DNA of 64,000 bases from contig NZ_CP129235.1 in NCBI RefSeq assembly GCF_030413635.1, forward strand, positions 992,001-1,056,000, written 5' to 3'. Positions within the stretch are counted from its first letter, which is position 1. Each line of letters starts with the position of its first letter. This document shows, piece after piece, positions 1 to 64,000 of this stretch. The translations under genes and the position numbers were made by a program. The stretch comes from Planococcus shenhongbingii. Its GTDB lineage: Bacteria; Bacillota; Bacilli; Bacillales_A; Planococcaceae. Under the pieces are notes generated by a model. It saw nothing but the letters and a program-made list of their open reading frames with translations, did not search any database and was not told where the DNA came from.

Positions 1-147
1 ATAAGTCACCCGCTTAGAATTATAATAGGCATCGATTAATGTCTTCGGAAAACTGAGAATTTAGTCAATTCAATCCATCAAAGAAAGCGTACCATTTTTG
101 CGATTTGTTTTATACAGGATTATTGATAACAGAAAATTTTCCATTTA

Positions 148-186
148 AAAACTGCGCCTTCATCCACTGATGGGGGCGCAGTTTTT
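148..186. terminator. Bidirectional intrinsic terminator
   Basis: An 11-bp GC-rich stem (arms AAACTGCGCC and GGGGCGCAGTTT) closes a loop of about 14 nt, with A-rich sequence on the left and T-rich on the right. It lies 6 nt beyond the stop of the minus-strand LysR gene and can terminate it. It could also end a gene entering from the left. The first 147 bases hold no feature I can support. Confidence 0.75.
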
Positions 187-191
187 ATCTT

Positions 192-1073
192 TTAAACTTT
201 CGGAAGATCTTTCACAAGTGAAATAAATGAACGGGAAGTATAAGGGATGTAACGGTTTTTAGCAGAAATAATACCAAGCACCCAAGGAAAAGTATTAGTT
301 AGAGACAGCGTTTTAAAGGGACCGTCTTTGACCCGCTCGCAAATAAGTTTTGGCATCAAAGTGACACCTAAATTCTTTTCAACCATGCCGACTATAAAAT
401 CCCATTGCGAACTTTCATAAGCGATTTTTGGAGTAAAGCCTTCACTGATGCAGAATTCGACAGTTCGGCTGTTCAGCGTAAATTCCTTGCTTAACAGCAA
501 AAAGGAATCATTTTTGCATTCGACTAAATTGATGATGCCCCGATTCGCCAATGGGTGGGATTCATGGACAAGCAGCTTGATTTCCTCATGTACAAAAGGC
601 ACCACATCGAATTTCTCCTCGTCGACAGGCAGCATGACGAAACCCAAATCGACTTCTCCGTCGAGCACTTTCTGCTCTACTTTCTTGGCGCCATCTTCTG
701 CCAGCAAAATTGCCACATCAGGATAAGCTTTTTGGAATTCAGCGATTATGGTAGGGAAAAACAATGTGCTGATTACAGGAGGCAAGCCGATATTAATTTT
801 GCCTTTTTTCAAATTCATGACATCGTACAAGGAAGACGTTAAGTCATCAAGGCTATTGACGATTTTTTGTGCTTGTATAAAAACCACTTCTCCTGCATCT
901 GTCAATACGATTTTGCGGGAAGTACGATCAAATAAAGTAACATCCATTTCTTCTTCTAAATTTTTAACCATTTTACTTAAAGTGGGCTGCGTGACATGCA
1001 GCGCTAATGCAGCTTTAGTAAAACTTCTATGCCTGGCTACTTCAATGAAGTAACTTAATTGGCGAATATCCAA
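192..1073 (-). CDS. LysR family transcriptional regulator
   Basis: A 293-residue regulator of usual LysR length. An N-terminal winged helix-turn-helix (about residues 1-60, DIRQLSYFIEVARHRSFTKA...LHVTQPTLSKMVKNLE) is followed by a periplasmic-binding-like effector domain (about 90-290). I place the start at a TTG, giving MDIRQL as in relatives. It has a GAAAGG ribosome site 11 nt upstream, whereas the GTG nine bases earlier is only 2 nt from that site. It is divergent from the GntP permease and hydroxybutyrate dehydrogenase, so it probably regulates them and itself through the palindromes at 1092-1137. The inducer is unknown; a short-chain hydroxy acid is inferred from context only. Confidence 0.9.
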   Translation of the reverse strand: MDIRQLSYFIEVARHRSFTKAALALHVTQPTLSKMVKNLEEEMDVTLFDRTSRKIVLTDAGEVVFIQAQKIVNSLDDLTSSLYDVMNLKKGKINIGLPPVISTLFFPTIIAEFQKAYPDVAILLAEDGAKKVEQKVLDGEVDLGFVMLPVDEEKFDVVPFVHEEIKLLVHESHPLANRGIINLVECKNDSFLLLSKEFTLNSRTVEFCISEGFTPKIAYESSQWDFIVGMVEKNLGVTLMPKLICERVKDGPFKTLSLTNTFPWVLGIISAKNRYIPYTSRSFISLVKDLPKV

Positions 1074-1091
1074 TTTCTTCACGGCCTTTCT

Positions 1092-1106
1092 ATAACTTTT
1101 AGTTAT
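1092..1106. promoter_or_regulatory. Palindrome, probable LysR operator
   Basis: ATAACT-TTT-AGTTAT is a perfect 15-bp inverted repeat that contains the LysR-type T-N11-A pattern. It sits just upstream of the regulator's start, in the shared divergent region. This is the position expected for an autoregulatory site. Binding is inferred, not shown. Confidence 0.5.
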
Positions 1107-1113
1107 GGAAACT

Positions 1114-1137
1114 ATAGGTATTATTCATTTTACCTAT
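1114..1137. promoter_or_regulatory. Second inverted repeat in the divergent region
   Basis: ATAGGTA and TACCTAT form a perfect 7-bp inverted repeat separated by 10 nt, only 7 nt beyond the first palindrome. Paired sites (recognition and activation) are usual for LysR regulators, so this may be the second site. A further short palindrome, AGTGTACACT, lies at 1148-1157. Confidence 0.4.
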
Positions 1138-1214
1138 CAGATAATGAAGTGTACACTAAAAAAATCGTCAGGTCTAAATATTTTGAAAACGCGATCTTTT
1201 TTATTTGAGCTCAT

Positions 1215-1228
1215 CGAAAGCGCTTTCA
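1215..1228. promoter_or_regulatory. CcpA cre site upstream of gntP-bdh
   Basis: CGAAAGCGCTTTCA differs from the cre consensus TGWAARCGYTWNCW only at its first base and has a perfect GAAAGCGCTTTC core. It lies 155 bp before the permease start, where it could repress the operon in preferred sugars. I could not place a convincing promoter around it. Confidence 0.55.
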
Positions 1229-1382
1229 TATTCAATTTTAGCTCTTTTATTTATGGGGACACTGACGGAAATAATTATATGCGAAAAAAATTGCAGCGGA
1301 TTCGAAGCAAGATGCCTGTTAAAAGCAGAAGGGGAACTGCTGAAAAACGAAGAAGCTGCAATAAAATCAAAGGGGGAAAAAC

Positions 1383-2702
1383 ATGTTAAGTATGATCGGA
1401 TTAATTGGAGGACTTGCCTTACTTATCTATTTGACGATGAGAGGCATGAACTTGCTGATTGCTGGGCCGTTAAGCGCGCTTGTCGTCGCTTTGTTCAGCA
1501 GCCTTCCACTGTTCCCGCAGATGGTAGCGGAAGGGGAAGTGAATTTTTTAGGCAATTATATGACCGGGTTTTCCGGATTTATCACTTCCTGGTTCCCGAT
1601 GTTCTTGCTTGGAGCAATTTTCGGGAAATTGATGGAAGACAGTGGAGCGGCTGACAGTGTATCACGCTGGCTGGTCGGGAAGTTTGGCATCAAGCGAGCG
1701 GTACTCGCTATTGTCATCGCTTGTGCGGTACTGACTTTCGGAGGAGTCAGTTTGTTCGTTGTGGCATTCTCGGTTTATCCGATGGCGCTCAGCTTATTCA
1801 AACAAGCGGATCTTCCGCGCCGATTTATTCCGGCTGCACTGGCTTTAGGTTCAGTTACATTCACAATGACTTCAGCCGGATCGCCGGAAATCCAGAACTG
1901 GATTCCAATCGAATTCTTGGGAACTAGCCCATACGCCGGATGGGAAGTCAGCATCGTCGTTGCTGTATTTATGGCGGTATTCGGTTATTGGTGGCTGAAA
2001 CGCATGATCAATAAAGCGGTCAATAAAGGAGAACGCTTTGAAACACGCAAAACCGATCCATTGGTAGAAGAGCGTAATTTGCCAAGTCCGATTATGGGAT
2101 TGATTCCGCTATTGGTTGTTTTGGTGATTTCGTATATCTTCCATGATTCTTTGAAAACATCAGCATTGATCATTGCGCTTCTTGGCGGTGTAATTGCCAC
2201 TTACTTATTGAATAGAACGCATTTCCATGACTTAGGCAAAGCATTGACTGATGGTACAATTGGTGCACTGATCGCCATCGGAAACACGGCAGCGGTTGTC
2301 GGGTTTGGTGGTGTTGCAAAAGCTGCGCCTGCATTTCAGGTAGCAGTTGACGCAATGACGAACATTCCAGGAAGCCCATTGATTGGCGGAGCGATTGCGG
2401 TTAGTGTCATCGCCGGCATCACCGGCTCATCTTCCGGTGGACAGGCCATCGCCTTGCCATTATTGGCACCGCATTATTTGGATATGGGTGTAAATGCAGA
2501 AGCGCTTCACCGGACGATTGCAATTTCTTCCGGAGCGCTGGATTCACTGCCGCATAACGGTTACGTCGTAACGACAATCCAGGGCATTTGCGGGGAAACC
2601 CATAAAGCTGCATACGGCTCTGTCGGTGCGGTAACGGTTATTGTGCCAGCCCTTGGAACCATTATTGCCATCGTCTTGTTTTCACTAGGTATGGGAATTT
2701 AA
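1383..2702 (+). CDS. GntP family permease (probable hydroxybutyrate or gluconate uptake)
   Basis: A 439-residue, very hydrophobic protein of GntP-family length, with roughly a dozen membrane segments spread over its whole length. Family-like signatures include GGVSLFVVAF near residue 120, SPEIQNWIP near 170 and the glycine/serine-rich ITGSSSGGQA near 345. An AAAGGGGG ribosome site precedes the ATG by about 6 nt. The 3-hydroxybutyrate dehydrogenase begins 21 bp downstream with no terminator between, so the substrate is more likely 3-hydroxybutyrate or a similar hydroxy acid than gluconate. The substrate remains an inference from the neighbour. Confidence 0.88.
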   Translation: MLSMIGLIGGLALLIYLTMRGMNLLIAGPLSALVVALFSSLPLFPQMVAEGEVNFLGNYMTGFSGFITSWFPMFLLGAIFGKLMEDSGAADSVSRWLVGKFGIKRAVLAIVIACAVLTFGGVSLFVVAFSVYPMALSLFKQADLPRRFIPAALALGSVTFTMTSAGSPEIQNWIPIEFLGTSPYAGWEVSIVVAVFMAVFGYWWLKRMINKAVNKGERFETRKTDPLVEERNLPSPIMGLIPLLVVLVISYIFHDSLKTSALIIALLGGVIATYLLNRTHFHDLGKALTDGTIGALIAIGNTAAVVGFGGVAKAAPAFQVAVDAMTNIPGSPLIGGAIAVSVIAGITGSSSGGQAIALPLLAPHYLDMGVNAEALHRTIAISSGALDSLPHNGYVVTTIQGICGETHKAAYGSVGAVTVIVPALGTIIAIVLFSLGMGI

Positions 2703-2723
2703 TAATTTCTGGAGGTCATATGA

Positions 2724-3500
2724 ATGGTAGAAAATAAAGTGGTGTTTATTACAGGAGCAGCAAGTGGCATTGGGTATGAAATTAGTGCAGATTTTGCCGA
2801 AGCAGGTGCCAAAATCGTATTGACGGATATTAATGAAGAAGCAGTTAAGAAAGCGGTACAAACTCTGAAAGATCAAGGCCATGAAGTGATTGGCATCAAA
2901 GTGGACGTGACAAATGAAACGGAACTTGCGCAGGCAATCAATAAAACCGTTGAGACATTTGGTTCGCTTGATGTTCTGATCAATAACGCAGGTATGCAAT
3001 TCGTGTCTCCAATTGAAGAATTTCCAACTGAAAAATTCGAGCTCTTGGTGAAAATTATGCTGGTCGCTCCGTTTGTTGCAACAAAGCATGCTTTTCCAAT
3101 CATGAAAAAGCAAGGCAAAGGCCGCATCATCAATATGGCGTCCATTAACGGCTTAGTAGGTTTTGCTGGAAAAGCAGCCTATAATAGTGCGAAACATGGC
3201 GTTATCGGTTTGACGAAAGTAGCAGCTCTTGAAGGGGCGGAGCATGGCATCACAGTAAATGCAATGTGTCCAGGCTATGTTGATACGCCGCTCGTGCGCA
3301 ACCAGATGGGCGATTTGGCAAAAACACGCAATGTCTCTTTGGACAAAGTGCTGGAAGAAGTCATCTATCCTTTAGTGCCGCAAAAACGGCTCTTGTCTGT
3401 ACAGGAAATTTCGGACTATACGATGTTTTTAGCAAGCGACAAAGCGTCAGGCATCACAGGACAGGCTGTTGTTTTAGACGGCGGATATACTGCGCAATAA
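2724..3500 (+). CDS. bdhA: 3-hydroxybutyrate dehydrogenase (SDR family)
   Basis: A 258-residue classical short-chain dehydrogenase. It has the NAD-binding GAASGIG motif near residues 10-16, NNAG near 90, and the catalytic Ser140, Tyr153 and Lys157 (YNSAK). The C-terminal GITGQAVVLDGGYTAQ and overall wording match bacterial 3-hydroxybutyrate dehydrogenases, which convert D-3-hydroxybutyrate to acetoacetate. GGAGG precedes the ATG. It is cotranscribed with the permease and ends at an intrinsic terminator. Substrate specificity within the SDR family is hard to fix from sequence, but the permease context supports it. Confidence 0.85.
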   Translation: MVENKVVFITGAASGIGYEISADFAEAGAKIVLTDINEEAVKKAVQTLKDQGHEVIGIKVDVTNETELAQAINKTVETFGSLDVLINNAGMQFVSPIEEFPTEKFELLVKIMLVAPFVATKHAFPIMKKQGKGRIINMASINGLVGFAGKAAYNSAKHGVIGLTKVAALEGAEHGITVNAMCPGYVDTPLVRNQMGDLAKTRNVSLDKVLEEVIYPLVPQKRLLSVQEISDYTMFLASDKASGITGQAVVLDGGYTAQ

Positions 3501-3505
3501 AATCA

Positions 3506-3540
3506 AAACCGTCCGTTGCCACTAAGCAACGGACGGTTTT
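3506..3540. terminator. Terminator of the gntP-bdh operon (left copy of a duplicated hairpin)
   Basis: The arms CCGTCCGTTGC and GCAACGGACGG form a perfect stem followed by TTTT, 8 nt after the dehydrogenase stop. A near copy (30 of 35 bases) occurs at 4372-4406, on the far side of the repeat element. Confidence 0.85.
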
Positions 3541-3610
3541 AAGCTTGTTGAGAAAGTTTAAATTAGTATCAGTGATTACTTCTTAACCGATATTCCGCCA
3601 ACCAGCTGCG

Positions 3611-3644
3611 AAGACATTGGCCGAGGATTGTGAGGCCAAGTCTT
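3611..3644. repeat. Hairpin module 1 of repeat copy 1
   Basis: AAGAC-A-TTGGCC pairs with GGCCAA-GTCTT around an 11-nt loop, giving 11 base pairs with one bulged A. It is followed by TGCGACGAAGC and a GGAGCATATGTTTT tail shared with the other modules. Confidence 0.7.
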
Positions 3645-3735
3645 TGCGACGAAGCGCGCAGCGCTGCAGGAGCATATGTTTTAGCCGCGGGCGAGCGCCA
3701 AGCCGCTTCGTCGCTTACGCTCCTGTTTCTGTCTC

Positions 3736-3846
3736 TGCATCGCTGCGCTAGCTTCGAGACATGGAAAAGCGTTGCATCGCTGCGCTAGCTTCGAGACATG
3801 GAAAAGCGTTGCATCGCTGCGCTAGCTTCGAAACATGAAAGGGCGT
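3736..3846. repeat. Three tandem 37-bp repeats
   Basis: Units at 3736-3772, 3773-3809 and 3810-3846. The first two are identical and the third differs at a few positions. Each unit begins TGCATCGCTGCGCTAGCTTC. The inverted copy of the element has no such array, so this looks like local expansion within copy 1. There are no spacers, so it is not a CRISPR array. Confidence 0.85.
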
Positions 3847-3889
3847 TGCAGGGTCTCGGCTGTCTCGTCGCTTACGCTGCCCCGCAGGC

Positions 3890-3923
3890 AAGACATTGGC
3901 CGACGCCTGCGAGGCCAAGTCTT
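3890..3923. repeat. Hairpin module 2 of repeat copy 1
   Basis: The same AAGAC-A-TTGGCC / GGCCAA-GTCTT stem as module 1 with a different 11-nt loop (GACGCCTGCGA). It is followed again by TTGCGACGA and a GGAGCAGTATGTTTT tail, so it is a direct repeat of the first module inside the element. Confidence 0.7.
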
Positions 3924-4371
3924 TGCGACGAGCTTGCGCAGGAGCAGTATGTTTTCCTCCGCTGGTTGGCTCCATATCTGGTGAGCAGGAACAAATAAGA
4001 GAAGGGTTTCTCAAAAAATCACACTTTTATAGAGTCTCTAAAAGTGATAAAAGAGAGCAGAATGCAGCGGAAGGCGGCGAAGGGCAAAGATGTGCTCCTG
4101 CAGCGCCAGGCGCTTCGTCGCAAAGGCACCACCCAACTACGGTTGGCTGATGCCTTTCCTGCGGGAGCAGCGAAGCGAGGCGAGTCCTGAGACCCCGCAG
4201 GGAATGAAAGGGCAAAAGCAGTTTGCCCCCTTCATTTGCGACGAAGCTAGCGCAGCGATGCAGGAGCACGAGGTTTTCGCCAGCGAGCGAGGAGGCTTAG
4301 GCCGCCCCCCGCGAAAAGCGTCCGCCGTGGAGCGAAATGAAACGGCGGCTGAGAGTTTCACAACAGCCTGA

Positions 4372-4406
4372 AACCCGTCCGTTGCCAAGAAGCATTGGAC
4401 GGTTTT
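4372..4406. terminator. Duplicated terminator hairpin right of the repeat element
   Basis: Matches 30 of 35 bases of the 3506-3540 terminator. The stem keeps pairing with one G-T wobble and one mismatch. It ends 3 nt before the last codon of the minus-strand coat-F-like gene, so it probably terminates that gene on the minus strand. Its T-rich right side would also work on the plus strand. Confidence 0.65.
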
Positions 4407-4409
4407 TTA

Positions 4410-4758
4410 TTAATTTTTCTTAGCCAGTTCTAGTGCAATATCGGCTTTTTTCAAATCATGCTGAATTTGTTCATCGACATCATAGGCATGATACATTTCA
4501 TTTTGATCATGTATTGGGCGATTTTGTCGTGAGTTTCAATGGCGTTGTCTAACTCACGGCGCAATATTTTTTTGACTTGAGGTGTTGCCGTTTCTGTAAT
4601 CGCTACGGCGATGTTGCGGACAGCAGCTTTTGCCGTAACGAGAAAATCCGTTGCAATTGCTAAATCATCCAACATGGAGCCAGGAATTGCTAAGTTTTCT
4701 TTATTAATCGCTTCTTTTTCGGCTGCGTCATTTTTTTCTGTTCGTCTTGTTTAGCCAT
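4410..4758 (-). pseudogene. Coat-F-like small protein, broken by two frameshifts
   Basis: The ATG at 4758 has a GGAAGG ribosome site and opens MAKQDEQKK, then runs out of frame. Adding one A to an A7 tract (4731-4737) joins it to NDAAEKEAINKENLAIPGSM and on to LDDLAIATDFLVTAKAAVRN. Adding one A to an A4 tract near 4509 continues it as NEMYHAYDVDEQIQHDLKK to a stop at 4410. The restored protein of about 115 residues resembles coat F domain proteins (helical, ferritin-like). Both faults are single missing bases in homopolymers, so they may be sequencing errors rather than true mutations. It follows the 66-residue gene by 22 bp and is probably in its operon. Confidence 0.7.
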
Positions 4759-4780
4759 AATATTCTTCCTTTCCAGTCAA

Positions 4781-4981
4781 TTATTTTGTAGAATCTTCCA
4801 GGATTTTACGTAAATCTTTAATTGCTTTTGTAGAAAGTTCCACGTCTTCATCAAGAATTTCTTTTAATTTCTTGTCTTCAACCAAGCCGCTGAATACTTT
4901 GCTTTTCGCGACACAAGCTGTTTTAAAGATTAATAGTTCATGGACTTCGAGTAATTCATGTGCAGCAAGTTCTTTTGCCAT
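4781..4981 (-). CDS. Small coat-F-like helical protein
   Basis: A 66-residue protein, MAKELAAHELLEVHELLIFKT...KVFSGLVEDKKLKEILDEDV. It resembles the short YraG/YraF-type partners of coat F domain proteins in Bacillus. A GGAGGG ribosome site 7 nt before this ATG makes it the start; a longer frame seven codons upstream lacks one. It precedes the frameshifted coat-F gene, matching the paired arrangement seen in sporeformers. In a Planococcus-like host, which usually does not sporulate, the role is unclear; stress or envelope functions are possible. Confidence 0.65.
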   Translation of the reverse strand: MAKELAAHELLEVHELLIFKTACVAKSKVFSGLVEDKKLKEILDEDVELSTKAIKDLRKILEDSTK

Positions 4982-5183
4982 CAGTAATCCCTCCAATTTC
5001 AAGTTTGTAAAGGCAACACTAGTCAGGTTTTATCCGCTCTTCTTTTCTTTATGCATGATTTTTTATTTTTTTACTCAAGAAATATTTATTGATTTTTCTG
5101 AGTATTTATACCTTAACAATAGACATGGGAGACTTTTTCGTGGTTTATTAGAAGGGAATCACTATGAAAAGGAGCTGCAATGC

Positions 5184-6416
5184 ATGAAAACGAGTGAAAC
5201 AACTTTTCCGATTACTGAAGTGCGTGAACAATTTCCAGCATTAAAAAGAACGTATCATGGAAAACCGGTTGTTTATTTTGACGGCCCCGGGGGCTCCCAA
5301 GTAGTGAAGACAGCAATTGCAGCGATTGCCGGATATATGGAAAACGGCGGAGCGAATTTGCATGGTGCATTCCCTTCAAGCTGGGAAACGGAAGAAGTCA
5401 TCGCAGAAGCTAAAAAAGCGGTGGGGGACTTCTTAGGAGTTCAGATGAATGAAGTGGCTTTTGGAGCAAATATGACCACACTTACGATTGCCATCGCTAA
5501 TGCACTTGGCAAGCAATTTGAAGCAGGGGATGAGATTGCCGTAACGGAAATGGACCACCGGGCAAATGTTGATCCGTGGCTATTGATGGCAAAAGACCGA
5601 GGGCTGAAAGTCAGATGGATTAAAGTGAATACGGAATCGTTGACGCTTGATTTATCGGATTTAGAAGAAACAATCAACAAAAAAACCAAGTTGGTGGCGA
5701 TTGGACTTGCATCGAATGCGATTGGAACCATTGTTGATCTGAAACCCATTGTGGAGCGTGCAAAAAGAGTCGGCGCTTTGGTGGCAGCGGATGCCGTCCA
5801 TGCAGCGCCGCATATTCCGATTGACCGCGACCGCCAAGGCATAGATATCCTGTTATGTTCGGCTTATAAGTTTTTCGGACCGCATGTTGGAATTGCGGCA
5901 ATCAAAGAAGATGTTTTCAAAAAGTTGGAGCCGTATAAACTGGTGCCGGCACCAAGTTACTATCCGGATAAATTAGAAACCGGTACGCAAAACCATGAAG
6001 GCATTGCCGGAATTCGTCCGGCAATTGAATTCTTTGCAAGTTTCGGGGGAGGTGACACGCGAAGGGAACGGATTCTTTCTGGGCTCGAGAAGATTGAAGG
6101 ATACGAAAACAACTTAGCTGCCCGTTTAAGAGAAGGGCTGGCGGCTCTTGATAAAGTTACTTTGTTTGAAGCGGATCACAGCGTTCCTAAAACTCCGACA
6201 ATCGCTTTTCAAGTAGCAGGAATTGCACCGGAAGAAGTATGCAGAATCATGGCGGAACAGCACAGCATTTTTGTCGCCTCTGGACACTTTTATGCATCGA
6301 CGCTGGCCGACCGTCTGGATATCAATAAAAGCGGCGGCTGGATACGGGCCGGGCTGGCGCCGTACAATACATTTGAGGAAGTCGAACGATTTATAAAGGC
6401 GGTTTCAGAACTTTAA
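5184..6416 (+). CDS. Cysteine desulfurase-like class V aminotransferase
   Basis: A 410-residue PLP enzyme. The PLP lysine is Lys229 in SAYKFFGPH, preceded by VAADAVHAAPH, the usual Asp and His of the fold. It matches the cysteine desulfurase-like (VC1184-type) subfamily of class V aminotransferases, whose substrate is not established. I chose the ATG at 5184 because AGGAG lies 9 nt upstream and the protein then begins at the conserved ITEVREQFPAL. The frame stays open 100 codons further upstream, but that part has no family resemblance. No SUF or tRNA thiolation gene is adjacent, so a housekeeping sulfur-donor role is not supported. Confidence 0.82.
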   Translation: MKTSETTFPITEVREQFPALKRTYHGKPVVYFDGPGGSQVVKTAIAAIAGYMENGGANLHGAFPSSWETEEVIAEAKKAVGDFLGVQMNEVAFGANMTTLTIAIANALGKQFEAGDEIAVTEMDHRANVDPWLLMAKDRGLKVRWIKVNTESLTLDLSDLEETINKKTKLVAIGLASNAIGTIVDLKPIVERAKRVGALVAADAVHAAPHIPIDRDRQGIDILLCSAYKFFGPHVGIAAIKEDVFKKLEPYKLVPAPSYYPDKLETGTQNHEGIAGIRPAIEFFASFGGGDTRRERILSGLEKIEGYENNLAARLREGLAALDKVTLFEADHSVPKTPTIAFQVAGIAPEEVCRIMAEQHSIFVASGHFYASTLADRLDINKSGGWIRAGLAPYNTFEEVERFIKAVSEL

Positions 6417-6420
6417 AATC

Positions 6421-6459
6421 AAAAAAGCAAGGTTCAGCATTCGGCTGAACCTTGCTTTT
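6421..6459. terminator. Bidirectional terminator between convergent genes
   Basis: A long perfect stem (AAGCAAGGTTCAG / CTGAACCTTGCTT) with A/T tracts on both sides. It lies between the aminotransferase and the convergent sortase gene and can serve both. Confidence 0.9.
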
Positions 6460-6492
6460 CTTATATTTAGAAATAGGTATTTTTCATTTGCC

Positions 6493-7158
6493 TTAGAAAG
6501 GATCCTGTGTTGAAACCAGTTTCGCTTGTACAATATAGCGGTCTGGAGCATAGCCGATAAAGTCAAACGGATAACAGGTAGTCAATGTCAGAACAGACTC
6601 GTCTTTTTCCACAATTACGCTGCGGTCTTCAGCATCAGTGATCCACATATCGGTGATTTCGTAGACATAGATTTTGTCTTCGTATTCCAGCAGCACTTGA
6701 TCTTGTTTTTCCAGTTCGCCAAGTTTTACAAAGACGGTGTCGCGATGTCCGCTCAACACCGTATGACCATGGCCGCCGGGGACAGTGGTGAGGTCACTGA
6801 TATACATGCCTACACCTTTTTTTAATGTTGCAGGATCAGCACCCCAATAAACCGAATATTTTTGTTCGATTTTTGGAATTATCAACTTTGCTGTTTGTTC
6901 ACCAAGCTGCCGGTCGATTCCTGAAGTCAATATAGGAGTAGGTTCAGGCATCGGCTGCGGTTGCGGCTTTTTTTTGCCTGATTCTTCTTTTACTTTTCCA
7001 GTTTCACTGCCAGCTGCTGCTTCGACTTTCTTAAAACTTTCAATCTCCGCATTGGTCAGGTTTTGTGCCGAACTTTTCGCTGTGTACCATTCCGACAGAC
7101 TAAAAAGGCCGATTGCTAAGCCGGCAATTATTAAGACCAGCCCCAACCATTTGTTCAT
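6493..7158 (-). CDS. Class D-like sortase
   Basis: A 221-residue protein with one N-terminal membrane segment (residues 4-22), a charged/proline linker (about 60-75), then a sortase domain. The catalytic residues are visible: His in TVLSGHRDTVF, Cys in TLTTCYPF and Arg in YAPDRYIV. Sortases cut LPxTx motifs and join the protein to the cell wall. The TLTTC motif and single N-terminal anchor fit class D. The gene just upstream encodes a protein ending in LPDTA plus membrane anchor, matching the LPxTA preference reported for class D enzymes, so this is probably a dedicated pair. GAGGTG precedes the ATG. Confidence 0.9.
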   Translation of the reverse strand: MNKWLGLVLIIAGLAIGLFSLSEWYTAKSSAQNLTNAEIESFKKVEAAAGSETGKVKEESGKKKPQPQPMPEPTPILTSGIDRQLGEQTAKLIIPKIEQKYSVYWGADPATLKKGVGMYISDLTTVPGGHGHTVLSGHRDTVFVKLGELEKQDQVLLEYEDKIYVYEITDMWITDAEDRSVIVEKDESVLTLTTCYPFDFIGYAPDRYIVQAKLVSTQDPF

Positions 7159-7176
7159 AATAATTCACCTCAAAGG

Positions 7177-7204
7177 AAAAAGGCAGGAGTGGATCTGCCT
7201 TTTT
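7177..7204 (-). terminator. Hairpin between the sortase substrate gene and the sortase gene
   Basis: AAAAAGGCAG and TCTGCCTTTT arms pair around a 7-nt loop just after the stop of the LPDTA gene (minus strand). It ends 18 nt before the sortase ATG. It can cut sortase transcription below that of its substrate. Confidence 0.65.
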
Positions 7205-7217
7205 GAAATATTAAGTA

Positions 7218-7628
7218 TTAAGCTTGCTGGCTTTTCCGGCGGAATAACAACAACGAACCCAGTCCGGCAATACCTGCGCCAAACAGCATCATAAGTGGAT
7301 TGTTGGAAGCCGTATCAGGCAGCTCTTCACCTGTTGCAGCTTCTTCTTCAGTTGCAGCATCGTCCGAAGAATCATCTGCTTCTTTGCTTGCAACAAAACT
7401 ATTGTATTCGCTTTGGCTTACTTCACAAGCCAAGCCGTCATTGTCGCGGTCCAGGCCATGGGGATCATTGTCAGCACTAAAGCCATTTGCATACCAGAAT
7501 TCCATTACTTCCTGATGGGATGAAAAATCCCCGCAATCCTTGTCGTTTACCGCGGCTTGTATGTCAAGAGAAGTGCCAGCAACCAGAAGCAAAATCATCG
7601 AACTGCCTAATACCGTTTTTTTCAACAT
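7218..7628 (-). CDS. Secreted Excalibur-domain protein with LPDTA wall anchor
   Basis: A 136-residue precursor. A signal peptide (about residues 1-26, cleavage near DIQA-AV) is followed by an Excalibur calcium-binding domain (about 30-72, ending DRDNDGLACE, with two Cys). An acidic linker (EADDSSDDAATEEE) leads to a sorting signal LPDTA, a hydrophobic stretch and an RRKSQQA tail. The Excalibur domain has an EF-hand-like loop; its role is not well known. The ATG at 7628 is chosen because it starts the signal peptide and has GGAGG upstream. The neighbouring sortase probably anchors it. Confidence 0.88.
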   Translation of the reverse strand: MLKKTVLGSSMILLLVAGTSLDIQAAVNDKDCGDFSSHQEVMEFWYANGFSADNDPHGLDRDNDGLACEVSQSEYNSFVASKEADDSSDDAATEEEAATGEELPDTASNNPLMMLFGAGIAGLGSLLLFRRKSQQA

Positions 7629-7765
7629 ATTTTTCCTTCGCCTCCTAGAAATTGTATGTAACAATCTTTAAATTATCCTTTGTTTAAAAATTCAAACAAT
7701 TATTTTCAAATTATTTAAATATTTTCCAATTAAAATTTTCGGAAATAAATGCATTGTCAGCCTTT

Positions 7766-7793
7766 TTGTTCTTTCCGGTATATATGGTACAAT
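7766..7793 (+). promoter_or_regulatory. Promoter of the HEAT-repeat gene
   Basis: TTGTTC and TACAAT spaced 16 nt apart, 80 bp before the coding start. The shared upstream region between divergent genes is very AT-rich. Confidence 0.5.
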
Positions 7794-7830
7794 ACAAGGA
7801 CAAGCTTTTCTGATAACGGAAGAGATCATT

Positions 7831-7853
7831 TCATTTTCCGGAAAGGAAAATGA
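7831..7853 (+). promoter_or_regulatory. Hairpin just upstream of a ribosome binding site
   Basis: TCATTTTCC pairs with GGAAAATGA around a 5-nt loop, ending 2 nt before the AAAGGAG ribosome site at 7856-7862. It may affect translation or mRNA stability. No ligand or protein is implied by the sequence. Confidence 0.45.
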
Positions 7854-7872
7854 TCAAAGGAGAATGAATTTT

Positions 7873-8325
7873 TTGAGTCAACAACACAACAATACTTTAC
7901 CACCGAATTACGACGAATTGAGAAAGGCTGTAAACCGGACAGCAAACTGGAAAGAACGTTTGGCTGCGGTTGAAGAGCTGAGCAAATGGAAGCATAAACA
8001 GACAATTGATATATTGACGCACCGCTTGAACAACGATCCCGTTTATAAAGTGCAAGAAGCCGCTTTTGAGGCATTGCAGGATTTTGGGCTAGAGGTGGAA
8101 ATGCCGGAGCGCAAAAAATTCGACTTGATCAAAGATACTTCAAAAACATTTGTGCGCCTTAAGAAAAGTTTGCCGAAAGACCATACTTTTGAGGATTTCA
8201 AAGTGAAATTGCAAAAAACACGTGTGGATATTTATGATACGTATAAAGGCGATAAAGGCGCTGACTTCGACCAATGGCTCGAAGACCAGTGGAAAGCAAT
8301 TCCAAGTAAATACTCAAGAAAATAA
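7873..8325 (+). CDS. HEAT-repeat-like domain protein
   Basis: A 150-residue soluble protein. Its first half contains HEAT-like helices (WKERLAAVEELSKWKHKQTIDILTHRL, then VYKVQEAAFEALQDFG), and the second half is lysine-rich and ends KAIPSKYSRK. Conserved proteins of this type occur in Bacillaceae without known function. Start choice: an ATG at 7864 is only 1 nt from the AAAGGAG site, while the in-frame TTG at 7873 is 10 nt away and so is preferred. Flanked by its own promoter and terminator, it appears monocistronic. Confidence 0.75.
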   Translation: MSQQHNNTLPPNYDELRKAVNRTANWKERLAAVEELSKWKHKQTIDILTHRLNNDPVYKVQEAAFEALQDFGLEVEMPERKKFDLIKDTSKTFVRLKKSLPKDHTFEDFKVKLQKTRVDIYDTYKGDKGADFDQWLEDQWKAIPSKYSRK

Positions 8326-8328
8326 ATG

Positions 8329-8370
8329 AAAAGCCGTTCCTTCAATTGAAATATTGAAGGAACGGCTTTT
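8329..8370. terminator. Bidirectional terminator between convergent genes
   Basis: A stem of about 18 bp (AAAAGCCGTTCCTTCAAT and its complement) with flanking A and T tracts. It lies between the HEAT-like gene and the convergent phzF-like gene. Confidence 0.92.
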
Positions 8371-8401
8371 TTATTTGTACTGGCTAATATGAAGAGCTGG
8401 A

Positions 8402-9325
8402 TCACACATCAAGAATAATTTGGCCTTTTCCCATCGTTACGGCCTGTCCTCCAATTTTCACTTCTTTTATGGTGCTCCCTTTTTTAACAATAGTGATATC
8501 GATATAACTGGGCCTCTCAATCTCAAATCCTTGTTCGCTGCGTATCAAGTAAGTGCCGTCTGTTGTTGCAGGAATCATCCCGTGCTCCACCAGATAAGCT
8601 CCTAATGGACCGCTTGCTGCCCCGGTGGCGGGATCTTCCTGTATGCCCATTGCCGGCGCGAACATTCGGCTGTGGACGGTAGATTGTTTTTCTTCGGTTT
8701 GCATCGTGAAAACGAAGATATGCTGTGTGTACTGATTTTGGCTAAACTGCCTTTCCCAGATATCAGCGCGAAAATTGATTTCTTTCATGGCATTCAAAGA
8801 ACGGACAGGGATGAATAAAAAGGGGATACCTGATGAAACGGATTGGATCGGAAAGCAGTTATCCAGATCTTTAGGTGAAAGTGACAGCAAATCAGCAACA
8901 AGTCCGGGTTTTTGAAAAGGGCTGCCAAAAACAGGGAGCGGCTGTGTCATCTCGACTTTTGTAATTTCCATGGCTTCTTTGTAAACCGTTACAGGGACCT
9001 CTCCTATTTGTTCTTCTAAAAGCCACTCATTTGTGCCCGCTTCAGTTGGAATGATTCCTTTGCTTGCTAAGACAAAAGCGGCACCTACTGTCGGATGTCC
9101 AGCCATCGGCAATTCTATTTTCGGAGTAAAGATCCGCAGGTTTTTATGGTGTTCCTGATTGCTGGGAGGGCGGATGAAAACCGTCTCCGAAAGGTTCAGT
9201 TCACGGGCGATTTTCTGCATAGTTTCTGCCGAAAGCTCAATTTCATCGTGGAACACTGCCAGCTGATTTCCACCAAAAGGGCGGCTGGTAAAAACATCAA
9301 TCAATTCATAATTCAAAGTTGTCAT
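8402..9325 (-). CDS. PhzF family isomerase-like protein
   Basis: A 307-residue protein of full PhzF family length. Near the N-terminus it has FTSRPFGGNQLAVFHD and the family's active-site region (LNLSETVFI); AGHPTVGAAFVL lies near residue 80 and EDPATGAASGPLGAYL near 230. PhzF acts on a phenazine precursor in pseudomonads, but nearly all family members in Firmicutes have unknown substrates and no phenazine genes are present here. GGAGG precedes the ATG. It lies 36 bp downstream of the sirtuin gene and is probably cotranscribed with it. Confidence 0.88.
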   Translation of the reverse strand: MTTLNYELIDVFTSRPFGGNQLAVFHDEIELSAETMQKIARELNLSETVFIRPPSNQEHHKNLRIFTPKIELPMAGHPTVGAAFVLASKGIIPTEAGTNEWLLEEQIGEVPVTVYKEAMEITKVEMTQPLPVFGSPFQKPGLVADLLSLSPKDLDNCFPIQSVSSGIPFLFIPVRSLNAMKEINFRADIWERQFSQNQYTQHIFVFTMQTEEKQSTVHSRMFAPAMGIQEDPATGAASGPLGAYLVEHGMIPATTDGTYLIRSEQGFEIERPSYIDITIVKKGSTIKEVKIGGQAVTMGKGQIILDV

Positions 9326-9361
9326 AGTTTGCCTCCATTCTGTTTCGTTTTTAACCCATTT

Positions 9362-10078
9362 TTATTTCAACAGCCTATCCCACTCCACCAATACATCACC
9401 GATTTTCCGGTCATGGATCACTTGGTCCGCGAATCGGTCGAGCGGCGTTTCTTCCTGGTTGACAATCACGAGCTGTGCGCCGTTTTCTTTTGCGATGAGC
9501 GGAAATTGATTGGCCGGTGTGACACTGAGCGATGAGCCAAGAACAATGAATAATTCGGCGCGTGCTGCTTCTTCGAACGCTATATTAAACGGTTCCTCCG
9601 GCAGCATTTCACCGAACAGCACAACAGAAGGGCGCAAGTATCCGCCGCAAGTTGTGCATTGGTAAATCCCATTTGCATATTCTTCGCTATTGAAAACTTT
9701 GCCGCACGAATTGCAGAAAACCGTCTGCAGCGTGCCATGCAGTTCAGCAACGTGCTCGCTGCCTGCTTTTTGATGAAAGCCGTCCACATTTTGCGTGATG
9801 ATCGATTTGACGAGTCCACGTTTTTCCCATTCGGACAGCAAGCGATGTCCTTTATGCGGTCCGTATTCTTTTACTCTAATCACTCGGTTTCGATAAAAAT
9901 CCATAAACTCTTCCACATTGTTATTCAAAGCTTCAATGCTTGCAACTCTGCTCGGATCTTTTTGTTGCCACATGCCTTGGTTGGCTGAACGGAAGTCTGG
10001 CAGACCGCTTTCCGTTGACATGCCTGCACCGGTAAAAATCACAGTATACCTTGAAGAGTTCAACCAATCACTGATCAT
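9362..10078 (-). CDS. NAD-dependent protein deacylase (Sir2 family)
   Basis: A 238-residue sirtuin. It has the NAD-binding GAGMSTESGLPDFRS at residues 17-31, QNVDGFHQKAG with the catalytic His near 115, and a zinc ribbon of two CxxC pairs (CNSC, CTTC) near 137-162. GSSLSVTPAN follows near 200. It removes acyl groups from protein lysines, using NAD. It is distinct from longer CobB forms and close to the Firmicute SrtN group. A GGAGGG site precedes the ATG. It leads the phzF-like gene. Confidence 0.92.
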   Translation of the reverse strand: MISDWLNSSRYTVIFTGAGMSTESGLPDFRSANQGMWQQKDPSRVASIEALNNNVEEFMDFYRNRVIRVKEYGPHKGHRLLSEWEKRGLVKSIITQNVDGFHQKAGSEHVAELHGTLQTVFCNSCGKVFNSEEYANGIYQCTTCGGYLRPSVVLFGEMLPEEPFNIAFEEAARAELFIVLGSSLSVTPANQFPLIAKENGAQLVIVNQEETPLDRFADQVIHDRKIGDVLVEWDRLLK

Positions 10079-10252
10079 TGCTCTTCCCTCCCGAAGAAAA
10101 TTCTGTCAATTCAAGTATATCGAATTTCTATTGTAATTGTTATTATATTGAATGATTGAAAACAAGCGGTATTGAAGGGATTCCTGAACAAAGCAGCGAA
10201 TAAAAAGGGAAAGGTATTTTGCGTAAGAAATATGAATACTGGAGGGATCAAG

Positions 10253-11212
10253 ATGAAGTATTCAAATTTAGGGCGATCGGGTTTGCGCATTTCGAACCTT
10301 AGTCTTGGAACAATGGCTTTTGGCCGATGGATCGATGAAAAAGCTTCTGCAGAAATTTTAGACCGGGCAATTGATGCCGGCATTAATTTAATCGATACCG
10401 CTAACTTTTATGGAAAAGGACAAGATGAAGCTTTTAAATACGGGACAGGTGAATCTGAAGAGATCATTGGACGCAATTTGAAAGGCAGACGGGATAAAAT
10501 CGTTTTGGCGACAAAAGTAGGTCTACCAGTCGGGCAGTATGTCAATGATGCCGGTCTGTCAAGATTTCATATCATGAGAGAAGTGGAAAATTCTTTGAAG
10601 CGGCTCAGAACCGATTACATTGATTTATATCAGGTTCATCGATTTGATAGACGGACTCCGTTGGAAGAGACGTTATCGGCGCTGACTGAGTTAGTCAAAC
10701 AGGGAAAAGTCCGCTATATTGGCTGCTCGAACTACGCGGCTTGGCAAATGGCAAAAGCGAACGGCTTCAGTGATTTCTATGGGCTCGAACATTTTATCTC
10801 TTCTCAGTCCCAATACAATCTGCTATCCAGAGAATTGGAGCATGAAGTAATCCCTTTTTGCCTTTCTGAAAGAATGGGATTACTGGTTTACAGTCCGATG
10901 GCACGCGGTATGCTGTCTGGCAAGTATGACTCAAAAGAGGGACTGCCGGAAGAAAGCCGGGCTGCCAAAGGAGAACAATTGATCCAGCATTATTTCACAG
11001 ATGCAAATTTCGAACGCATTGATAAATACAAACAGTTGGCAGAAGAGCAAGGTGTCAATCTTTCACAGTTTTCGCTGGCATGGATTTTGAATCAACCGGC
11101 GGTCACTTCGGCAATTGTGGGAGCCAGCAAGCCGCAGCACGTGACAGAAGCGGTGAATATCAGTGATTGGAAATGGCCGCATGAGTTAAATGAAGCAGTA
11201 AAACTGTTATAA
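10253..11212 (+). CDS. Aldo/keto reductase (voltage-gated K channel beta-like)
   Basis: A 319-residue TIM-barrel oxidoreductase starting MKYSNLGRSGLRIS. The catalytic tetrad is visible: Asp and Tyr in NLIDTANFYGKG, Lys in VLATKVG and His in DLYQVHRFD. An NADPH-binding C-terminal part (AIVGASKPQHV) is also present. The family reduces aldehydes and ketones; the substrate is not predictable. GGAGGG lies 7 nt before the ATG at 10253, so the longer upstream frame is rejected. It is followed by a ROK kinase and an alpha-glucosidase with no terminator between, perhaps a sugar-related operon. Confidence 0.9.
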   Translation: MKYSNLGRSGLRISNLSLGTMAFGRWIDEKASAEILDRAIDAGINLIDTANFYGKGQDEAFKYGTGESEEIIGRNLKGRRDKIVLATKVGLPVGQYVNDAGLSRFHIMREVENSLKRLRTDYIDLYQVHRFDRRTPLEETLSALTELVKQGKVRYIGCSNYAAWQMAKANGFSDFYGLEHFISSQSQYNLLSRELEHEVIPFCLSERMGLLVYSPMARGMLSGKYDSKEGLPEESRAAKGEQLIQHYFTDANFERIDKYKQLAEEQGVNLSQFSLAWILNQPAVTSAIVGASKPQHVTEAVNISDWKWPHELNEAVKLL

Positions 11213-11250
11213 CAGTTTTAGAAATTTGCGTACAAGAAAAGAGGAAGAAC

Positions 11251-12132
11251 ATGAATAATGTATTAGGCGTCGACATTGGCGGGACGAAGATCAGACTGGC
11301 AATTGTCGGGCAGCAGGGAACACTGTCATTTGATGAAACTGTGCCGACAAAAATTCCGCTGTATCCTTATCTGGAAGAACAAATTCTGCGGATCATCAAG
11401 CATCACCCCGAAGTGAATGCAATTGGCATCGGGACACATGGCTTCGTGGATTCCATTAATGGAAAAGTGATTTATGCCACTGACATTCTGCCGGGATGGA
11501 CAGGAACCGACTTGAAAAAACAGCTGGAAGCTGCAACAGGAAAAAGAGTTGAAGTAGACAATGACGCAAATTGTGCGGCTCTTGCAGAAGCTAAGATCGG
11601 AGCGGCAAGAGGGAACAGCCGCGTCGTTTGTTTGACCCTTGGCACGGGTCTTGGAGGCGGCATTATTTGGGATGGTAAATTGTTAAGCGGGGGACCGCAC
11701 GGCGGTGCTGCTGAAATTGGGCATATGGTGTTATATCCGAATGGAGTCTTATGCCCTTGCGGCCGGCGCGGCTGTTACGAGCAATACGTTTCAGGAACAG
11801 CGCTTAATCGGCGCATTAAAGAAGCAGGCCTGACGATCAGTTCACATGAATTATTTGAAGTTGCGGCGACAAATCCACACGCTATGCAGCTTGTCAAAGA
11901 GTTCACAGCTGATTTGGCACAAGGCATCAGTTCTCTGCAAGCCATTTTCGATATGGAAGTTGTCGTGATTGGCGGCGGCGTGTCAGAAGCAGCTCCTTTG
12001 TGGTGGGATCAATTCATGCAGCAGCTCGAGCCGCTGCTATTGAATCCACTGTCCGTGAAAATGGCTGAATTCGGCAATGAAGCGGGAGTTTTAGGTGCGG
12101 CATTGCTATTAGAAGGAACAGAACTAAGATAA
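11251..12132 (+). CDS. ROK family sugar kinase (glucokinase-like)
   Basis: A 293-residue ROK protein. The phosphate-binding DIGGTKIRLA is at residues 7-16, DNDANCAALAEA holds the catalytic Asp near 106, and GTGLGGGI follows near 130. The ROK zinc motif CPCGRRGCYEQY is near 168. It lacks the N-terminal helix-turn-helix of ROK repressors and so is an enzyme, likely phosphorylating glucose or a similar hexose. Placed before an alpha-glucosidase that would release glucose, it fits a maltodextrin or isomaltose use pathway. AAGAGGAAG precedes the ATG. Confidence 0.88.
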   Translation: MNNVLGVDIGGTKIRLAIVGQQGTLSFDETVPTKIPLYPYLEEQILRIIKHHPEVNAIGIGTHGFVDSINGKVIYATDILPGWTGTDLKKQLEAATGKRVEVDNDANCAALAEAKIGAARGNSRVVCLTLGTGLGGGIIWDGKLLSGGPHGGAAEIGHMVLYPNGVLCPCGRRGCYEQYVSGTALNRRIKEAGLTISSHELFEVAATNPHAMQLVKEFTADLAQGISSLQAIFDMEVVVIGGGVSEAAPLWWDQFMQQLEPLLLNPLSVKMAEFGNEAGVLGAALLLEGTELR

Positions 12133-12219
12133 AGGATTATGAAGTTTAAATTTTGCTTGGCCCAGCCTAGTATGAAAATCTTTAAGAATTTGCATTAAAG
12201 ATATAAGGGGGCGCTGTTA

Positions 12220-13839
12220 GTGAAAAAAACATGGTGGAAAGAGGCGGTTATTTATCAGATATACCCCCGAAGTTTCAAAGACACAAACGGGGATGGCATC
12301 GGTGATTTAAACGGTGTAATAGAAAAGCTGGACTATTTAGTGGAACTGGGAATTGATATTATCTGGATTTGTCCGATGTACAAATCGCCAAATATAGATA
12401 ACGGTTATGATATTAGTGATTATCAAGACATTATGGAAGTCATGGGAACAATGGCGGATTTTGACCGCTTGCTGGCTGAAGTCCATGCTCGCGGCATGAA
12501 ATTGGTCATTGATCTGGTGCTTAACCATACAAGTGATGAACATCCCTGGTTCATCGAATCCCGTTCATCGAAAAAAAATGCCAAACGCGACTGGTATGTT
12601 TGGCGTGATGAACCGACCAATTGGGAAAGTATTTTCAGTGGGCCCGCATGGGCATTTGATGAAAGAACCCGGCAATATTATCTGCACTTGTACGCGCAAA
12701 AGCAACCGGATGTAAACTGGGAAAATCCTGAACTCCGGCGAGCGTTATATGATATGACCAATTGGTGGCTGGACAAAGGCATTGATGGTTTCCGCATAGA
12801 CGCCATCAGCCATATTAAAAAAGATTATACAGATATGCCGAATCCGGAAGGCCGCGATTATGTTCCGGCTTGGGGAAAGATGACCGATGTTGAAGGGGTA
12901 CTTGATTTTTTAGTGGAATTGCGGGATGAAACATTCGCCAAATACGACGTAATGACAGTCGGAGAAGCAAATGGAGTAACCACTGATGAACTGGAAGAGT
13001 GGATTGGTGAAGAGAACGGCGTAATGAACATGCTGTTTCAATTCGAAACCTGGTATTTAAGGAAGCTGGATGAACCATGCGGTGTCAATATAGATGCGCT
13101 CAGAGACGTGTTGACCCGCTGGCAGGAAGCGGCTGAAGGGATAGCATGGAATGCGCTTTATGTCGAAAATCATGACCGGTCCCGCATTGTGTCAACTTGG
13201 GGAGATGATCATGTCTATTGGCGTGAAAGTGCGACTTCGATCGCTTTTATGTATTTTTTCATGCAAGGAACGCCTTTTATCTATCAAGGCCAGGAAATCG
13301 GGATGACCAATGCCCCTTTCAATGACATCATATTATACGATGATGTGAAGACCTTGAACTTATACCGTTATAAAAAAGCGGAAGGCATGGACCATGATGC
13401 CATTATGGAAATGATTAAAATGAGCAGTAGAGACCACTCGCGTACACCGATGCAATGGCATGGCAGCAGTTATGCCGGCTTTTCGACCGCACAGCCTTGG
13501 CTCAATTTGAACCCCAATTATACATGGCTAAATGTGGAAGCACAGCTCCCCGATCCTTTATCTGTCTTAAACATTTATAAGCGCATGATCGCTTTGCGGA
13601 AAGAAAATGAAGTTCTGATTTATGGGACTTATAAACTGTTTGAAACTCCATATTCCTGCGTTTACGCGTACACTAGAGAAGATGAAACAGCAAAAATGCT
13701 TGTAGTATCCAATCACAAAGATGATCCTCTTAAGTGGACGGCGCCAGATGGAGCGACATTGCTGCTCGATAATTATGGATCGGAAGATGCCAATAAACTG
13801 CGGCCATTTGAAGCCCGGTTGTATCAACTAAGAAAATAA
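12220..13839 (+). CDS. GH13 alpha-glucosidase (oligo-1,6-glucosidase type)
   Basis: A 539-residue cytosolic GH13 enzyme. Region I is DLVLNHTSDEHPWF, region II GFRIDAISH (nucleophile Asp), region III TVGEANG (acid/base Glu) and region IV VENHDRSR. The QPDVNWENP stretch and the wording around regions I-II match bacterial oligo-1,6-glucosidase and alpha-glucosidase (MalL/TreC-like), which split short alpha-glucosides. There is no signal peptide. It starts at GTG with AAGGGGG 8 nt upstream. No transporter is adjacent, so the imported sugar is not fixed by context. Confidence 0.9.
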   Translation: MKKTWWKEAVIYQIYPRSFKDTNGDGIGDLNGVIEKLDYLVELGIDIIWICPMYKSPNIDNGYDISDYQDIMEVMGTMADFDRLLAEVHARGMKLVIDLVLNHTSDEHPWFIESRSSKKNAKRDWYVWRDEPTNWESIFSGPAWAFDERTRQYYLHLYAQKQPDVNWENPELRRALYDMTNWWLDKGIDGFRIDAISHIKKDYTDMPNPEGRDYVPAWGKMTDVEGVLDFLVELRDETFAKYDVMTVGEANGVTTDELEEWIGEENGVMNMLFQFETWYLRKLDEPCGVNIDALRDVLTRWQEAAEGIAWNALYVENHDRSRIVSTWGDDHVYWRESATSIAFMYFFMQGTPFIYQGQEIGMTNAPFNDIILYDDVKTLNLYRYKKAEGMDHDAIMEMIKMSSRDHSRTPMQWHGSSYAGFSTAQPWLNLNPNYTWLNVEAQLPDPLSVLNIYKRMIALRKENEVLIYGTYKLFETPYSCVYAYTREDETAKMLVVSNHKDDPLKWTAPDGATLLLDNYGSEDANKLRPFEARLYQLRK

Positions 13840-13940
13840 GTTGAAAATCTGCTGTAGCGATTTAAAGCCATTCTGTTTAAATTAGGCTGGTTCCGGCTTT
13901 GTTAGTGCCGGTACAGTGGTAACTGATTGAAGTGTTTTTT

Positions 13941-13974
13941 AAAACCTTTCAGCCTATCAGCCGAAAGGTTTTTT
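13941..13974 (+). terminator. Intrinsic terminator after the alpha-glucosidase
   Basis: AAAACCTTTC pairs with GAAAGGTTTT around a short loop and is followed by more T. The 100 bp between the stop codon and this hairpin hold nothing else I can identify. Confidence 0.8.
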
Positions 13975-14017
13975 AATATAATGGAAAGAGAAAGTTCATT
14001 GAAAGGGCGGGAAAGTG

Positions 14018-14683
14018 ATGTATCGAAAGCAACAATACGTTTTTCAAGACGGCCTACCAGTGCTGGCCACTGTCAGAAACTATCTGGAAAAGGATTTTGA
14101 AGGTTTGATGGCAGTGCAGCGGGAAAGTTTTCCACCTCCTTTCCCAGAAGACTTATGGTGGACGGAGAATCAACTGGAAAGCCATTTGGAAAATTTTCCG
14201 GAAGGTGCACTATGCATAGAAGTAAACGGGGAAATCGCTGGTTCTGTGACTAGCTTAATAGTGGATTTCGATCCGCTTCATCCTCACCATACTTGGGAGG
14301 ACATCACCGACAATGGCTCAATAGGCAATCACCAACCGGACGGAAATACATTATACATTGCTGATATATGTGTTAAACCATCCTATCGCAAGCTGGATTT
14401 GGGTAAACTGCTCATGCAATCGATGTACGAACATGTTATCCAGTTTAAATTGGACCGCTTGCTTGGAGGGGGGCGGCTTCCGGGATATCATCGCTATGCG
14501 AATGAATGGACACCAGAGCAATATGTGCAGCAGATAATCAGTGGTCAAATAAAAGATCCAGTCATCACTTTTTTGCTTCGTTGCGGCCGTACGCCGGTAT
14601 GCTTGGTGCCTGGATATCTGGAAGATGCGGAATCGCGTAACTTTGGCTTATTAATGGAATGGAAAAACCCTTTTTGCACTTGA
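14018..14683 (+). CDS. GNAT acetyltransferase, like the N-terminal half of YhcX proteins
   Basis: A 221-residue GNAT-fold protein with the acetyl-CoA loop in DICVKPSYRKLDLGKLLMQS. Its later part, GGGRLPGYHRYANEWTPEQYV and IKDPVITFLL, resembles the GNAT half of the bifunctional GNAT/carbon-nitrogen hydrolase (YhcX type). The hydrolase half is absent, since a terminator follows directly. The start is ATG at 14018; a GTG immediately before it is equally possible. Acceptor unknown. Confidence 0.8.
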   Translation: MYRKQQYVFQDGLPVLATVRNYLEKDFEGLMAVQRESFPPPFPEDLWWTENQLESHLENFPEGALCIEVNGEIAGSVTSLIVDFDPLHPHHTWEDITDNGSIGNHQPDGNTLYIADICVKPSYRKLDLGKLLMQSMYEHVIQFKLDRLLGGGRLPGYHRYANEWTPEQYVQQIISGQIKDPVITFLLRCGRTPVCLVPGYLEDAESRNFGLLMEWKNPFCT

Positions 14684-14702
14684 AGATCTTTTCCAACTCA
14701 TA

Positions 14703-14742
14703 AAAAGGAGCGGTCTCTGCAATAGCAGAAACCGCTCCTTTT
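14703..14742. terminator. Bidirectional terminator between two GNAT genes
   Basis: AAAAAGGAGCGGT pairs with ACCGCTCCTTTT, with an inner CTCTGC/GCAGA stem. It overlaps the stop codon of the convergent minus-strand gene. Confidence 0.9.
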
Positions 14743-15247
14743 ATGAATTCAAATCAAGCCGGAATGCCTTGACCACAATGCCATCGTCCAGTGGTTCAAA
14801 GTCGAGGGCAGGGATGCGTCTGAACCCTAATTTTTCATACAGCCGCATAGCGTTTTCCATGAAATTTGCCGTATGCAGACCGACAAAGGTGGAACCGTCT
14901 TCTTTGGCTTGCTTGATGCAATGCTGCACTAAAGCTTTTCCGATCCCATTGCCTCTAAAGCTAGCGTCTACGGCAAGCATGCGGATCTCGGGGTATTCTA
15001 AAGTTTGTGAATCCCATTCATAAGCTTTTGTCTTTGAAGGGAATAAAACGACACTCCCTGCAATATCTCCATTTATTTCAGAAACATATATTTCAGCGCC
15101 TGAGTCTTTTACATTCTCTGACGACAACGTGCCTTTTAAGACGTTCCAATGGCCTTCCGGAATTGCATGTTTATAAGCGGCGTATGAGGCAAGCCGCTGC
15201 TTTTTAATCATATCGTATTCATTGTCATGCGCTTTTCTGATTAACAA
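14741..15247 (-). CDS. GNAT family N-acetyltransferase
   Basis: A 168-residue GNAT protein. The acetyl-CoA binding motif is MLAVDASFRGNGIGKALVQHC (residues about 92-112), followed by the C-terminal NAMRLYEKLGFRRIP that is typical of the fold. It starts at TTG, supported by GGAG 8 nt upstream and no better codon nearby. The acceptor (small amine, antibiotic or protein) cannot be told from sequence. It is divergent from ilvD and convergent with another GNAT gene. Confidence 0.85.
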   Translation of the reverse strand: MLIRKAHDNEYDMIKKQRLASYAAYKHAIPEGHWNVLKGTLSSENVKDSGAEIYVSEINGDIAGSVVLFPSKTKAYEWDSQTLEYPEIRMLAVDASFRGNGIGKALVQHCIKQAKEDGSTFVGLHTANFMENAMRLYEKLGFRRIPALDFEPLDDGIVVKAFRLDLNS

Positions 15248-15397
15248 ATGACCATCTCCTATTTAATTCAGTATTCACAAAAGCCTTGAATTAAAAGTAT
15301 TTTCGGTAAGTATAACATTTTTAATGGTTATTTTCTGGCTAGCGGATTTCTTTTTCCTTGCTAGCAACAAAAATAATAATAAAAGTTCTTTCGAAAA

Positions 15398-15411
15398 TGT
15401 AAATGCTTACA
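15398..15411. promoter_or_regulatory. cre-like CcpA site upstream of ilvD
   Basis: TGTAAATGCTTACA matches the cre consensus except at the central C, and is a near-perfect palindrome (ATGTAA/TTACAT). Its centre is about 95 bp before the start point expected from the promoter at 15466-15493. A similar upstream cre mediates CcpA activation of the B. subtilis ilv-leu operon, so activation is more likely than repression. Confidence 0.5.
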
Positions 15412-15423
15412 TGTGAAAGTTTT

Positions 15424-15452
15424 TTGACAAATATCAATTTTTTGCCTAATAA
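15424..15452 (+). promoter_or_regulatory. Promoter 1 of ilvD
   Basis: TTGACA and TAATAA spaced 17 nt apart: a perfect -35 and a good -10 sequence. Confidence 0.6.
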
Positions 15453-15465
15453 AATTTTTAATTCA

Positions 15466-15493
15466 TTGAATTGCGTAAATATTGCTCTATAAT
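15466..15493 (+). promoter_or_regulatory. Promoter 2 of ilvD
   Basis: TTGAAT and a perfect TATAAT spaced 16 nt apart, ending 26 nt before the ATG. It would give a leader of about 20 nt, so no T-box or other long leader control is possible. Confidence 0.6.
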
Positions 15494-15519
15494 GAGTTAA
15501 AAGAAAGGATAGATGCCTT

Positions 15520-17238
15520 ATGAAAAAAGATTTGCGTATTAACAGTAAAGTGTTTGAAGGGTCCATGAAAGCACCGAACCGGGCGATGCTCCGGGCAGTA
15601 GGGTTTTCAGATGATGATTTTACAAAACCACAGATCGGCGTTGCGAGTACATGGAGCGAAGTCACTCCTTGTAATATACATATTCATGATTTGGCAGTAA
15701 GCGCAAAAAAAGGCGCAGCAGAAGCTGGCGGAAAGCCGATGATTTTTAACACAATCACAGTTTCGGATGGAATTTCAATGGGGACGGAAGGGATGAAGTA
15801 TTCACTTTCCAGCCGCGATGTAATTGCAGATTCAATTGAAACAGTTGTTGGGGCGGAGAGCCTTGATGGACTCGTAGCAATTGGCGGCTGCGACAAAAAC
15901 ATTCCAGGGTGTTTGATTGCCATCGCGAATTCAGAAGTGCCTGCTGTATTTGTTTACGGCGGAACGATTGCCCCGGGAAGAAACAACGGGCAGGATATCG
16001 ATATTGTGTCAGTATTTGAAGGGGTAGGCCAGCATAACGCCGGAACAATCGACGATGGCGCTCTTCGCAAAATCGAATGTGCTGCTTGTCCAGGAGCTGG
16101 TTCTTGCGGCGGGATGTACACGGCAAATACGATGGCATCTGCTGCTGAAGCGATGGGCATGAGCTTGCCGGGCAGTTCATCCAACCCGGCTGAAACAGAA
16201 GCGAAACTGGCGGATTGTGAAGAAGCGGGAGCAGCGGTATACAATCTTCTTGAACAAGGCATTTATCCAAAAGATATTATGACCAAAGAAGCATTTGAAA
16301 ATGCGATCACAGTCGTGATGGCGCTTGGCGGCTCCACTAATGCCATTCTGCATTTGCTGGCGATTGCCCATGCAGCTGAAGTCGATTTGACGATCGACGA
16401 CTTTGACCGGATTCAAAAAAAAGTGCCGCATATCGCTGATTTAAAGCCGAGCGGGAAATACGTCATGCAGGACTTGCACCGTGTAGGCGGCGTGCAAGCG
16501 GTGATGAAAATGCTTTTTGAAGCGGGATACATCCACGGTGATTGCATGACGGTTACGGGTAAAACAGTGGCAGAAAACTTGAAAGATGCACCTGGTTTGC
16601 TGGAAGGGCAGCAAGTAATCATGCCGCTCGATAATCCGAAGCGAAAAGACGGTCCGCTGATCGTTTTGAAAGGGAATCTGTCGCCACGTGGAGCAGTCGC
16701 GAAAATGTCCGGCGTAAAAGTGAAGCGCCATTCTGGCCCTGCACGCGTTTTTGACAATGAACCGGAAGCGACTGCAGCAGTTATGGCGGATCAAATCAAC
16801 GACGGCGATGTTTTGGTCATTCGTTACGTAGGACCGAAAGGCGGGCCGGGAATGCCGGAAATGCTGTCAATTTCGGGAATTCTTGTTGGTAAAGGAATGG
16901 ACGAAAAAGTTGCATTGCTGACAGATGGCCGTTTCTCTGGGGGAACTCACGGACTGGTCGTAGGGCATATTGCACCGGAAGCGCAAGTCGGCGGACCGAT
17001 TGCTTTGCTGAAAGAAGGCGACATCGTAACCATCGATTCAGAAACACAGGAAATTACGGTGGACGTATCAGACGCTGAACTGGAAGAACGCCGCAAGGCA
17101 TGGATTGCTCCTCCTTTGCATAAAAAAGGCGTCCTTGGCAAATATGCGCACAATGTAACTTGTTCTTCTAAAGGAGCCGTTACCGATTATTTAAACCGAG
17201 AAGAAACAACCGCATCAACAGCAGCAGTAAAAAATTAA
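15520..17238 (+). CDS. ilvD: Dihydroxy-acid dehydratase
   Basis: A 572-residue iron-sulfur enzyme. It dehydrates 2,3-dihydroxy-isovalerate and the matching methylvalerate to the keto acids of valine and isoleucine synthesis. Cluster-related cysteines are Cys124 in [10 protein letters not shown] and Cys190/Cys196 in CPGAGSCGG. The C-terminal [20 protein letters not shown] carries family active-site residues. Length and wording match the bacterial IlvD group closely. The gene stands alone, away from any ilvBNC-leu operon in this window, with its own promoters, cre-like site and terminator. Confidence 0.97.
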
Positions 17239-17253
17239 ATAAGAACAATTGGA

Positions 17254-17286
17254 AAAGGGATGCCCCCGAGTTGGGGGCATCCCTTT
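17254..17286 (+). terminator. Terminator of ilvD
   Basis: AAAGGGATGCCCCC pairs with GGGGGCATCCCTTT around a 5-nt loop, 15 nt after the stop. Confidence 0.85.
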
Positions 17287-17670
17287 GATTTTGCAAGGTA
17301 ACATTCACTTATTTTTGACTCAATTTTTCATCCCGTTTAATCGGGGGAATCATTTCCATTGAAAAGTATTTCTTTCAGTGCCGCGGTCATAGTTCCACTG
17401 GGTGCTTTCTAACTTAAGCAACGTAAACCCTACCTTCTTTTACGTCCTTGCGATCCTTAAATCGCGCCAGTGTGAATAAGTATTCTCAAAAACATTAATT
17501 GTAGAATGCCAGATTATCAAAATATATCAGTTACCTCGTTGTTAACTGGAATAGTATCTCATGTTTTCAGGAATTGGTCAATCTATTTGTTTGGCCGTTT
17601 TTTAATTTAATGAAATTTGCCTATTAGGGTATAATAAAAAAAACAATGTTAGTGGAAGAAGGAGATTCAT
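17287..17670 (+). other. Gene-free region before pncB with several inverted repeats
   Basis: No coding sequence of merit. It holds short hairpins: CCCG/CGGG at 17334-17347, ACGTAAA/TTTACGT (17424-17449), GCGAT/ATCGC just after it, and a clean CAGTTA-N9-TAACTG at 17528-17548. TATAAT at 17630-17635 is the likely -10 of pncB; its -35 is poor. The inverted repeats may be operators or a structured remnant. I match them to no known riboswitch. Confidence 0.4.
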
Positions 17671-19140
17671 ATGCAGAAAAGTTATTCAGATGACAGTTTA
17701 GCCTTACATACCGATTTGTACCAAATCAATATGTCCGAATCTTACTGGGCAGATGGAATGCATGAACGAAAAGCCGTATTTGAACTTTTTTTCCGGAAGC
17801 TGCCGTTTGGCAACGGCTATGCCATATTCGCCGGATTGGAACGGGTATTGGATTACTTAAGAGATTTCCGTTTTACTGAAAGTGATCTTGCCTATCTTCA
17901 AGAAGAAGTCGGCTATAAAGAGGACTTTATCGAATATTTGCGGACAGTCCGTTTTACAGGCAATGTGTATTCCGTTCTTGAAGGAGAACTGGTTTTTCAG
18001 AATGAGCCGCTGCTGCGGATTGAAGCACCGTTAGTTGAAGCGCAATTGATCGAAACGGCGCTTTTGAACATTGTTAATTACCAAACTTTAATCGCGACTA
18101 AAGCAAGCCGGATTAAACAAATTGTTAAAGAACAGCGGGTCATGGAATTCGGCACCAGACGGGCACAGGAAATGGATGCAGCTATTTGGGGCACGCGCGC
18201 CGCATTTATCGGAGGGCTAGAAGCCACGAGCAATGTACGGGCAGGGAAACGGTTCGGCCTTCCTGTTGCCGGGACTCATGCCCACTCGATGGTACAGGCT
18301 TATAAAGATGAATATGAAGCATTTCATTCGTATGCGAAACGCCATAAAGATTGTGTGTTTCTAGTGGATACTTACGATACGCTGAAATCGGGTGTGCCGA
18401 CTGCTATCCGGGTAGCGCAAGAATTAGGAGATAAAATCAATTTCCAAGGCATTCGGCTGGATAGCGGTGATATCGCGTTCTTATCGAAAGAAGCAAGAAA
18501 AATGCTGGATGAAGCAGGCTTCCCGGAAGCGGAAATTGTTGTTTCGAACGATCTGGATGAATACACCATTCTAAACTTAAAAGCACAAGGAGCTAGAGTG
18601 GATTCATGGGGAATCGGGACTAAACTGATTACAGCATATGATCAGCCGGCACTCGGTGCAGTTTATAAAATCGTAGCCATTGAAAATGAACACGGCGAAA
18701 TGGAAGATACCATTAAAATTTCCGGAAATGCGGAAAAAGTTACAACTCCTGGCATGAAAAACGTTTACCGGATTATAGATAGGGAAAATGGAAAGTCAGA
18801 GGGCGATTATATTACATTGCAGGATGAGAACCCAGCTGAAGAAGATCACTTGAAGATGTTCCATCCTGTCCATACCTACGTTTCAAAATTTGTTTCCAAT
18901 TTTGATGCAGTGGATATCCATCATCAAGTCATCAAAGATGGAGAAATCATATATGAAAACCCATCTGTACAAGAAATGCAGCAATTTGCGGCAAAAAATT
19001 TGGAGTTGCTTTGGGATGAATACAAGCGTTCATTGAATCCGGAAGAATATCCTGTAGATTTAAGCCAAAAATGCTGGGACAATAAAATGCGCAATATCCA
19101 AGAAGTGAAAGATATGATCCAACAGCTTACTGGGAAATAA
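17671..19140 (+). CDS. pncB: Nicotinate phosphoribosyltransferase
   Basis: A 489-residue enzyme of the Firmicute PncB form. It joins nicotinate to PRPP (with ATP hydrolysis), the entry step of NAD salvage. Visible family signatures are LHTDLYQINMSESYWADGMH near the N-terminus, EFGTRRAQEMDAAIWGTRAAFIGG near residues 157-180, AGTHAHSMV near 212 and GIRLDSGDIAFLS near 268. The C-terminal region includes HPVHTYVSKF. GAAGGAG precedes the ATG. nadE follows after 12 bp, giving a compact NAD salvage operon. Confidence 0.96.
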   Translation: MQKSYSDDSLALHTDLYQINMSESYWADGMHERKAVFELFFRKLPFGNGYAIFAGLERVLDYLRDFRFTESDLAYLQEEVGYKEDFIEYLRTVRFTGNVYSVLEGELVFQNEPLLRIEAPLVEAQLIETALLNIVNYQTLIATKASRIKQIVKEQRVMEFGTRRAQEMDAAIWGTRAAFIGGLEATSNVRAGKRFGLPVAGTHAHSMVQAYKDEYEAFHSYAKRHKDCVFLVDTYDTLKSGVPTAIRVAQELGDKINFQGIRLDSGDIAFLSKEARKMLDEAGFPEAEIVVSNDLDEYTILNLKAQGARVDSWGIGTKLITAYDQPALGAVYKIVAIENEHGEMEDTIKISGNAEKVTTPGMKNVYRIIDRENGKSEGDYITLQDENPAEEDHLKMFHPVHTYVSKFVSNFDAVDIHHQVIKDGEIIYENPSVQEMQQFAAKNLELLWDEYKRSLNPEEYPVDLSQKCWDNKMRNIQEVKDMIQQLTGK

Positions 19141-19152
19141 GGAGGAGTATTG

Positions 19153-19980
19153 ATGACAGAGTTGCAAAAGAAAATCATTGAAGAACTTAAGGTTCAACCT
19201 TCCATAAATCCAAAAGAAGAAATTGGCCGTACTGTTTCATTTTTAAAAGAGTATTTGGCTCATCACTCCTTTTTAAAAGGGTACGTATTAGGAATTTCCG
19301 GCGGACAAGATTCCACTTTAGTCGGGAAGTTGGCACAAATGGCAGTCGATGAACTTAATGGCGAAGCCGGTGAAGAAAAATACAGCTTCTATGCTGTCCG
19401 GCTGCCTTACGGGGAACAATTCGATGAACACGACGCACAAGATGCCGTCGATTTTATCAATCCGACTAAAATTTATACAGTCAATATCAAAGAAGCAGTA
19501 GATGCCAGCAAACGGGCGCTTGATGCAGTTGGCATTGAATTGACGGACTTCGCTAAAGGAAATGAAAAAGCTCGTGAACGGATGAAAGTGCAGTTTTCAA
19601 TAGCAGCTACGCACAATGCAGTCGTCTTAGGGACGGACCACGCCGCTGAAGCGATTACCGGTTTTTATACCAAGTTCGGAGATGGCGCGGCGGATGTTAC
19701 ACCGCTGTTCCGCTTAAACAAGCGGCAAGGCCGCGCAATATTGAAAGAGCTAGGGGCGCCGGAGCATTTGTATATGAAAATACCGACAGCGGATTTAGAA
19801 GAAGATAAACCGGCAATTCCAGACGAAGTAGCATTGGGATTGACGTATGACATGATAGATGACTATTTGGAAGGCAAGAAAATTCCAGAAGATGCGCAGG
19901 AAAAGCTGGAAGACTATTATTTGCGCTCTCAGCATAAACGGCATTTGCCCGTCACCATATTTGATGATTTTTGGAAATAA
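19153..19980 (+). CDS. nadE: NH3-dependent NAD synthetase
   Basis: A 275-residue enzyme making NAD from nicotinate adenine dinucleotide, ATP and ammonia. The P-loop-like [14 protein letters not shown] is near residues 46-59, [22 protein letters not shown] near 158-179, and the C-terminus is [17 protein letters not shown]. There is no glutaminase domain, so it is the short ammonia-using type. The ATG at 19153 has GGAGG 6-7 nt upstream; a TTG one codon earlier is less likely. It ends the pncB-nadE operon. Confidence 0.96.
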
Positions 19981-19990
19981 CCGAAACTAA

Positions 19991-20018
19991 CAGAGCTTAG
20001 CATGCTAAGCTCTGTTTT
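19991..20018 (+). terminator. Terminator of pncB-nadE
   Basis: CAGAGCTTAGC pairs with GCTAAGCTCTG with a minimal loop, followed by TTTTTT. Confidence 0.9.
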
Positions 20019-20055
20019 TTCTTGCGGAAAAAGTCCTTCGAAAAGTGATGGACAG

Positions 20056-20084
20056 TTGAGAAATTTACTTAAATTCGTTATGCT
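20056..20084 (+). promoter_or_regulatory. Promoter of the moxR-DUF58-transglutaminase operon
   Basis: TTGAGA and TATGCT are spaced 17 nt apart. A second possible -10 (TATGAT) follows at 20086-20091. Confidence 0.5.
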
Positions 20085-20138
20085 TATGATAAGATTTCGA
20101 CAATTTGGAAAATTTCATCACATACTGGGGGAATCAGG

Positions 20139-21089
20139 ATGAGCGCAAAAGACCGATTAAATATCGTTATAGATAACATAGAAAAAGTGATTATAGGCAA
20201 ACGGCACATTGCAGAATTGAGTATAGTAGCCATGTTATCGCAAGGGCATGTTTTGCTTGAAGATGTGCCGGGAGTAGGGAAAACGATGCTGGTAAGGGCG
20301 CTTGCAAAATCGATAGGCGCCGATTTTAAGAGAATTCAATTCACCCCTGATTTGCTTCCGTCTGATGTCATAGGCGTTTCTATTTACAATCCGAAAGATA
20401 TGGAATTTCATTTTAGACCAGGACCGATTATGGGCAATATTGTATTGGCCGATGAAATAAACCGGACTTCCCCTAAAACGCAATCCTCCCTATTAGAAGC
20501 AATGGAAGAAGCTTCCGTTACGATTGATGGCGTCACCATGCACATCCCTAAACCATTCTTTGTTATGGCAACCCAAAACCCGATTGAATACGAAGGAACG
20601 TATCCATTGCCGGAAGCGCAGCTGGACCGATTCCTTTTGAAAATAAAAATTGGCTATCCAACTTCACGGGAAGAGATGGAAGTTTTGAACCGTTCCCAAA
20701 TTTCAGCCCCAATTGATGAACTTCAGCCAGTGATGTCACTTGAAGAATTATTGAAACTTCAGGAAGAAGTAAAATTGATTAGGGTAGATGAAACAATCCG
20801 AAGCTATATTGTAGATTTGGCCAGACAGACCCGGATTGATCCGTATGTCTATCTGGGGGTAAGTCCGCGGGGATCCATCGCTCTTATGAAAGCATCCCAG
20901 GCTTATGCCATGTTGAAAGGAAGGGATTTTGTCACGCCGGACGATGTGCAGCATTTAGCGAAATTTGTCTTTGGCCACCGGATTATGCTTCGTTCTGAAG
21001 CCCGGTATGACGGAGTTACTGCTGAAGAAATTACAGACAGAATTATGGCCAAGACCAGGGTGCCGGTTCAGAGGCTTGTAGGCCAATGA
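20139..21089 (+). CDS. MoxR family AAA+ ATPase
   Basis: A 316-residue AAA+ protein. Walker A is DVPGVGKTMLVRALAKS (residues about 42-58) and Walker B is NIVLADEINRTSPKTQSSLLEAMEE, with MATQNPIEYEGTYPLPEAQLDRF as the sensor region. MoxR ATPases act as chaperone-like partners of von Willebrand/DUF58 proteins. It overlaps the next gene by 4 nt and leads the operon with DUF58 and transglutaminase genes, an arrangement conserved in many bacteria but with no settled function. Confidence 0.95.
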   Translation: MSAKDRLNIVIDNIEKVIIGKRHIAELSIVAMLSQGHVLLEDVPGVGKTMLVRALAKSIGADFKRIQFTPDLLPSDVIGVSIYNPKDMEFHFRPGPIMGNIVLADEINRTSPKTQSSLLEAMEEASVTIDGVTMHIPKPFFVMATQNPIEYEGTYPLPEAQLDRFLLKIKIGYPTSREEMEVLNRSQISAPIDELQPVMSLEELLKLQEEVKLIRVDETIRSYIVDLARQTRIDPYVYLGVSPRGSIALMKASQAYAMLKGRDFVTPDDVQHLAKFVFGHRIMLRSEARYDGVTAEEITDRIMAKTRVPVQRLVGQ

Positions 21090-22300
21090 ATAAAGCGTTA
21101 GAATTCTTTAATTTGTGGGGGAGGCTGCTTTTTGTATTCGGCATCCTCTTGTTAACATTTTCGTTTGCTATGTTTCAAGGCGGGTTTGTAAGCTGGTTTA
21201 TTTTTTATATGGCGTTGCCCTTTGCACTGTATTCAATATTACTTACTTTTTATCCCTTGCAGGATATTGAACTTTCCCGTGAAATTCATACAGCTCAGGT
21301 GCGGAAAGGGAGCAGTTTTTCCGCAACGATTCACATTCGCCGTAAAATGAGGTTTCCTTTGCTTTATACTGTCCTAACAGAAAAAACCAATTCTCCCGCA
21401 TTGAAAAAAAGAGCCGTTGGGGGCCATCAAAAGATGATCGTTCCAGGGTTTCGAAAATCCTATTCCTGGACCTATGAAATTGAGCAAATGCCTCGCGGAG
21501 AACATATCCTTGAAGGAGTTCAGATAGAAATTGCTGATTTTTTTGGCTGGGTCCGTAAAAGCAGGCTAGTGCCTTTGCAGCAAAAAGTGCTCGTTTACCC
21601 TAATACGGTTGAAATGCCTTATCGGCCGATGGAGTCCAAATATGACCATGGTTCAATGGCTGCTCCTTTTACTTTGGTGAAAGACACGACCATGGCTACC
21701 GGCATCCGCGATTATCATCCCGGCGATCGGGTCTCGTGGATTCACTGGAAATCTTTTGCCCGAACTCAAACAATGAGAACGAAAGAGTTTGAAGATCGGC
21801 AATCACAGGACTTATTCTTAATGGATGACCGGGTTCCTTCAGAAAAATTTGAAAATCAAGTTGAATTAGTGGCTTCGATTCTACAAGCAATTGTCCGGGC
21901 GAATTCCAGTGTAGCTTATTTATCTGTTGGAGATACGCGCAATTATTTTCCGGTGATCCAGACGGAAGAACATCTGCACCGAATTATGTACCATTTGACA
22001 AAAGTGCAAGCTGATTTGGAAAAGCCCGTAGAAGAAGCTGCGAATCGTGATTTGCAAAAAATACAAGCTTCGAGTTTGTTGTATGTTACCAGCCATCTAA
22101 CGATTGATATGGTAAAAGTTATTCAGCGGAACGTAAAACACTTGAACACATGCATGTGTTTAATCGTGATGAACAAAGGAGAGCGACCTTCACCTAAAGA
22201 TGAGATGGCCCATCAATTTGCCCGTTCCAAAGGATTTATTGTTAAGCGAGTCAGCCCTGAGAATTTTGCATCGGTATTCACGGAGGTGAACGGCAAATGA
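21086..22300 (+). CDS. DUF58 domain protein
   Basis: A 404-residue protein with two N-terminal membrane segments (about residues 12-58). A soluble part follows, with the DUF58 signature IRDYHPGDRVSWIHWKSFARTQTMRTKEFED near residues 209-239. DUF58 proteins have a von Willebrand A-like fold and pair with MoxR ATPases. Its start overlaps the ATPase stop by 4 nt, and its end overlaps the next gene by 4 nt, suggesting coupled translation. Probable role in assembly of a membrane or envelope complex; not established. Confidence 0.9.
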   Translation: MNKALEFFNLWGRLLFVFGILLLTFSFAMFQGGFVSWFIFYMALPFALYSILLTFYPLQDIELSREIHTAQVRKGSSFSATIHIRRKMRFPLLYTVLTEKTNSPALKKRAVGGHQKMIVPGFRKSYSWTYEIEQMPRGEHILEGVQIEIADFFGWVRKSRLVPLQQKVLVYPNTVEMPYRPMESKYDHGSMAAPFTLVKDTTMATGIRDYHPGDRVSWIHWKSFARTQTMRTKEFEDRQSQDLFLMDDRVPSEKFENQVELVASILQAIVRANSSVAYLSVGDTRNYFPVIQTEEHLHRIMYHLTKVQADLEKPVEEAANRDLQKIQASSLLYVTSHLTIDMVKVIQRNVKHLNTCMCLIVMNKGERPSPKDEMAHQFARSKGFIVKRVSPENFASVFTEVNGK

Positions 22301-24486
22301 CTTCCATTCGGAAAAATAGATGGTTTATGGCTGGATTATATGTTTTAGTTTTTTTCCTGCTGGCCGAATGGCTGACTCCGGTTATGACTTTGACAGCTAC
22401 AGCCTATAAGCCTTTGTTTTTAATGTTTATTGGCATGGGATTGCTGATGGCTTTGTTAAAAGTAGATTGGCGGATTTCAGGGCCATTGAAATTGATTTAT
22501 ATTTTATGGTTTATCATTTATGTGTACACCGGTGAAGTATTTTTCACTTCAGAGGCATTAGCATTTGTCTGGCAAGATACAGAAACGAATATAAGTGCTT
22601 TGTTTTCACAGAACTGGGCACAGACGACTGATATTTTTAGAACGGTTTTATTTTTCGCTTTGCTGTGGATGGCCGTTTATTTGATTCACTATTGGGTGAG
22701 TTTCCGTTTGAGTATTTTCTTGTTTTACTTGTTAACGGTAGTATTTATCGCTGTTTTGGATACGTTCAGCCCTTATACTGGAAACACTGCAATCATCCGT
22801 ATTATGGTCATTGGCTTATTGCTTGCGGGACTTCTGCACTTAGCCAGATGGACTGAACGGCATCATATTGAGTTGAGCAGTGATAAAATCGCTGCTTCTG
22901 TCATTCCTCTTTTCATTATGATTGCGGCATCCACTGCATTCGCCTTGTATTTGCCGAAAACAGGACCAGTTTGGCCGGATCCCGTGCCATATATTACATC
23001 CCTATCAAGTCAAGCGGGAAGCGGACCGGGCAGTACAGTTGGAAGGATTGGATATGGAGTAAATGATTCACAATTGGGTGGATCCTTTATAGGCGACAGT
23101 TCTCCGGTGTTTCAAGCGGAAGTGACAAGCGGCCAATATTGGAAAGTAGAGTCAAAAGATATTTATACAACAAAAGGCTGGGAGCTGACAGAAAACGTCG
23201 GGGATTCATATCTTTACGAAAATGGGGATTTTATTGCTACTGATTTTACTCCTGGTGATCCGGAAGAACAAGACACCGCTTTACTGTCGATGGATCAAGA
23301 TTTCCCTTTTGTTTTATACCCATATGGCACAGAATCGATTGTAATGGATACAGAATTGGATTATCAATATAATTCGGCGGACCAGCGGATAGAAACCTAT
23401 CGGCAAGGCAATGTTTACGAGCCGGAAGTTTACGAGATTACTTACAGCGAACCTACTTTCAGTTTAACGGCATTGCGCGAAACGTCAGACGCTGATTTGG
23501 CTGAATTGCCTGCTGAATTTGACCGCTATTTGCAGCTCCCCGCGGAACTGCCGCAAAGAGTCCGGAATTTGGCAGCAGAAATAACGGCGAGCTCGACCAC
23601 GATATATGACAAAACGCGAGATATCGAACGGTATTTCAGCAATGCGGGATTTGAATACAGCCAGCAGGATATCCCGGTTCCTACTGAAAACCAAGATTAC
23701 GTGGACCAATTTTTGTTTGAAACGAAAAGGGGATATTGCGATAACTTTTCCACATCGATGGTTGTTATGCTCCGTTCTCTTGATATTCCGGCCCGTTGGG
23801 TTAAAGGCTTTAACGAAGGTGAATTGCTGGAGACTGACGGGGAAAGAGATATTTACCAAATCACTAATAATAATGCCCATTCTTGGGTGGAAGCATATAT
23901 GCCGGATGTAGGTTGGATGCTATTTGAACCAACTATTGGTTTTACTGGCTCCTCGGCTGTAGAATTCGATGTGGAAGTGGATGCGGCAGAAAGGGATGAG
24001 CACGAAATGCCGGATCGCCCTGAACCGCCAAAACCGGAAGAAACAGAAGGTGAAGCTGCTGCTTCAGGGAATGCAGGGCCTTCCATATGGAGCCGCTTTA
24101 ATGCATTTTTAGACGAAAACCGAAGTGAAATCGGTTGGGGTTTTATCGGGCTAGCCCTGCTGACAGCCATATTTTATAAGGTTCGCCAGAAATGGCTGCC
24201 AGTCGTGCTGATTCCCTATTACCGGCTTCGCGGCGGCGGAACTCCTGCTTTCGAAAAAGCGTATTTGCGGCTGTTGAAACAGCTGGATCTGTATGGCATT
24301 AAAAGAAGAGAAGGCCAGACTTTAAAATCGTACGCGTCTTACATCGATACGTTTTTCGGCACCAAAGATATGACCCGTTTAACGAATGCTTATGAGCAGT
24401 CAATATACGGCGGGCATACAGATGCCGTTGAATGGCGGGAATTGCAGGAAAGTTGGGAAAATTTAATCAAACAAACAACCGGTTGA
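22297..24486 (+). CDS. Membrane transglutaminase-like protein (TgpA type)
   Basis: A 729-residue protein with several N-terminal membrane segments (about residues 10-230). An extracellular transglutaminase-like domain follows, with Cys in RGYCDNFSTSMVVMLRSLDIPARWVKGF and His in NNNAHSWVEAYMPDVGWMLFEPT. A linker with many Glu and Pro leads to a last membrane helix near residue 610 and a cytosolic DUF4129-like tail. The Cys-His-Asp set implies protease or cross-linking activity. It is the third gene of the MoxR-DUF58 operon and has no terminator of its own before the guaA leader. Confidence 0.9.
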   Translation: MTSIRKNRWFMAGLYVLVFFLLAEWLTPVMTLTATAYKPLFLMFIGMGLLMALLKVDWRISGPLKLIYILWFIIYVYTGEVFFTSEALAFVWQDTETNISALFSQNWAQTTDIFRTVLFFALLWMAVYLIHYWVSFRLSIFLFYLLTVVFIAVLDTFSPYTGNTAIIRIMVIGLLLAGLLHLARWTERHHIELSSDKIAASVIPLFIMIAASTAFALYLPKTGPVWPDPVPYITSLSSQAGSGPGSTVGRIGYGVNDSQLGGSFIGDSSPVFQAEVTSGQYWKVESKDIYTTKGWELTENVGDSYLYENGDFIATDFTPGDPEEQDTALLSMDQDFPFVLYPYGTESIVMDTELDYQYNSADQRIETYRQGNVYEPEVYEITYSEPTFSLTALRETSDADLAELPAEFDRYLQLPAELPQRVRNLAAEITASSTTIYDKTRDIERYFSNAGFEYSQQDIPVPTENQDYVDQFLFETKRGYCDNFSTSMVVMLRSLDIPARWVKGFNEGELLETDGERDIYQITNNNAHSWVEAYMPDVGWMLFEPTIGFTGSSAVEFDVEVDAAERDEHEMPDRPEPPKPEETEGEAAASGNAGPSIWSRFNAFLDENRSEIGWGFIGLALLTAIFYKVRQKWLPVVLIPYYRLRGGGTPAFEKAYLRLLKQLDLYGIKRREGQTLKSYASYIDTFFGTKDMTRLTNAYEQSIYGGHTDAVEWRELQESWENLIKQTTG

Positions 24487-24535
24487 TTTTGAGTGGTCTA
24501 CCTTGTACAATTGAGAAAATTAAAGTTACAGGTGC

Positions 24536-24694
24536 CCTCATATATGTCTGGTAATATGGACCAGATGTCTCTACCAAGTCCCCGGAAATGACTTGACTAT
24601 GAAGGTGGATGACGCATGCCTCGACATGTGCATTCGCCTTTTTGATGTAGAGCCAAAAGAACGCGAGGAGTATTTTCGCGTTCTTTTGTTTTTT
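24536..24694 (+). promoter_or_regulatory. Guanine riboswitch controlling guaA
   Basis: The purine aptamer at 24536-24605 has P1 (CCTCATA/TATGAAGG, one bulge), P2 (TCTGGT/ACCAGA) and P3 (AAGTC/GACTT) with the conserved CTCTACC joining strand. The GACTATG at its 3' side has C at the specificity position (74 in xpt), so guanine or hypoxanthine is the ligand. The expression platform is a strong terminator, AAAAGAACGCGA / TCGCGTTCTTTT (24655-24687) plus a T run, so guanine stops guaA transcription. Confidence 0.93.
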
Positions 24695-24726
24695 GAGGCC
24701 TGAATTGAATAGAAGAGGTGAAGAGT

Positions 24727-26280
24727 GTGCCAGCAAGCCCGATGTTAAAAGAGCAAAAGAAAATTGTGGTTTTGGATTTTGGAAGCCAGTACAACCAATT
24801 GATTACACGGCGTATTCGAGAAATTGGAGTTTACAGTGAACTGCATCCTCATACCATTACTGCTGAAGAAATCAAAGAAATGAATGCGACAGGGATTATC
24901 TTCTCAGGCGGACCGAATTCCGTTTACGATAAAGATGCTTTTTCAGTAGATGACGCTATTTTCGAAATGGGATTGCCTATTTTAGGAATTTGCTACGGCA
25001 TGCAATTAATGGCGCTGCATTTGAACGGTAAAGTGGAAAAAGCGCAAAATCGTGAATACGGCAAAGCGGAACTGAAGCTGATCAAAGAAAGTAAGTTATT
25101 TAAAGAATTGCCGGAAGAGCAAATTGTCTGGATGAGCCATGGTGACTTGGTTACCGCTGCGCCTCCTGGATTTGATGTAATTGGTACAAGCGCAGGCTGT
25201 CCGATTGCCTCTATGGCAGATGAATCCCGCGGTTTTTACGGTGTCCAATTCCACCCGGAAGTGCGCCATTCTATTTACGGCAATGAGTTATTGCGCCAAT
25301 TCGTCTTTGATGTATGCGGTATGACAGACGATTGGTCAATGGAAAATTACATTGAACTCGAAATCGAGAAGATTCGCGAAGAAGTAGGCGATAAAAAGGT
25401 TCTTTGCGCACTTAGCGGCGGTGTAGATTCTTCCGTTGTAGCAGTACTGATCCATAAAGCAATCGGCGATCAACTGACTTGCATGTTTGTTGATCACGGT
25501 CTTCTTCGCAAAGGGGAAGCGGAAAGCGTCATGAAAACTTTCGCTGACGGCTTCCACATGAACGTCATCAAAATTGATGCGCGTGAGCGTTTCATGAATA
25601 AATTAGCTGGCGTAACAGATCCAGAACAAAAACGGAAAATTATCGGCAACGAGTTTATTTATGTATTTGATGATGAAGCTTCAAAACTTGAAGGCATGGA
25701 CTTCTTAGCGCAAGGAACGCTTTATACAGATATTATTGAAAGTGGTACAACTACAGCTCAAACGATCAAATCTCACCACAACGTAGGTGGCCTTCCTGAG
25801 GATATGCAATTCAAATTAATCGAGCCGTTAAATACTTTGTTTAAAGATGAAGTGCGGGTGCTTGGAACTGAGCTTGGCATGCCCGAAGAAATCGTTTGGC
25901 GCCAGCCATTCCCGGGTCCAGGCCTTGGAATTCGCATTATGGGTGCAGTAACAGAAGAAAAACTGGAAATCGTCCGCGAATCTGATTGGATTTTACGCGA
26001 CGAAATCAGTAAAGCCGGTCTTGACCGTGATATTTGGCAATACTTCACTGTCCTTCCTGACATCCGCAGCGTTGGGGTAATGGGAGATGCCCGCACGTAT
26101 GATTATGCGATCGGCATCCGAGCGGTTACCTCGATCGATGGCATGACTTCAGATTGGGCGCGCATTCCTTGGGATGTACTGGAGAAAATCAGTGTTCGTT
26201 TAGTCAATGAAGTCTCACATATCAACCGTGTATTGTATGACATTACGAGCAAGCCACCTGCCACTATAGAGTGGGAATAA
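24727..26280 (+). CDS. guaA: GMP synthase (glutamine-hydrolysing)
   Basis: A 517-residue enzyme converting XMP to GMP. The glutaminase domain (about 15-200) has Cys89 in GICYGMQ and HPEV near its end. The ATP pyrophosphatase domain has [10 protein letters not shown] at residues 228-237. The C-terminal dimerisation domain ends [12 protein letters not shown] place the start at the GTG at 24727, six bases from GAGGTG; a GTG nine bases earlier overlaps that site and an internal ATG (24742) lacks one. Controlled by a guanine riboswitch, its own end-product base. Confidence 0.97.
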
Positions 26281-26291
26281 AATACTTGAAG

Positions 26292-26326
26292 CAACTGTAC
26301 TCTGTTTATGGAGTACAGTTTTTTGT
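26292..26326 (+). terminator. Terminator of guaA
   Basis: AACTGTACTC pairs with GAGTACAGTT and is followed by a long T run, 11 nt after the stop. Confidence 0.9.
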
Positions 26327-26331
26327 TTTTA

Positions 26332-26365
26332 CGAACTTTATTCACTTTATCCAAAGAAATGTTCG
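26332..26365. promoter_or_regulatory. PurR operator upstream of pbuG
   Basis: CGAAC (26332-26336) and GTTCG (26361-26365) are inverted PurBox cores 24 nt apart. The right half read on the minus strand, AATACGAACATT, matches the PurBox AWWWCGAACWWT fully. The left half, TTTACGAACTTT, matches except for its first base. The right core ends 9 nt before the -35 box, exactly as at purE. Confidence 0.75.
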
Positions 26366-26374
26366 TATTTAATC

Positions 26375-26403
26375 TTGTTAGAAAAACGGAACCATGTTAT
26401 ATT
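26375..26403 (+). promoter_or_regulatory. Promoter of pbuG
   Basis: TTGTTA and TATATT spaced 17 nt apart, placed between the PurR operator and the riboswitch. Confidence 0.65.
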
Positions 26404-26426
26404 ACGATAGAAATTAAATAACGTTG

Positions 26427-26588
26427 TCGTATAATGTCGGGGATATGGCCCGAAAGTTTCTACCGAGTTACCGTAAATGACTCGACTACGATTTTTGTCC
26501 GCTTCCCAGAAGCAGGACTATTTTCAGAGTTTTTGCTTTGAAAGGATAAATCGAGCGCATACGGCATAAAGCTGTATGCGTTTTTTAT
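26427..26588 (+). promoter_or_regulatory. Guanine riboswitch controlling pbuG
   Basis: The aptamer at 26427-26491 has P1 TCGTA/TACGA, P2 GTCGGG/CCCGA, the conserved TTTCTACC joining strand and P3 CGAGT/ACTCG. GACTACG at the 3' side indicates a C at the guanine-specifying position. The terminator CGCATACGGC / GCTGTATGCG with a T run (26556-26586) is the expression platform and ends 40 nt before the start codon. Confidence 0.92.
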
Positions 26589-26626
26589 TTAAAGCATTAT
26601 CGCGACGACACGCGGAGGAGAAAAAC

Positions 26627-27964
26627 ATGAAAAAGTATTTTCAGTTCGAAGAGCTGGGAACCAATTATCGCCGTGAAATAATCGGCGGCTTAACAACATT
26701 TCTAGCGATGGCTTACATTTTAGTGGTCAATCCTTTGACGCTGACTTTAAGTTCAATCCCGGATTTGCCTGCTGAAATGTACATGGATTACGGCTCCGTA
26801 TTTATGGCGACGGCTTTGGCGGCTGCAGTAGGGTGTTTAATGATGGGGATTGTCGCAAGATATCCAATAGCACTTGCACCTGGTATGGGTTTAAATGCAT
26901 TTTTTGCTTATACAGTTATTTTAACTTACGGTGTGCCGTGGCAAACCGCTTTAACTGGTGTTTTATTTTCTGGACTAATTTTTATCGTTCTTTCATTGTC
27001 CGGGATCCGTGAAATGATTATCAATGCAATCCCTAATGACTTGAAATTGGCGGTTGGAGCGGGGATTGGACTTTACATCACATTTATCGGTCTGCAAAAT
27101 TCCGGAATTATTGTGGCCAATGAAGCAACGATGGTCGGTCTTGGAGATTTATCAATGCCTTCAACGCTGCTGGCCATTTTTGGAATGTTTGTTACTGTAA
27201 TTCTTATGGTTCGCCGTGTTAAAGGCGGAATTTTCTTCGGGATGCTGATTGCGGCTGTAGTGGGTATGATCTTCCAAGTGGTTGATTTACCTAAAGCAAT
27301 CGTCGATTTTAATGTTCCGAGTATGGCTCCGACATTTGGAGTGGCTTTCGAGCCAATCATTAATGACTTTGGTTCTTTGGTAAATATTGAGTTTCTGGTT
27401 ATTGTCTTAACATTTCTGTTTGTGGACTTCTTTGATACTGCCGGAACTTTGGTGGCAGTTGCCACTCAGGCTCGATTGATTAAAGATGATAAACTTCCAC
27501 GTGCTGGAAGAGCGTTATTGGCAGATGCGGTTGCAACAGTAAGTGGAGCAATCTTTGGGACTTCGACGACAACATCTTATATCGAATCCAGCGCAGGAGT
27601 GGCTGCAGGAGCTCGCTCGGGGTTTGCTGCAGTTGTAACCGGATTACTATTTTTGATTTCCATATTCTTTTATCCGTTATTAGAAGTAATTACGAGTGCT
27701 GTAACTGCTCCTGCTTTAATTATTGTAGGTGTGCTGATGGTTTCAGCTTTAGGAAGAATCGATTGGTCGAAATTCGAAATCGCTGTACCTGCTTTCCTAA
27801 CAATGATAGCGATGCCGCTTGGTTATAGTATTGCAACAGGTATTGCTATTGGTTTTATTTTCTATCCTGTTACGATGATCACCGCTGGCAAGTGGAAGCA
27901 AGTGCATCCGATTATGTATGGGTTGTTTGTGATCTTCGTTCTTTATTTTGTGTTCATCGCTTAA
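26627..27964 (+). CDS. pbuG: NCS2-type purine base permease (PbuG-like)
   Basis: A 445-residue membrane protein of the AzgA/PbuG branch of nucleobase:cation symporters. It starts MKKYFQFEELGTNYRREIIGGLTTFLAMAYILVVNP and has about a dozen hydrophobic segments. Signatures include ALAPGMGLNAFFAYTV near residue 85 and FVDFFDTAGTLVAVA near 265. It imports hypoxanthine and guanine. The ATG at 26627 has GGAGGAG upstream; the open frame before it runs into the riboswitch terminator and is not coding. Regulated by both PurR and guanine. Confidence 0.92.
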   Translation: MKKYFQFEELGTNYRREIIGGLTTFLAMAYILVVNPLTLTLSSIPDLPAEMYMDYGSVFMATALAAAVGCLMMGIVARYPIALAPGMGLNAFFAYTVILTYGVPWQTALTGVLFSGLIFIVLSLSGIREMIINAIPNDLKLAVGAGIGLYITFIGLQNSGIIVANEATMVGLGDLSMPSTLLAIFGMFVTVILMVRRVKGGIFFGMLIAAVVGMIFQVVDLPKAIVDFNVPSMAPTFGVAFEPIINDFGSLVNIEFLVIVLTFLFVDFFDTAGTLVAVATQARLIKDDKLPRAGRALLADAVATVSGAIFGTSTTTSYIESSAGVAAGARSGFAAVVTGLLFLISIFFYPLLEVITSAVTAPALIIVGVLMVSALGRIDWSKFEIAVPAFLTMIAMPLGYSIATGIAIGFIFYPVTMITAGKWKQVHPIMYGLFVIFVLYFVFIA

Positions 27965-27967
27965 GAG

Positions 27968-28002
27968 AAAGCCCGCCGAAGAATTTTGGCGGGCTTTTTT
28001 AT
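27968..28002 (+). terminator. Terminator of pbuG
   Basis: AAAGCCCGCC pairs with GGCGGGCTTT and is followed by more T, directly after the stop. Confidence 0.9.
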
Positions 28003-28347
28003 ATAGAAGGAAGTTGTTGGGGGCGAAGCTAATTATAGAAGAGAAATTTGATCGGGCTGGTTTCGGTGTCCGTATTATTAGAACTTAAGAATTTTTCGCG
28101 GAACATTATGGAGGCGTCTGATTGTTTTATATAGAAGAAAAAGAAAATAGAGATATAAAAAAGGGGAGAAATGAAATAAGAGTTTTTGAATCAGAACGAG
28201 ATCATGAATAGATGGTAAATAGATGCAATGTAAAGGAGATATTCCCTTTCAAATTTGTAACACTTTTGTAATTTCATTTTTAGAATATTCTGTTATAATA
28301 AGAAATGTAAACGAAATAATATTTTTTTATTATTTCTATTAAAAGCG
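28003..28347. other. Gene-free AT-rich region upstream of the rRNA promoters
   Basis: I see no coding sequence of merit. The last 120 bp are very AT-rich, as expected of UP-element-like sequence before rRNA promoters. TATAAT at 28294-28299 has no good -35 partner. AGAATATTCT just before it is a short palindrome. Confidence 0.4.
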
Positions 28348-28376
28348 TTGACTTCAAATACAACCTCTGATATATT
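28348..28376 (+). promoter_or_regulatory. rRNA operon promoter P1
   Basis: TTGACT and TATATT spaced 17 nt apart, about 345 bp before the 16S gene, in an AT-rich context. Confidence 0.7.
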
Positions 28377-28444
28377 AGTAATTGTCCTCAAAACAACTCG
28401 ATGTAAGTTCATTAAAAATTTAATGAGAAAAATAACGAAAGTTA

Positions 28445-28473
28445 TTGACATGGATTGTGAGTTGAGGTATTCT
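28445..28473 (+). promoter_or_regulatory. rRNA operon promoter P2
   Basis: A perfect TTGACA and TATTCT spaced 17 nt apart. Tandem P1/P2 promoters are usual in Bacillales rRNA operons. The leader after it includes TTGAAAACTGAACA (around 28510), which resembles the boxA antitermination region, and sequence that may pair with the 16S trailer for processing. Confidence 0.75.
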
Positions 28474-28693
28474 AATAAAGTTGCTGTTTGAAAGCAACGC
28501 ATATTGAACCTTGAAAACTGAACAGCAAAACGTCAACAAAAATTGTTGAAGCGCCTTGGCGCGACAACGAATTTTCTGCGAGGATCGTCGCAAAGCGATC
28601 CGAGCAACACCTACTGATCAGCGCAAGCAGATCAAGCGACTCGCGCATCTTTCGGGATGGCGAGACGCCAGCAGATTTGAGCAAGTCGAATCT

Positions 28694-33388
<4,695 letters not shown>

Positions 33389-33442
33389 AAACTGTTTGTT
33401 TCAACTGTCGCATATCCGGTTTTGAGGGCGCAAGCACTCATG

Positions 33443-33558
33443 TCCAGTGATGATGGCAAAGAGGCCACACCCGTTCCCATCCCGAACACGGCAGTTAAGC
33501 TCTTTTGCGCCGATGGTAGTTGGGGGTTTCCCCCTGCGAGAGTAGGACATTGCTGGGC
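33443..33558 (+). rRNA. rrf: 5S ribosomal RNA
   Basis: 116 nt with CACACCCGTTCCCATCCCGA and the 3' part GAGAGTAGGACATTGCTGGG. The ends TCCAGTGATG and CATTGCTGGG pair as helix I. It completes a 16S-23S-5S operon. Confidence 0.96.
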
Positions 33559-33570
33559 CCTGTAAGAAGA

Positions 33571-33607
33571 AAAAGCCGTAGCCGGCATTCCCGGCTACGG
33601 CTTTTTT
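33571..33607 (+). terminator. Terminator of the rRNA operon
   Basis: AAAAGCCGTAGCCGG pairs with CCGGCTACGGCTTTT, followed by T. No tRNA cluster follows the 5S gene, unlike many rRNA operons of Bacillales. Confidence 0.92.
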
Positions 33608-34294
33608 GTGTTTCTGACGATAATTACCGCGAGTTGAGTTGAATAAACCATCACTAGTGCTCAGAACTAATGAAAAAACTGTCTATGTTGTCTAGGTCAT
33701 GAAACGCTTTATTATGATAGGGAATAATTTTTCAAGAGACAATTCTACAGAATGGCTGGCTGCATGACCATTATTGATTAAAGTTACGTCAAAAATGGAG
33801 ACGACAGCAGTTCTGAGGGCTGTATTAATGAAGTTTTGTTTTGCACATAATTGTTAAATGTTCAGCTTGATATAAGGCAGTGACCGCATTTTTATCAAAT
33901 ACTACCGCGCTGCCAGGAATATCTATTCAAGAATGAATTTGAAAGCCCGGTTTTGCCCATTTGCTACATCTTAAAGCGAACAAATAGAATTTATGTAGTA
34001 GCGGGAGTTTATTAATGAAGGATTAATAAAATCTAATAGTCGTTCTTGATTGAACACAGTTTGTTCTACTTCGCTTCATTCAATAAGAGGCAGCCATAAA
34101 ACAAAAATTAAAAAGTGTGCTTCGTGTATTAACTTCTTTGCTCTAAATTCTTGCTAACACCTTCTTTTCCATGTTACTTATGAAGCAATTCCTATCGTTT
34201 CCTACAGTCTATTGCACTCTGCCTTGCATTCCCAAGTAGTTTCTACTAGTATGAAACTTGAATGTTTTAAGGCAACACAGAAAGGGTGCGAAAT
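33608..34294. other. 687 bp without an identifiable gene
   Basis: Both strands carry many stops and no frame with a ribosome site and family resemblance. It may hold remnants of lost genes: B. subtilis has additional small genes (yebC, yebD) between pbuG and yebE. I see no RNA structure beyond chance. Confidence 0.5.
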
Positions 34295-34837
34295 GTGGAT
34301 ATTAATCCATGGTTAATGGTTATTATTATTTTCTCTATAAATATCGTTTATGTAACCTTCTTTACAATACGGATGATTATGACGCTTAAAGGTTATCGTT
34401 ATATTGCTGCGGTTGTGAGTATGGTCGAAGTAGTTATTTATATAGTAGGTTTAGGACTTGTTTTAGACAACTTGGATCAGATTCAGAATTTGGTAGCTTA
34501 TGCAATTGGTTATGGATCAGGCGTGATTATAGGATCGATAATTGAAGAGAAAATGGCACTTGGCTATATCACCGTGAATGTTATCACCAGTGATGAAAAT
34601 CAATTACTTCCGAAGAAATTGCGGGAGAAAGGTTATGGAGTGACAGACTGGATAGCTAACGGCATGGAAGGCGGGCGGCATTCTATGCAAATTTTAACGC
34701 CACGCAAAATGGAGCTTCAATTATATGCGGTTATTAAAGAGCTAGACCCGAAAGCTTTTATCATCGCTTATGAACCAAAAACAATCCATGGCGGATTCTG
34801 GGTGAAACAAGTAAGGAAAGGAAAGTTATTTAAATGA
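34295..34837 (+). CDS. DUF2179 membrane protein (YebE/UPF0316 family)
   Basis: A 180-residue protein with about three membrane helices in residues 1-90 ([58 protein letters not shown]). A soluble DUF2179 domain follows (about 95-175), a fold also found in YitT-type proteins. Function unknown. GTG at 34295 is the chosen start, 8 nt from AAAGGG; the frame is open three codons further up but that codon lies within the ribosome site. It overlaps the NETI gene by 4 nt and precedes the purine operon as in B. subtilis. Confidence 0.88.
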
Positions 34838-35022
34838 ACAAGAAGACAATATGGTTTGAGGTTGGCGAAAATGAAACAATGGATGCTTGTCTTGAACGCA
34901 TGAAGCGGGAAGGATATGCAGCAGTCGGCCGTAAAGAAGAACCTTTATTTGAAGAAATTGATGGCAAGCCGGTACCAATACGGCAAATTGTAAAATTTAA
35001 GGGAATTAAGCTAGGTGAATAA
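34834..35022 (+). CDS. NETI motif-containing small protein (YebG-like)
   Basis: A 62-residue protein, [32 protein letters not shown]..., matching the family named for its NETI motif (NETM here). Function unknown. It overlaps the DUF2179 gene by 4 nt and is translationally coupled to it. The pair sits immediately before the purine operon, a conserved position in Bacillales. Confidence 0.88.
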
Positions 35023-35035
35023 GCATAGAACCTAT

Positions 35036-35085
35036 AAAAAGCCGAACGATTAGTTTAGTAAATAAACAATCGTTCGACTTTTTTA
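35036..35085. promoter_or_regulatory. PurR operator of the pur operon, overlapping a terminator hairpin
   Basis: CGAAC (35043-35047) and GTTCG (35072-35076) are inverted cores 24 nt apart. The right core ends 9 nt before the -35 box, the same geometry as at pbuG. The same arms (CGAACGATT/AATCGTTCG) form a stem followed by ACTTTTTTA, so it may also terminate the upstream NETI operon. The flanks fit the PurBox less well than at pbuG. Confidence 0.72.
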
Positions 35086-35114
35086 TTGACTAGGTAACAG
35101 TATCTTGTTATGAT
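35086..35114 (+). promoter_or_regulatory. Promoter of the purine operon
   Basis: TTGACT and TATGAT spaced 17 nt apart, between the PurR operator and the riboswitch. Confidence 0.75.
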
Positions 35115-35125
35115 GATTGAGGATA

Positions 35126-35325
35126 CCCCATATATGCAGGAGAATTGGCTTCTGCGTTTCTACCAAGACACCGGAATGTCTGGACTATGCGGGAAAGCAA
35201 CTTATGGATACGTGGCGAAAAATGTGCTTGTTTAAGGCATCATTTAATTTCGTCTTATTAAAAAGTCCTTAAGTAAACTGCTTTTCACGTAATGTGAGCA
35301 GTTTACTTGAGGGCTTTTATTTGTT
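35126..35325 (+). promoter_or_regulatory. Guanine riboswitch controlling the pur operon
   Basis: The aptamer at 35126-35193 has P1 CCCCATA/TATGCGGG (one bulge), P2 GCAGGA/CTTCTGC, the conserved TTTCTACC strand, P3 AGACA/TGTCT, and GGACTATG with the guanine-specifying C. The terminator AAAAGTCCTTAAGTAAACTG and its complement (35261-35318), with a T-rich tail, is the expression platform. Guanine would stop the whole operon. Confidence 0.93.
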
Positions 35326-35344
35326 TTAAAGGAGAGATTTCACA

Positions 35345-35833
35345 ATGGATTCGCGAATCGGCATAATAATGGGAAGTTCGAGCGACTGGGAAACGATGAA
35401 ACATGCATGTGATGTTCTGGACGAATTAAACATCGCCTACGAAAAAAAAGTTATTTCTGCTCACCGTACACCTGACTTAATGTTTTCTTATGCAGAGGAA
35501 GCAAGAGACCGCGGGTTGCATGTGATTATCGCAGGTGCTGGAGGAGCTGCTCACTTGCCGGGGATGGTTGCTGCAAAAACGACACTTCCTGTCATAGGTG
35601 TTCCAGTTCAGTCAAAAGCATTGAACGGTCTGGATTCGTTATTGTCGATTGTTCAGATGCCTGGAGGCGTTCCAGTAGCAACTGTTGCAATCGGAAAAGC
35701 AGGCGCCACCAATGCCGGCCTTCTGGCTGCTCAGATTTTAGGCACGACTGATCCACAAGTAGCACAGGCATTACAGGAAAGAAGAAATCGAACGCATGAT
35801 GAAGTCTTAAAAAGTACAGGTGATTTAACATGA
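35345..35833 (+). CDS. purE: N5-carboxyaminoimidazole ribonucleotide mutase
   Basis: A 162-residue class I PurE. The active-site GSSSDWETM is near residues 10-18, SAHRTPD near 41-47 and [14 protein letters not shown] near 66-79. It moves the carboxyl group of N5-CAIR to give CAIR, pairing with PurK. It is first in the operon, with AAAGGAG upstream, and its end overlaps purK by 4 nt. Confidence 0.98.
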
Positions 35834-36954
35834 CAAAAATTATTTTACCGGGACAAACGATTGGAATTATTGGCGGAGGACAGCTAGGGCGCATGATGGC
35901 ATTAGCTGCTAAAGAAGCAGGCTTTAAAATAGCCGTGTTAGATCCGGCAATGGATTCACCGACAGGCCAAGTGGCCGATGTTCAAATCATCGCTCCTTAT
36001 AACGACATGCATGCACTTGAAGAATTGGCGGAAGCCAGTGATGTTATTACTTATGAATTTGAAAACATAGACGTTACCGGCTTAGAAAAGCTGGCAGAAA
36101 TAGCATATGTACCCCAAGGATCTGAGTTGATCCGGATTACACAAAATCGCATTTTTGAAAAGCAAGCAATCTCGGAAGCAGGCGTACCGATTGCAGAATA
36201 CATTTCTGCTTCATCATTTAGTGAATTAGAAGAGAAAAGCAGTCAATTGCCTTTTCCTTTTGTCGTAAAGACTGCCAGAGGCGGATACGACGGAAAAGGC
36301 CAGCAAACGGTCACTTCCAAAGAAGAATTGGCTTTAGCAGAACCGCTTTTCCAAAATGGCGAATGTGTAGCAGAGGCATTCGTTGAATTTACAAAAGAAA
36401 TTTCTGTCATTATTCAACGTAATGTCCAAGGCGAGATGACGATATTGCCAATCGGGGAGAATGTACATAGAGACCATATTCTTCACCAAACAATCGTTCC
36501 TGCTCTTGTTATGGAATCAACTATTGAAAAAGCAAAAGAAGCTGCTGCAAAGATCGCCAGTCACTTGGATATGATTGGCACGCTGGCCGTAGAAATGTTC
36601 GTGCTTGAGAACGGAGAAATCCTGGTCAATGAATTGGCGCCTCGGCCGCACAACTCAGGCCATTATTCAATAGAAGGAACGAATATCTCCCAATTTCATC
36701 AGCATGTGCGGGCCATTTGCGGATGGCCGCTCAGAGAACCGAAACTATGGGCAGATACAGTGATGGTGAATATTCTTGGAGAGCATGTAGCTCCACTAAC
36801 GGCAAAGATTTCCAGATATCCGAACTGGTCCGTTCATTTATACGGCAAAGATGAAGCCAAACATAAACGCAAAATGGGCCATGTTACAATATTAACGGAA
36901 GACCTGCAAGGGACTTTAATAGAAATAGATGAATCCGGCATTTGGCCGAAATAA
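35830..36954 (+). CDS. purK: N5-carboxyaminoimidazole ribonucleotide synthetase
   Basis: A 374-residue ATP-grasp enzyme making N5-CAIR from AIR, bicarbonate and ATP. Visible signatures are [20 protein letters not shown] at residues 11-30, [12 protein letters not shown] near 146 and [16 protein letters not shown] near 268. The start overlaps purE (ATGA), and purB begins 16 bp after the stop. Confidence 0.97.
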
Positions 36955-36970
36955 TTGGAGGAATTAAATT

Positions 36971-38266
36971 ATGATAGCACGTTATACTCGACCTGAAATG
37001 GGCGCAATTTGGACAGACGAAAACCGGTACAATGCTTGGCTGGAAGTTGAAATTCTGGCTTGTGAAGCTTGGTCGGAAATCGGAGACATTCCCAAAGAGG
37101 ATGTTGTGAAAATTCGTCAGAACGCTTCATTTTCGGTAGACCGCATTTTAGAAATAGAAGAAGAAACCCGCCACGATGTGGTGGCCTTTACACGGGCAGT
37201 ATCCGAAACATTGGGCGAAGAGCGCAAATGGGTACATTACGGGCTGACTTCTACAGATGTGGTAGATACGGCGTTATCGTATTTGATTAAACAAGCGAAT
37301 GTAATTATCCGCAAAGATTTGAATAACTTTATCGAGATCCTGGCGAATAAAGCCAAAGAACATAAAATGACTGTCATGATGGGGCGCACACACGGTGTCC
37401 ATGCAGAACCGACTACATTCGGTTTGAAACTGGCTCTATGGCATGAAGAGATGAAACGCAACTTAGAGCGTTTTGAAGCAGCTGCTAAAACAATTGAAAC
37501 CGGCAAAATGTCCGGTGCTGTTGGAACCTACGCAAATATCGATCCATTTGTCGAAGAATATGTCTGCAAACAGCTTGGGCTTGCGGCTTCTCCTATTTCA
37601 ACTCAAACTTTGCAGCGTGACCGCCATGCGCAATATATTAGCACGTTGGCATTGATTGCGACGTCAATTGAGAAGTTCGCAACGGAAATCCGCGGCTTGC
37701 AAAAATCAGAAACGCGTGAAGTGGAAGAATTCTTTGCGAAAGGGCAAAAAGGTTCTTCAGCTATGCCGCATAAACGCAATCCGATCGGTTCTGAAAACAT
37801 GACAGGGCTTGCGCGCTTGATCCGCGGTTATATGCTGACAGCTTACGAAAACGTTCCGCTTTGGCATGAACGCGACATTTCGCATTCTTCTGCAGAACGG
37901 GTAATTTTACCGGATGCAACAATCGCTTTGAACTATATGCTGAACCGCTTCTCAAATATTGTGAAAAACTTGACGGTGTTCCCAGAGAACATGAAGCGCA
38001 ATATGGATTCGACGCTTGGCTTGATTTATTCACAGCGCGTGCTTTTGGCCTTGATCGATAAAGGCATGGCGCGTGAAGCGGCTTATGATACAGTTCAGCC
38101 TTGTGCGATGGAAGCTTGGGAAAACCAAACGCATTTCCGCCAAATCGTGGAAGCGAACGAAATAATCACTTCGCAATTGTCTAAAGAAGAATTGGATGAT
38201 TGCTTTGACTATAACCACCACTTGCAGCAAGTGGACATGATTTTCAATCGTCTTGGATTAAACTAA
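36971..38266 (+). CDS. purB: Adenylosuccinate lyase
   Basis: A 431-residue member of the fumarase/aspartase superfamily. It has [16 protein letters not shown] near residue 86, [16 protein letters not shown] near 136 and the signature [17 protein letters not shown] near 260. It acts twice in purine synthesis, on SAICAR (making AICAR) and on adenylosuccinate (making AMP). GGAGG precedes the ATG. Confidence 0.98.
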
Positions 38267-38281
38267 ACGGAGGCATCGAAC

Positions 38282-38998
38282 ATGGAAAAAGGTCAGCTAT
38301 TGTACGAAGGCAAAGCGAAACGTTTATATGCAACAGATGAGCAGGATATCTTATGGGTGGAATATAAAGACTCGGCAACAGCTTTCAACGGCGAGAAGAA
38401 AGCGGAAATCGTCGGCAAAGGCATGCTGAACAATAAAATTACATCATTGATTTTTGAAAAATTGCAGGGAGCAGGCATTGCTTCCCATTTCGTTAAACAA
38501 TTGTCTGACCACGAGCAGCTTGTGCAGCAAGTAGCAATCATTCCAGTCGAAGTAGTGACCCGGAATATCGTTGCCGGCAGTATGGCGAAACGCCTCGGTT
38601 TGGAAGAAGGAACCATCCTGAAACGTCCAATCGTTGAATTCTATTATAAAGATGATGAACTTGGTGATCCGATCATTACAGAAGACCATATTGAAATGCT
38701 GGAACTTGCGTCAACGGAAGAAATTCAGGAACTGCGTGAAAAAGCGTTAAAAGTCAATGAAGTGCTGATTGGATTCTTCAAAGAAGTCGGCGTTGATTTG
38801 GTGGATTTTAAAATTGAATTTGGCCGCGACAATAATGGCCGCATTTTATTGGCAGATGAAATTTCACCGGATACTTGCCGCCTGTGGGATAGCGAAACAA
38901 AACAAAAACTTGATAAAGATGTATTTCGCCGGGATCTGGGCAATTTAACTGACGCTTACGAACTCATTTTAGCTAAACTGGGAGGACAACATTCATGA
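38282..38998 (+). CDS. purC: SAICAR synthetase
   Basis: A 238-residue enzyme joining aspartate to CAIR. It has LLYEGKAKRLYAT at residues 6-18, VVTRNIVAGSMAKRLGLEEG near 85-104 and LVDFKIEFGRDNNGRILLADEISPDTCRLWD near 171-201. The stop overlaps purS by 4 nt. Confidence 0.98.
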   Translation: MEKGQLLYEGKAKRLYATDEQDILWVEYKDSATAFNGEKKAEIVGKGMLNNKITSLIFEKLQGAGIASHFVKQLSDHEQLVQQVAIIPVEVVTRNIVAGSMAKRLGLEEGTILKRPIVEFYYKDDELGDPIITEDHIEMLELASTEEIQELREKALKVNEVLIGFFKEVGVDLVDFKIEFGRDNNGRILLADEISPDTCRLWDSETKQKLDKDVFRRDLGNLTDAYELILAKLGGQHS

Positions 38999-39249
38999 AA
39001 AAAGTAAAAATTTACGTTACGTTGCGCGAAAGCGTATTAGATCCACAAGGGTCTGCGGTAATGGGATCTCTTCATAAGATGGGTTACGCTGAAATTGAAG
39101 ATGTCCGGATCGGCAAATACTTGGAATTGATGGTTTCAGATGACGCACGTGATATCGATGCTTTAGTTAATGAAATGTGTCAGAAGTTGTTGACGAATAC
39201 GGTAATTGAAGATTACCGTTTCGAAATTGAGGAGGCTGTCTCGCAATGA
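38995..39249 (+). CDS. purS: FGAM synthase subunit PurS
   Basis: An 84-residue protein, [20 protein letters not shown]..., that bridges PurQ and PurL in the three-part FGAM synthase of Bacillales. It overlaps purC and purQ by 4 nt each, consistent with coupled translation and equal amounts. Confidence 0.96.
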
Positions 39250-39929
39250 AATTCGCAGTAATTGTATTTCCTGGATCAAATTGTGACTTGGATATGTATC
39301 ACGCAGTCAAGGATGAACTTGGTGAAGAAGCAGAATATGTTTGGCATGATTCAACAGATTTGAGCGGTTATGACGGAATTTTATTGCCAGGCGGATTTTC
39401 ATACGGCGATTACTTGCGCTGTGGGGCGATTGCCCAGTCTTCGGCCGTGATGGATGAAGTGAAAAAAGCAGTGGAAGCCGGCAAGCCGGTTCTCGGCATC
39501 TGCAATGGTTTTCAAATTTTGACTGAAGCGGGACTTCTTCCAGGCGTTTTGCTCCGCAATAAAAACTTGAAATTCATGTGCAAAACAGTCGGCTTGAAAG
39601 TTGAAAATGCCAATACGCTGTTTACAAGCGAATACGCAGATGGCCAGGAAATCCAAATTCCAATCGCACATGGCGAAGGGAATTATTATTGCGACGATGC
39701 GACTTACGAGCAGCTGAAAAAGAACAACCAAATCGTCTTTTCATACGCGGATGACTTTAACGGCAGCCGCAACAACATTGCGGGAATCATCAATGAGCGC
39801 GGCAACGTGCTTGGCATGATGCCGCATCCGGAACGTGCTGTAACCGATTTGATCGGCGGCAGTGACGGCTTGGCATTATTTAAATCAATTGTGAAACAGT
39901 GGAGGGAAGCAAATGTCAGTCATGCTTGA
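39246..39929 (+). CDS. purQ: FGAM synthase glutaminase subunit PurQ
   Basis: A 227-residue class I glutaminase. It has [14 protein letters not shown] near residue 9, [15 protein letters not shown] near 50, the nucleophile Cys in [12 protein letters not shown] near 85 and MMPHPERA near 195. It supplies ammonia to PurL. It overlaps purL by 17 nt. Confidence 0.97.
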
Positions 39930-42141
39930 GCCAAATACTGAGCAAATCAAAGAGCAGAAAATCTATCAGCAAATGGGATTGTCCGATGCAGAATTTGCCA
40001 TGGTGGAGAAAATTTTAGGCAGATTGCCAAACTACACAGAAACCGGCTTGTTCTCCGTCATGTGGTCCGAGCATTGTTCATATAAAAACTCTAAGCCTGT
40101 GCTGGCGAAATTCCCGACAAAAGCGCCGCGTGTTCTTCAAGGACCGGGCGAAGGTGCTGGAATTGTCGATATCGGGGACGGCCAGGCAGTGGTCTTTAAA
40201 ATGGAATCCCACAACCACCCGTCAGCGATCGAACCTTATCAAGGTGCAGCGACGGGTGTCGGCGGCATTATCCGGGACGTTTTCTCAATGGGCGCACGCC
40301 CGGTTGCCTTGCTGAATTCTCTTCGTTTCGGTGAATTGACAACGCCACGTGTGAAATACTTATTTGAAGAAGTAGTCGCTGGAATTGCAGGGTACGGCAA
40401 CTGCATCGGCATCCCGACAGTCGGCGGTGAAGTGCAGTTTGATGATTCATACGATGGGAACCCATTGGTCAATGCTATGTGCGTTGGATTGATTGATCAT
40501 AAGGACATTCAAAAAGGGGTAGCTTCAGGCGTCGGCAACCCGGTAATGTATGTCGGCGCTAAAACAGGGCGAGACGGCATCCATGGAGCGACATTCGCTT
40601 CAGAGGAATTGACGGAATCGTCCGGCGATAATCGTCCGGCTGTACAAGTCGGAGATCCATTCATGGAGAAATTATTGCTGGAAGCTTGTCTGGAACTTGT
40701 AAAATCAGATGCGCTTGTCGGCATTCAGGATATGGGAGCGGCAGGGCTGACTTCATCATCTGCGGAAATGGCTTCAAAAGCTGGATCTGGAATTGAAATG
40801 GATTTGGATCATGTGCCTCAGCGCGAAACTGGGATGACGGCTTATGAAATGATGCTGTCGGAATCACAGGAACGCATGCTGATTGTTGTGAAAAAAGGCC
40901 GTGAGCCTGAAATCGTGGAGCTATTTGAGAAATATGGCCTTGATGCTGTAACAGTCGGAACAGTAACGGACGATTCTACTTTGCGTTTGGTCCATAAAGG
41001 CGAAGTCGTAGCGGAAGTTCCGGTTGACGCGCTTGCAGAAGACGCACCGGTTTACCACAAACCATCAAGTGTACCTGCTTACTTCAATGAATATCAGCAA
41101 ATGGAAAATGTGGAACCGGAAGTGAAAAACTATGGTGAAACACTGACGGCTTTATTGAAACAGCCGACAATTGCTTCTAAAGAATGGGTTTATAATCAAT
41201 ACGACCACCAAGTGCGTACAAGCACAGTCGTCAGCCCGGGATCTGATGCAGCAGTAATCCGCGTCCGCGGCACAAACAAAGGTTTAGCGATGACGACAGA
41301 CTGCAACTCCCGGTACATCTACTTGGACCCGGAAATGGGCGGCAAGATTGCAGTAGCGGAAGCAGCGCGCAATGTTGTGGTATCCGGTGCAAAACCTCTT
41401 GCGATTACCGATTGCCTGAATTTCGGAAACCCTGAAAAGCCGGAAATCTTCTGGCAGCTTGAAAAAGCGGCAGACGGCATGTCTGAAGCTTGTACAATTC
41501 TGGATGCACCTGTTATTGGCGGTAACGTCTCTTTATATAACGAGACCAACGGGACAGCGATTTATCCAACACCGACAATCGGTTTAGTCGGTCTGGTAGA
41601 AGATCTTTCTCATGTGACAACCCAGGATGCTAAAAATGCCGGTGATTTCATTTATATGATCGGTGAAAGTTTTACCGAGTTCGGCGGCAGTGAACTTCAG
41701 AAAATGGTCGAAGGACGCATTTTCGGAAAAGCACCTTTCATCGACTTGACTGTTGAAGCACAGCGCCAAGCGCAAATCTTGTCCGCTATTCAGCAAGGGC
41801 TTGTTGCTTCAGCTCATGATGTAGCAGAAGGCGGTGTTGCCGTAGCTCTTGCAGAAAAAGCGTTTGGCAAAGGGTTAGGGCTGGATATTACACTGACCGG
41901 CTCAGCTACTACCGCTCTTTTCAGCGAATCCCAATCACGTTTCATTCTGACGGTGTCTCCTGGCAAAGCAGAGCAATTCGAACAGATCGTTACAGATGCC
42001 AAGAAAATCGGAACTGTCACTGACACTCAAGAATTAGTGATCAAAAGTGAAGACGGTACGGCTTGGATTAATGATTCAGTCGAAACGCTTCGCTCAGCCT
42101 GGAAAGGAGCAATCCCATGCTTGCTGAAATCAGAAGCTTAA
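39913..42141 (+). CDS. purL: FGAM synthase large subunit (small-type PurL)
   Basis: A 742-residue small-type PurL, which needs PurS and PurQ. Signatures are [15 protein letters not shown] near residue 50, [21 protein letters not shown] near 97-117 and [13 protein letters not shown] near 500. It uses ATP and ammonia to turn FGAR into FGAM. The GTG/ATG choice is settled by AGGGAAGC before the ATG inside purQ. It overlaps purF by 25 nt. Confidence 0.98.
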
Positions 42142-43538
42142 ATGAAGAATGCGGCGTCTTTGGAATATGGGGACATGCAAATGCTGCTCAGCTAACGTAT
42201 TACGGACTGCATGCCTTGCAGCATAGAGGCCAAGAAGGTGCAGGGATTGTTTCAACGGACAAAGCTTCTTTACAAGCATTAAAAGGCGAAGGCATGGTCA
42301 GTGAAGTATTTTCTCCTGAAAAAATCGAGAAAATAGCTGGGACTGGGGCAATTGGACATGTCCGCTATGCAACAGCCGGCGGCAGCGGCATTGAAAACGT
42401 TCAGCCGCTGCTCTTTAACTCGACAACTGGCAGCTTAGCTATCTCGCATAACGGCAATTTAGTCAATGCCAACCATTTGAAAAGCCACCTGGAACGACAG
42501 GGAAGCATTTTTCAAACGACTTCTGACACAGAAGTGCTGGCTCATCTGATTAAGCGGAGCGGCTATGCAACATTTGAAGAACAGGCGAAAAATGCATTAT
42601 CTCTTTTGAAAGGCGCTTTTGCCTGTGTGATTCTGAAAGAAGAAGCGATGTATATCGCACTTGACCCGAACGGCTTGCGCCCATTATCTCTTGGGAATTT
42701 AGGCGATGCTTGGGTGGTAGCTTCAGAAACATGCGCATTTGACATCATTGGGGCGGAATTTGTCCGTTCTGTTGAACCAGGTGAGTTCTTAGTGATCACA
42801 GACGATGGATTGCGGGCCGAGCGTTTTGCTTACCCGGCAGAACGGTCAATCTGCACGATGGAATATGTCTACTTTTCACGTCCGGATTCAGACATTGACG
42901 GCATCAACGTGCATGCTGCGCGGAAACGCCTCGGCAAACAATTGGCAAGAGAAATCCAGATTGATGCGGACGTCGTGACCGGTGTGCCGGACTCGAGTAT
43001 TTCAGCAGCAATCGGCTTTTCGGAAGAAAGCGGCATTCCATATGAACTTGGCTTGATCAAAAACCGCTATGTTGGCCGGACATTTATTCAGCCTTCCCAG
43101 GATCTTCGGGAACAAGGCGTGAAGATGAAACTCTCTCCGGTGCGCCAAGTTGTAAAAGGCAAGCGCGTCATCATGGTAGATGATTCGATTGTGCGCGGAA
43201 CGACTTCCCGCCGCATCGTCAACTTACTGAAAGAAGCGGGAGCAACAGAAGTCCATGTCGTGATCAGTTCACCGCCGATTAAAAGCCCTTGTTTCTATGG
43301 AATCGATATTTCAACATCAGGCGAATTGATTGCGGCGAATAATACAATCGAAGAAATGCGTGAAATTATTGGAGCGGACTCTTTGACATTTTTATCAGTG
43401 GACGGCATGGTGCAGAATATCGGACGTACAGACCCGGGTTCTAAATGTGGCCATTGCTTAGGTTGTTTTACCGGCGAATATCCAACCAATATTTATCCGG
43501 ATACGGTATTGCCGCATGAAAAAGAGAAAGTGAAATAA
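42117..43538 (+). CDS. purF: Amidophosphoribosyltransferase
   Basis: A 473-residue enzyme for the committed step (PRPP + Gln to phosphoribosylamine). An 11-residue propeptide precedes the catalytic Cys12 ([11 protein letters not shown]). The PRPP loop is [16 protein letters not shown] near residue 350. Cysteines in KCGHCLGCF near 443 fit the Fe-S cluster site of the B. subtilis enzyme. It starts within purL, so its propeptide is encoded by overlapping sequence. Confidence 0.98.
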
Positions 43539-43550
43539 GGAGGAACCGGT

Positions 43551-44612
43551 GTGTCAAAAGCATATGAAAAGGCAGGCGTAAACATCGAAGCAGGCTATGA
43601 AGCGGTAACCCGCATGAAATCCCATGTGGAACGGACTGCGCGCAAAGGAATGCTGGGTGCATTCGGCGGCTTCGGCGGCATGTTCGATTTATCCGAGCTG
43701 AATTTGAAAGAACCGGTTCTTGTTTCTGGAACTGATGGTGTAGGCACGAAACTGAAATTGGCATTTATGGCGGACCGCCACGATACAATTGGCATCGATT
43801 GTGTGGCTATGTGTGTGAATGACATCGTGGCACAAGGTGCAGAACCGCTGTTTTTCCTCGACTATATAGCAGTCGGCAAAGCAGTGCCGGAAAAAATCGA
43901 ACAGATTGTTAAAGGCGTGGCGGACGGCTGCGTTCAAGCCGGTGCAGCTTTGATCGGCGGGGAAACTGCAGAAATGCCTGGACTTTATGATGAAGAAGAA
44001 TACGATATTGCAGGATTTGCAGTGGGTGCGGCAGAAAAATCCAAGATTGTCACCGGCGAAAAGATTCAAGCGGGTGATGTTTTGATCGGGCTTGCTTCAA
44101 GTGGAATCCATTCCAATGGCTATTCTCTTGTCCGCAACATTGTTTTCGATCAGCACCATTACCAGCTGGATCAACTCGTAGAAGGATTCGAAGATCTCGG
44201 GCCGATTGGCAATGAATTGCTGACGCCGACCAAAATCTACGCAAAGACAGTGGCAGCTATTGCTAAAGATACTGAAATCCATGGAATGGCTCATGTCACC
44301 GGCGGTGGATTTATCGAGAACTTGCCCCGCATGATGCCGGAAGGTCTAGGCGCTGAAGTTGAACTTGGCAGCTGGCCTGTATTGCGTATTTTTGAAATGC
44401 TTCAGGAAAAAGGTTCGTTGACAGACCGCGATATCTTCTCAGTTTTCAATGCGGGGATCGGCTTTGTGCTTGCCGTAGCACCAAAGGATGCTGAACAGGT
44501 TTTAACATCTGCAGAGGCAAGCGGTGAACAGGCTTATGTAATTGGCCAAGTTTCTGGCAAATCCGGCGTGCAATTCAAAGGTGAACAGGACGGAACGCTC
44601 GATGAACAATAA
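43551..44612 (+). CDS. purM: AIR synthetase
   Basis: A 353-residue enzyme closing the imidazole ring. It has GGFGGMFDL near residue 41, [14 protein letters not shown] near 62-75 and [13 protein letters not shown] near 137. It starts at GTG with AGGAGG upstream, 13 nt after purF. Its 3' end overlaps purN by 11 nt. Confidence 0.97.
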
Positions 44613-45174
44613 ACCAAAAATTGCCGTTTTCGCTTCTGGAAACGGCTCTAATTTTCAAGCGATTGCCGATGCGATTCAAACAGGTGAGCTGGAGGCTGAA
44701 TTGCTGCTTGTAGTGACAGACCGTCCGAAAGCTTTTGTAGTGGAACGCGCGAAGAAAGCAGGAATCGCTTCTTTTGCTTTTATTCCAACTGAATACGATT
44801 CTAAACAAACATATGAAAAGATGCTGAAAGAGAAGTTGAAAAGCCATGGAGTGGAATGGATTATTCTGGCCGGCTATATGCGGTTGATTGGTCCGGTGCT
44901 TCTTGAAGCATTTGAAAACCGGATTATCAATATCCATCCATCTGCTTTGCCGGCTTTCCCAGGAAAAGATGCGATTGGCCAAACGATGGCTTCCGGGGCT
45001 AACAGAGCAGGCGTCACGGTGCATTTTGTGGATGCCGGAATGGATACCGGGAAAATTATCGCCCAACAAACCTTCTCCATAAACGGCCGCAATCAAGAAG
45101 CCGTTGAAAAAGAAATACATGCGATTGAACACCGGTTATATCCGTCAACTTTACAGCAATTATTCAACCGGTAA
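44602..45174 (+). CDS. purN: Phosphoribosylglycinamide formyltransferase
   Basis: A 190-residue folate-dependent enzyme. [17 protein letters not shown] is near residues 8-24, with catalytic Asn/His in [12 protein letters not shown] near 106 and Asp in [11 protein letters not shown] near 140. The ATG at 44602 lies inside purM and gives the normal N-terminus ([10 protein letters not shown]); a 20-codon longer frame is purM sequence. Its ribosome site is weak, so translation is probably coupled to purM. Confidence 0.95.
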
Positions 45175-45185
45175 TGTTACCGGTT
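45166..45185 (+). promoter_or_regulatory. Hairpin inside the operon between purN and purH
   Basis: AACCGGTAA pairs perfectly with TTACCGGTT around a 2-nt gap (effective loop a little larger), followed by TTACTTTTT. The purN stop codon lies in the stem and the purH ribosome site begins 10 nt later. It resembles a weak terminator or mRNA-stability element. Confidence 0.5.
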
Positions 45186-45207
45186 TTACTTTTTAGGAGG
45201 ACTCCAA

Positions 45208-46743
45208 GTGAAAAAAAGAGCATTACTTAGCGTATCGGACAAATCAGGAATTTTGGAATTCGCACAGGAATTGGACAAAATGGGCTATGAAATTTTGTCG
45301 ACAGGCGGTACTAAACGTTTTTTGGAAGAAAACGGCGTTAACATAACGGCTGTTGATGAAGTAACAAAATTCCCGGAAATTCTGGGCGGACGTGTGAAAA
45401 CTCTTCATCCTTTAATCCACGGCGGACTTCTTGCTAAACATGATGACAGCCAGCATCAAACTGAAATGGCGGAAAACGGCATTGCTCCGATTGAGGTTGT
45501 CTGTGTAAACCTATACCCATTCCGCGAAACGATTATTAAACCGGATGTCACAGTGGATGATGCCATTGAAAACATTGATATCGGCGGCCCGACGATGCTC
45601 CGCTCTGCTGCGAAAAACCATGCATATGTGACGGTTATTGTCGACTCCAAGGACTACGCGGTTGTGATCAGTGAATTGCGTGCTCAAAGCTCTACTACTC
45701 CAGAAACAAGACGCCGTTTGGCAGCGAAAGTTTTCCGTCATACTGCAGCATATGATTCGTATATCTCGAACTACCTGACAGAATTGACTGGCGAAGAATA
45801 TCCGGAAGGGCTTACCCTTACATATGAACTGGAACAGCCGCTCCGGTATGGCGAGAACCCGCATCAGAAAGCCGCATTCTACCGCAGCCCTCTTGGATCG
45901 GATTTCTCGATTGCGAATACAAAACAAGTACATGGCAAGGAATTGTCTTATAACAACATCCAAGATGCGAATGCTGCTCTTCAGATCATCAAAGAATTCA
46001 AAATGCCTGCTGCTGTTGCGGTGAAGCATATGAACCCTTGTGGGGTTGGAACAGGAGAAACGATCTCCGGTGCATTTGCTAAAGCTTATGAAGCTGACTC
46101 TACTTCGATTTTTGGCGGTATTATTGCTTTGAACCGGGAAGTGGAGGCTGAAACGGCAACTCAATTAGCCGGCATCTTCCTTGAAATTATTATTGCACCA
46201 GCGTTCTCAGAAGAAGCGCTGGAAATATTGACGCAGAAGAAAAATATCCGCTTATTGACGATTCCTTTCGATGGTACGAAACAAGATAAATGGAATACAG
46301 TCTCTGTAGAAGGCGGATTGCTTGTGCAGCAGCCTGACACTTTCAGTTATAAAGATGCAGAAATTCAAGTGCCAACCGACCGCCAACCAACTGAAGCAGA
46401 ACTTGAAGCCTTGAAACTTGGGTGGAGCGTTGTAAAACATGTGAAATCCAATGCCATCGTTGTTTGTGACTCGGATATGACATTAGGAATTGGCGCTGGC
46501 CAGATGAACCGCGTGGGTTCTGCAAAAATCGCTTTGGAACAAGCTGGCAATCGTGCCAAAGGAGCAATCATGGCTTCTGATGCATTTTTCCCGATGTCTG
46601 ATACGGTTGAAGCCGCTGCAAAAGCCGGAATCAAAGCAATTATCCAGCCGGGCGGTTCGAAAAAAGACCAGGATTCAATCGATATGGCCAATGCACATGG
46701 TATTGCTATGGTCTTCACAGGCGTTCGCCATTTCAAACACTAA
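45208..46743 (+). CDS. purH: AICAR transformylase / IMP cyclohydrolase
   Basis: A 511-residue bifunctional enzyme for the last two steps to IMP. The N-terminal cyclohydrolase domain (about 1-195) begins [19 protein letters not shown] and has [17 protein letters not shown] near 62. The C-terminal transformylase domain has [11 protein letters not shown] near 272 and GMRS-like [18 protein letters not shown] near 445. It starts at GTG with AGGAGG upstream. Confidence 0.97.
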
Positions 46744-46758
46744 GTGAGGTGCAATTTG

Positions 46759-48009
46759 ATGAAAGTAATGGTCATTGGAAGAGGCGGAAGAGAACATGCT
46801 ATCGTACGCCAATTTGCACGTTCAGCTTCGATTGAAAAGATTTATGCAGCTCCAGGCAACGATGGAATGGCAGATGATGCTGAAATCACAGCAATCGATG
46901 AAATGAATTTTCAGGCGCTTGCAGATTTTGCCGAACAACAGCGTATTGATTTTACATTTGTTGGTCCTGAGCAGCCACTCGCTGCCGGAATTGTCGACTT
47001 TTTTGAAGAACGTGGACTGCGGATTTTCGGGCCTTCGAAAGCGGCAGCTCAAATTGAAGGCAGCAAAGCTTTTGCCAAGGAATTGATGGAAAAGTATAGC
47101 ATTCCGACAGCAGCTTACGAGACGTTTACGGAAACAAAACCTGCAACTGATTTTATTCGTAAGCACGGGGCTCCTATTGTCATTAAAGCGGATGGTTTGG
47201 CCGCGGGCAAAGGAGTGGTCGTAGCCATGACCGAAGAAGAAGCAATCTCAGCGGTCCATGATATGCTGGAAGACCAAAAATTTGGAGATTCCGGTTCACG
47301 GGTTGTCATTGAAGAATTTTTGGAAGGCGAAGAATTTTCATATATGTCATTTGTTCAAGACGGACAGATTTATCCAATGGTCGTTTCGCAAGACCATAAG
47401 CGTGCGTATGATGGAGACCGAGGGCCCAATACCGGGGGAATGGGTGCGTATTCGCCAGTCCCTCAAATCCCTGCCGCAGCTGTAGAGGAGACTTTTACGA
47501 AAATCGTCGTTCCAGCAGTTGAGGGAATGGCAGCAGAAGGAACGCCTTTTAATGGCATTTTGTATGCGGGCGTTATTTTAACAAGCACCGGCCCGAAAGT
47601 AATTGAATTTAATGCACGTTTTGGCGATCCTGAAACACAAGTTGTCTTGCCGCGCATGAAATCTGATTTCGGTGCTTTTATCGATAGCCTATTAAAAAAT
47701 AAACCGTTTGATCTTGAATGGGATGACCAAGCTGTACTAGGCGTGGTCGTGGCTGCAGAAGGATATCCGGAAGCTGTCGTAAAAGGGCAAGCCTTGCCGG
47801 ATCTTGGCAAGCTAGAAAATGTTGAAGTCACTCATGCTGGAACGAAGCAAGCTGGTAAAGGATATGCCGGAAACGGCGGACGTGTTCTTTCAGTATCAGC
47901 CACTGGTGAGAATCTTGAAGATGCGCAGCGGCAAGTGTATGAACAACTGGGCAAACTGAAATGGACCGGTTTCTTCTTCCGTTCTGACATCGGATGGCGT
48001 GCAAAATAA
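46759..48009 (+). CDS. purD: Phosphoribosylamine-glycine ligase
   Basis: A 416-residue ATP-grasp enzyme making GAR. It has MVIGRGGREHAIVRQFA at the N-terminus, KADGLAAGKGVVVAMT near 138-153, RAYDGDRGPNTGGMGAYSPVP near 215 and EFNARFGDPETQVVLPR near 284. The ATG at 46759 has GAGGTG 7 nt upstream; an ATG five codons before it overlaps that site's context and is less likely. Last gene of the operon. Confidence 0.97.
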   Translation: MKVMVIGRGGREHAIVRQFARSASIEKIYAAPGNDGMADDAEITAIDEMNFQALADFAEQQRIDFTFVGPEQPLAAGIVDFFEERGLRIFGPSKAAAQIEGSKAFAKELMEKYSIPTAAYETFTETKPATDFIRKHGAPIVIKADGLAAGKGVVVAMTEEEAISAVHDMLEDQKFGDSGSRVVIEEFLEGEEFSYMSFVQDGQIYPMVVSQDHKRAYDGDRGPNTGGMGAYSPVPQIPAAAVEETFTKIVVPAVEGMAAEGTPFNGILYAGVILTSTGPKVIEFNARFGDPETQVVLPRMKSDFGAFIDSLLKNKPFDLEWDDQAVLGVVVAAEGYPEAVVKGQALPDLGKLENVEVTHAGTKQAGKGYAGNGGRVLSVSATGENLEDAQRQVYEQLGKLKWTGFFFRSDIGWRAK

Positions 48010-48038
48010 TTTTCTATGTGCTATAATAAAAAAATAGG

Positions 48039-48077
48039 AAATGGCGTAGATTTCGAAAGAAATACGCCATTTTTTGT
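48039..48077 (+). terminator. Terminator of the purine operon
   Basis: AAATGGCGTA pairs with TACGCCATTT and is followed by a T run, 30 nt after the purD stop. Confidence 0.9.
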
Positions 48078-48225
48078 TTTCTCCCTAAGACAAAGGGGTA
48101 TATGATTCAAGTTGAAGATTTCAAATACCCGTCGATTACACCTCTATGTACACTCCAGAACGGTATAACAGCAAACTTCAGTAGCCATACAAAAAAGATT
48201 TGCAAAAACGAAAGGGGCACCTTTA

Positions 48226-48816
48226 ATGAATTGGTACGAAAAATTAAATCAGTATTTCCCAGTAGAAGAAATGAAATCAAAAGAACATATGGATACTTTG
48301 CTGAAAGAAAAAGGCAATGTTTACCGTAAAGACGAAGGTCCATACCATGTATTGATGTACGCAGAGTTTGATAACTTTTCTTTTGTTGATTATTTATTTG
48401 TTTCAAAAGAATCGCGGGGCATGGGTCTCGGAAAAAAATCACTGCAAATGCTGAAAGACAAAAACAAGCCGATTATCCTTGAAGTGGAACCGGTAAATTA
48501 TGAAGATACAGATACTGAAAAACGCCTCCGCTTTTATGCTCGTGAAGGATTCGAGCATGCGTCATCGATCGGCTATTGCCGCCGGTCGCTTGCAACTGGC
48601 GAAGAAAACTCAATGGAGATCTTGTATTGGGCTCCAAACGGGGAAACTGAAGAAGAAATTTTTGAAGCAATGAAGAAAATGTATAAAGACATTCATACGT
48701 ATAAAGACGTCCATTTTTATGGAGAATCTTATGATTCGGTTTCAAAGGTTTTGACTTTTGAAGAAGAAACCAAAGAAGATGTATTGGAACCTTTCACGAA
48801 TACAATTTCAAATTAA
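48226..48816 (+). CDS. GNAT family N-acetyltransferase
   Basis: A 196-residue protein with the acetyl-CoA loop SKESRGMGLGKKSLQMLKDK near residues 63-82 and LRFYAREGFEHA near 103. It has a longer, acidic C-terminal part (about 130-196) with no match I recognise. AAAGGGG lies about 9 nt before the ATG. It stands alone between the purine operon terminator and the inverted repeat element. The acceptor is unknown. Confidence 0.85.
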   Translation: MNWYEKLNQYFPVEEMKSKEHMDTLLKEKGNVYRKDEGPYHVLMYAEFDNFSFVDYLFVSKESRGMGLGKKSLQMLKDKNKPIILEVEPVNYEDTDTEKRLRFYAREGFEHASSIGYCRRSLATGEENSMEILYWAPNGETEEEIFEAMKKMYKDIHTYKDVHFYGESYDSVSKVLTFEEETKEDVLEPFTNTISN

Positions 48817-48819
48817 AAC

Positions 48820-48848
48820 AAAGTCCACGCGGCAAGCGTGGACTTTTT
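48820..48848 (+). terminator. Terminator after the GNAT gene, split or duplicated by the repeat element
   Basis: AAGTCCACGC pairs with GCGTGGACTT, then TTT. The last 15 bases are repeated exactly at 49450-49464, beyond the element. Confidence 0.85.
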
Positions 48849-49223
48849 CATGCTGTAGAGAAACCCTCGATAGCCTTTTCTCATTTCGCTCCAGGTGGGA
48901 CGCTTTCCGCGGACATGGCTTCAGTCTCCTCGTCGCTTCGCTCCTGTGGGGCCTTCAGCTCATGTTATTTCCGCAGGAAGCGAAGCGTGCAAAAGCACTT
49001 TTGCATGGTTCGTTTGCGACGAAGCTAGCGCAGCGATGCAGGAGCACATGTTTGCCCTTCGCCCACCTTCCGCTGCATTCAGCTCTCTTTTGTCACCTTT
49101 AGAGACTCTCTAAAAGTGTCACTGTTTGAGTAAGCTTTCTTTTATTGTTTCCTGCTCTCCAGATATGGAGCCAACCGGCGGAGAAAACCGTACTGCTCCT
49201 GCAGCGTTACACGCTTCGTCGCA

Positions 49224-49257
49224 AAGACTTAGCCTCGCAGGCTTCGGCTAATGTCTT
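49224..49257. repeat. Hairpin module in repeat copy 2, with compensatory change
   Basis: AAGAC-TTAGCC pairs with GGCTAA-T-GTCTT. Compared with the other three modules (TTGGCC/GGCCAA) one base pair has changed on both sides, so the stem is kept. Confidence 0.7.
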
Positions 49258-49345
49258 GCCTGCGGGGCAGCGCAGCGACGAAGCGGCTTGGCGCTCGCCC
49301 GCGGCTGAAAACATATGCTCTTGCAGCGCTGCGCGCTTCGTCGCA

Positions 49346-49379
49346 AAGACTTGGCCTCACAATCCTCGGCCAATGTCTT
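49346..49379. repeat. Second hairpin module in repeat copy 2
   Basis: AAGAC-TTGGCC pairs with GGCCAA-T-GTCTT. It is identical, reversed, to the first module of copy 1, including its loop. Confidence 0.7.
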
Positions 49380-49449
49380 CGCAGCTGGTTGGCGGAATAT
49401 CGGTTAAGGGATAACACTAATATAAATTTTATCTTGCTCAACAAGCTGA

Positions 49450-49464
49450 AAGCGTGGACTTTTT
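49450..49464. repeat. 15-bp direct repeat flanking the element (right copy)
   Basis: AAGCGTGGACTTTTT is identical to 48834-48848. It consists of the 3' arm of the split terminator plus its T tract. It looks like a target-site duplication. Confidence 0.75.
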
Positions 49465-49574
49465 GTGTCTGAATTTAATCTGAATGTTCTTATATTTGGA
49501 AGTCCTCTCTGTATTTTCATACAATGTTATGCTACGATATTAAGTAGAGAAATAGAGAGAGAAGGTGCCGGCAC

Positions 49575-51305
49575 ATGGTAAACCCGATATGGAGAAATAC
49601 AGAAATCAGAGAACAAATGAAGATTATTACTAAAGAAGCATCGCCGGATCTTGTTCTGACGAATGCCACTTATTTACATGGGATCTTTAAAAAATGGGTA
49701 ACAGGTAATATTTGGATCAAGGGAGACCGCATTGTATACGCTGGACAAGAGATGCCGAAAATTGGCGCTGCCACTGAAGTAGCAGATATGGAAGGTAAAT
49801 TCATCGTTCCAGGATACATAGAACCGCACGTTCATCCATACCAGCTTTACAACCCGCAAACTTTTGCTGATTATGCAGCTCAAGGCGGAACCACGACGTT
49901 CTTATCCGATAATCTGACTTTGTTTTTAGCATTGGAAAACGAGAAAGCGTTTTCATTGCTGGACAAACTGGCAGAGCTGCCTTTTAATTTTTATTGGTGG
50001 ACCCGTTTTGACTCGCAGACGGAGTTGAGTAATGAGGACGGTTTATTTACTTCCAAAGCGGTTGGCGAATGGCTGGACCGTCCGGATGTCCTGCTCGGCG
50101 GAGAATTGACAGGCTGGCCTAAACTGATGGCAGGCGATGACCAGATGCTGTACTGGATTCAGAAAGCGAAATTGGGTCTAAAGAAAATCGAAGGCCATTT
50201 TCCTGGCGCGTCCGAAAAGACTTTGGCGCGCATGAGATTGCTTGGAGCCGATGGCGATCACGAAGCAATGACCGTCGAGGAAGTGGAAATGCGCTTGCTG
50301 CACGGCTATGGCGTAACGCTCCGGCATTCATCCATCCGTCCTGATTTACCGGAATTGCTAAAGGGAATTGTTGAACGTGAGTTGAATGTGTTTGATAAAT
50401 TGATGATGACCACTGACGGTTCAACTCCTGGTTTCCATAAAGATGGTGTTATGGACTTATGCATCAAGATTGCGCTGGAGGCGGGGGTACCGCCGATCGA
50501 CGCTTATATGATGGCATCTTATAACGTTGCCCGTTATTACAACGTTACGAATCTTCATGGACTAATCGCAACGGGCAGAATAGCCAACTTAAATATATTG
50601 GACGATATTGCAAATCCGGTCCCTTCCGGAGTAATATCAAAAGGTGTTTGGCTGAAAAGAAACGGAGAAAAAGTGTATACGCTTCCGGATATCGACTGGT
50701 CGGTAATGCCTGAACTCAATATGGAGTTTGAATTGACCGAAGACGACTTCCAATTCTCGATGCCTTTCGGACTTGAAATGGTGAATGATGTTATTACCAA
50801 ACCATATTCGGTCAGTGTTGATACTCATGACGGCAATTTATCGAAAGATCATGAGGAAAGTTTCCTGATGCTAATTGATAGACATGGCAAATGGCGGGTA
50901 AATACGTTGATCAAAGGTTTTGCATCGGGCGTCAGCGGGTTTGCTTCTTCTTATACAAATACGGGCGATGTCATTTTAATCGGCAAAAACCGCAGAGATA
51001 TGTGGGCCGCTTTTGAAGAACTGAAACGCATTAAAGGCGGCATCGTCTTGATGGAAGATGGCACAAACGTTTGCACGCTGCCGCTGCCAATCGGCGGAGG
51101 CATGTCTGATTTGCCGATGGAGCAGTTGATTGTTCAGGAAGCGGCATTAAAAGAAGCGTTGGCGTCACGAGGGTATAAACATGGAGATGCAGTTTACACA
51201 TTGCTCTTTTTACAGGCGACCCATCTTCCATATGTACGAATTACTCAAAAAGGAATATACGATGTAATGAATAAAAAAATCCTGTTCCCAGCATTTATGC
51301 GCTAA
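49575..51305 (+). CDS. YerA-type amidohydrolase (adenine deaminase-like)
   Basis: A 576-residue protein of adenine deaminase (Ade) architecture: an amidohydrolase barrel (about 60-340) plus the C-terminal adenine deaminase domain (about 400-570, including GGGMSDLPMEQL). The metal-site HxH is present as EPHVHPYQLYN near residue 85. Later motifs differ from true Ade enzymes: GHFPGAS, SSIRPDLP and MMTTDGSTPG in place of the usual CTDD segment. It is the counterpart of B. subtilis YerA, which also lies between the pur operon and pcrB. A role in purine recycling is plausible, but activity is uncertain. GAAGGTG precedes the ATG. Confidence 0.85.
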   Translation: MVNPIWRNTEIREQMKIITKEASPDLVLTNATYLHGIFKKWVTGNIWIKGDRIVYAGQEMPKIGAATEVADMEGKFIVPGYIEPHVHPYQLYNPQTFADYAAQGGTTTFLSDNLTLFLALENEKAFSLLDKLAELPFNFYWWTRFDSQTELSNEDGLFTSKAVGEWLDRPDVLLGGELTGWPKLMAGDDQMLYWIQKAKLGLKKIEGHFPGASEKTLARMRLLGADGDHEAMTVEEVEMRLLHGYGVTLRHSSIRPDLPELLKGIVERELNVFDKLMMTTDGSTPGFHKDGVMDLCIKIALEAGVPPIDAYMMASYNVARYYNVTNLHGLIATGRIANLNILDDIANPVPSGVISKGVWLKRNGEKVYTLPDIDWSVMPELNMEFELTEDDFQFSMPFGLEMVNDVITKPYSVSVDTHDGNLSKDHEESFLMLIDRHGKWRVNTLIKGFASGVSGFASSYTNTGDVILIGKNRRDMWAAFEELKRIKGGIVLMEDGTNVCTLPLPIGGGMSDLPMEQLIVQEAALKEALASRGYKHGDAVYTLLFLQATHLPYVRITQKGIYDVMNKKILFPAFMR

Positions 51306-51399
51306 GGCAAGCCGTTTCAGCTTATGGATAGCCGTATTATTTCTGTCTCTTTGCTGAAAGTGCTAAACTAATGGAACAGGCTTCTAAATTTATTGTCTT

Positions 51400-51435
51400 A
51401 AAAGGCATGGAGAAGCAAGCTTCTTCATGCCTTTT
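51400..51435 (+). terminator. Probable terminator after the YerA-type gene
   Basis: A long stem AAAAGGCATG / CATGCCTTTT with inner pairs GAAGC/GCTTC. The T tract is short (TTTTACA), so termination may be partial. Confidence 0.6.
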
Positions 51436-51491
51436 ACATAGAAAGACATGGCTTAGTAAAGAGGAACAAAAGGAAAGGACGGTGAAGCTGC

Positions 51492-51812
51492 ATGCAGGTA
51501 GATAAAATCCGGGGGCCTCAAACAGACCAATTAATCGAAGCGATATTGGCGTTGAAAGACAAAGAAGAAGCTTATCGTTTTTTTGATGATCTTTGCACCA
51601 TCAGTGAAATCCAGTCGCTGTCCCAGCGTTTGGAAGTAGCCCATATGCTGAGAATGAAAAAAACATATGAAAAAATAAAAAATGAAACTGGTGCGAGTAC
51701 AGCTACCATTTCCCGAGTGCGTCGCTGCCTACATTACGGCAACGATGGCTATGATGAAATGCTGGGCAGGCTGTATCCTGACGAAAAACCGTTTCAACTG
51801 CCAAAAGAATGA
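51492..51812 (+). CDS. YerC/TrpR-related DNA-binding protein
   Basis: A 106-residue helical protein with a TrpR-like helix-turn-helix, MLRMKKTYEKIKNETGASTATISRVRRCLHYGNDGY (about residues 50-85). It matches the YerC/YecD family, named for its likeness to TrpR, whose effector and targets are not known. GGTGAAGC-type sequence precedes the ATG. In B. subtilis it occupies the same place between yerA/yerB and pcrB; the yerB lipoprotein gene is missing here. Confidence 0.88.
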   Translation: MQVDKIRGPQTDQLIEAILALKDKEEAYRFFDDLCTISEIQSLSQRLEVAHMLRMKKTYEKIKNETGASTATISRVRRCLHYGNDGYDEMLGRLYPDEKPFQLPKE

Positions 51813-51890
51813 ATAAATGAGTTGGCACAGATTACTTTGGGCCAACTCCTGGACAGCAGCAGAGATATTACTCCACGCTGATTTTAAAAA

Positions 51891-51942
51891 GAGGGCTAAC
51901 CAATAAGTCGGAAACTAGACTTATTGGTTAGCCTCATTTTTT
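51891..51942 (+). terminator. Strong terminator after the yerC-like gene
   Basis: GAGGGCTAACCAATAAGTC pairs with its complement over about 18 bp, followed by ATTTTTTT. The right arm also contains the -35 box of the next promoter. Confidence 0.92.
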
Positions 51943-51951
51943 TGTTATAAT
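51924..51951 (+). promoter_or_regulatory. Promoter of pcrB
   Basis: TTGGTT and a perfect TATAAT spaced 16 nt apart. The -35 lies in the 3' arm of the preceding terminator. Confidence 0.55.
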
Positions 51952-51989
51952 GAATTGATGAAAAATGAACCAAGGTTAGGTGGATGATT

Positions 51990-52691
51990 GTGGACTTTCA
52001 AACATGGCGACATGTGTTTAAATTGGATCCGGCAAAACCCATTGCAGATGAACAGTTGGAACGAATTTGCGAATCTGGGACCGATGCCATCTTGATTGGC
52101 GGGAGCGATAATGTCACACTCGACAATGTCCTTGATTTAATGGCGCGGGTGCGCCGCTACACGGTACCGGTGGTGCTGGAAGTATCCACGGTAGAATCGG
52201 TTACGCCGGGGTTTGATTATTATTTCATTCCAACTGTGCTGAACAGCGACAATCCATTATGGATTAAAGGCCTTCACCACGAAGCAATCCGTGAGTATGG
52301 AGATATAATGGACTGGGAAGAACTGATTCCTGAAGGTTATTGTATTTTAAATCCCGATTGCAAAGCGGCAGAACTGACCGGTGCCAATACAGCATTGTCA
52401 TTGGAAGACGTGGTGGCATATGCAAGAATGGCTGAACATTTTTTCCGTTTGCCGATTTTTTATATGGAATATAGCGGAACGTATGGAGATGCCGCATGGG
52501 TCAGCAAAATACGAGAAGTTCTTGATCATACCCGGTTATTTTACGGCGGGGGAATCGATTCAGCAGAAAAAGCAAAAGAAATGGCCGGAATTGCCGATAC
52601 GGTAGTGATTGGCAATATTATATATGAAGATATGGAAAAAGCGATTTCGACCGTCCAGGCGGTTGCGGAAATGACTAAAGAATCGCTATAA
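51990..52691 (+). CDS. pcrB: Heptaprenylglyceryl phosphate synthase
   Basis: A 233-residue TIM-barrel prenyltransferase that joins heptaprenyl diphosphate to glycerol-1-phosphate, making an archaeal-type ether lipid in Bacillales. It has [11 protein letters not shown] near residue 6, [20 protein letters not shown] near 27, [12 protein letters not shown] near 75 and [11 protein letters not shown] and LFYGGGI later, all as in B. subtilis PcrB. GTG at 51990 is chosen, 6 nt from AGGTGG; the ATG two codons earlier abuts that site. Confidence 0.93.
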
Positions 52692-52692
52692 T
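52663..52692 (+). promoter_or_regulatory. Promoter of pcrA inside the end of pcrB
   Basis: TTGCGG and a perfect TATAAT spaced 18 nt apart. The -10 overlaps the pcrB stop codon. Confidence 0.6.
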
Positions 52693-52696
52693 GAAA

Positions 52697-52710
52697 AGAA
52701 CAGATGTTCG
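52697..52710. promoter_or_regulatory. LexA (DinR) box before pcrA
   Basis: AGAACAGATGTTCG matches the Bacillus SOS box CGAAC-N4-GTTCG except at its first base. It lies 4 nt after the -10 box and 12 nt before the pcrA start codon, where a repressor would block transcription. Confidence 0.7.
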
Positions 52711-52722
52711 AGGTGGTGCACA

Positions 52723-54936
52723 ATGGAAATGATAACAAAGAATTTACTAAAAGGGATGAATCCCGAGCAAGAACGGGCAGTTAAAGCGACTGACGGCCCA
52801 TTGCTGATCATGGCAGGCGCCGGTTCAGGCAAAACACGTGTGCTGACACATCGAATCGCTTATTTAGTGCTGGAAAAAGAAGTTTATCCTTCTAATATTT
52901 TGGCTATTACGTTTACGAATAAAGCAGCGCGAGAAATGCGCAACCGAATTGATGGATTACTTGGGCATGGCACAGGGGAACGTATGTGGGTATCGACGTT
53001 CCACTCGATGTGCGTCCGTATTTTGCGCCGTGACATTGACCGGCTGGGCTTTTCAAAGAGTTTTTCGATTCTGGATACAACAGACCAGCTGACCGTTATT
53101 AAAAATGTCTTGAAACAGCTTGATTTGGATCCGAAAAAGTATGAACCGCGGACCATGCTGAACGCTATTTCTTCATCGAAGAACGAGTGCATCAGCGCAA
53201 CAGAGTTCGCGGCGAATATGAATCCACATAATCCATATGAAAAAACAGTGGCAGATGTTTACGCTGCATACGAGAAAAGGCTGAAAAAAAATCAATCGCT
53301 CGATTTTGATGATTTGATTATGACAACATTGATTTTATTCAATACAGTGCCTGAAGTGCTGGAATATTACCAAAACAAATTTCACTACATCCATGTAGAT
53401 GAATATCAGGATACCAATAATGCGCAGTACCAGCTTGTTCAAAAGCTTGCGAGCAAATTTAAAAACATTTGCGTCGTCGGAGATTCGGACCAGTCGATTT
53501 ACCGCTGGCGCGGCGCGGATATCACAAATATCCTATCGTTTGAAAAAGATTATCCGAACGCCAAAGTCATTATGCTGGAGCAGAATTACCGTTCGACAAA
53601 ACGGATTCTGCAGGCTGCAAATGATGTTATCAAGAAAAACACCAGCCGCTATCCGAAAGAATTGCGCACTGATAATGCGGATGGCCCGGCCATCACTTTG
53701 CATAAAGCTGGAGATGAACGCCAAGAAGCACAATACGTCGTGCAGACGATCCAGAAATTAATGCAGGAAGAAGGCTATAAAACCTCAGATTTCGCGATTC
53801 TTTACCGGACGAATGCCCAGTCGCGGGTATTAGAGGAAATGTTCGTCAAATCGAATATGCCGTATACGATTGTGGGCGGGACCAAGTTCTATGACCGAAA
53901 AGAGATCAAGGACCTGCTTGCTTATTTGCGGTTGATTGCCAATAACGATGACGATTTGTCGCTGGCCCGTGTCATCAATGAACCGAAACGCGGCATTGGC
54001 GCCACTTCGTTTGAGCGCATGGCCCGTTTTGCGATTGAACAGGACCGAACCATTATGGATGCACTGCAAGAAGTCGATTTCATGGGGCTGACGCCGAAAA
54101 CGGCGCAGACAGCTCTCGAGTTCCGCACGATGATTGACGGTTTTACGCAGATGCAGGAATATCTATCGGTAACAGAGCTGGTTGAGGAAGTCCTGAAGAA
54201 ATCAGGCTACAAGCATATGCTGCAAATCGACAAAACAATTGAAGGGGAAAGCCGTTTGGAAAACTTGAACGAATTCTTGTCAGTTACCCAGGCATTTGAA
54301 AAGCAAAGTGATGATAAGTCACTGGTAGCTTTCTTGACGGATTTAGCTTTGATTTCTGACATAGATGCAGTCGATGATGAAGAAGATGCAGATGGCCCTA
54401 TCATTTTAATGACGATGCATGCTGCAAAAGGGCTTGAATTCCCTGTGGTCTTTATCATTGGACTCGAGGAAAATGTTTTCCCGCATTCCCGTTCCAACAA
54501 CGATGATGATGAATTGGAAGAAGAACGCCGTTTGGCTTATGTCGGCATCACTAGGGCAGAACAGCGCTTGTATTTGACGCATGCATCTTCCCGTACTTTG
54601 TTCGGAAAGAGCAATTACAATATGCCTTCCCGTTTCATCAATGAAATTTCGGAAGATCTGATTGAACAGACAACACCGGTTCACCGGGCTGGTGGCGCAA
54701 CAAGCTATAAGCAAGTTCAGAAACGGGCAGCGGTCAGCCGTCCTGCTTATCAATCTTCTGGCGGAGACAAACTTGGGTGGAAACCGGGAGACCGGGCGAA
54801 ACATAAAAAATGGGGAACTGGCACAGTGGTCAGTGTTAAAGGGGACGGCGAACAAACTGAACTTGATATTGCTTTCCCAAGCCCCGTAGGCATTAAACGG
54901 CTGTTGGCAAAATTTGCGCCAATCGAAAAAGAATAA
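52723..54936 (+). CDS. pcrA: ATP-dependent DNA helicase PcrA
   Basis: A 737-residue UvrD/Rep-type 3'-5' helicase for repair and replication. Motifs: Q motif MNPEQERAV, Walker [16 protein letters not shown] near residues 31-45, [14 protein letters not shown] near 225, [14 protein letters not shown] near 252, [15 protein letters not shown] near 565 and [14 protein letters not shown] near 605. The C-terminal tail (about 690-737) is the RNA polymerase-binding domain ([17 protein letters not shown]). AGGTGG precedes the ATG. It starts the pcrA-ligA-camS unit and is likely induced by DNA damage. Confidence 0.98.
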
Positions 54937-56958
<2,022 letters not shown>

Positions 56959-56970
56959 GGAGATCTATAG

Positions 56971-58101
56971 ATGAAACGCATATGGTGGATCCCGGTTGGC
57001 ATATTGTTGCTTGCGGGATGTGTGCCTTCTGTATCGGATGACACAGAAGTGCTTAAGACGGAAGAAGAAGAAGCAGAGACGGCAATCATCCCGAGCATTC
57101 AACTTGATGACCGGTATTACCGGACCTTGCTTCCTTATAAACAAAGTGCTACCCGAGGAAAAATTGTCAACCGGTTAAATTCACATTATGACATTAAAGA
57201 AGCTGAAAACGGGCTTCTGCGTTTGTCGCAGCATCAGTTTTCTCCGGATGATTATTATTTCCAGGAAGGCCAAAAAATAACGGATGAAGACGCTACTGCC
57301 TGGCTCAGCCGAAAAAGCGAAGACAATCCTTTAGGGCTGAATCCTGCCGATCCGCGTACTGAAGCCCAGAAAAAAGCGGGAGACCGTCCGCCGGCAGAAA
57401 TTCTTGCCCATATAGTCGAACAGAATTACCTGGTGAAAACCAATGAAGAGACGATTCGGCTAGGCGGAGTTTCTGTCGGCCTGGCTTTGAATTCCACCTA
57501 TTACAATTCGGTCAATGATATTCCCTATGAAGAAGCGATTCCTCAAGCGCACATCGAAAAAGAAGGAATCCGCCTGGCTAATGAAATCGTTAAGCGTCTT
57601 CGTGAAAAAGAAGGAATGGCAAAAATTCCGATTACGGTAGGTCTTTACAAGCAGAATAGCCGCGGTGCTATCGCGCCTGGCACGTATTTCTCTTACGGAG
57701 TAGCTCCTGGAGGGCAAAATGCAGTCGTCAATTGGACGGCTATCAATGAGGAGTATGTAATTTTTCCAACGTCAGGCTCAGAAGAAAAATACCGTGAAGT
57801 CGATACAACGTTCCGAAATTTTAAAATGGATGTAGAAGAGTATTTTTCAAATTTCACCAGTGTTATTGGAACCGGTTTTTATCAAGAAAACCAATTGCGG
57901 AAAATACAAATTGATATTCCAGTACAATTTTATGGAGCAGCTGAGTTGATTGGCTTTAGCCAATATTTGACGGGTCTTGTCCTCGAGCATTTCCCTAAAA
58001 ACATCGAAGTGGAAGTTAATGTCTCTTCGACAAATGGACCTGAAGCACTCATTCTAAGAAAAGCTGATCAAAAGGAACCAAATGTTCATATTTATGATTA
58101 A
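56971..58101 (+). CDS. CamS family sex pheromone lipoprotein
   Basis: A 376-residue lipoprotein. The signal sequence ends in the lipobox LLLAGC (Cys17), and a CamS domain fills the rest (about 45-370). In staphylococci and enterococci the cleaved CamS signal peptide acts as a sex pheromone; the mature protein's role is unknown, and the pheromone role need not hold here. It lies 12 nt after ligA and is the counterpart of B. subtilis YerH. GAGGAG precedes the ATG. Confidence 0.9.
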   Translation: MKRIWWIPVGILLLAGCVPSVSDDTEVLKTEEEEAETAIIPSIQLDDRYYRTLLPYKQSATRGKIVNRLNSHYDIKEAENGLLRLSQHQFSPDDYYFQEGQKITDEDATAWLSRKSEDNPLGLNPADPRTEAQKKAGDRPPAEILAHIVEQNYLVKTNEETIRLGGVSVGLALNSTYYNSVNDIPYEEAIPQAHIEKEGIRLANEIVKRLREKEGMAKIPITVGLYKQNSRGAIAPGTYFSYGVAPGGQNAVVNWTAINEEYVIFPTSGSEEKYREVDTTFRNFKMDVEEYFSNFTSVIGTGFYQENQLRKIQIDIPVQFYGAAELIGFSQYLTGLVLEHFPKNIEVEVNVSSTNGPEALILRKADQKEPNVHIYD

Positions 58102-58110
58102 TTTGTTCAA

Positions 58111-58150
58111 GAATGGGGATAGCCAGACGGCTGTCCCTATTCATTTTTTT
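58111..58150 (+). terminator. Terminator after the camS gene
   Basis: GAATGGGGATAGCC pairs with GGCTGTCCCTATTC (two wobble pairs) around a 4-nt loop and is followed by ATTTTTTT. Confidence 0.88.
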
Positions 58151-58202
58151 AGAAAAATGGTATGATATAGCGTATGTTTACTGAATCCGGAGGTGTAGAA
58201 AT

Positions 58203-58493
58203 ATGGCGAAAATAACAAAAGACGAAGTAATTGAAGTGGCACATTTGGCACGATTAGCTATTACTGATGAAGAAGCGGTGCATTTTGCGGATCAATTGGA
58301 AGCAATTACGAATGCAATGGAATTGCTGAACGAATTGGACACGGAAAATGTCGAGCCGACAACACATGTGCTGGAAATGGTTAATGTCTTGCGCGAAGAT
58401 AAGGCAGCACCTGGATTAGACCGGGAATTGGTTTTGAAAAACGTTAAAGAGCATGAAGCTGGACAGATTAAAGTTCCAACTATCTTAGATTGA
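58203..58493 (+). CDS. gatC: Asp/Glu-tRNA amidotransferase subunit C
   Basis: A 96-residue protein, [30 protein letters not shown]..., matching GatC, which holds GatA and GatB together. It leads gatCAB, with GGAGG upstream and 18 nt before gatA. The complex turns Glu-tRNA(Gln) into Gln-tRNA(Gln). Confidence 0.97.
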
Positions 58494-58511
58494 TCACAAG
58501 GAGGGAAAAAG

Positions 58512-59981
58512 ATGTCATTAGCAGATAAGACTGCAGCGGAGCTGCAGAAATTGATACATACAAAAGAATTGACCATTGCTGAAATGGCGGAAAAAGCGTT
58601 CGACCGCATCGAAGAATTGGATTCGAAAGTTGACGCTTTTCTAGCACTTGATAAAGAAGGCGCAATGGAACAAGCGGCAAAATTGGAAGAAACGCCAATT
58701 GCTGAACGCGGTCCGCTTTTTGGATTGCCTATCGGCATTAAAGACAATATCGTGACTGAAGGGATTGAAACAACGGCTTCGAGCCGTATCCTCACAGGCT
58801 TCAATCCTATCTACAACGCAACCGTTGTCGAAAAAGTGAAAGCTGCAGGAATGGTTATCGTCGGCAAGTTGAACATGGACGAATTTGCGATGGGATCTTC
58901 AAACGAGAATTCCTATTACAAAAACACGAAAAACCCATGGAACCTTGAAACAGTCCCAGGTGGATCTTCAGGCGGTTCAGCGGCTGCTGTAGCAGCAGGA
59001 GAAGTACCGTTTACGCTTGGATCAGATACTGGCGGATCGATTCGCCAACCAGCTGCATTTTGCGGAGTGGTGGGCATGAAGCCGACATACGGACGGGTTT
59101 CCCGTTTTGGTTTGATTGCTTATGCTTCATCATTAGACCAAGTAGGGCCTATCACACGGACAGTTAAAGACAACGCTTTGCTTTTGAACACGATTGCCGG
59201 ACATGACGAAAAAGATTCAACTTCTGCAAACGTTGAAGTGCCTGATTTTGCTGCTGCATTGACAGGCGATATCAAAGGCCTTCGCATCGGTGTGCCAAAA
59301 GAATATTTCGCAGAAGGCGTGGGAGAAGCTGCAAAACAGGCAGTTCGCGATGCATTGAAAGTACTTGAAGAAAAAGGCGCGACTTGGGAAGAGATTTCTT
59401 TGCCGCATTCTAAATATGCACTTGCTACGTATTACTTGATCGCTTCTTCGGAAGCTTCTTCCAACCTGTCACGCTTCGACGGCATCCGTTACGGTTACCG
59501 TACAGAAAAAGCGGGCAATTTGCTTGAGTTCTACATGAATACCCGATCAGAAGGGTTTGGCGATGAAGTGAAACGCCGCATTATGCTTGGGACCTATGCA
59601 CTCAGCTCAGGCTATTACGATGCCTATTACAAAAAAGCACAAAAAGTGCGCACGCTGATCAAACAGGATTTCGATAAAGCGTTTGAAAAATACGACGTTA
59701 TCATTGGGCCGACGACTCCAACACCGGCTTTCAAAATCGGTGAGAAAATTGATGACCCACTGACAATGTATGCGAACGATATTTTGACGATCCCTGTTAA
59801 CTTGGCAGGCGTTCCTGCAATTTCAATCCCTTGCGGATTTGAAAATGGATTGCCGCTTGGTTTGCAAATCATCGGAAAATATTTTGATGAAGAAACAGTT
59901 TACCGCGTTGCGGATGTTTTTGAACAAGCAACCGATTTCCATAAAAAAACTCCTCAAGTTTGGGAGGGAGCTGCACAATGA
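58512..59981 (+). CDS. gatA: Asp/Glu-tRNA amidotransferase subunit A
   Basis: A 489-residue amidase-signature enzyme that releases ammonia from glutamine. Catalytic Lys in [10 protein letters not shown] near residue 79 and Ser-cisSer-Lys in [15 protein letters not shown] and [16 protein letters not shown] near 150-190. AGGAGGG precedes the ATG. It overlaps gatB by 4 nt. Confidence 0.98.
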
Positions 59982-61408
59982 ATTTTGAAACGATAATCGG
60001 CCTCGAAGTACACGTCGAGCTAAAAACAGAATCTAAAATGTTCTCACCAGCACCGGCCCATTTCGGTGCAGAACCGAATACCAATACGAATGTCATTGAC
60101 CTGGCGTATCCAGGAGTATTGCCTGTAGTAAACAAACGGGCAGTGGATTGGGCAATGAAAGCCGCTTTGGCGTTAAACTGCCAAATCAACCGCCACACGA
60201 AATTCGACCGTAAAAACTATTTTTACCCAGATAACCCGAAAGCCTATCAAATTTCTCAGTTTGATGAGCCAATCGGCGAACATGGCTGGGTTGAAATCGA
60301 AGTCAAAGGCGAGAAAAAACGCATCGGCATTACGCGTCTCCATATGGAAGAAGATGCTGGGAAACTGACTCATACAGGCAACGGCCATTCATTGGTAGAC
60401 TTAAACCGCCAAGGCACACCGCTGATTGAAATCGTTTCAGAACCGGATATGCGTACACCGGAAGAAGCTTATGCATTCCTGGAAAAAGTCAAAGCGATTA
60501 TCCAGTACACAGGAGTTTCCGATGTTCGCATGGAAGAAGGATCACTTCGCTGTGATGCGAATATTTCGTTGCGCCCTTACGGACAAGAGCAATTCGGCAC
60601 CAAAACGGAATTGAAGAACTTGAACTCATTCAACTTTGTCCGTCGAGGGATTGAGCACGAACAAATCCGCCAAGAACAAGTATTGTTGTCAGGCGGCATC
60701 ATCGGACAGGAAACTCGCCGCTATGATGAATCAACTGGAAAAACAATCCTGATGCGTGTCAAAGAAGGATCAGACGATTACCGTTACTTCCCGGAACCCG
60801 ACCTTGTGGATATCATTATCGACGATGCTTGGCTTGAACGCGTACGTGCCGAAATTCCGGAACTTCCGGATGCCCGTAAAGCGCGCTACGTTTCTGAACT
60901 TGGCATGTCTGAATACGATGCTATGGTATTGACATTGGCGAAGCCGATTTCGGATTTCTTTGAAGCGACTGTAGCTGCCGGAGCAGATGCGAAACTCGCT
61001 TCGAACTGGCTGATGGGTGAAGTATCTGCTTACCTGAATGCCGAACAAAAAGAGTTGAGTGATACAAAATTGTCTCCAGAAGGATTGGCTGGCATGATCA
61101 AGCTGATTTCAGATGGCACCATTTCATCTAAAATTGCTAAAAAAGTCTTTAAAGAATTGATTGAAAAAGGCGGAGACGCCAATGACATCGTCAAAGCGAA
61201 AGGCCTTGTCCAAATTTCAGACGAAGGCACTTTGCGTGAACTGGTGACAAACTCATTGGATAATAATCCTCAATCGATTGAAGACTTTAAAAACGGTAAA
61301 GATCGTGCAATCGGATTCTTAGTAGGGCAAATCATGAAAGCAACGAAAGGGCAGGCGAATCCGCCATTGCTCAATAAAATCTTGCTTGAAGAAATTGCAA
61401 AACGGTAA
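59978..61408 (+). CDS. gatB: Asp/Glu-tRNA amidotransferase subunit B
   Basis: A 476-residue subunit that binds and activates the misacylated tRNA. It begins [20 protein letters not shown], with LDLAYPG-like [14 protein letters not shown] near 38, [14 protein letters not shown] near 79 and [18 protein letters not shown] near 141. The C-terminal YqeY-like tail domain is about 330-476. The start is the ATG within the gatA stop, with GGGAGGGA upstream. Confidence 0.98.
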
Positions 61409-61414
61409 TATAGC

Positions 61415-61441
61415 AGATGGCCCTTCTAGGGCCATCTTTTT
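61415..61441 (+). terminator. Terminator of gatCAB
   Basis: AGATGGCCC pairs with GGGCCATCT around a short loop, followed by TTTT, a few bases after the gatB stop. Confidence 0.88.
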
Positions 61442-61520
61442 AATGTCTACATATTAATGTGCTAAAGGCTAAAATAGGTTGAAGCTTCCACTTACTACAA
61501 GTAAACTAAGGATAAAGAGA

Positions 61521-61566
61521 AACTTCACCTGAACCACTGAACCGTGTGAAGTTGACTCATTTGAGT
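61521..61566 (+). promoter_or_regulatory. Two small hairpins before the thioredoxin-like gene
   Basis: AACTTCAC pairs perfectly with GTGAAGTT (61521-61553), and ACTCA-TT-TGAGT follows. They fill part of the 190-bp gap upstream of the next gene. I match them to no known leader RNA. Confidence 0.35.
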
Positions 61567-61633
61567 TTTCGCTGCCCGGAAGAAGGGTAATCTACTGGGT
61601 ATGAAAGCAGGATAAAGGAGAAGTGATCTTACT

Positions 61634-62194
61634 ATGTCAACGGAACAGCAGTATTTTGAAAATGCTATCACTTTAGATAGCTATATGGCTCAAATGGAGT
61701 CAAATCAGGAAAAATCCTATTCAATCTATGAAAAATTCGAACTTCCGGAAGATCCGGAGTTTATCCATCTATTAAAAGAAAAACAGCCCCATGTATTGGT
61801 CATTACAGAAGACTGGTGCGGAGATGCGATGATGAATAATGCCATTTTACGCAAGATGGCGGAAGCGGCAGGAGTACAAGTGCGATGTGTATACCGCGAT
61901 CAAAATCTGGAATTGATGGACCAGTATTTGACGAATGGAGGCCGGTCCATCCCAAAATACATTATTCTTTCCAAAGAAGGCGAAGTACTGGGGGACTGGG
62001 GGCCGCGCGCACCGAAAGTCCAGGAATTCGTAACTGAAAAAAGATCCATACTTCCTGAAAAAGATGACCCTCAGCATGACTTGCATTTGAAAACGGTCAT
62101 CGGTGAAATTTCAGATGGCTTTGCATGGAACAGTGATTTTTGGCAGGCAGTCTATGAAGACTTGCGCAAGACTTTTATTGAAGTACTGAAGTAA
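61634..62194 (+). CDS. Thioredoxin-like protein with a single active-site cysteine
   Basis: A 186-residue protein with a thioredoxin-fold segment: VLVITEDWCGDAMMNNAILRKMAEAAGVQVRCVYRDQN (about residues 53-92), then the cis-Pro region GGRSIPKYIILSKEGEVLGDWGPR. The usual WCxxC is WCGDA, so only the first cysteine remains and a dithiol redox cycle is unlikely. Similar one-Cys thioredoxin family proteins occur in Bacillales with unknown role. AAAGGAG precedes the ATG at a rather long 13-nt spacing. Confidence 0.82.
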   Translation: MSTEQQYFENAITLDSYMAQMESNQEKSYSIYEKFELPEDPEFIHLLKEKQPHVLVITEDWCGDAMMNNAILRKMAEAAGVQVRCVYRDQNLELMDQYLTNGGRSIPKYIILSKEGEVLGDWGPRAPKVQEFVTEKRSILPEKDDPQHDLHLKTVIGEISDGFAWNSDFWQAVYEDLRKTFIEVLK

Positions 62195-62201
62195 GAAGTG
62201 G

Positions 62202-62228
62202 AAAGGCCGGCAATATGTCGGCTTTTTT
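62202..62228 (+). terminator. Terminator after the thioredoxin-like gene
   Basis: AAAGGCCGGC pairs imperfectly with GTCGGCTTT and is followed by TTT. Confidence 0.7.
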
Positions 62229-62297
62229 ATTGAAAGCAACTTCTGCCCGATTAAAAGAGTCTTATTCTATAGAACGTTGAGAAAGGCTGAATATGGT

Positions 62298-63209
62298 ATG
62301 AAACGAGCACGAATCATTTACAATCCGACTTCCGGACGAGAATTGTTCCGCAAGCATTTACCGGAAGTGCTTGAAAAAATGGAGAAAGCAGGATATGAAA
62401 CATCCTGCCATGCCACCACTGGTGAAGGCGACGCCACAGTAGCAGCATCCCTTGCAGTAAATAGAAAATTTGACTTGATTGTGGCTGTTGGCGGAGACGG
62501 GACATTGAACGAAGTGGTTGCAGGAGTCTCCCAATTTGAAGACCGGCCGAAAATCGGTTTGATTCCTATGGGGACGACAAATGATTTTGCCCGTGCCGTT
62601 CACATCCCACGGGACATTAATAAAGCTGTTGATATCATCATTCAAGGCGATTCTATACCGGTTGATGTCGGCATGATGAATGACCGTTATTTTATCAATA
62701 TAGCCGGAGGCGGCAGACTGACCGAATTGACGTATGAAGTCCCGAGCAAACTGAAGACAGTGCTTGGCCAGCTGGCTTATTACTTAAAAGGCATCGAGAT
62801 GCTGCCGTCTATCCGTGCTTCAAACGTCCGAATCGAATATGATGGCCAAGTTTTTGATGACAAGGCAATGATGTTTTTAATTGGATTGACAAATTCCGTT
62901 GGCGGTTTTGAAAAATTGGCTCCTGATGCCAGCATCAATGACGGAAAATTCACTTTGCTGATTTTGAAAGAATTGAACATGGCAGAGTTTATTCGCGTAG
63001 CTTCCTTGGCGCTGCGTGGAGAACATTTATCAGATCCACATGTGATTTATGCAAAAGCCAGCAAGATCTCAGTTTCTTCTGATGAACGGGTGCTGTTAAA
63101 CCTTGATGGTGAATTTGGAGGCTTATTGCCCGCAAAGTTTGAAAACCTAGGCCGCCATATCGAAGTTTTAGTTCCGCTTTCTTCAATTGTTGAAAGAGAC
63201 CGGAAATAA
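62298..63209 (+). CDS. dagK: Diacylglycerol kinase
   Basis: A 303-residue soluble lipid kinase like B. subtilis DgkB (YerQ). It has IYNPTSGRELF near residue 6, the catalytic GGDGTLNEVVAG near 63-74 and GLIPMGTTNDFARA near 88-101. It recycles diacylglycerol, formed during lipoteichoic acid synthesis, to phosphatidic acid. The ATG at 62298 is chosen, with GAAAGG 11 nt upstream; a TTG seven codons earlier has no ribosome site. Its place after gatCAB is conserved, although the thioredoxin-like gene intervenes here. Confidence 0.95.
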   Translation: MKRARIIYNPTSGRELFRKHLPEVLEKMEKAGYETSCHATTGEGDATVAASLAVNRKFDLIVAVGGDGTLNEVVAGVSQFEDRPKIGLIPMGTTNDFARAVHIPRDINKAVDIIIQGDSIPVDVGMMNDRYFINIAGGGRLTELTYEVPSKLKTVLGQLAYYLKGIEMLPSIRASNVRIEYDGQVFDDKAMMFLIGLTNSVGGFEKLAPDASINDGKFTLLILKELNMAEFIRVASLALRGEHLSDPHVIYAKASKISVSSDERVLLNLDGEFGGLLPAKFENLGRHIEVLVPLSSIVERDRK

Positions 63210-63228
63210 GAGTAAATTTGTATAAACG

Positions 63229-63261
63229 AAAAGACCAGATCGGGTTGCGGTTTGGTCTTTT
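63229..63261 (+). terminator. Terminator of dagK
   Basis: AAAAGACCA pairs with TGGTCTTTT around a loop of about 15 nt, 20 nt after the stop. Confidence 0.75.
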
Positions 63262-63299
63262 GTCATCTTTACCTTTACTTTATCAAAGGGGGCTAGCAG

Positions 63300-63947
63300 A
63301 TGAACTATTTTGTGATTGGCGATGTGCATGGCTGCTATTACACGTTCAGCAATATGATTAACCGCTATTGGGATAAAGAAAATGAGGTAATGGTGCAAGT
63401 AGGAGATTTAATAGACAGAGGAAAGAATTCGCCTCAAATGGTTGGGCTGGCCAGGCAATTAAGCAGAGAATTGCCAGAGCAGGCCAATTTCCTGAAAGGC
63501 AATCATGAGCTTGAGATGGAGGAACATGTTTTCCGCGGGCCCAATCCGAATTGGCTATGGCAGGGCGGTGCTGATACGCTTGCCCAGTATAAAAATTCAA
63601 ATCGGGATTTTAAGTCTGATATGGAATGGCTGAGCCGATTGCCACTATTCTTTGAAACCGAGCATTTGTTCATAAGCCATGCAGGAATATCCATGCAAGC
63701 AGAAAACCCTTATATAGAAGATGATATGTACGGCATTCTCTGGAACCGCAGCCCTTTAAAAAATATTGGCAAGCTGCAGATCATTGGTCATACGCCACGC
63801 GAAAAACCGCTGTATGACAGCAAGAGCCATGCTTGGAATATCGACACAGGTGCTGTTTACGCCCGATATTTGACCGGAGTGAAAGTTAAGCCAGACGGAG
63901 AAATTATTGAATTTTTAAAAGAAGAAACAGATGCCCGAGATATTTAA
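63300..63947 (+). CDS. Metallophosphoesterase (PrpE/ApaH-like Ser/Thr phosphatase fold)
   Basis: A 215-residue enzyme with the full motif set of the calcineurin-like fold: GDVHG (residues 7-11), GDLIDRG (35-41), KGNHE (about 64-68), SHAG (near 126) and GHT (near 162). These bind two metal ions. Relatives include B. subtilis PrpE, a diadenosine tetraphosphatase and protein phosphatase, and bacterial PP1-like phosphatases; the substrate here is open. AAAGGGGG precedes the ATG. The remaining 53 bases of the window after it show no feature. Confidence 0.9.
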   Translation: MNYFVIGDVHGCYYTFSNMINRYWDKENEVMVQVGDLIDRGKNSPQMVGLARQLSRELPEQANFLKGNHELEMEEHVFRGPNPNWLWQGGADTLAQYKNSNRDFKSDMEWLSRLPLFFETEHLFISHAGISMQAENPYIEDDMYGILWNRSPLKNIGKLQIIGHTPREKPLYDSKSHAWNIDTGAVYARYLTGVKVKPDGEIIEFLKEETDARDI

Positions 63948-64000
63948 GTGAACGACAGGAGTTCTTTAAGCAGCATCTTTAGCATTTGATGCCCAAAAAA

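What the first reader, a model, noticed from the sequence alone, without database searches (positions are those of the whole stretch)
3541..4371. Pair of inverted, non-coding repeat elements with terminal inverted repeats, each embedded at a transcription terminator
3541-4371 and the reverse complement of 48849-49449 are homologous: nearly identical over 3587-3714 against 49405-49275, with further conserved blocks. Both are GC-rich islands in a mid-GC genome and lack genes. Their ends (AGCTTGTTGAG..., and CTGTnGnGAAAC reversed) form imperfect terminal inverted repeats. Each starts right after the T tract of an intrinsic terminator, with terminator sequence repeated at the far side. This resembles a non-autonomous mobile element that targets terminators, or a dispersed structured RNA. 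I recall GC-rich repeats with GCTTTCCGCGG-like phrases from other Bacillales, but know of no described function.
Basis: partly seen in the sequence, partly recalled or inferred. Interest (0 to 1): 0.8.

Follow-up and report, generated by a model that had tools for sequence, protein, structure and literature searches.

The report
Mobile elements that duplicate transcription terminators
The two repeats are copies of a mobile DNA element, without genes of its own, that inserts at the stop signals at the ends of genes and leaves a copy of the stop signal on each side, so that neighbouring genes are probably little disturbed.

Summary
The repeat is real and genome-wide: at least 40 places in the 4.0-Mb chromosome. 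It is best read as a non-autonomous (MITE-like) element of the IS1182 transposon family. (1) Each locus has its own intrinsic terminator, and the hairpin is duplicated on both sides of the element: for 18 of 31 copies with both ends, the match between left and right flank beats all 930 mismatched pairings. At the two window loci, 24 of 29 and 27 of 29 relatives examined show no second terminator copy; the closest lack the element. (2) Two related genomes hold IS1182-family insertion sequences whose two unequal ends equal the element's two ends; a third shares one end. The first 149 bp of two of these ISs match the element's right end. (3) In a sister IS1182 clade, 77 of 87 usable copies lie between flush hairpin duplications that usually end exactly at the outermost base pair. 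Most likely the transposase attacks both feet of an extruded hairpin (inferred). No transposase of this family was found in the window genome. A structured-RNA role is not supported. Hairpin targeting is known for IS1182 and hairpin duplication for IS1630; this clade-wide outcome and its MITEs look like a new variant.

The parts
3541..4370 (+). element copy 1 (non-autonomous IS1182-type element)
   Evidence: homologous places in the genome; ends
3541..3558 (+). left terminal repeat of copy 1 (matches the right end of the partner IS in G036 and G022)
4353..4370 (-). right terminal repeat of copy 1 (matches the left end of the partner IS)
3505..3540 (.). left copy of the duplicated terminator
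   Evidence: 31 of 36 equal to 4371-4406; predicted terminator
4371..4406 (.). right copy of the duplicated terminator
   Evidence: one terminator and no element in G013 and G007
48849..49448 (-). element copy 2
48815..48848 (.). full terminator hairpin at the right side of copy 2
   Evidence: one terminator in relatives
49450..49464 (.). remaining half of the duplicated terminator at the left side of copy 2
   Evidence: 15 of 15 equal to the right copy

Best explanation
A non-autonomous (MITE-like) element of the IS1182 family. A transposase supplied in trans by an IS1182 relative binds the two terminal repeats and inserts the element at a DNA hairpin, usually an intrinsic terminator. Target choice follows the hairpin rather than a base sequence. 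Joining occurs at the two feet of the hairpin on opposite strands, and gap repair copies the whole hairpin, so the target-site duplication is the terminator itself and is as long as the hairpin. Each neighbouring gene therefore keeps a terminator. SHOWN by sequence: repeat family, ends, duplication, empty sites, homology to the IS end, location at 3' ends of genes. INFERRED: extruded hairpin as substrate, order of cuts, mobilisation in trans, near-neutrality for the host.
For: At least 40 places. Left and right flanks match at 18 of 31 copies above every one of 930 mismatched pairs and at 25 of 31 above their 99% point. Relatives at both window loci: 24 of 29 and 27 of 29 without a second terminator copy; 5 of 29 and 2 of 29 with another insert between two copies. 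Partner IS1182-type ISs in G001, G036, G022 with equal ends; first 149 bp homologous to the right end of elements in 31-32 of 40 loci; G001 and G022 ISs lie between identical terminator copies. Sister clade: 77 of 87 flush duplications. 31 of 31 copies outside ORFs, none between divergent genes.
Against: 9 of 40 copies lack one or both recognisable ends, and 6 of the 31 others show no flank match above the 99% control point. The G036 IS has different hairpins on its two sides. No IS1182-type transposase was found in the window genome itself, so mobilisation there is not shown. The GC-rich block is absent from the G022 IS. No transposition was observed.
Confidence: 0.9

Rival explanations
1. 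A dispersed structured RNA (regulator or sRNA) bounded by its own terminators and spread by recombination.
For: Both copies fold better than shuffles (z -6.5 and -6.8); a block near the right end is strongly conserved.
Against: The terminators differ from locus to locus and are single in most relatives. Consensus fold of the right end: 5 pairs, no compensatory change. No Rfam family. No promoter-like site. Strong folding is expected of nested inverted repeats.
Confidence: 0.04
2. A non-autonomous element of the IS30 family, like IS1630 of Mycoplasma fermentans, which duplicates inverted repeats.
For: Same outcome at the target, by the title of Calcutt et al. 1999 seen in the reference list of PMC3317919 and that paper's 16-26-bp duplications.
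Against: Both ends match IS1182-family ISs of the same genus, including 149 bp at one end. I did not search the genomes for IS30 transposases.
Confidence: 0.02
3. The element entered beside terminators by another route, and the second terminator copy arose later by local duplication or gene conversion.
For: Some terminator pairs differ (for example 31 of 36 in copy 1), and some copies show no duplication.
Against: The same flush hairpin duplication is found at 76 distinct hairpins around autonomous ISs of the sister clade, 72 of 77 pairs being identical, and independent inserts in relatives have identical terminators on both sides.
Confidence: 0.04

Closest known systems
IS1272 and TnSha1 (IS1182 family, staphylococci; PMC5678879, PMC4923244)
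   Same: IS1182-family transposase; target is a hairpin of any sequence, often a terminator
   Different: The papers report replacement or deletion of the stem-loop and no target duplication; here the hairpin is duplicated. Whole-hairpin duplication is drawn there only as a possible pathway.
IS1630 (IS30 family, Mycoplasma fermentans)
   Different: Other transposase family; paper itself not held
Prokaryotic MITEs in general (review PMC10969869, passages only)
   Same: Short non-coding element with terminal inverted repeats and target duplication, intergenic
   Different: The review describes them as typically under 500 bp and AT-rich; these are about 240-1020 bp by my ends and the two window copies are GC-richer than the window
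Group IIC introns (recalled: they insert after terminators)
   Same: Location beside terminators
   Different: No intron match in Rfam over the window; target duplication and IS1182-type ends do not fit

Membership tests
Non-autonomous (MITE-like) derivative of an IS1182-family IS | Terminal repeats equal to those of an IS1182-family IS | tested here: met
   Left IS end CAGGCTGTCGAGAAAC and right IS end CAGCTTGTTGAGAAA (G036, G022) equal the element's two ends; the right end of the G001 IS is a variant
Non-autonomous (MITE-like) derivative of an IS1182-family IS | Sequence inside the ends shared with the IS | tested here: met
   First 149 bp of the G001 and G036 ISs, about 78-84% identity in the hits shown, hits in 31 and 32 of 40 loci; the G022 IS lacks this block
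Non-autonomous (MITE-like) derivative of an IS1182-family IS | No transposase gene of its own | tested here: met
   No Pfam match in seven ORFs of the two window copies; no PF13751 or NF033551 match in the genome
Non-autonomous (MITE-like) derivative of an IS1182-family IS | Target-site duplication like that of the IS | tested here: met
   not at the G036 IS
Non-autonomous (MITE-like) derivative of an IS1182-family IS | Moved in trans by the IS transposase | not testable with these tools
   needs a transposition assay
IS1272-like stem-loop replacement | Target hairpin lost at insertion, no duplication | tested here: not met
   The hairpin is present on both sides at most copies
IS30 family (IS1630-like) | Ends shared with an IS30-family IS | not tested
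   No search for IS30 transposases was made
Structured RNA family | Compensatory base changes | tested here: not met
   Right end only, 25 sequences, 5 pairs, none compensatory
Structured RNA family | Discrete transcript | not testable with these tools
   no RNA-seq here

The most novel reading that the evidence does not exclude
In one clade of IS1182 and its non-autonomous relatives the transposase reads DNA shape: it attacks the two feet of an extruded hairpin, so the length of the target duplication is set by the target's own structure and not by a fixed stagger. By duplicating terminators the elements insert almost without cost, and they can stack at one terminator and give rows of terminator copies.
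Probability: 0.6. Interest if true: 0.72.

Novelty: new variant of a known kind. Interest (0 to 1): 0.58.

Why it matters
It explains this family of GC-rich intergenic repeats and probably related ones in the genus. It gives a clean natural data set (76 distinct hairpins duplicated flush) for a pathway that Wan et al. drew only as a possibility for the IS1182 family. Within one genus, different IS1182 clades appear to duplicate the hairpin, enter its loop, or replace it, so their transposases could be compared to ask what decides the outcome. It also shows a plausible way for selfish DNA to spread with little harm: insert at a terminator and leave one on each side.

Tried and rejected
IS1182 clades of the genus with other ends (GGGGCTGTCCC, GGCCACTGAAAAAC, GAATCAATTTCATAA) were looked at first as partners and set aside because their ends differ. 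The 450-aa clade (CAGACTGTAGACAAACTC) has related ends and the same target outcome but is not the closest match; a decayed copy in G009 (L084) led to the closer clade. A structured RNA was tested and not supported; the consensus fold used only the right 170 bp of 23 copies plus 2 ISs, and part of that alignment is poor. Simple end searches were superseded. Literature: nine of ten searches used; in the rows listed I saw no paper on an IS1182-type MITE or on whole-terminator duplication by IS1182, but the library lacks most subscription journals and ISfinder. I recall, from no call, that tables give palindromic duplications of up to about 60 bp for IS1182, so part of this may be on record. Papers seen: PMC5678879 (abstract, three named sections, the discussion in its first part), PMC4923244 (passages and first part of the discussion), PMC3317919, PMC12056078, PMC10969869 and PMC3711429 (passages only).

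Full report
OBSERVATION. The two window stretches are homologous in opposite orientation (92.7% over 179 bp, 84.5% over 277 bp), carry no recognisable gene (seven ORFs without Pfam match) and are GC-richer than the window (55.7% and 53.1% against 45.0%). The window is part of a single-contig 3,979,504-bp chromosome. I fetched all 40 with 3-kb flanks.

THE TERMINATOR IS THE TARGET DUPLICATION. With the copies in one orientation, many lie between two copies of the same intrinsic terminator, a different one at each locus. Of 40 copies, 31 have both ends recognised (at most 5 of 18 mismatches); 9 were set aside. Flank pairs of the same copy were compared with 930 pairs from different copies: control mean 6.9, 99% point 12.5, maximum 18.2. 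Of 31 true pairs, 18 exceed the maximum and 25 the 99% point; 6 do not. The 18 clear duplications are 27-38 bp long and cover stem and loop, in most cases with A and T tracts. L066 has 31 of 31 equal positions and L043 29 of 29; others have diverged. All 31 copies lie outside ORFs of my simple ORF call: 19 between convergent genes, 12 in tandem, none between divergent genes.

EMPTY SITES. The gene left of copy 1 matched in 45 of 46 genus genomes, window genome included (some of these matches are short or paralogous), and the gene beside copy 2 in 46 of 46. Thirty loci of each were fetched, 29 of them relatives. Closest at locus 1 are G013 and G007 (82% and 81% over the query): one terminator, then the same downstream sequence as in the window genome, no element. 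Counted by script over all fetched loci, with a threshold of my choosing: at locus 1, 24 of 29 relatives have no second copy of their terminator and 5 have one (L216, L218, L222, L229, L232); at locus 2, 27 of 29 have none and 2 have one (L249, L252). In the five that I read (L216, L218, L222, L229, L249) a different insert lies between the two copies; copies are identical or one base apart in the first four. So the same terminators have been entered more than once by different elements. The script scores the half copy left of window copy 2 below its threshold (L240).

PARTNER TRANSPOSON. In the window genome no match was found to the IS1182 models PF13751 and NF033551 or to the partner fragment. 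For NF033551, 20 of 46 genus genomes have a match, 6 over the cut-off. A decayed copy in G009 led to a clade found in G001, G036 and G022. Its left end, CAGGCTGTCGAGAAAC, equals the element's right end; its right end in G036 and G022, CAGCTTGTTGAGAAA, equals the element's left end; in G001 that end is a variant. The first 149 bp of the G001 and G036 ISs match the element's right end (about 78-84% identity in the hits shown) in 31 and 32 of 40 loci, 32 of 36 and 34 of 38 hits in the expected orientation. The G022 IS lacks this GC-rich block, so the block is optional in the IS. The ISs of G001 and G022 lie between identical terminator copies; the G036 copy has different hairpins on its two sides.

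THE RULE IN A WIDER CLADE. Of 98 loci examined, 87 had both ends (11 set aside). Of these, 77 have a flush duplication, 72 of the 77 identical, at 76 distinct hairpins of 19-52 bp (median 26.5). The highest of 1039 mismatched flank pairs scored 14.3, below the 16 required. The outermost pair of the fold sits at the first base of the duplication in 62 of 76 and at the last in 61 of 76. Mean folding energy is -15.1 against -1.9 kcal/mol for a neighbouring flank stretch, and 67 of 76 have a T or A tract beside them. The duplication is therefore measured by the hairpin. Two elements of the window genome (L044, L069) combine this clade's left end with the element's right end, between similar hairpins (flank scores 15.4 and 16.0, above the 99% control point but not above the maximum).

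OTHER OUTCOMES IN THE SAME FAMILY. Four of four loci of another clade (L073-L076) have the two arms of a hairpin on the two sides of the IS, as if it had entered the loop. Of five loci of a third clade (L071, L072, L091, L092, L099), two have inverted arms at the junction and none a clear duplication. Three loci of a fourth clade show neither. These readings lack empty-site proof. The first two fit pathways that Wan et al. drew (PMC5678879, discussion).

DISTRIBUTION. The right end with at most one mismatch occurs at 344 sites against 8 for the reversed control in 46 genus genomes, with at least one site in 39 of 46. In the other 215 genomes of the sample 21 have a site: 26 sites against 14 for the control by my count of the table. 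Parts of the element match in 46 of 46 genus genomes (11 candidates scored per genome), often as separate modules.

RNA OR DNA. Both copies fold better than 20 shuffles each (z -6.5 and -6.8), as expected of nested inverted repeats. The right end has a strongly conserved block, but its consensus fold has 5 pairs without compensatory change. No Rfam family and no promoter-like site. I read the block as DNA kept for transposition or for expression of the IS (inference).

MECHANISM. Shown: hairpin target, whole-hairpin duplication, empty sites, shared ends. Inferred: the hairpin is extruded, the transposase joins the element's 3' ends to the two 5' feet on opposite strands, and repair copies the hairpin on both sides. 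This is pathway b of Wan et al., drawn there beside the replacement that they propose for IS1272. Since each side keeps a terminator, insertion should be nearly harmless; not tested.

KNOWN AND NEW. Known: hairpin and terminator targeting in the IS1182 family, duplication of inverted repeats by IS1630, frameshifted IS1182 genes. New as far as the listings show: whole-hairpin duplication as the rule in an IS1182 clade, and a large non-coding element family that shares it. Hence 'new variant of a known kind'.

Noticed in passing
L272, L283, L273 (position 2061 on the transposase strand): The partner transposase is split into two ORFs at a slippery A AAA AAG heptamer, in the right phase and at the same position in all three ISs: a likely programmed -1 frameshift. 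A frameshifted IS1182-type cluster is already mentioned in PMC3711429 (one passage).
   Followed up: partly
L073-L076; L071, L072, L091, L092, L099: Other IS1182 clades of the genus seem to enter the loop of a hairpin (4 of 4 loci) or perhaps to replace the hairpin (A and T tracts at the junctions), without a clear duplication.
   Followed up: partly
L272, right of the IS: Directly after the right terminator copy another element with a similar end (CAGGCTGTCGAGAAAG) begins: elements appear to stack at one terminator.
   Followed up: no
L216, L218, L222, L229, L249: Other insert families lie between duplicated terminators at the two orthologous loci; some share GC-rich phrases with the window element.
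   Followed up: partly
window 3735-3850: A 37-bp unit is repeated nearly three times in tandem inside copy 1, so the inside of the element varies in length.
   Followed up: no
window 24518-24619, 26407-26508, 35108-35207, 17408-17495, 28696-33558: Three purine riboswitches, a BsrC sRNA match and an rRNA operon.
   Followed up: no
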